In this document: piece by piece, positions 1 to 22,287 of the stretch
Layout of the letters: each line of letters begins with the position of its first letter
How positions within the stretch are numbered: the stretch's first letter is position 1
Virus record (IMG/VR): IMGVR_UViG_3300021961_000705
Coordinates: 1-22,287 of that record
Source: a virus
Length of the DNA: 22,287 bases
Strand: one strand, 5' to 3'
Made by a program: the position numbers and the translations under genes
The notes under the pieces: model-generated
What the model was told of the DNA's origin: nothing
Seen by the model: only the letters and a program-made list of their open reading frames with translations
Databases searched by the model: none

Positions 1-350
1 GCGCCGTCTTTCATTACAAACTCTTCTACAAGCCCCAAGTGCCGGTAGAACTTAACAAGATTCGGCTCGTTTGTAGGAACCATACCCGTTAACCTTTTTA
101 AACCACAGAACCTGAATGCGTAATCGCAGACATGTTCAAACAGCGGGATAATCATTCGTGTGGTCTTAGCAATCGCAATGTGGCACGTAGCATTCGCACC
201 GTTGTAATTGTTTATGACTACACCAGCTATGACTTCGTTTTCGTGCACGACTCCTATAGCATAAAAATCACCCCAACTCGCCCCTTGCCTAACCTGCCTA
301 GCGACCCACTCGCCAACGCGCTGACTCTGATTTAAGACAAGTTCTGCCAT
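1..350 (-). CDS. GNAT-family N-acetyltransferase, 3' end cut by window edge
   Basis: An open frame of 116 codons runs off the left edge without a stop. The visible protein starts MAELVLNQSQRVGEWVARQV and carries a GNAT-like layout: a beta strand pair around VHENEVIAGVVINNYN, a central strand ATCHIAIAK, a helix with IIPLFEHVCDYAF, the strand LKRLTGMVPT, and the typical motif-B segment NEPNLVKFYRHLGLVEE. The acetyl-CoA loop is degenerate (no clear Q/RxxGxG/A), as is common in phage GNATs. GNAT proteins transfer an acetyl group from acetyl-CoA to an amine; the substrate here cannot be inferred. No good Shine-Dalgarno precedes the ATG. The frame stays open upstream to a TAA at 375-377, so a rare start (ATA, ATC or CTG) just upstream is possible. 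It lies 32 nt after the tail-assembly-like gene and is the last gene visible. Confidence 0.8.
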   Translation of the reverse strand, partial: MAELVLNQSQRVGEWVARQVRQGASWGDFYAIGVVHENEVIAGVVINNYNGANATCHIAIAKTTRMIIPLFEHVCDYAFRFCGLKRLTGMVPTNEPNLVKFYRHLGLVEEFVMKDG

Positions 351-382
351 AGGCAGATTATGACCGATTATTTGTTACTACG

Positions 383-865
383 CTAGCCCGGAAACACCGG
401 TAATTCAGCCACAAAGTCCGTGTCAGATGGCATGGTCCGGCTCCCAGCAAAAACAGCATCAAGAATAGCAAACGCAGCATCCCAGCAATCGCTACGCCAA
501 AACTTATACGCAACGCCTTCAGAGTCGTAAACTGGATGCCCAGACCCGGCGTAAGAGACAGCAGACAGGATGTTGTCGTACCCCTTTTCCTGAGCCGTGG
601 TGTCTAAGTAGTTTTGCACAAGAGCCGTTTTGCGACGAATCTGAACCGCCTCATAGACTTCTTGAGACTTTGGAGCTACAGTGAACTGAATGTCTAACTG
701 ACCCTTTGGAACCGGCTCTATAGGCGTTGCAACCTCTAGCTCGGGGTCATGCGCAGGTGGGTTGTAGTTGGCAATGCGTTCCCCTTCCAGCACCTTCATA
801 AACGGGCTGAGCTTGCGCACGACTTCCTTAATAGAGCCGTCTGGGTTCAGAAACGCGTAGGGCAT
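383..865 (-). CDS. Phage tail-fibre-assembly-like protein (160 aa)
   Basis: A soluble 160-aa protein. The N-terminal part (MPYAFLNPDGSIKEVV) resembles the start of tail-fibre accessory proteins that begin with a short aspartate/glycine-rich beta hairpin. The C-terminal half (about residues 75-155) is helical with VQNYLDTTAQEKGYDNILSA and SYAGSGHP, a pattern I recall from DUF4376-type and related proteins at the distal end of phage tail loci. The start overlaps the preceding stop by one base (TGATG at 863-867), implying translational coupling to the 77-aa gene. Role is inferred from position after the fibre genes; it could equally be a minor virion component. Confidence 0.7.
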   Translation of the reverse strand: MPYAFLNPDGSIKEVVRKLSPFMKVLEGERIANYNPPAHDPELEVATPIEPVPKGQLDIQFTVAPKSQEVYEAVQIRRKTALVQNYLDTTAQEKGYDNILSAVSYAGSGHPVYDSEGVAYKFWRSDCWDAAFAILDAVFAGSRTMPSDTDFVAELPVFPG

Positions 866-1098
866 CAGGTAGGCATTGCCGCCTTGATCGCTTCGGGTGT
901 AGAAGCGGAATCAATTGCCGTTTGAACAGCAGCGTACTTGTCACGAATGGCTTGGCGTTGTGCTTCAACAGCAGCAGCGTCTGTACCGGGCAATTGCTTC
1001 ATAATCTGCTCATCCAATGGTGCAAACTCTTCTGCACGTTTGGCACGGCGAACTTCGTGTGCAATGCCTTTAGCTTTATCTACGTTAATAACAATCAT
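865..1098 (-). CDS. Small conserved phage protein (77 aa), tail-locus helical protein
   Basis: The chosen ATG at 1098 overlaps the stop of the previous gene as ATGA and has GGGAG eight bases upstream. The in-frame ATG at 1113 has no Shine-Dalgarno. The product starts MIVINVDKAKGIAHEVRRAK and is charged and almost entirely helical, with the segment IMKQLPGTDAAAVEAQRQAI. I recall similar 75-80 residue proteins next to fibre genes in aquatic phages; their function is not known to me. Its position between the 61-aa protein and the 160-aa assembly-like protein suggests a chaperone or minor tail role, which is inference only. Confidence 0.75.
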   Translation of the reverse strand: MIVINVDKAKGIAHEVRRAKRAEEFAPLDEQIMKQLPGTDAAAVEAQRQAIRDKYAAVQTAIDSASTPEAIKAAMPT

Positions 1099-1280
1099 GC
1101 TGAATACTCCCATGCGTTGCGGAATGTACGGTCGCTTGGCACATCTGCCACATCGACAATCTTATAGGGCTTACCTGCGGGTACAGCCTTTAACACCTGC
1201 TCTTCGGTTACACCGGGGGCTGGTACGATGACGGCAACACCGCCTTCGTCTGTTGGGTAAATTACTCGTTTGTTGTCCAT
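1095..1280 (-). CDS. Small conserved phage protein of unknown function (61 aa)
   Basis: A 61-aa protein, MDNKRVIYPTDEGGVAVIVP at the N-terminus and IVDVADVPSDRTFRNAWEYS at the C-terminus. It starts after a strong AAAGGAG site with a 6-base spacer, and its stop overlaps the next start (ATGA). The compact beta-rich start followed by a short helix and the closing DRTFRNAWE pattern recur in many phage tail loci as I remember them, but I know no function. No signal peptide or membrane segment is visible. The conserved ends and the RBS make it a real gene. Confidence 0.8.
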   Translation of the reverse strand: MDNKRVIYPTDEGGVAVIVPAPGVTEEQVLKAVPAGKPYKIVDVADVPSDRTFRNAWEYSA

Positions 1281-1292
1281 GAGAAACTCCTT

Positions 1293-1577
1293 TTAAGTCT
1301 TGGGATACATATCTTTAACAGCCAAACACGCCGCAATGTACGCATCTATCTGCGCTTGATCGCCTTTAACTACGCCGTCGAGATACTCTGTTATTGGGGG
1401 ATAGCTCATTACTCTTTTTTCCTGATATGAAAGCGCAGCTATACGCAGCCTTTCATTTTCTTCGTTTATCAATAACGCTTCTTCCTCAGAAATACGAACT
1501 GATCCTTCAGGCAAAAGGGATTCGTAGGCAGAATCATCAAGCCAGTGTGTTCTGTTATTTAGACATTTATAATACAT
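1293..1577 (-). CDS. XkdW-like small tail-locus protein (94 aa)
   Basis: A 94-aa helical protein. The C-terminal third (YPPITEYLDGVVKGDQAQID followed by YIAACLAVKDMYPK) matches the pattern of XkdW-like/tail-fibre-assembly-tail segments that close many phage fibre accessory proteins. The N-terminal part contains a glutamate-rich helix (ISEEEALLINEENERLRI). GAGG lies just ahead of the ATG and overlaps the stop of the 106-aa gene. No enzymatic motif is visible. A fibre assembly or attachment role is inferred from family resemblance and location. Confidence 0.75.
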   Translation of the reverse strand: MYYKCLNNRTHWLDDSAYESLLPEGSVRISEEEALLINEENERLRIAALSYQEKRVMSYPPITEYLDGVVKGDQAQIDAYIAACLAVKDMYPKT

Positions 1578-1584
1578 ACCAACC

Positions 1585-1905
1585 TCAACTTAGTTTGTAA
1601 ACACTATTGATACCACCATAAACATAATAGCTAGAGCCGTTTGGGATGATGGCAGTAACACTTTGCACGTTTGAATACCCGTTAACGGTGGTCGATTGCC
1701 CAATCGCCAACCCATCCACAGACACACCGGGCGTACTCCCGCTTTGAGCTACGTTAGCGTTAATAACGAAAGGTCTGCCAGATGTGTTGTAGTATATAGT
1801 GCCTACAGTATGAGATACCAGTGCCCACGACTGTCCGTCTCCAACACCCCGTAAGGGGACATTTGCTGAGTCAAAGTTGTCATTTCCTCGTATTACTGAA
1901 GCCAT
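1585..1905 (-). CDS. Small beta-rich tail-tip/fibre C-terminal domain protein (106 aa)
   Basis: A 106-aa stand-alone beta protein. It contains TIYYNTSGRPFVINA, VSVDGLAIGQS and IIPNGSSYYVYGG, ending in a Y/W-x-L terminus. This is the pattern of the compact beta domain often found at the C-terminus of phage tail fibres (G-T-x-Y-x-N-x-T/S-G-R-P, then a hydrophobic x-G-x-x-Y). Here it is an independent gene with AGGGAG seven bases before the ATG. It belongs to a run of three short tip-like proteins downstream of the 293-aa fibre, so it may cap a fibre or bind a receptor; that is inference. A 12-codon mini-ORF precedes and overlaps its start. Confidence 0.75.
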   Translation of the reverse strand: MASVIRGNDNFDSANVPLRGVGDGQSWALVSHTVGTIYYNTSGRPFVINANVAQSGSTPGVSVDGLAIGQSTTVNGYSNVQSVTAIIPNGSSYYVYGGINSVYKLS

Positions 1906-1945
1906 AAAGCGCTCCCTGTTTGTTTATTCATGTTTGTTCCTTTGG

Positions 1946-2344
1946 TTAGCCTGCAAAGATTGCGACACAAACTCGTGACGGGTCTTGTGCAGCTCCTGAT
2001 GATGATGTTCTAGCCGCAATACGAAGGGTCGTAGTCGTTGGTGTAGTGCCAAATTTAATTGCAAGGTTAACATCATCGTTTGTTCCTGAACGTTGAGCCA
2101 TGCCTGTTACACAGTAGTCTGCGTAAGGCAGTGCGCCGCTCGCAAAGTTAAGTTGGTACTCACCAACACCAAGATCGCTAACAGAATTTACGTTGTGACT
2201 AGCAAGAACATCGCAAAGACCAGCAGTATTTGTTGTACCATTAAACATAACCCATGCCTTTGCGGTGCCGTAATATATATCTGTTACCGCCATTGTCAAG
2301 CTACCTGATACGTTGGCAAGGGTACTTACTTTTATTGTTGACAT
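1946..2344 (-). CDS. Small tail/fibre-tip protein, paralogue of the preceding gene (132 aa)
   Basis: Starts MSTIKVSTLANVSGS and shares with the 119-aa upstream neighbour the opening MST[IL]KV, the block TAKAWV-FNGT, a D-G-x-G-x-Y-x-[LV]-N-F segment, a P-x-A-[DN]-Y-C segment and the ending CVA[VI]F. It therefore looks like a tandem duplicate that has diverged. Relative to its paralogue it has an insertion after residue 14 (SLTMAVTDIYYG). AGGAG lies eight bases before the ATG. This short beta-sandwich-like family is common in phage tail loci, sometimes fused to fibres; a receptor-binding or fibre-tip role is an inference. Confidence 0.8.
   Translation of the reverse strand: MSTIKVSTLANVSGSLTMAVTDIYYGTAKAWVMFNGTTNTAGLCDVLASHNVNSVSDLGVGEYQLNFASGALPYADYCVTGMAQRSGTNDDVNLAIKFGTTPTTTTLRIAARTSSSGAAQDPSRVCVAIFAG
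2272..2299 (-). promoter_or_regulatory. Weak intragenic sigma70-like promoter candidate
   Basis: On the minus strand a perfect TTGACA (2299-2294) is followed after 16 bases by TATATT (2277-2272, five of six consensus matches). It lies inside the 132-aa tail gene, in the segment its paralogue lacks. It could be a codon-driven coincidence; no leader or operator is visible. Confidence 0.25.
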
Positions 2345-2359
2345 ATTATTTACTCCTGA

Positions 2360-2719
2360 TTAGCGGAAGACTGCGACACAAACAGGGTCTGCGTCTAAAG
2401 TAGTTGAGTAATTTGAATTTGCAACACAAATTACTTGTACTGCTGAAGTTGTGTAAGTGCCGCTAGCTTTCAATAACGCTACTAAATCGTTATTTACAGT
2501 ACCCCGCTTTGCAGTTACCTGTGTACAGTAATTTGCATCAGGCATCGCAGTCGTAAAATTAACTGTGTAGTCACCATCACCGTTATCCGTAATACTCGAC
2601 ACATTACCACTAGCACGAATAGCGACTGTACCTGTGCCGTTGAAGTTCACCCATGCTTTCGCCGTGTAAACCTCTACCCCGCTGGTATTCTGTATTGTGT
2701 TTACTTTTAAAGTTGACAT
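2360..2719 (-). CDS. Small tail/fibre-tip protein (119 aa)
   Basis: Starts MSTLKVNTIQNTSGVEVYTA and continues with KAWVNFNGTGTVAIRASGNV, then SITDNGDGDYTVNFTTAMPD and a C-terminal VCVAVF. This is a widespread phage domain that I know both as a stand-alone gene and as a fibre C-terminus. AAGGA precedes the ATG with a 6-base spacer. It is the first of two tandem paralogues and directly follows the 293-aa fibre gene. No transmembrane or signal sequence is present. A receptor-binding tip or fibre decoration role fits but is not shown. Confidence 0.8.
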   Translation of the reverse strand: MSTLKVNTIQNTSGVEVYTAKAWVNFNGTGTVAIRASGNVSSITDNGDGDYTVNFTTAMPDANYCTQVTAKRGTVNNDLVALLKASGTYTTSAVQVICVANSNYSTTLDADPVCVAVFR

Positions 2720-2728
2720 TTGTTTTCC

Positions 2729-3610
2729 TTACACGATTGTGACCGTACAGCCGTTCGTTACGGTTAGCACGATACCAGATGCGATAGTGATAGGCCCTGC
2801 GGCCATAGAGTTAAACCCGGTAGTAGTTGTGTGATCTTCGGTGAGAGTTTGAGCAGAGTCGTAGAATATACCTTTTTTCCCTAGACTGCCAGTGGGCTCG
2901 AAGTTTCCGTCGGAATCCAGTGTAGCCACAAGAACAAAATCAACACCGTTGTTGGCGTAAAACTGTAGTGTCGAAGTGCTTAAATCAGTGACAAGGAAGT
3001 TTGGGCTTGTAATGCCTTTTGCGTTATTCGCTGAGCCCGTAATGCTTATCGGCCAAGTTCCTGTAGCACCAGTGCCATCTGCTTTTGGGGCGCCTATAGT
3101 GTTGTAAGAAATAGTTCTAGCCGTACCGCCGTTAAACGTCGTTCCAGAAGCCGCGCCAGACCCGCCGTTATTAAACGTAAGGGACTGGTTTGTGTTTACA
3201 CTTATCGCAGCAGAACCGTCGAAAGATACGCCGTTAATATTGCGCGCCGTGGCTAGCTTAGTAGCGGTACCAGCGTTGCCGGTGATGCCGCCAGAAACTT
3301 TTGAGCCAGCAATAGACGTTATCCACGCAGGATCGGCGTAGGAACCGGTAGTAACAACCCCGTTAGTAACGGTGCCAGCGTTACCGGAAACAGAAATCGC
3401 GTAAGTAGTAGCTAAGTCACCCCACGCGGTACCGGACCATTTTTGCCACTTGTTGCTGTTAGCACTCCACCGTACTGCGTTCGTCGGTAAGTTTGTAGGT
3501 GATGTCGTAGCGTCAGAAAGCCCGAGTGTAAGATCGTCCAGACGTGCGTCAAGCTCACTAACAAAATTAGTGTAGGTACTTGCGAGAGCCGGTTTACTAT
3601 GATCTGCCAT
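2729..3610 (-). CDS. Short tail fibre protein (293 aa)
   Basis: A low-complexity G/T/S/N-rich protein typical of trimeric fibres. Residues 1-40 form a helical start (LASTYTNFVSELDARLDDLT) that could be the attachment coiled coil. This is followed by WSANSNKWQKWSGTAWGDLA and repeated GNAGT segments, and by the fibre motif ATKLATARNINGVSFDGSA, also found in the 1631-aa fibre. The last 47 residues align without gaps to the last 47 of that fibre (20 identities by my count), including AGPITI and SGI. GAGGA lies upstream of the ATG. It follows the fibronectin-III tip protein by 2 nt. Likely a second fibre sharing a C-terminal trimerisation/tip domain with the long one. Confidence 0.85.
   Translation of the reverse strand: MADHSKPALASTYTNFVSELDARLDDLTLGLSDATTSPTNLPTNAVRWSANSNKWQKWSGTAWGDLATTYAISVSGNAGTVTNGVVTTGSYADPAWITSIAGSKVSGGITGNAGTATKLATARNINGVSFDGSAAISVNTNQSLTFNNGGSGAASGTTFNGGTARTISYNTIGAPKADGTGATGTWPISITGSANNAKGITSPNFLVTDLSTSTLQFYANNGVDFVLVATLDSDGNFEPTGSLGKKGIFYDSAQTLTEDHTTTTGFNSMAAGPITIASGIVLTVTNGCTVTIV
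2732..2872 (-). repeat. C-terminal 47-residue tip module, copy 2 (short fibre)
   Basis: Encodes the last 47 residues of the 293-aa fibre. It pairs without gaps with the module at 10006-10146 in the long fibre. Conserved core: A-Q near the start, then N-x-M-x-AGPITI-x-SGI, T and G, ending in V. It is probably a shared folding or trimerisation tip. Confidence 0.7.
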
Positions 3611-3612
3611 GT

Positions 3613-5727
3613 TTAAAATCCTCGTACCTGATAACTTGCTTCGCCAGACACTTGCACGCCGGTGTTGTTAAACAGCAGTATGTCAAAGCTGAGTGGGTAT
3701 GTTGTATCCACAAAATCGTAGATGGCAATTAGGGGCGTAGTTGACAAAGCCGTTACGGTAATAGAGTCTACATCAATAAAAATCTTTTCGCCACCACTTG
3801 TTCGGTTGTCGGTTAAGTAAACGGTAGTACCAGAGCTAGAGACCGTAACGGTGCCGGTCTGACTTTTTAGCTTTGTATCCAGCTTAACTTCCAAGTCTTC
3901 GAGGCGTAAAACATCAGAGTCGTCAGCCCCAGTCACTTCTATGAGAACCCGGACATACCTAAAATTAACTGCGTAGGCAGACGTTACATTGGGAAAAGTT
4001 TGGTGGTTAACCTGAAAATCAGAGTCTAAAGCTGCCTCAATCGTTACTTGTGTCGTTGGAACGCTACCGTTATCCGCAACCGTCGTCGTGCGATACGACA
4101 CGGTAATTTTCATCGCTGGAAGTATCGTTTCTGCGTCAAAGTCTTGACGGAACGATCCGGTTACTGCACCGGGCTGTATAAAAACCGGGTATCCAGCGGA
4201 TACCTGCGCAGAAGGCCCTGCCCAAGATCGGCTAGTAAAGTGACTCTGCCACGTCTCCGATGTGTTAACCGGCAGTAAAAGAGTGCCGTCTGCGTCGACA
4301 AACGCGTTAGTCTTTGTACCAGCAGTAAAGTCGGCGACAAACCTATTCGCCAGAACATAGTCCGGCGGTTGTGAAACCGTAGCTACAACACTTGACGCCA
4401 AGCCATAGAACCCTCCAGTGTCTACAGCGGCTAGCCAGTAGGTATAAGTTACCGTTGTTTGCGGTGCTTCAAACACAGTCGTAAAGCCACCGTCTTTTTT
4501 ACCTACAACTTCAGCAGTCTCCCAAGTGGCGCCGCGTCGTAGCTCATAAGAGGCGATTGGTAACGACCCCGGTACGTTCCCCCACCGAAATAAAACATTG
4601 TTGTCAATAACCTGCGTAGTCAGATTAATAACTGAACCGAGGAGAACTTGAACATCTACCTCACGCGCAGTACCTAGGTTACCAGCGGTATCTATGCTGC
4701 GAACAAAAAACTGTCGGTACGTGCCACTCCATCCGGTGACTTTAGTCCGATAGACCGTAGCGTATTGCTCAGATAATAAGTTATTAACGACAATGCTATC
4801 TTGGTAAACTTCGTACCTGTCAATCGGCAAGGTAGCGCCAGTGGTGTCTGTCCAGTTTAGTACGAGGTGTTCGCCGTTAAACTCAAAAGAAACCGCCGGA
4901 GCTGTTGGCGGAACAACAGTTACAACTAGCTCAGCGGCAGAACTTTCGTTTTTGCCAATGTCAATAGCAGTAATACGGAAAGTTCTATCGCCAGACCAAC
5001 TTACGCGAAAACGATGAGAGTTCCCGGTAACAATATCAAGCTGTACCCACAACCCATCTAGTTGATACTCAATACGATACTGAGCCACAGCTACGTTGCT
5101 TGTTGGGCTGGGCCATGTTAAATCTACGTCAGCGCCCACAAAGGCATAAGACAGCGTAGTAGCTGCAGGACCGACAGAAGTAGGCGTGCCGTTTACGCTA
5201 TTGTAGGGGCCTGCGAGTAGGTTATACGCAACGTCGCGTATCCAGTAGTAGTATGTTGTACCCGGTGGTGGGAGGCTATCTAAGAAAGTGTTTCCGCTTG
5301 TAGAGCCGATAAGCACTTTGACATCTAAATCGTTCGTGGTTGCCCGCCACACTTCGGTGTGGGCGTACTGGTCAAAAGCGCTAGTGTCCCACGTCAGGGT
5401 TGTACCTGCAATGTCATCAGTACCTACGACAAGCCCTGTTGGCGCTGGAGGAGCAGTATCGGATGTAATCCACGTTGGAATGGTTGCTTGAACCACCCCT
5501 AGAAGCTGCTCAGCGGTGTATTGTTTCCCGCCTATAGTTGTAAGACCGTCCTTAACCTTCAGAATACCTGTGTCAAGTAAGTCCTGAAAAGTAGGGGACG
5601 CATCGAGGGCTGAGCCGCGTTGGTTTAAGCGGACTTCTAATGCTTCTTTTATTGACGCTAGAAACTGCCTAAGCGCCGGACTCGTGTCAACCGGAAGCGA
5701 AGGGATCGAGACTGGTTTGTATGTCAT
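3613..5727 (-). CDS. Fibronectin type III tail-tip / host-specificity protein (704 aa)
   Basis: Residues 1-90 form a helical N-terminal region (TSPALRQFLASIKEALEVRL) seen before the C-terminal part of phage tip-attachment proteins. Four fibronectin-III-like beta sandwiches follow, about residues 93-183, 184-273, 274-365 and 366-455, each with the L-x-W and Y-x-[VI/W] signatures (for example TTLTWDTS, VDLTWPSP, LVLNWTDT, VLFRWGNV). Residues 456-704 form a beta-rich C-terminal section with ISYRTTT-like and RYVRVLIEVTGADD strands, similar to the end of lambda J-like proteins. The start overlaps the preceding stop as ATGA (5724-5727). Probable role: distal tail tip or receptor-contacting protein. 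In a podovirus-like context it may form a fibre or side spike instead. Confidence 0.85.
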   Translation of the reverse strand: MTYKPVSIPSLPVDTSPALRQFLASIKEALEVRLNQRGSALDASPTFQDLLDTGILKVKDGLTTIGGKQYTAEQLLGVVQATIPTWITSDTAPPAPTGLVVGTDDIAGTTLTWDTSAFDQYAHTEVWRATTNDLDVKVLIGSTSGNTFLDSLPPPGTTYYYWIRDVAYNLLAGPYNSVNGTPTSVGPAATTLSYAFVGADVDLTWPSPTSNVAVAQYRIEYQLDGLWVQLDIVTGNSHRFRVSWSGDRTFRITAIDIGKNESSAAELVVTVVPPTAPAVSFEFNGEHLVLNWTDTTGATLPIDRYEVYQDSIVVNNLLSEQYATVYRTKVTGWSGTYRQFFVRSIDTAGNLGTAREVDVQVLLGSVINLTTQVIDNNVLFRWGNVPGSLPIASYELRRGATWETAEVVGKKDGGFTTVFEAPQTTVTYTYWLAAVDTGGFYGLASSVVATVSQPPDYVLANRFVADFTAGTKTNAFVDADGTLLLPVNTSETWQSHFTSRSWAGPSAQVSAGYPVFIQPGAVTGSFRQDFDAETILPAMKITVSYRTTTVADNGSVPTTQVTIEAALDSDFQVNHQTFPNVTSAYAVNFRYVRVLIEVTGADDSDVLRLEDLEVKLDTKLKSQTGTVTVSSSGTTVYLTDNRTSGGEKIFIDVDSITVTALSTTPLIAIYDFVDTTYPLSFDILLFNNTGVQVSGEASYQVRGF

Positions 5728-7367
5728 AGACCTTTAAGCTCCTGCGGGCTGTCAGCAACCTGCACGGAAAGCACCTCGGCGGACCCGGTCAATTCAACTT
5801 CTAGAAAGTTAGCCCTATACCCACTCGGCAGCCAAAAAATATCTTTACTAGCCACAGATTGCGTGTGCTTCAGCACGTCGTCTGCGTATAACTTAAACGT
5901 CACAGGGTAAGTGACAGCAACGACTTGTGCGCAAGCTGGGTTTGTGGGAGAAGTAGTTTCTATCTTCCCGGACTTCCATGTATAGGATAAAGGCGTACTA
6001 GTAGCGTGCCACTTAACAATAGAAGCGCCAGTTTTTAGATAGAGGGCGTCTTGGATTAAATCAGAGTACCCAGCCGTTGCGTAAAAGTCAAGCGTCGTAA
6101 ACGCGCCTGTGCCTTGCGCAGGATCAAAAATAAACCCGGCTTGTGTTGTACCTGTGTCGTAGAAGCAGAAGTAACGCCCATCGTGGAAATACCCGTGCAT
6201 GCTGCTTGGATTCAAATCCTGCCACTCGTCGCGAGAAAATAAGGGCGCAGTTACATTAACCACTTGTCCGCTGCCAGACACCATCATAAGGCCATCGGGG
6301 GACGCATACATGACGCCGCTGTCAGTCGCAGCAATAGAGCGTTTAGAGGAGCAGGACTGTGGGGCTTCTAACTTGACGAGCGAGAGCGCGCTTGGGTCTG
6401 AACCCATCAACAAATAGGGGTGCCCGTTAGTTAAAATAACCGCACTTGTACCTATAGCAGCACCGCCGACAATAGGGTAGTCCACCGACATAGAGTACTT
6501 AGCTGGGTAAGCATAGGGGACATAAGACTCAGACGGGTAAATATCATAGCCCTTAAAAACAAGCATGATGCCGTTAGCCATCTGGGTGATACCGAACGCG
6601 CCGTTAGGAGGAGCGCTCCAGTCTACGGTTTCAATAGTTTCACCCAAATCTGTGCCCAGCTTCGAGTCGGCGTATGTCCCCTGCGATATAGGAATTTCGT
6701 CCACTAGTTGGTAGTCTGTCGACAAGCTACCAGAAAGAGTTCTGTAGATACGCTTAGCAGTGATATGCCCAGTGTAGTCAGCGGGGGCCGTTGTGCCCAA
6801 GTTAGTTAGCGTAACAGTGCTATCTAAAATGTAGGTGTCGATAAGGTTACTAGGAGCACTGGGCGGACCCTCATCTCCGGTATCTGAAACGTATGTGTAA
6901 ACGTAGACCCGAGTCTCTGTCAGGCTTTCCGTGTCGCCCTCAGTTGTCACCGCTGCGATAGGGGCTCCGACTGGGCTTGGGTAGCCTAGTTTTCTGGAAC
7001 TTTGAGGGTAGTCACCTGTCCCAGTAGTAACAAGCGTACTATCAGTATATCGCGCACCCAATGTAGGGTGGGTAAAGTAAGTCTTCTCAGCAGCGTCACC
7101 GGAAATAGCGCCCTTGACGACGTTAACATCGGCTGTCCAATTCAACCAATACTGAGTGTCAGAGGTTTGAGACTGGCCAAATCTATAGATGGTAGATGTT
7201 GGGCCAGCAAGAGCGACAGTCGCTACGTTAAGGGGTGAGTTCCACGAAGCCAACGTACCTTTTAAAAGGCGGACGTTGTTAGCCGTCTGAGCCATCTCAG
7301 GGGAGAGTTTATACGGGGAAACCCTAGGGGCTATCCCTGAGAACTTTTTTAGCGACAGTACAGCCAT
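5724..7367 (-). CDS. Tail hub / DNA-stabilisation-like structural protein (547 aa)
   Basis: A beta-rich 547-aa protein beginning MAVLSLKKFSGIAPRVSPYK and continuing with the conserved ANNVRLLKGTLASWN segment. It contains repeated short strand blocks such as RVYVYTYVSDTGDEGPPSAP and VILTNGHPYLLMGSDP, consistent with a beta-propeller body. I remember this family in short-tailed phages in the place of P22 gp10-like stabilisation or tail-tubular-B proteins; that assignment is by pattern, not by alignment. AAGGG lies before the ATG. It comes after the lysis genes and is translationally coupled to the fibronectin-III tip gene, which supports a tail role. Alternative: a host-interaction minor tail protein. 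Confidence 0.7.
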   Translation of the reverse strand: MAVLSLKKFSGIAPRVSPYKLSPEMAQTANNVRLLKGTLASWNSPLNVATVALAGPTSTIYRFGQSQTSDTQYWLNWTADVNVVKGAISGDAAEKTYFTHPTLGARYTDSTLVTTGTGDYPQSSRKLGYPSPVGAPIAAVTTEGDTESLTETRVYVYTYVSDTGDEGPPSAPSNLIDTYILDSTVTLTNLGTTAPADYTGHITAKRIYRTLSGSLSTDYQLVDEIPISQGTYADSKLGTDLGETIETVDWSAPPNGAFGITQMANGIMLVFKGYDIYPSESYVPYAYPAKYSMSVDYPIVGGAAIGTSAVILTNGHPYLLMGSDPSALSLVKLEAPQSCSSKRSIAATDSGVMYASPDGLMMVSGSGQVVNVTAPLFSRDEWQDLNPSSMHGYFHDGRYFCFYDTGTTQAGFIFDPAQGTGAFTTLDFYATAGYSDLIQDALYLKTGASIVKWHATSTPLSYTWKSGKIETTSPTNPACAQVVAVTYPVTFKLYADDVLKHTQSVASKDIFWLPSGYRANFLEVELTGSAEVLSVQVADSPQELKGL

Positions 7368-7412
7368 AGTTACCCTTTTACACTAGCTACGCCGATTGTA
7401 CTAGGTAAGCCC

Positions 7413-7877
7413 TTACGCTACTAGCCCCGGCAAATACACAGTTTTGCCGTCTTTTTTCGTGGCTGTTAGAACCTGTTTTTTGTTGTCACCGGGGTTGTAA
7501 CTGACATGCACCCAGCCTGAATCGGGGATGCCGGGAGTATAAAACTCAAGTATTACTTGTCGGAACTCCATGTGGTCTACGATCCACTTAGCCAAGTCTG
7601 CATTGGCGATACCGGGAATCTCAATGTCAGCCGCCATACCCTTGCAGTGGTCCGAAGTCTTGGAGCCGCCAACTTTGGCGTTGACATCAGGGTGGCGGAA
7701 ACCAGAATTAACCTTTACACCCATGCCGTAATAGTCACGCACAGGCTGCAGAATGCACTCACACAGGGCTGTCAGGTTCGCAATCTCTTCCTCACCGGGA
7801 GTGTTGTCCATGTCTAGGCGTAAGGCTGTATCGCTCTTGACCATCTCCGCTAGGCTGAAGTTCTTCGTTAGTTGCAT
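7413..7877 (-). CDS. Endolysin, M15-family D-Ala-D-Ala carboxypeptidase-like (154 aa)
   Basis: A compact zinc peptidase that should cleave peptidoglycan peptides. The M15 signature is clear: SGFRHP at residues 58-63, SDHCKGMAAD at 75-84 giving ligands His77 and Asp84, and GWVHVS at 121-126 giving the third ligand His124. The N-terminus (MQLTKNFSLAEMVKSDTALR) matches the usual start of M15A phage enzymes, and the length is normal for a single-domain enzyme. There is no signal peptide, so release to the periplasm needs the holin encoded nearby. AAAGGA lies upstream of the ATG. The 5' end overlaps the upstream small gene by 86 bases. A gap of 45 nt follows before the 547-aa tail gene. Confidence 0.92.
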   Translation of the reverse strand: MQLTKNFSLAEMVKSDTALRLDMDNTPGEEEIANLTALCECILQPVRDYYGMGVKVNSGFRHPDVNAKVGGSKTSDHCKGMAADIEIPGIANADLAKWIVDHMEFRQVILEFYTPGIPDSGWVHVSYNPGDNKKQVLTATKKDGKTVYLPGLVA

Positions 7878-8067
7878 TTCCAGTTTCCTTTAGTAACACC
7901 TGAATACAGGTCACGTCGTAGGCTCGCACGTCAGGGTCAGCTTGCATTTTAGCTACTGCCTTGCGGTTGACTTCCTCGCACTCGTATAAGTATTTCTCGA
8001 CGTAAGCTTGGTGAAAGCCGCACACCCCGTTCTGTAAGCAGACAAAGGCGACGGGTATCCACAACAT
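7792..8067 (-). CDS. Small secreted/membrane-anchored lysis-region protein (91 aa)
   Basis: The start overlaps the holin stop as TAATG (8065-8069), a strong sign of a real coupled gene. Residues 1-17 are hydrophobic (MLWIPVAFVCLQNGVCGF) and could serve as a signal or anchor. Cysteines follow at VC, LYECEE and VTCIQV, a pattern fitting a small periplasmic disulphide protein. I recall similar proteins next to phage lysis genes, but I know no function. The last ~29 residues are read within the start of the endolysin gene in another frame and look unselected (GDGQERYSLTPRHGQHSR), so the ancestral gene probably ended near VTCIQVLLKE. A spanin-like role is possible but unproven. Confidence 0.7.
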   Translation of the reverse strand: MLWIPVAFVCLQNGVCGFHQAYVEKYLYECEEVNRKAVAKMQADPDVRAYDVTCIQVLLKETGNATNEELQPSGDGQERYSLTPRHGQHSR

Positions 8068-8477
8068 TACTTCTTACCCTTCATGTCAATAATCTTCTCT
8101 AACGTACGACCGCCAAAGTAAAACGACATAATCAGCATCCCCCACTGCCCAAGCAACTCGACGTAGGCAGGATTCGCATCCTTACCGAAAGCTGACATGA
8201 AAGCAAAGGTAAAGTAGCCCAGCAGGATGGCGCACAGGGTCATGGGCCGGATGTTCTTAGACAGCCAGCTATCGCTCGCCATGTCCGCCTTCAGGCGGTC
8301 GGTCAGATTGTTTTGCTCGGTCTCGTAGAGCTTGGTGTCATTAGCCATCTTTGCCAGCTCGCCGTCTTGCTGCATCTTGAGCAGCTCGGCTTGGGCCTTG
8401 GCCTTGGCTTCGGGGTCTGGGATGAGTTTATCGACGAGCTTGCCGCCGATCTCTAATAGTCCTGCTAACGGGATCAT
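8067..8477 (-). CDS. Holin, GTA_holin_3TM-like (136 aa)
   Basis: The layout fits the three-helix holin family named for gene-transfer-agent release. The N-terminus is MIPLAGLLEIGGKLVDKLIP. A DPEAKAKAQAELLKM amphipathic helix and charged coiled stretch cover about residues 21-66, then SWLSKNIRPMT leads into a membrane helix at 78-97. A second membrane helix covers 105-123 (GQWGMLIMSFYFGG), with a basic tail ending KGKK. Holins oligomerise in the inner membrane and let the endolysin through. The start overlaps the previous stop as ATGA (8474-8477), and the stop overlaps the next start as TAATG. It lies two genes upstream of the M15 endolysin. Confidence 0.85.
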   Translation of the reverse strand: MIPLAGLLEIGGKLVDKLIPDPEAKAKAQAELLKMQQDGELAKMANDTKLYETEQNNLTDRLKADMASDSWLSKNIRPMTLCAILLGYFTFAFMSAFGKDANPAYVELLGQWGMLIMSFYFGGRTLEKIIDMKGKK

Positions 8478-8806
8478 TTTTCAGTCTCCTTATCGGTTAC
8501 CCATTTTGGGGGCGTACCACTACCAGTCCATGTTTGCTTTACAGGGGCTTGCGGGTCTCGTGGAGGCGTTTCGCTATCCACTTTATTATTTTGTGTTCCG
8601 ACCATGATGCCGCTAAGCGCACCAACGATGAAAGTAGCGATCGGGCCAATAAGTTTAAAGAATTCAGCGTCATTGGGGGCTTGTCCTACCATTGGTTGGG
8701 TTACAAAAACAAGAGAATATAGCACCACGCCAACGATGCCAACTAACGTCACTGCCATTGTGACGCCGACTACAAAGCGCAACCACTCATCAAGACTTGG
8801 TTTCAT
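8474..8806 (-). CDS. Two-transmembrane-helix protein, possible second holin/antiholin (110 aa)
   Basis: I chose the ATG at 8806. The frame stays open to a TTG at 8815, but neither start has a clear Shine-Dalgarno, and translation probably depends on coupling to the overlapping lipoprotein gene. The protein starts MKPSLDEWLRF. One membrane helix spans about residues 11-35 and a second about 49-70, with the loop TQPMVGQAPNDAEFF between. The C-terminal 40 residues are hydrophilic and proline-rich. The two-helix hairpin and its place directly before the holin suggest a holin, antiholin or other lysis-timing membrane protein. This is inference; I do not recognise a named family. Confidence 0.75.
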   Translation of the reverse strand: MKPSLDEWLRFVVGVTMAVTLVGIVGVVLYSLVFVTQPMVGQAPNDAEFFKLIGPIATFIVGALSGIMVGTQNNKVDSETPPRDPQAPVKQTWTGSGTPPKWVTDKETEK

Positions 8807-8987
8807 AGTGTTCAATCAGGTATTCAGTACAAGTGCCATCTGCTTCGCAGGCTGGCGGGTTACACTCTTTTGAGCGTTGATTCGCAGGGTCTTGACAGGG
8901 ATACCGGTACTGGTCTGAACAGCCAGCGATTGCAAAGACCGCGCACATAGTTACTAATCCAGCACATATCAATAGAGTCCTCGTCAT
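8790..8987 (-). CDS. Phage lipoprotein (65 aa)
   Basis: The ATG at 8987 overlaps the stop of the 158-aa gene as ATGA; an upstream GTG at 9005 is in frame but less likely. MTRTLLICAGL opens a hydrophobic signal peptide ending in the lipobox AIAGC, so Cys23 should be lipidated and the mature protein is about 43 residues. The mature part starts CSDQYRYPCQDPAN and has four further cysteines, suggesting a small disulphide-stabilised domain. I recall this CSDQYRYPCQDP pattern from other phage lysis or late regions. It could be an outer-membrane spanin subunit (Rz1-like) or a superinfection factor. Its place in the lysis cluster favours the former, but it lacks the proline-rich body of classic Rz1. 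Confidence 0.8.
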   Translation of the reverse strand: MTRTLLICAGLVTMCAVFAIAGCSDQYRYPCQDPANQRSKECNPPACEADGTCTEYLIEHYETKS

Positions 8988-9460
8988 ACCGCAGCTCGCT
9001 TCCACTCAATTGCCGTAGCAATCATGCCCCAGATCGCCCAGATACCCAGACCCAAAACGACTGCAAGCAGGCAGTACATAATCACGTCTTTGCGGCGCTG
9101 GGCTTGGAAGATGATTTCGCGCTCGCGTTTGAGCTTAATCTGACGCTGCATTTGCATAAGCTCGTCAAAGGCTTGTGGCCCGTAACGTAACTTGACCATG
9201 CTCATAAGCTCAAGGTGTTGCTTACGCACAGCCTCACGGCGCTGGAGTTGCTCCATTGCCTCTTGCTCGACAGACTTGCCGCTGCCGATGCGTTTAAAAA
9301 TGCTGGGCTTCTTGTTGTCTAGCGCGTTTAATTCGCTGACTTTACCCATCCACGAGCCAATTTGGCCGAGGACATCTTCGACTTCGCGACCAGCCTCAAC
9401 AAGTTTTTTAACAGTGTTAAAGGCAGCGGTTGCTGCCATGAAGAGGCTGATTGGGTCCAT
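8984..9460 (-). CDS. Membrane-anchored coiled-coil protein (158 aa)
   Basis: Long charged helices cover about residues 10-125, including VKKLVEAGREVEDVLGQIGS and the arginine/glutamine-rich QMQRQIKLKREREIIFQAQR. A single membrane helix follows at about 126-150 (CLLAVVLGLGIWAIWGMIA), with a short basic tail. The start overlaps the previous 56-aa gene as TAATG, and the stop overlaps the lipoprotein start as ATGA. The C-terminal anchor with an N-terminal coiled coil is the reverse of a typical Rz i-spanin (N-terminal anchor), so a spanin call is not justified. It might be a membrane-binding lysis regulator or virion protein. I do not know the family's function. Confidence 0.75.
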   Translation of the reverse strand: MDPISLFMAATAAFNTVKKLVEAGREVEDVLGQIGSWMGKVSELNALDNKKPSIFKRIGSGKSVEQEAMEQLQRREAVRKQHLELMSMVKLRYGPQAFDELMQMQRQIKLKREREIIFQAQRRKDVIMYCLLAVVLGLGIWAIWGMIATAIEWKRAAV

Positions 9461-9630
9461 TAACTACCTATTCTGGGTTTTTGCTCGGCAAGGGTGGCAT
9501 CCTGTGGGGCGGTTGCTTTGGCTTCTTGTTGGATAGCTGAAATAAGCTGCGCTACGTCGTTGTATGGACGAGACGCCAAATAGCTCAGCACGGCGTTTAC
9601 AAGGTTTGTGGTTAGGGTAATTTTATCCAT
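9460..9630 (-). CDS. Small conserved phage protein (56 aa)
   Basis: A 56-codon gene: MDKITLTTNLVNAVLSYLAS at the N-terminus, then RPYNDVAQLISAIQQEAK and a proline/alanine-rich tail ending KPRIGS. The stop shares its last base with the next start (TAATG at 9458-9462), as at other junctions in this operon. The codon pattern and the NAVLSYLASRPYNDV helix pair resemble a small protein that I remember near phage late genes. There is no clear Shine-Dalgarno before the ATG, so initiation may be weak or re-initiated after the 112-aa gene 24 nt upstream. Function unknown; it fills what would otherwise look like a 195-nt gap. Confidence 0.75.
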   Translation of the reverse strand: MDKITLTTNLVNAVLSYLASRPYNDVAQLISAIQQEAKATAPQDATLAEQKPRIGS

Positions 9631-9654
9631 ATTGGTTGTCTGAGTAAAGAAAAG

Positions 9655-9993
9655 TTATGCCCAAGGCAACACATGGGCGTCAACTACGACGCCTGCCTTT
9701 TCGTCTATGTCTTCTTTTATTTTGCTGTTAACGTGTTCTTCGTAACTACCTGTTACTTGAGACTGAATCCATGCTAGTACATCCGCCTCTGTAAGCTGCT
9801 CGAAAGGAATAAATGGACCAGATTCGTCACCGGGGTCAACAGTGAACGGTGTAGCGCCAGCAAAGAAACCAGTGTTGCCGTTCTCATCCGTCCCATGCTT
9901 TTCCCAGTAGGTTTGAACAACCGCCTTTGGGCGACCCGGACTAACATCTTGTATCTTTAAGTTAGTAACTTTCCATGTATAAGTTATTGTCAT
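9655..9993 (-). CDS. Conserved phage protein of the DUF7936-like type (112 aa)
   Basis: A 112-aa soluble protein starting MTITYTWKVTNLKI. It then has VVQTYWEKHGTDENGNTGFF, GATPF, IPFEQLTEADVLAWIQS and a terminal helix with HVNSKIKEDID. I recall this layout (beta hairpin, TDENG loop, FIP-[FY]-E-x-L-T then a Trp helix) from a conserved phage family of unknown function, listed as DUF7936 as far as I remember. AAGGAGAG lies three to five bases before the ATG and covers the stop of the long fibre gene. Position after the fibre suggests a minor structural role, but nothing in the sequence proves it. Confidence 0.75.
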   Translation of the reverse strand: MTITYTWKVTNLKIQDVSPGRPKAVVQTYWEKHGTDENGNTGFFAGATPFTVDPGDESGPFIPFEQLTEADVLAWIQSQVTGSYEEHVNSKIKEDIDEKAGVVVDAHVLPWA

Positions 9994-10002
9994 TTTCTCT
10001 CC

Positions 10003-13000
10003 TTAGACGACAGCCCAGTTGGCACCACTACTAATTGTTACTGTAATGCCACTGTTAATCGTAATTGGACCAGCCGACATACCGTTTCTTGTAGAAGCCA
10101 TTGTGTAGTTTGCTGTGATTGCTTGTGCGTTTTCGTAAATTACACCACCAGCAGCAGCCACTTCTACACCGTTAACGGTAAGATCATTAAGAACAGATGT
10201 ACTTGCTGGATTCGTATAGTATGAGGTGTTGTCGCTATCGTAAAAGATTGGTGCACGGCTCGAACCGGGGCTAAATGTGTATGAGGTGTAAACCCTAAAC
10301 TCATCGTTACCGCCAGCAGAAATACCAACAATGTCTGCGCCGTACCTATACATCCCGGTGTTTAGGTCCGCCGTCCACGTAAAGGAAGGGGTACCCGCCG
10401 TATCGGCATCAATACCCTGAAATCCACCATTAGTTGTACTGGTAGCGTTGAACGTTGGAGCATCAACAGTGAGTGATGATGAAACCGCTGTTGTGCTAAT
10501 AGTTAAACGATTTGTACCACCAGTCGAAAAACCAATCTGATCGGCAGCAGGGCGCCACACCCCTGTGTTTGTGTCACCCGTCCAAGTATGGGCTGGGGCA
10601 GCGGCGGTATCGCTGGCTGATCCATTTAAATAGTTAGCAGAAACAAAAGTACCTGCGGTCACAGAGGTAGTAGCACTAAGGGCACCAACGCCAAGCTGTC
10701 CTGAATCAGGATAATAATACAGATTCGAGCTTTCGTTGAGACGCTTATGACCAGCTGTTGAATCATCAACAAAAGTTAGGTATCTAATACCGCTGCTGGT
10801 TTGGTCATCTTCCACATACGGCTCAAGTGTGTAGTTTGCTGAGCCGTTAACACTAACGCCGTTGATTGTACGAGCCGTGCCCCAGCTTGATGTCGTAATG
10901 TTGGCGGTTCCGTCAAAACTTGTACCATTTATTGTCCGTGCGGTTGTAAGTTTCGTAGCCTGACTTGCGCTGGATGCTGAACCAGCAATGCTTGTCTGTA
11001 TCGCAGTTTCCACAAGGCTGGAGGTTATGTTAGTGTACCCTGTTAGACTTGTCGTAGCGGTAACAGTCCAATCTTTACAATAAGCATCAGTCACACCACT
11101 ATGAGAGAACATGGCGTGGGTGATCGCAAACATTGGATAACTCCAAGTCGATGTCACATCTCCAATAATCACGCAGTTTTTACCACTAGGGTCTACACCA
11201 AAACGTACAGAAATGTTGTCTGTACCCAAGGCGATCTTTCCAGTGCTTGCCCATGCACCCGTTGAGCGATATCCCTGCACAATACATAAAGCAGATTTAT
11301 TATCATGCGTATAACTTTCAATACGCAGACGGTGCATAATAGAACTGGCTGTAGTTGGTGCAATGAAGACAATAGCGCCAGTTTGTGCCGCAAGGTCGCT
11401 TTTATACTGTGCTAAACCAAATACCGTTCTGTCATTCGTAGATGCAGAACCAGAGTTTGGTGTGGTGTAATGTGTATTACCACCATTAGTTTGCAATGTA
11501 ATACCAGTGTATGTTCCAGTAAGACGAGCGTCAGGTAATGTACCAGAGGTGAGGTTGCTGGCGCTGGTGTTAACAGTATCAACCCAAGGGACGTTAACCA
11601 CGCCTTGTCCAGCAGAGTTAACTTGCAAAGCATACGTTCTGCTTGCTGTTGCTGTTACTGCGTTGGCGGCAACTGTTTGCTGAGTATCAGAACCCAACTC
11701 AATACCACCCCGCACCGTGCTAGTCGCTGCTGGCAAGGTATAAGTAGTATCAGACCAAGGAACGTTTACAACTGCTTGACCAGAGCTATTAACTTGAATA
11801 CCGTAAGTTCTAGATGCAGTTGTAGTTACAGCATTAGCCGCTGTTGATTGAACCGTATCGTCTTCAAGCTTAATTAAACCTAAGTTGGTTGTAGTTGCTT
11901 GGCTATAAGTGGTATCAGTATCTTGTGCTAAATTACGCCAACCAGTCCATGTTCCATTATAGTATGTGCGATGGTAGTAGTTTGTGCTGCTATATTGAGA
12001 ATACAATTGGGTAGTATGTACCCCATTACCATAATCGTCATTTATTACTTGCAAAATACCAGCATTTGCAGTAGGGTAGTTTGATCCAGAAGCCGCATCT
12101 GCATTTGCGTTTTGAGTATAAAAACCAGTCGTTCTATAAGTGTTCAGGTCGATTGAACCGGGAATCTCGTTACCAGTAATTCTAAAATCTGTACCAGAAA
12201 GAGAAATCCCTTTTGATGCAGTGTAAGTAGTATTTGTATCTGTCCAAGGGACGTTTACAACTGCCTGATCTGAACTGTTGAGTTGAACAGCATATGTGCG
12301 TCCAGATGTTGCAGTGACAGTATTAGCAGCTACTGTTTGATCTGTGTCACTCCCAAGTTTAATCAATCCAAGGGTTGAAGTTGTTGCTGTGCTGTAGGTT
12401 GTATTGGTATCTGTCCAAGGGACGTTTACAACTGCCTGATTAGCAGAGTTAAGCTGAATACCATAAGTACGGCCTGCAGTTGTTGTTACAGCATTAGCCG
12501 CCACAGATTGATCTGTGTTACTAAACAACTCGATCAAACCAGCTGTGGTATCAGTGGCTATTCCATAAGTTGTGTTTGTAGAATTAATAGTAATACGCTG
12601 ATTAGTCTCATCCCAAGCTACCGTAGAAGCACCAGAGCCAACTACGTTAATAGAGTCCGTACCACTACCGCTACCACCAGCAATTAACTCAATATTTACA
12701 CTATTAGTTGTACCTGAGCCATCTAATATATAAGTGGTATTATTGTCTGTAGCTGTAGCCGAAACAAGCCCAGTAATATGACCAAAATCATCAAGAGTAA
12801 TATCTTGAATAAAGGTATTGCCAGAATTATCTACAGAGGCTTGTGTAGACGTATCAGCGTGGCTAATCGTAATCGAGGTATTAGCCGTCTGGTTAGCAGT
12901 ACCTAATTGAGCACCACCAGTTAATCCAGACCCCGTACTAACAGTAAATGAACCATTACCTACGCTAGGCTGAGATGCAGCAATAGTTAGGGTATCAGTG

Positions 13001-14898
13001 GCGCTGTCTGTAGTAACAGTTACGTTACTGCCGCCGACAATAGTTAGTGTGTCGTTGTTTGAATCGGCAACGATAGTGTTTTGCCCAGATACAGCAATGT
13101 TCTTAAATATGTTCTGAGACGAGCCACGGTCAGTATTGGTCAGCGTAATAGAGGTAGCGCTAGCTTGGTTAGCTGTTCCTAGTTGCCCGCCACCGGATAA
13201 GCCGGTGCTTGTGTTGACAGTGAAGGTGCCGTCGCCAACAGAAATTGCACTCGTGGAAGCAGCAGTTACACGCCCCTTGGCGTCAACGGTCAAAGACGGA
13301 ATAGCCGTCGACGAACCATATGTTCCAGCCGTAACTCCACTATTAGCCAGCGTCGCGGCAGCCGTAACGTTCTGCGAACCATTAAAAGACGGGCTTGTGT
13401 ATGTCACGTCGCCGGTCATGGCAATAGTGCGCCCAGTCGCCAAAGTACTAGCGGTAGTGGCGTTTCCACTCAAGGCGGCGCTAATGATATTAGCAGAGAA
13501 ATTACCAGAGGTGTCACGGGCGACAATCGTAGAAGCCGTGTTCGCACTAGTAGCGTTAGAGGTAACTGTAAACGTCGAAGCAGTGGCTTGGTTAGCCGAG
13601 AAAGTCGCGCTTCCAGAAATACCGGTGCCGGACGTATTAAGAGTCAGTGTGCCATCGCTAGCCGAAACGACGTTTTGCCACGAAGCAGTAGACCCGTCCG
13701 TTTTCAGGTACTTTCCTGAGTTACTTGTTTGCGTCGGTAACAGGCTGTCTTTTACAGCCGTCGAGACGGTTCGAGTAGCCGAGATGTGAACGTACTGGGG
13801 GTGGTCATCGTCCACCAGCCCGGAAAGATTGCCGTGGTCTGTAGCTGGATTTGCAGCTGGGTTCGCCGCACTAAGCGACCGCAGATCAATCACATTGACA
13901 ATGCGGGCGTGGGGGATGTTAGTGTTTGCGTCCGCGCAGTTGTACACTAACTTGTACAAGGGCCGAAACTCGACTGACGGAAAATCTGGTAAGTTTAGCG
14001 AGCTAAAGCTAGTTGCCTCGGCGTCACCCTGACTATCCGCCTGACTCTGCCCAATGATTGCAACGACAGGGTACGTTAGGTTGTTAGTCGCCAGAATCCA
14101 TGTAGTGCCGTACTTATTGTTCGTGACATCAGCCGTAGACCACACGCCGCCAGAAAGCAAGTTGTATTGCGGGCGCGCAGTGCCTTGCTTAAGGGGGAAG
14201 TTGGTGGGAGCGTCCAGAACCCAAGCGGTGCCTTGCAGATGCAAGACTGGAATCTTGGCTGGGAAAGCCAAATCTTGCTGCCATGTATTAGCAGTGGGAG
14301 TAGCAGTTGACACAATGTCAACCTGCATGTCTTCGTCGAAGAACGTGCCGCCTTCTACCGCTAACTGAGCATCGGCATCTAAATTGCCAGACCCGCTAGT
14401 AGTGTACCCACTAGCCGCGAAACCATTGGCGATAGCAGCGCCACGTGTGCGGTGCAAGTATTCGTGCGTCTGCCAGTCTAAGACAACCCCATGACGCTCG
14501 TCACCGAAATAAACAGCCGCGCCAGTAGTGGCGTTCCAGTAGACGTAAGCCGTAGGTGCGTCGCTGTCCCACGTAAAGTATGTTGTCTTGGTAGACAGCA
14601 CACCGGCGTTGCTGAAATAGATGTAATGCAGCCCTGTGGTATTAGGGATAACCACTGTTTTGGCTGACGTAAAGACATGTTTGTTGCCTTTACACCACAC
14701 AGTAAACGACGCGCCTACGGGCGAGATACTAAACGTACGAGAAGCTGCTGTAAAGCTAATCGAGGATTCAGTAATATCCTCATGCCCAATAGGCTCGCCA
14801 CCTACCGTAGCTACTTCGGCTAAATTTGTAAAGTTCGCATCGACCTCCGCGTTGGTTAGCGGTGAGCCTTTGCCAGCACGGGTGACGATGTCGACCAT
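10003..14898 (-). CDS. Long modular tail fibre (1631 aa)
   Basis: By far the largest gene. The N-terminus, MVDIVTRAGKGSPLTNAEVD followed by ANFTNL, is the usual virion-attachment start of many phage fibres. HGNLSGLVDDDHPQY near residues 353-368 is a known fibre coiled-coil motif. Next come three related G-T-x-T-x-N-T/S-G-S/T-G-[LI]-S/T-G units, then two pairs of 57-residue repeats (about 775-893 and 995-1110) separated by a pyocin-knob-like domain (about 895-992, with GSIDLNTYRTTGFYT and WTGWRNLAQ). Two TARTINGxSxDG motifs, two TWTxDxNTGxxR units and an IFYDSDNTSYYTNP motif follow, then a 47-residue tip. No S74 chaperone is seen. GGAGA lies ahead of the ATG. It probably binds the host surface as a trimer. 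Confidence 0.92.
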   Translation of the reverse strand: MVDIVTRAGKGSPLTNAEVDANFTNLAEVATVGGEPIGHEDITESSISFTAASRTFSISPVGASFTVWCKGNKHVFTSAKTVVIPNTTGLHYIYFSNAGVLSTKTTYFTWDSDAPTAYVYWNATTGAAVYFGDERHGVVLDWQTHEYLHRTRGAAIANGFAASGYTTSGSGNLDADAQLAVEGGTFFDEDMQVDIVSTATPTANTWQQDLAFPAKIPVLHLQGTAWVLDAPTNFPLKQGTARPQYNLLSGGVWSTADVTNNKYGTTWILATNNLTYPVVAIIGQSQADSQGDAEATSFSSLNLPDFPSVEFRPLYKLVYNCADANTNIPHARIVNVIDLRSLSAANPAANPATDHGNLSGLVDDDHPQYVHISATRTVSTAVKDSLLPTQTSNSGKYLKTDGSTASWQNVVSASDGTLTLNTSGTGISGSATFSANQATASTFTVTSNATSANTASTIVARDTSGNFSANIISAALSGNATTASTLATGRTIAMTGDVTYTSPSFNGSQNVTAAATLANSGVTAGTYGSSTAIPSLTVDAKGRVTAASTSAISVGDGTFTVNTSTGLSGGGQLGTANQASATSITLTNTDRGSSQNIFKNIAVSGQNTIVADSNNDTLTIVGGSNVTVTTDSATDTLTIAASQPSVGNGSFTVSTGSGLTGGAQLGTANQTANTSITISHADTSTQASVDNSGNTFIQDITLDDFGHITGLVSATATDNNTTYILDGSGTTNSVNIELIAGGSGSGTDSINVVGSGASTVAWDETNQRITINSTNTTYGIATDTTAGLIELFSNTDQSVAANAVTTTAGRTYGIQLNSANQAVVNVPWTDTNTTYSTATTSTLGLIKLGSDTDQTVAANTVTATSGRTYAVQLNSSDQAVVNVPWTDTNTTYTASKGISLSGTDFRITGNEIPGSIDLNTYRTTGFYTQNANADAASGSNYPTANAGILQVINDDYGNGVHTTQLYSQYSSTNYYHRTYYNGTWTGWRNLAQDTDTTYSQATTTNLGLIKLEDDTVQSTAANAVTTTASRTYGIQVNSSGQAVVNVPWSDTTYTLPAATSTVRGGIELGSDTQQTVAANAVTATASRTYALQVNSAGQGVVNVPWVDTVNTSASNLTSGTLPDARLTGTYTGITLQTNGGNTHYTTPNSGSASTNDRTVFGLAQYKSDLAAQTGAIVFIAPTTASSIMHRLRIESYTHDNKSALCIVQGYRSTGAWASTGKIALGTDNISVRFGVDPSGKNCVIIGDVTSTWSYPMFAITHAMFSHSGVTDAYCKDWTVTATTSLTGYTNITSSLVETAIQTSIAGSASSASQATKLTTARTINGTSFDGTANITTSSWGTARTINGVSVNGSANYTLEPYVEDDQTSSGIRYLTFVDDSTAGHKRLNESSNLYYYPDSGQLGVGALSATTSVTAGTFVSANYLNGSASDTAAAPAHTWTGDTNTGVWRPAADQIGFSTGGTNRLTISTTAVSSSLTVDAPTFNATSTTNGGFQGIDADTAGTPSFTWTADLNTGMYRYGADIVGISAGGNDEFRVYTSYTFSPGSSRAPIFYDSDNTSYYTNPASTSVLNDLTVNGVEVAAAGGVIYENAQAITANYTMASTRNGMSAGPITINSGITVTISSGANWAVV
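10006..10146 (-). repeat. C-terminal 47-residue tip module, copy 1 (long fibre)
   Basis: Encodes the last 47 residues of the 1631-aa fibre and aligns without gaps to the end of the 293-aa fibre (20 identities by my count). The shared core contains AGPITI-x-SGI and a glycine six residues from the C-terminus. Confidence 0.7.
11572..12590 (-). repeat. Two pairs of 171-bp coding repeats flanking a 106-codon insert
   Basis: The block CCAAGG (encoding part of N-V-P-W on the other strand) starts at 12415, 12244, 11755 and 11584. The spacings are 171, 489 and 171 bases, that is 57 residues within each pair plus a 106-residue insert between pairs. Within the first pair about 40 bases around 12231-12269 and 12402-12440 are nearly identical. 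Each unit reads roughly TTY-x5-LGLI-x-L-x-SDT-x-Q-x-AAN-x-V-x5-RTY-x2-Q-x-N-x4-AVVNVPW. Confidence 0.85.
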
Positions 14899-14912
14899 TC
14901 AAACTTCTCCAA

Positions 14913-15350
14913 TTAAGACACAGTAATTTGCCAAGTGATGCTCATCGCATCGTCTGCGCCTTTGTTAACAACAGCAAATACAGTACGGCAAAGCATAACA
15001 CCGCCGGTGGGGTCGTTAAATAAACCTGCTTCTGTAACCGCACCAGTACCAGTACCGGCGGGGAAATCGCCTACATAAGTGACCACAGCACCAGATGAAG
15101 TATCTGAAGTCAAAGCAACGCGGCCCAACTCGCTACCAAGGTTTGTGTTTCCTGCAGCGGCGGCTGATGTACCAGCACCGACAGCCATGTGGCTCATCTG
15201 AGTGGGCGTGCCAACCATCGCAGCAGCAATAAATTCTTTACCTGATGTAACCACCAAGTTCTTAATATTTTGCTCTTGCTTAAGGACACCGTTTTTATCA
15301 AAGACCTTAATCGCTACTGCGCCGGTCACCTTCAAGTTCTCTTGGAACAT
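14913..15350 (-). CDS. Tail-type structural protein (145 aa)
   Basis: A 145-aa beta-rich protein. The N-terminal part has AIKVFDKNGVLKQEQNIKNL and the core has MSHMAVGAGTSAAAAGNTNL followed by GSELGRVALTSDTS, then ITWQITVS at the end. The pattern M-A-V-G-x-G-T-x-x-x-x-x-x-x-T-x-L-G-x-E-x-x-R is one I know from small phage tail or baseplate structural proteins. AGGAG lies six bases upstream of the ATG and covers the stop of the 18-residue-repeat gene. It directly precedes the long fibre gene (14 nt apart) and may form the collar or anchor for it; that is inference. Confidence 0.8.
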   Translation of the reverse strand: MFQENLKVTGAVAIKVFDKNGVLKQEQNIKNLVVTSGKEFIAAAMVGTPTQMSHMAVGAGTSAAAAGNTNLGSELGRVALTSDTSSGAVVTYVGDFPAGTGTGAVTEAGLFNDPTGGVMLCRTVFAVVNKGADDAMSITWQITVS

Positions 15351-15359
15351 GATTTACTC

Positions 15360-16484
15360 CTATAAATATCGGGAGTCCCCGACGTAGTCTTCTGCGAAAT
15401 AGGTCGGGTCGCAGTAACCCTGACTGACAAGCCCAAAACTTTCTGAAACAGAAAAAACGTCAGACAGAACTGGACTAACCAATATGGTAGCATTATCGCT
15501 CAATAGCGCAACGTTTGCTACTGTTCGCTCCCACACAAACGCAATACCGTCCCCCGCGCCAAAGTTGTCGTTTAGGGCGAAAGCGTCGTCGAAATAACGA
15601 ACATAGATGAGCGTTGGGGTGAGAATATCGGTAATAAACGTCTCATCAGCAAGACCTTTGCCAACGTCCAAAGTAGCGTCATCTGGAACAGACAGCGTAT
15701 CTTGAAGCGGCTTTAAAAACTCATAGCTAGAGGCCTCCGCCGCCACTATGGTGTCATCCACTGGCTTACTCAGCTCAAACGTAGAGTCTTCAGAAATAGA
15801 GAAGCTGTCAGCGAGCGGCTTACTGAAATCTAAAACCGGAGCGTCGGATATAGAGAGGCCGTCAGCTACTGGCTTTACAAACCCCTTTTCTGTGGCTTCA
15901 GTAACAGAAGTAGTATCGGAAATAGGCTTGACGGTCGAAAACGCAGCGGCGTCAGCTACCCATACCTCGTCAAAAGCGCGGCGCGCTACGTCAAGAGTGT
16001 CGCTATCCTGCAGGGAGATGCTATCTTGCGTAGGGCCTTTAGTAAAATCAAAAGCGGCGGAACTACCTAAAGCGACCGCGTCAGACAGCCCTTTTTGCGC
16101 CCGTACCGTCGAAAAATCGCTAGTGGCAAAGCTATCCGTAGCTGAGCGGCTAAAAGCCAACGAAGCTGAGTCTATAGCAGAAATAGTATCGGTGCGCAGC
16201 TTAGCGAGCGTAAACTGCTTGCCTTCTACTACGGCCACAGCATCTATGACATACTTATACAGCCCCGTGTAGTCAATGGTAGTCGCGACAGCGAAGCTAA
16301 TGTAATCAAGCTGCGCGGCAGGTACAGAGTATGTAAGGTCGCTGCTTAGAAGCGTGTAATTTGTCTGCGCGACTGGAGATACAGCGGTGACGCCAGCTAC
16401 AGGCGCAACAATAGAGACACTCAGCCTCGGCTTTACGATCTGAGCGGAAGCGCTAGGGCTAACAATGGTTAGCCTAGTCGCCAT
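15360..16484 (-). CDS. Repeat protein of tandem 18-residue units, tail region (374 aa)
   Basis: Residues 1-90 form a beta-rich head (AQTNYTLLSSDLTYSV, IDYTGLYKYVIDAVAVVEGK). Residues 91-285 consist of about eleven units of 17-19 residues, most exactly 18, with consensus F-x-KP-L/V-x-D-[ST]-x-S-[IV]-x-[DE]-x-x-x-x-[DE] (for example FSKPLADSFSISEDSTFE). The C-terminal part has one more weak unit and the conserved-looking end GYCDPTYFAEDYVGDSRYL. The regular D-S-hydrophobic spacing suggests a beta-solenoid or elongated rod. It is coupled to the BppU-like gene by a one-base overlap (TAATG at 16482-16486) and followed by tail and fibre genes. A structural linker between adaptor and fibres is a reasonable guess; I know no tested function. 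Confidence 0.85.
   Translation of the reverse strand: MATRLTIVSPSASAQIVKPRLSVSIVAPVAGVTAVSPVAQTNYTLLSSDLTYSVPAAQLDYISFAVATTIDYTGLYKYVIDAVAVVEGKQFTLAKLRTDTISAIDSASLAFSRSATDSFATSDFSTVRAQKGLSDAVALGSSAAFDFTKGPTQDSISLQDSDTLDVARRAFDEVWVADAAAFSTVKPISDTTSVTEATEKGFVKPVADGLSISDAPVLDFSKPLADSFSISEDSTFELSKPVDDTIVAAEASSYEFLKPLQDTLSVPDDATLDVGKGLADETFITDILTPTLIYVRYFDDAFALNDNFGAGDGIAFVWERTVANVALLSDNATILVSPVLSDVFSVSESFGLVSQGYCDPTYFAEDYVGDSRYL
15630..16214 (-). repeat. Array of ~54-bp coding repeats (about eleven 18-residue units)
   Basis: The central part of the 374-aa gene encodes tandem units of mostly 18 residues. The units at residues 185-274 are the most regular, each with a KP near the start and an Asp-Ser/Thr step. 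DNA identity is modest, so the array is old and kept at protein level. Confidence 0.85.
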
Positions 16485-16816
16485 TAGAAGTCCTCGCGAA
16501 CTTTAAAGCGTAGGGTATCGTAGACTGTCTGGATTTGCCCGTCGCTAAACGTAATCTCGATCTCGCCTTCATAATCACCAGCATCACCAGCCAACATTTC
16601 TGGTGCAGAAGCTGGGTAGAAAACGCACACGCCATTAGGGCCGTCCGTGACCGTACCAGTAACAGTTGCAGTAAGCGTTGTAGCGCCTAAAGCGCGGAAC
16701 TTCAAAACAGGAGTAGCGCCTGTAAGTCCAATAGCAGACCCAGTCGTTTCGTCTGTCAGGGTGCAGACAATAGCAGGGCGGGTATCACCTTGGACTAGTT
16801 TGATCTTATCTACCAT
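16484..16816 (-). CDS. BppU N-terminal-like immunoglobulin-fold protein (110 aa)
   Basis: The start IKLVQGDTRPAIVCTLTD, the middle PVLKFRALGATTLTATVTG, the segment GVCVFYP, and the ending DYEGEIEITFSDGQIQTVYD then LRFKV follow the BppU N-terminal/Ig-like domain (DUF2479) known from baseplate upper proteins of siphoviruses. Here it is a stand-alone 110-aa protein, about one domain long. It is translated just after the 202-aa adaptor-like gene (9 nt apart) and is coupled to the repeat protein by TAATG. It could link the tail or adaptor to the repeat protein and fibres. Partner assignment is inference from gene order. Confidence 0.85.
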   Translation of the reverse strand: MVDKIKLVQGDTRPAIVCTLTDETTGSAIGLTGATPVLKFRALGATTLTATVTGTVTDGPNGVCVFYPASAPEMLAGDAGDYEGEIEITFSDGQIQTVYDTLRFKVREDF

Positions 16817-16825
16817 AACGCTTCC

Positions 16826-17434
16826 TTAAGCAGCCGGAGCCATAGTCACACTATGTTTGACACCGCGCATGTCACGAATACGAGCGCGAGAGATGGCTTG
16901 CTCGTATTGTTTTTTGTTGTACTCAGCCATGCTTACGTCTGTCCAATCCTTACCGGGGATAGCAGCTAGACGAGCAATAGTTCCGCAAATAATAGCGTCT
17001 GCCCATGTCTCGTAAATCCAATCTTCAACACCAGTGGCTGTACGGCTAGGCTTCAGGACACCGGTAAGGCGTAGATGAACACGGGAGTCCGGAATAGGGA
17101 ACAGGCGAATGGAATTATCGGACTGAATCCAATAGTGAGTAGGATTACCCCTATCGTACCGCCGATCATTGGGGATCATGCGAATATCAGTATGCTGCAG
17201 CGCCATATTATCAACGACAACGGATGTCACTGCTTCTACAAAAACATCAGCGCTGAGGTCGTACTCAACGATGCCGGGGGCTGTAAAAATAGGATCAATG
17301 TCGTCGCGCCAAAGGTGCGTCTGCGCAAAGAAATCCGCTGCTGTAATAGCAAGGTATGTTTTAACAGTGATGTCAGGGCAGCCCGGAATGTGGGGCTTCA
17401 CCAATGGTAAGAAGTCATCCCACACTTTTGCCAT
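16826..17434 (-). CDS. Second head-tail adaptor / tail tubular-like protein (202 aa)
   Basis: A 202-aa protein with an alpha-helical start (MAKVWDDFLPLVKPHIPGCP), a helix with AADFFAQTHLWRDDIDPI, a beta-rich centre (IVEYDLSADVFVEAVTSVVV, then IRLFPIPDSRVHLRLTGVLK), and helical C-terminal segments around DWIYETWADAIICGTIARLA. Helix-beta-helix order of this size fits the adaptor/tail-tubular-A type in short-tailed phages, and the gene sits immediately after another adaptor-like gene. It overlaps that gene's stop by one base (TAATG at 17432-17436), so the two are probably made in fixed ratio and act together below the portal. The exact family is not certain to me. Confidence 0.7.
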   Translation of the reverse strand: MAKVWDDFLPLVKPHIPGCPDITVKTYLAITAADFFAQTHLWRDDIDPIFTAPGIVEYDLSADVFVEAVTSVVVDNMALQHTDIRMIPNDRRYDRGNPTHYWIQSDNSIRLFPIPDSRVHLRLTGVLKPSRTATGVEDWIYETWADAIICGTIARLAAIPGKDWTDVSMAEYNKKQYEQAISRARIRDMRGVKHSVTMAPAA

Positions 17435-18111
17435 TATGCAACTCCGGGTTGTGACGCTGCCTCGACCTGACCTTTACCAGTTAATGCAGCTTGGAACGCT
17501 TGCAGGTGCGCTACAGCTCGTTGAGAATTACCTGCATACTCTGCGTCTTTGCTGTAAGCGCGATACAGAATGTAGTCAAGGATCGCACCAGCGTAACTAT
17601 CATCAACGCTAATTGTGTCGGTAGTCAGGGGGTTTCCTAACTCAACTTCTGTGAGAGAGTGACCTTGCGGTACAGACGAGTACACAATCTCTAGTTGTGC
17701 AGTAGCAGCCGCGGGAGGATACACCAAAAATTCTTTGGGTAAGCGCGGGTCAAACATGTAGTGTTGAACCGTCACAACTGGCGTGTCACCATACCACGTA
17801 CTACGCTGGTCATCAAGCATGTTTCGGTTGGTTAGACGGATCGCGCTTTTATCAGAAGCAGCAGCGACGTTACGCACAACATCAATCAAACGCAGGGCGC
17901 TAGAAAATACAGAAGTGACGTTTTGGCGAGGACCTACTGCGCAAGTGAAAGTGCCTGTCTGCGTATTCGCGTCCGGGCGCAAATTGATAATGTCTCGGTA
18001 CGAATCATTCAACCACAACTGCAGCTCGGTGAGCGGCCATCGGACAGAGGTTGTGTCTTGCAGTAACGTTTTAGCACGTGCTACTACTTCTACGACTTTA
18101 ACTGCGGCCAT
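17434..18111 (-). CDS. Head-tail adaptor-like protein, DUF6682-like (225 aa)
   Basis: The opening AAVKVVEVVARAKTLLQDTT followed by VRWPLTELQLWLNDSYRDI matches what I recall of the DUF6682 phage family. The centre has DPRLPKEFLVYPPAAATAQL and the end DDSYAGAILDYILYRAYSKD, again typical. Such proteins are placed after the capsid gene and, in my reading, act as portal-ring adaptors closing the head. GAGG lies before the ATG and overlaps the stop of the 90-aa gene. It is followed by the 202-aa gene with a one-base overlap. Confidence is good for a connector role and moderate for the family name. Confidence 0.75.
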   Translation of the reverse strand: MAAVKVVEVVARAKTLLQDTTSVRWPLTELQLWLNDSYRDIINLRPDANTQTGTFTCAVGPRQNVTSVFSSALRLIDVVRNVAAASDKSAIRLTNRNMLDDQRSTWYGDTPVVTVQHYMFDPRLPKEFLVYPPAAATAQLEIVYSSVPQGHSLTEVELGNPLTTDTISVDDSYAGAILDYILYRAYSKDAEYAGNSQRAVAHLQAFQAALTGKGQVEAASQPGVA

Positions 18112-18119
18112 AACTTACC

Positions 18120-18392
18120 TCATTCTTTAGAAACGTCAACATCGACGCGTAGACCCACTGCTTCTGACACAGATTCTACAGCAGCCGCAAACTTTTTGCG
18201 AGTTTTTACAGGAACCGCTTCAGCGACTACTACATTAGACTGCTCGTTAGCCAAAACTTGGCCTTTTTCGGTTAGTTGCCAGTCTTGCCCTTCGAGTTTG
18301 GCGAGAACGACAATTTCGCCGTTGATCGTGGCACGGATTTTGTGGCCCAAAATTTGGCCGTTAAGCCGCTTCATCAAATCTAACGGATTCAT
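18120..18392 (-). CDS. Small protein after the capsid gene (90 aa), unknown
   Basis: A 90-aa protein starting MNPLDLMKRLNGQILGHKIR. It has a short beta core (ATINGEIVVLAKLEGQDWQL) and an acidic helical tail with VESVSEAVGLRVDVDVSKE. GGAG lies five bases before the ATG. The gene begins right after the terminator that follows the capsid gene and ends 8 nt before the adaptor start. Decoration, capsid-stabilising or connector roles are possible. I recognise no family, so no function is proposed. Confidence 0.75.
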   Translation of the reverse strand: MNPLDLMKRLNGQILGHKIRATINGEIVVLAKLEGQDWQLTEKGQVLANEQSNVVVAEAVPVKTRKKFAAAVESVSEAVGLRVDVDVSKE

Positions 18393-18401
18393 AGTTTCTC
18401 C

Positions 18402-18434
18402 AAAAAGACAGAGAGGGGGCCTAGCGCCCCCTCT
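18402..18434 (-). terminator. Intrinsic terminator after the major capsid gene
   Basis: On the minus strand AGAGGGGGC pairs with GCCCCCTCT (nine perfect base pairs, 18426-18434 with 18412-18420) around a 5-base loop. A run of five T follows four to five bases later (18406-18402). It starts 12 bases after the capsid stop codon. This is the classic site for a terminator that trims capsid transcripts or lowers expression of the genes behind. Confidence 0.88.
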
Positions 18435-18446
18435 TCTTAGCCGCTA

Positions 18447-19448
18447 TTAGGTAGCGGAACCGACTTGAGCAACGACCAGAGCTTCTGGCTTAGTCACTTT
18501 GCGGCCATAGACAGCCAAACCGCGAACGATGTCGCCAAAGTCTGTCTGGTTACGCAGGGGCTCAGTCTTGTTGATGGTCATGGCGAAAGACACAGCGGCC
18601 TTAGTACCAGCAACCATCGTACGACGGGCTTTAGCATCGGTCAATGAAGCGCCGGTAGCGGTAGCAGACAAACCAGCAACCAATGCCTTAGCTGCTGCAC
18701 CTTTGGGCAACAGGTTAGACACATAGACGCTGAAGCGGTCCAACATACCGATCTTACCAGAGCGGATGGTGCTTGAGTTATCGCCAGAGAAGTACGCCTG
18801 AGCGATGCTTGATTGCATCAACAGGTGACGGTCGTAGGGCGACAAGATCAGGAAGCGGCCATCTTCAGGCACGTTCTGCTCGTCCAAGGCTGTAGACATG
18901 CGAAGGATAGCCTTTAACACGTTCTCAGGGGTAGCTTGGTCGATAGGAGCGGTGTCTGTGCCCAAGTTGTAGGCAGCGGAGATAGCACCAGCAGTAGCGC
19001 CTTCGTTGGCAGCGGCAGGGCCTTCGGTCACGAAGCTGTTGAAGAACACTTCGTTTTCGATAGCGATTTTCAACTGCTTAGCAGCATCTTCCGTGAACAT
19101 GTTCATCAAAGACATGTCTGACTGATAAGCCAAAACGTCGTTGACTTGCACACCAAAGTATTTACCTTTGTTGACTTGCATGTCTTGGAAAATGGGCTCA
19201 GGCACTTCGTAGCTCAAGCTCTGACCAGCGGTGTAGTCAGAGATGCTGATTGAAGGAGCCAAACGGATACGCACGGTATCGCCTTGGTTCTTCAACTCGC
19301 CTTCGTAGTCAGTGTTAGTGACTTCTGACAGCATGGTGTTCTGGTAGAACTTGGCAAGCAGCTTGCCGGACCACAGGGTGGGGATAAATGCGCCAGAGTA
19401 AGACTGGCTAGTGGCGAAATCGCCAGTGACGGGATAAACAGCAGCCAT
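18447..19448 (-). CDS. Major capsid protein (333 aa)
   Basis: Placed directly after the scaffold gene and preceded by the best Shine-Dalgarno in the window (AAGGAGG, five bases from ATG), which fits the most abundant virion protein. The length (333 aa) is close to T7-type coats. The N-arm carries GDFATSQSYSGAFIPTLWSG; then come a charged segment DYEGELKNQGDTVRIRLAPS, the spine-helix region FTEDAAKQLKIAIENEVFFN, and RFLILSPYDRHLLMQS, a typical peptide of the A-domain in HK97-fold coats. The ending has ALVVAQVGSAT. No delta domain is visible at the start, consistent with a separate scaffold protein. Followed by an intrinsic terminator. Confidence 0.93.
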   Translation of the reverse strand: MAAVYPVTGDFATSQSYSGAFIPTLWSGKLLAKFYQNTMLSEVTNTDYEGELKNQGDTVRIRLAPSISISDYTAGQSLSYEVPEPIFQDMQVNKGKYFGVQVNDVLAYQSDMSLMNMFTEDAAKQLKIAIENEVFFNSFVTEGPAAANEGATAGAISAAYNLGTDTAPIDQATPENVLKAILRMSTALDEQNVPEDGRFLILSPYDRHLLMQSSIAQAYFSGDNSSTIRSGKIGMLDRFSVYVSNLLPKGAAAKALVAGLSATATGASLTDAKARRTMVAGTKAAVSFAMTINKTEPLRNQTDFGDIVRGLAVYGRKVTKPEALVVAQVGSAT

Positions 19449-19471
19449 TTTGGCCTCCTTAAAAGTTTAAA

Positions 19472-19492
19472 ACAGGTTGGTTAGACACCTGT
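19472..19492 (-). other. Hairpin in the capsid gene leader
   Basis: ACAGGT and ACCTGT (six base pairs, 9-base loop) lie between the scaffold stop and the capsid ribosome-binding site, followed by TTTT. The stem is short for a terminator; it may be an RNA-stability or processing element at the 5' side of the capsid cistron, or chance. Confidence 0.35.
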
Positions 19493-19499
19493 ATATAGG

Positions 19500-20468
19500 T
19501 TACGCGGTAACGCGATTCTCCATATACGCGGCATCAATTTCAGCTTCAAGTTTACGAGCCGCTTCAATGTCACCTCGACCACCCAAATCAGCCGCCTTTT
19601 TAAACATAGCCTCAATCTGCTTTACAGAATAAGTCTTGCCTTTTGGCTGAACTGGTGCGGTGTTAGTAGCACTGCGGTTCGGTTGAATCTGACGCTCTAG
19701 CTCTTCGTTTGGACCTTTTGGTTGCGGTGCGGGAGCAATGCCTTGTTTAAACATACTCACGTAATACGCAACGCCTTCGGCATCGCCTCGGTTGAACGCT
19801 TCTTGCGCCACAGTCATTCGAGGGGCTCGAATCAGAGGATCAACTTCGTTAAGCCAAGCGATCCATTTAGGGTCGGCGTTAACTTGGTCAAAATCCGGCA
19901 CCATACGGTGCAGTCTCTGCTCAAAGCTAGCTTCAGAAACTTGTGAACCGGTCTTTGTCAACTGCTCGCGCAGGACATCGTTGTCGGATCGGAGTTTCTC
20001 AAGCTCCTCTTGGAACTCTTGCGCCACTTCGCGGGCTACCTTGCGTTGTACCTCAATAAGGTCCTCGCCAAAGGCTTGGACATCATCATCAGTAACCAGT
20101 TTCTTTCGCTCTTTAGGCTTCGGTGCTTCTTCAGCTTTAGGCTTCTCCAGCTCTTTCATCTGAGCCTTCAATTCCTTCAACTGAGCATGCAATCGGGGAA
20201 CTTCCGCATCGTACATCCCTTGCAGGGTACGGTACTTCTGTTGCCACGTTTCCTCTTCCTGTGGATCGACTTCCACTGGGTTAGACGGTTCTACCTTCGG
20301 TTGTTCTGTCGCTTTAGGTTCTTCAGCTACAGGCGTGGGCTCTGTTGACTGCTCTTCGGCTTTGGGCTCCTCCGTAGAGGGGCTTTTGTCCTCTTGCTCT
20401 TTAGCCAACTGCGCTTCCAGCGCTTCTAAATCCTTAATCGTCTTCTCAACTTGTTTAGGCAATGCCAT
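19500..20468 (-). CDS. Scaffolding protein (322 aa)
   Basis: A very charged, helical protein of typical scaffold composition. Residues 1-30 form a helix, residues 30-75 are an acidic proline/glutamate/threonine-rich region (PTPVAEEPKATEQPKVEPS), and residues 75-185 contain long coiled-coil stretches (VPRLHAQLKELKAQMKELEK, ARE-VAQEFQEELEKLRSD). The C-terminal part has MVPDFDQVNADPKWIAWL and a final helical pair with KQIEAMFKKAADLGGRGDIE. Scaffold proteins guide capsid assembly and leave before DNA packaging; the C-terminus usually contacts the coat. AAGGGA precedes the ATG. It lies between the portal and coat genes, as expected. No protease motif is seen. Confidence 0.9.
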   Translation of the reverse strand: MALPKQVEKTIKDLEALEAQLAKEQEDKSPSTEEPKAEEQSTEPTPVAEEPKATEQPKVEPSNPVEVDPQEEETWQQKYRTLQGMYDAEVPRLHAQLKELKAQMKELEKPKAEEAPKPKERKKLVTDDDVQAFGEDLIEVQRKVAREVAQEFQEELEKLRSDNDVLREQLTKTGSQVSEASFEQRLHRMVPDFDQVNADPKWIAWLNEVDPLIRAPRMTVAQEAFNRGDAEGVAYYVSMFKQGIAPAPQPKGPNEELERQIQPNRSATNTAPVQPKGKTYSVKQIEAMFKKAADLGGRGDIEAARKLEAEIDAAYMENRVTA

Positions 20469-20549
20469 CTTAATTTCCCTTTTCGCTCCAACTCTGCTCT
20501 GGGCTCCTACTGCGGTCTGCCGTTTGCATAATGGTTTGCTTCGGTTTAC

Positions 20550-20573
20550 AAAAATGCGGGTTATTTAACCCGC
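20550..20573 (-). terminator. Intrinsic terminator overlapping the 80-aa gene's stop codon
   Basis: The minus strand reads GCGGGTT, loop AAAT, AACCCGC, then A and five T (20573-20550). The seven-pair stem is five pairs GC. The TAA of the 80-aa gene (20563-20561) is formed by the loop and the second stem arm, so the gene's end and the terminator are one element. It separates the 80-aa gene from the scaffold gene. Confidence 0.88.
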
Positions 20574-20803
20574 TCGACTATCTCGGACGATTTTTCAACC
20601 GCTTCGAGAAAATCTTGAAGAACTTCAGCTCGACCTTGCAGGCGGTGAATCATTACCGTATCGTCAGCCATTACTAAGGCGTTTTTAGCCTCGTCTAGCT
20701 TAGATCGGAAAAGTCCTACCAGCGCTGCGTTTTCCGGCTGCTTGCAGCGTAGTAACGCTTGCATCTGCTGCCTGTCAGGCTTAGGTCCGATAAAAATCCT
20801 CAT
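20561..20803 (-). CDS. Small helical protein between portal and scaffold (80 aa), possible autonomous cassette gene
   Basis: The 80-aa product begins MRIFIGPKPDRQQMQALLRC and is otherwise helical, with VGLFRSKLDEAKNALV and HRLQGRAEVLQDFLEAVEK, a likely two-helix coiled coil. It has no signal peptide or obvious DNA-binding helix-turn-helix. It sits alone between a near-consensus promoter (-10 hexamer about 10 bases before the ATG) and an intrinsic terminator on its stop codon. A transcript from that promoter would be nearly leaderless for this ATG. The in-frame ATG at 20764 has AGG six bases upstream and would give 67 residues. I recall similar small genes beside phage portals but no function. 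It may simply be a head-assembly accessory, despite its separate signals. Confidence 0.75.
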   Translation of the reverse strand: MRIFIGPKPDRQQMQALLRCKQPENAALVGLFRSKLDEAKNALVMADDTVMIHRLQGRAEVLQDFLEAVEKSSEIVERVK

Positions 20804-20812
20804 GTGCTCAAT

Positions 20813-20841
20813 TTTATAGCAACTTGTTACTAATGTGTCAA
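20813..20841 (-). promoter_or_regulatory. Near-consensus sigma70 promoter before the 80-aa gene
   Basis: On the minus strand a perfect -35 TTGACA (20841-20836) is followed by exactly 17 bases and a -10 TATAAA (20818-20813, five of six), with the extended -10 TGC directly ahead. The predicted start of transcription is near 20805-20807, only a few bases before the ATG at 20803. This is by far the strongest promoter-like signal I found in the window. Confidence 0.78.
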
Positions 20842-20847
20842 CAAGTT
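20821..20847. promoter_or_regulatory. 8-bp dyad overlapping the promoter (possible operator)
   Basis: AACTTGTT (20821-20828) and AACAAGTT (20840-20847) form perfect inverted arms 11 bases apart (19-bp centre to centre, roughly two helical turns). On the minus strand one arm runs into the -35 hexamer and the other ends at the extended -10, so a dimeric repressor bound here would block the promoter. It also covers the portal stop codon and could be an RNA hairpin instead. Confidence 0.5.
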
Positions 20848-22287
20848 ACATTCCGTTAGGTCTTGGGGACATAAAATTACTCTCGCGCCCACCAACTTGA
20901 GAACCATCGGGTAACATATTCTTACCTTCTGGGGCTGCTTGTGATGGTTGACCGCGCTGAGCTTCTTGAACGGCGCCCATGACTTGCTGTAACTGTTGTT
21001 GCAACTGCTGAATAACTTGTTGCTGTTGTTCGATAGTGCTAATCTGCTGGCGGTCAGGGACAATGCGGTCCACGTTACCGTTTAGATTACTAGCCGCAGA
21101 ACGCAACAACTCAGCCGCACCATCCATGCCAACAATCTGCTGAGCAATCGGGTTAGTCAAGACGAGCTGCATAAACTCATTACGGCGGATAGCTTCAGCT
21201 TCTTTAACAACCAAACTATTAGCACCGCGAGCGACAACACTTACGTCGCCGATCAAATCAGGGTCTTCGCTATAGCGAAGGTTATCTTGATACAAGCGTT
21301 CAATAGCCGGGACAATAACGTTCTGGTCGATATTGCTGATAACCTGCTTAATGCCTTTACCTGCGTTGCTAATTAGCATCGACAAACCAGATGAGGTACG
21401 CCCAGCGCCGGGTGTATGTTCGCCCGTCATGTAACGGGGAATCATTGTGTCCTCATCCGCACGCGCAGAGAACTTCTCAAACACCGTTAGTAATTCACCT
21501 GCATTACTGCTTGGCTGGAAGAACTGAATAGGCTGTGAGCTGTCGCCGTAATCAGAACTCTGGAACTGCCAGATTTTCCAAGGGTGCATTTCAGTAATGT
21601 CTTCGCCCGGCGGCAAACGAGATACGTTTACGCCAACTTGCGGGCCAGAGCTAATGCCCATGTTGTTTGCCAAGCTGCGAGCTGTAGCGTTGACCATTGC
21701 TTGTGAATCACGGCACAAGTCTGTAACGCCTTTGCCCTCAACGGCGCCGGGTAGGCTCTCGTAAGAAGTCAGGTAATAAGGCTTGCGGCCTAGTGGGTCG
21801 TAGTTCAGGACTGCACGAATAACAGTGCCGCCGATCAACCAAACTTCGCAAGGGTAGCTAAGCGCGGGGTCTGGGATTTCTTTTTCAGTCAAGCCCCAGT
21901 CAAGTAGGTACTTACCCTGTACTGAGTCCCACAACTGTAAGGCGTCGATCAAGTCGTCTGTAGCAAGGGCATCGGTTGTATTCTTACCCTCGGCTTCAGC
22001 TTTCGCAGAATCAGACCACAGCCATTCCTTCAGGCTACCGCCGGTGAAGTCGTCAAGAACGCTACGAATAGCATCGTTGTTATAGCCGGGTACATCAATC
22101 AGAGCCTGCAGGTTTTCTGCAGTCATGCGGTGGCGCTCAATCACAAACCCGTCGTTAATATCCCAAGCCCACGGAGCCCAGTACAACATGAACGGGTCAA
22201 CGCGCTCCCACTCGTTACGAATAGCTTGTGTCGGGACTAGCTTTCCGTTTTGCCAAGCCATTGTCTTGCGACGGCGCTTGATGGGGC
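20846..22287 (-). CDS. Portal protein, N-terminus cut by window edge (at least 480 aa visible)
   Basis: The frame is open to the right edge. The ATG at 22261 has no Shine-Dalgarno and is preceded in frame by PIKRRKT, so it is an internal methionine and the true start is outside. The visible part has the portal-like ALSYPCEVWLIGGTVIRAVL and RKPYYLTSYESLPGAVEGKG segments, then a stem/clip region with GVTDLCRDSQAMVNATARSL, ANNMGISSGPQVGVN and PGAGRTSSGLSMLISNAGKG, a pattern I know from P22-type podovirus portals. The C-terminal region is glutamine-rich (STIEQQQQVIQQLQQQLQQV), like a barrel or coiled-coil extension, and ends SPRPNGM. The portal forms the dodecameric DNA entry ring and docks the terminase and adaptors. 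The terminase is expected to the right, outside the window. Confidence 0.9.
   Translation of the reverse strand, partial: PIKRRRKTMAWQNGKLVPTQAIRNEWERVDPFMLYWAPWAWDINDGFVIERHRMTAENLQALIDVPGYNNDAIRSVLDDFTGGSLKEWLWSDSAKAEAEGKNTTDALATDDLIDALQLWDSVQGKYLLDWGLTEKEIPDPALSYPCEVWLIGGTVIRAVLNYDPLGRKPYYLTSYESLPGAVEGKGVTDLCRDSQAMVNATARSLANNMGISSGPQVGVNVSRLPPGEDITEMHPWKIWQFQSSDYGDSSQPIQFFQPSSNAGELLTVFEKFSARADEDTMIPRYMTGEHTPGAGRTSSGLSMLISNAGKGIKQVISNIDQNVIVPAIERLYQDNLRYSEDPDLIGDVSVVARGANSLVVKEAEAIRRNEFMQLVLTNPIAQQIVGMDGAAELLRSAASNLNGNVDRIVPDRQQISTIEQQQQVIQQLQQQLQQVMGAVQEAQRGQPSQAAPEGKNMLPDGSQVGGRESNFMSPRPNGM

Follow-up and report, generated by a model that had tools for sequence, protein, structure and literature searches.

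In work by Zheng from 2023, fibre I of phage GP4 is reported to be built of Gp80 dimers that an elongated rope protein joins together, seated on a 15-fold adaptor. If Gp80 is the bead and Gp77 the ring, gp79 would be our guess for the GP4 rope. PDB entry 8jov is presumably the GP4 portal-tail structure. In the available text of the LSH1 study, 8JOU_g is described as a dimer and as a fibril between adhesin and nozzle collar (PMC13243795), and available sections of two further papers attribute a 15:12 mismatched collar to GP4 (PMC10925440) and identify ORF78 as its tail fibre II (PMC11966396). A literature search of titles, starts of abstracts and open-licence PMC papers found no phage thread built of 18-residue repeats. 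A search of our phage collection did not turn up GP4 itself, the best identity there being below 60%.

In this study, we examined a repeat protein of 374 aa encoded in the tail region of a virus genome, and consider it fairly probable that it serves as the thread in a bead-on-rope side fibre carried by a short-tailed phage, an 18-residue counterpart of the rope in GP4 fibre I. In our best reading, the number of repeats in the thread would set the length of the fibre. This reading draws together what we observed: the repeat, a near-constant gene order, a match between period and bead family, the paired replacement of both partners, and length steps of 72 residues. The window, by which we mean the whole stretch of DNA analysed, is a virus record of 22,287 bases whose gene content (portal, capsid and two SU10-type adaptors) resembles that of a short-tailed phage. 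After the adaptors, the same strand carries in order a 110-aa protein, the 374-aa repeat protein, a 145-aa protein and a 1631-aa fibre-like protein, with the following features:

17434..18111, minus strand: SU10-type adaptor, homologue of PDB chain 8jov_2 (E 1.5e-30)
16826..17434, minus strand: second SU10-type adaptor, phrog_437 (Pfam, PHROG)
16484..16816, minus strand: 110-aa protein, phrog_1084, candidate ring or collar anchor
15360..16484, minus strand: 374-aa repeat protein, putative thread (rope) of a bead-carrying fibre (ORF, self-comparison, unit matrix)
16257..16484, minus strand: N-terminal region of the 374-aa protein, residues 1-76, putative virion-anchoring end
Residues 70-74 of the 374-aa protein, minus strand: LDxxG-type element, IDYTG in the window (from the sequence)
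15606..16256, minus strand: 12 consecutive 18-residue units, residues 77-293, with one extra residue at 149 (unit matrix)
15546..15575, minus strand: ND..DG landmark LNDNFGAGDG, irregular, residues 304-313 (from the sequence)
15420..15527, minus strand: two further, weaker 18-residue units, residues 320-355 (unit matrix)
15363..15416, minus strand: C-terminal tag YCDPTYFAEDYVGDSRYL, residues 357-374, resembling the ends of relatives and of some sipho- and myophage carriers
14913..15350, minus strand: 145-aa protein, phrog_5417, proposed bead; model pLDDT 88, fold common to GP4 Gp80, T4 gp8 and baseplate arm segments
10003..14898, minus strand: 1631-aa fibre-like protein with an N-terminal PLTNAEVDANF motif (from the sequence)

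Both adaptors pass the SU10_adaptor (PF24175) cut-off of 27, at 95.0 and 36.0 bits. Elsewhere in the window, two small adjoining proteins (1946-2344 and 2360-2719) have alike starts (MSTIKVSTLANVSG and MSTLKVNTIQNTSG) and alike ends, and by eye look like duplicates.

Across residues 92-310 of the 374-aa protein, self-similarity peaks at lags of 18, 36 and 54 residues (z 9.0, 7.9 and 6.8; BLOSUM62, 1000 shuffles), the observed lag peak being 0.59 against a maximum of -0.07 at any lag from 3 to 59 in 300 shuffles. The 18-residue tandem repeats described by the first-pass annotation are thus real, as the z of 9.0 at lag 18 attests. A unit matrix, made from 116 distinct units of the window protein and its relatives, places 12 of them consecutively at residues 77-293, the extra residue falling between the fourth and fifth, and three weaker ones past these that reach residue 355 (15420), which brings the total to about fifteen. 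The earlier count of about eleven units at 15630-16214 was therefore sound as a count and slightly short in extent, the 12 consecutive units covering 15606-16256 with weaker ones beyond. In the window protein 13 positions exceed a score of 6, where shuffles (n=300) average 0.64 and reach 4 at most, a control that favours this protein since the matrix contains its own units. The unit consensus reads [KR]-x-[LV]-x-D-[ST]-x-[ST]-x-x-[DE]-..., where K/R1 and D5 are imposed by the selection rule and D/E11, which is free of it, is present in 110 of the 116 units. Each unit holds two hydrophobic strand-like stretches, and the protein as a whole is rich in Ser, Thr and Asp, with few cysteines. Tandem Repeats Finder detected no DNA tandem array anywhere in the window; the period is kept at the protein level. 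Among 30 members of the repeat-protein family, Pfam assigned 0 families and NCBIfam three only, the commonest being a serine-rich model in 3 of 30 that we read as composition. Sequence searches of the PDB with the single protein, its profile and a profile of the 20-residue ropes discussed below returned unrelated matches only (a ribosomal protein at E 0.32, HSP100 at E 0.0038); no phage PDB chain matched the 18-residue or the 20-residue rope profile, which counts against the thread reading.

Five near copies of the protein in viral contigs are 100% or 91% identical to it, and all have the unchanged length of 374 residues. More distant relatives were selected by adaptor, by tag or by the 145-aa protein; contigs repeat the same phages, and counts are of distinct sequences where so stated. 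Among 52 adaptor-selected loci, the protein at the matching place has its best lag at 18 in 43, the exceptions being lag 20 in L024, L033, L058 and L067 and lag 15 in L066; L045 lacks the protein, and in L022, L046 and L061 it is incomplete or too short. At L066:3105-4814, a 570-aa collagen-like GPT-repeat protein replaces the 18-residue thread, after a 117-aa protein in the position of the 110-aa one. In L084, L092, L105 and others, the SU10-type adaptor matches are swapped relative to the window (the best match to adaptor 1 lies near -979 and that to adaptor 2 near -1623). Among the relatives, complete repeat proteins measure between 208 and 566 residues, with a terminal tag like YFAEDYVGxSRTF. 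A search of viral contigs for the tag pattern matched at least 600 stretches, of which at least 533 were confirmed and 80 kept, and among the matches listed the best lag between 12 and 30 is 18 in all 81 distinct tag-collected proteins (at least 120 aa, from 145 loci). Because this set was chosen by part of the repeat protein itself, a second selection was made via the 145-aa protein alone. In the best 80 of the matches listed there, 66 of 75 distinct upstream proteins have a best lag of 18 and 66 of 75 bear a YFxEDYVG-like C-terminal end; the 9 of 75 without best lag 18 and the 9 of 75 without the tag pattern, again in the best 80 listed, count against the thread reading. These nine tag-less proteins (best 80 listed) comprise two near-misses (L309, L316) and seven other endings. 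Other C-terminal endings, such as SVLNTSAFNTSVLN, are seen on 18-lag proteins of L300, L302, L304, L312, L313, L315 and L318.

The near-constant gene order bears out the earlier placing of a repeated tail-region protein in a fibre cassette. In the repeat- or adaptor-selected loci (80 distinct proteins), a homologue of the 110-aa protein lies upstream in 75 of 75 having at least 1.2 kb there, and a homologue of the 145-aa protein is present in 77 of 77 loci, selected in the same way, having at least 600 bases downstream; in L035 it is reversed and 2.4 kb off. Within the best 80 of the matches listed for the 145-aa protein, the 110-aa homologue is upstream in 73 of 75 loci (HMM E<=1e-4), with the LTxxEVDxNF fibre motif downstream of the bead gene in 60 of 73. 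It looks as though the whole cassette could be exchanged in one piece, because its flanking genes stay more identical than the capsid and second adaptor: in L072, an example of several loci, they are 74-75% identical against 48% for the capsid and 26% for the second adaptor. Isolated phages with the cassette are Achromobacter CF418P1 (18-lag z 4.4) and Aeromonas phiA008 (z 5.8; without the tag). Protein gp36 of EBPR siphovirus 1 also has lag 18 (z 8.3). In Aeromonas phage phiARM81mr (L153:9809-11095), an annotated retron-type reverse transcriptase lies two genes after a virion protein; the end of this virion protein looks lectin-like and perhaps forms a diversity-generating element with the reverse transcriptase. 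Searching 50,697 phage records by tblastn with the window and L060 proteins (low-complexity filter on) found phage BUCT-ZZ01 only, and the L006 protein found no match in them; a C-terminal piece at E up to 10 led to Achromobacter phages and phage Simon, plus many weak tail-sheath matches. Genome contigs scanned with the repeat alignment gave 42 pattern matches and 0 confirmed relatives.

Thread length among the relatives changes mainly in blocks of four repeats, that is, 72 residues. From LDxxG to tag, 41 representatives below 60% identity (from 79 proteins with both anchors, of 124) fall into classes of 164-168 (8), 237-242 (19), 309-311 (7) and 369-370 (3) residues, with single lengths of 220, 292 (the window), 442 and 1089. 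Phase clustering of these lengths is 0.893 for a period of 72, 0.757 for 18, 0.694 for 36, 0.672 for 19 and 0.66 for 24, and with each length cluster counted once it is 0.778 (72), 0.59 (18) and 0.243 (36). Internal landmarks were measured in 69 representatives of 115 tagged proteins, where each landmark was found. A FIR element sits 55-65 residues after LDxxG in the counted relatives; its distance to ND..DG is 48, 120 or 192-193 in 20 of 22 representatives (two at 252). The tag comes 105-106, 178-179 or 250-251 residues after this FIR in 25 of 27 (two at 310), and ND..DG precedes the tag by 58-59, 130-132 or 202 residues in 40 of 44, the others being 96, 186, 265 and 337. Representatives that leave the commonest FIR-to-ND distance with an 18-residue phase keep the 72-residue phase in 10 of 10 cases, where one in four would be expected, and likewise in 11 of 11 for FIR-to-tag and 7 of 9 for ND-to-tag, on reference distances picked after seeing the data and on non-independent representatives. 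The window protein stands outside the FIR counts, since its FIR-like elements come 94 and 222 residues past LDxxG. Between ND and the tag it has the common 58, and its core of 292 residues differs by 72 from the 220 in L006. The ND..DG landmark (for example DGVAMNDSFDLGDG in L029) is Asp/Gly-rich and could be a metal-binding loop.

The region before LDxxG can vary by single units as well: L127 and L138 (89.6% DNA identity) show a length difference of 54 bases close to the start, at a position that is uncertain in detail. Length thus varies by whole units among related phages, and the earlier suggestion of a length-setting role is a reasonable one. A four-unit super-repeat in the sequence was considered and rejected: averaged over 36 proteins, self-similarity declines steadily between lags 18 and 144 and does not go up at 72, which makes the 72-residue step a length rule and not a visible sequence period. 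In pairwise alignments, 214 of 472 gaps of at least 6 are exact multiples of 18; we do not use this as proof because aligning repeats favours such gaps. In a first Rayleigh test of 27 representatives over periods 8-40, 18 shared its rank with 12, 34 and 35.

The 145-aa neighbour resembles Gp80, the bead in fibre I of GP4; this likeness suggests a bead-on-rope fibre and improves on the statement of the first-pass annotation that no tested role was known for such repeats. Pfam scores it against Gp80 (PF23140) at 18.6 bits (E 0.0024), below the cut-off of 27, and hhalign aligns it to Gp80 homologues at 57% over 31 columns. With its AlphaFold2 model (pLDDT 88), plain Foldseek gave one match at E <= 0.001, a tail protein of Haloferax tailed virus 1, and 8jou is absent among the best 50 Foldseek matches listed, which counts against the thread reading. 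A VIA alignment of the model with 8jou_a, entitled 'Fiber I and fiber-tail-adaptor of phage GP4', has Z 7.8 and rmsd 2.8 over 106 residues. The Haloferax protein, A511 gp105, phi812 arm segments and T4 gp8 score from Z 11.2 to 7.0, the Haloferax protein (Z 11.2) and the baseplate arm proteins (Z about 10) outscoring 8jou, and the first clearly non-phage row stands at Z 4.2. As Z 7.8 is below 8, the modelled likeness is a family resemblance of phage arm and bead proteins, not proof. For the 110-aa protein, a Pfam scan up to E 1 gave no BppU and two sub-threshold unrelated hits only, so that the BppU-like label attached to it earlier lacks Pfam support. Nor does it have a Pfam hit to Gp77 (PF23148), hhalign giving a probability of 0.4% against two Gp77 homologues, which counts against the thread reading; its sole PHROG match is phrog_1084, whose function is unknown in PHROG. 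With both GP4-type Pfam tests (Gp80, Gp77) failing, the window cassette is not a GP4 fibre I member by sequence.

A genuine Gp80 (PF23140, E 9e-44 in BcepMigl) and a genuine Gp77 (PF23148) occur in Bcep22-like relatives, where the gene directly after Gp80 encodes a repeat protein. In seven proteins the 20-lag z is 9.5 (BcepIL02), 7.6 (DC1), 4.7 (BcepMigl), 4.3 (JC1), 3.3 (Itty13), 8.7 (L024) and 6.6 (L058); in JC1, lag 22 is higher than lag 20. L058 is a Gp80-like locus among the adaptor-selected relatives. An HMM of Gp80 built from five homologues (three were tested and lie above the PF23140 cut-off) matches 69 distinct genes, 56 of them with a testable ORF directly after. The best lag of this ORF is 20 in 46 of 56, 18 in none and another lag in 10, these last counting against the thread reading. 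Conversely, 80 of 89 distinct phrog_5417-type genes, a set partly chosen by the repeat, have an ORF directly before them, with lag 18 in 77 and lag 20 in one. In three loci (L024, L033, L067), the window-type adaptor and 110-aa protein stand beside a Gp80 bead and a 604-aa protein of period 20 instead of the 18-residue pair, the L024 bead being Gp80 by Pfam and those of L033 and L067 98 and 96% identical to it; from this paired replacement, bead and thread appear to be exchanged together. The 18-residue and 20-residue rope families do not match each other by hhalign, which counts against the thread reading. BcepIL02 gp56 and BcepMigl gp57, both 20-period proteins, are annotated as virion-associated. 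In the available text on JC1 virion mass spectrometry, bead gp53 and ring gp55 are found and repeat protein gp54 is unlisted (PMC9144972), which again counts against the thread reading.

Repeats with a tag-like end are also borne by other virion proteins. In BUCT-ZZ01, a T4-like Synechococcus phage, they occur on the protein after gp6 (18-lag z 14.4), whose N-terminal part matches Baseplate_wedge at 31.3 bits (cut-off 27). Achromobacter siphophage JWT has similar repeats and a tag-like end on a phrog_384 protein after the tape measure; phage Simon has its counterpart, and a bead-family gene comes next in both. The repeats of JWT and Simon are best at lag 20 (z 4.1 and 2.8) and not at 18, despite a phrog_5417-like bead, so a strict rule tying 18 to phrog_5417 does not fit; this too counts against the thread reading. 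That the virion-binding end varies and the tag often stays suggests that the N-terminus would anchor the protein and the tag would face outward. PHROG 384, a siphophage virion structural protein family, shares C-terminal repeats and a tag-like end, with matches in 12 of 30 members, and differs in that these are carried on another N-terminal tail protein, after the tape measure, and in that the repeats are shorter (lag 20 in JWT and Simon). The HMM of PHROG 12240, whose function is unrecorded, hits the window protein with E 3.4e-5 and also 14 of the 30 aligned members, which may reflect shared repeat composition.

Were the 374-aa protein such a thread, its N-terminal part would dock on a neck collar, a role that the 110-aa protein may fill, and the repeat region would run outward as an extended chain. 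Copies of the 145-aa protein would bind along it as beads, in register with the repeat, and the conserved C-terminal tag would hold a distal fibre at the presumed far end. More repeats would give a longer thread and, probably, more bead sites, four units possibly making one bead station.

Other explanations have to be weighed against this one. The lone-chain AlphaFold2 model of the 374-aa protein (pLDDT 40.2, pTM 0.24; alignment of 30 sequences) has low-confidence strands that recur, and Foldseek found no PDB fold match for it at E <= 0.001, a poor model that also counts against the thread reading. Such a failure would be expected for an intertwined trimer, and the protein could be a self-standing homotrimeric fibre shaft, triple beta-spiral-like, with the 145-aa protein serving only as adaptor to the next fibre in the manner of baseplate arm segments. 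Two hydrophobic strand-like stretches per unit would suit this, as would the finding that the 145-aa model is less like Gp80 than like the arm proteins of phi812 and A511 (Z about 10). We hold it to be unlikely, because unit length follows the family of the neighbour and a self-sufficient shaft needs no such match.

We give still less credence to the monomeric beta-solenoid rod acting as a spacer that was proposed earlier. The fixed unit length, the few cysteines and the recurring strands of the model agree with it, and the pLDDT of 40, the pTM of 0.24 and the lack of a PDB fold match at E <= 0.001 are weak evidence against it; of the original interpretation, the repeat protein with length variation stands and the solenoid rod is not borne out by the monomer model. 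Equally improbable to us is a flexible adhesive or ejected protein with no fixed partner, which would neighbour tail genes by location merely. A sequence rich in Ser, Thr and Asp fits such a protein, as does the rope homologue left unlisted for JC1 virions in the available text (PMC9144972), while the near-constant cassette, the conserved C-terminal tag and the length steps of 72 argue against it. The bead-on-rope thread remains our preferred reading.

More tentatively, and with the odds rather against so full a scheme, there may be a bead-thread code: 18 residues for phrog_5417 and 20 for Gp80, with four-repeat (72-residue) blocks as bead stations, gene length counting the beads, and a repeat-plus-tag stalk portable among podo-, sipho- and myophage tail proteins. 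Under this code the window thread, with its core of 292 residues, would carry about four stations. The thread reading offers a guess at function for a family common in viral contigs (at least 533 of at least 600 pattern matches confirmed) that has no Pfam hit in 30 members. It makes testable a general question, namely how a phage fixes the length and bead number of its side fibres, for which the steps of 72 residues and the pairing of repeat length with bead family supply precise predictions.

Among known systems, Anabaena myophage A-1(L) has beaded neck fibres, five on a 15-fold neck ring, and differs in that its beads are gp81 trimers modelled head to tail, with no rope mentioned in the available text (PMC10966104). 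The gp34-gp36 cassette of LSH1 is likewise made of three genes, and according to the available text encodes an Ig-fold protein, a dimeric protein (HHpred 8JOU_g) and a badly predicted spacer protein (PMC13243795). The authors' working model, which we liken to ours by description, starts with the Ig protein on the virion, continues with the dimer fibril and ends with the payload, as far as that text goes (PMC13243795). With respect to GP4 fibre I, the differences are repeats of 20 residues in the GP4-type (Gp80-family) proteins versus 18 in the window, rope profiles that do not match, a gene order of collar-rope-bead in the window versus bead-repeat protein-(fibre)-Gp77 in BcepMigl, and an extra C-terminal tag on the window-type rope. 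The likenesses are a related SU10-type adaptor in the window (8jov being presumably a GP4 entry), a 145-aa neighbour with the Gp80 fold by its model (Z 7.8), a repeat protein beside the bead, judged via the Gp80-family cassettes of Bcep22-like relatives and not GP4 itself, and the three loci in which one bead-repeat pair stands in for the other.
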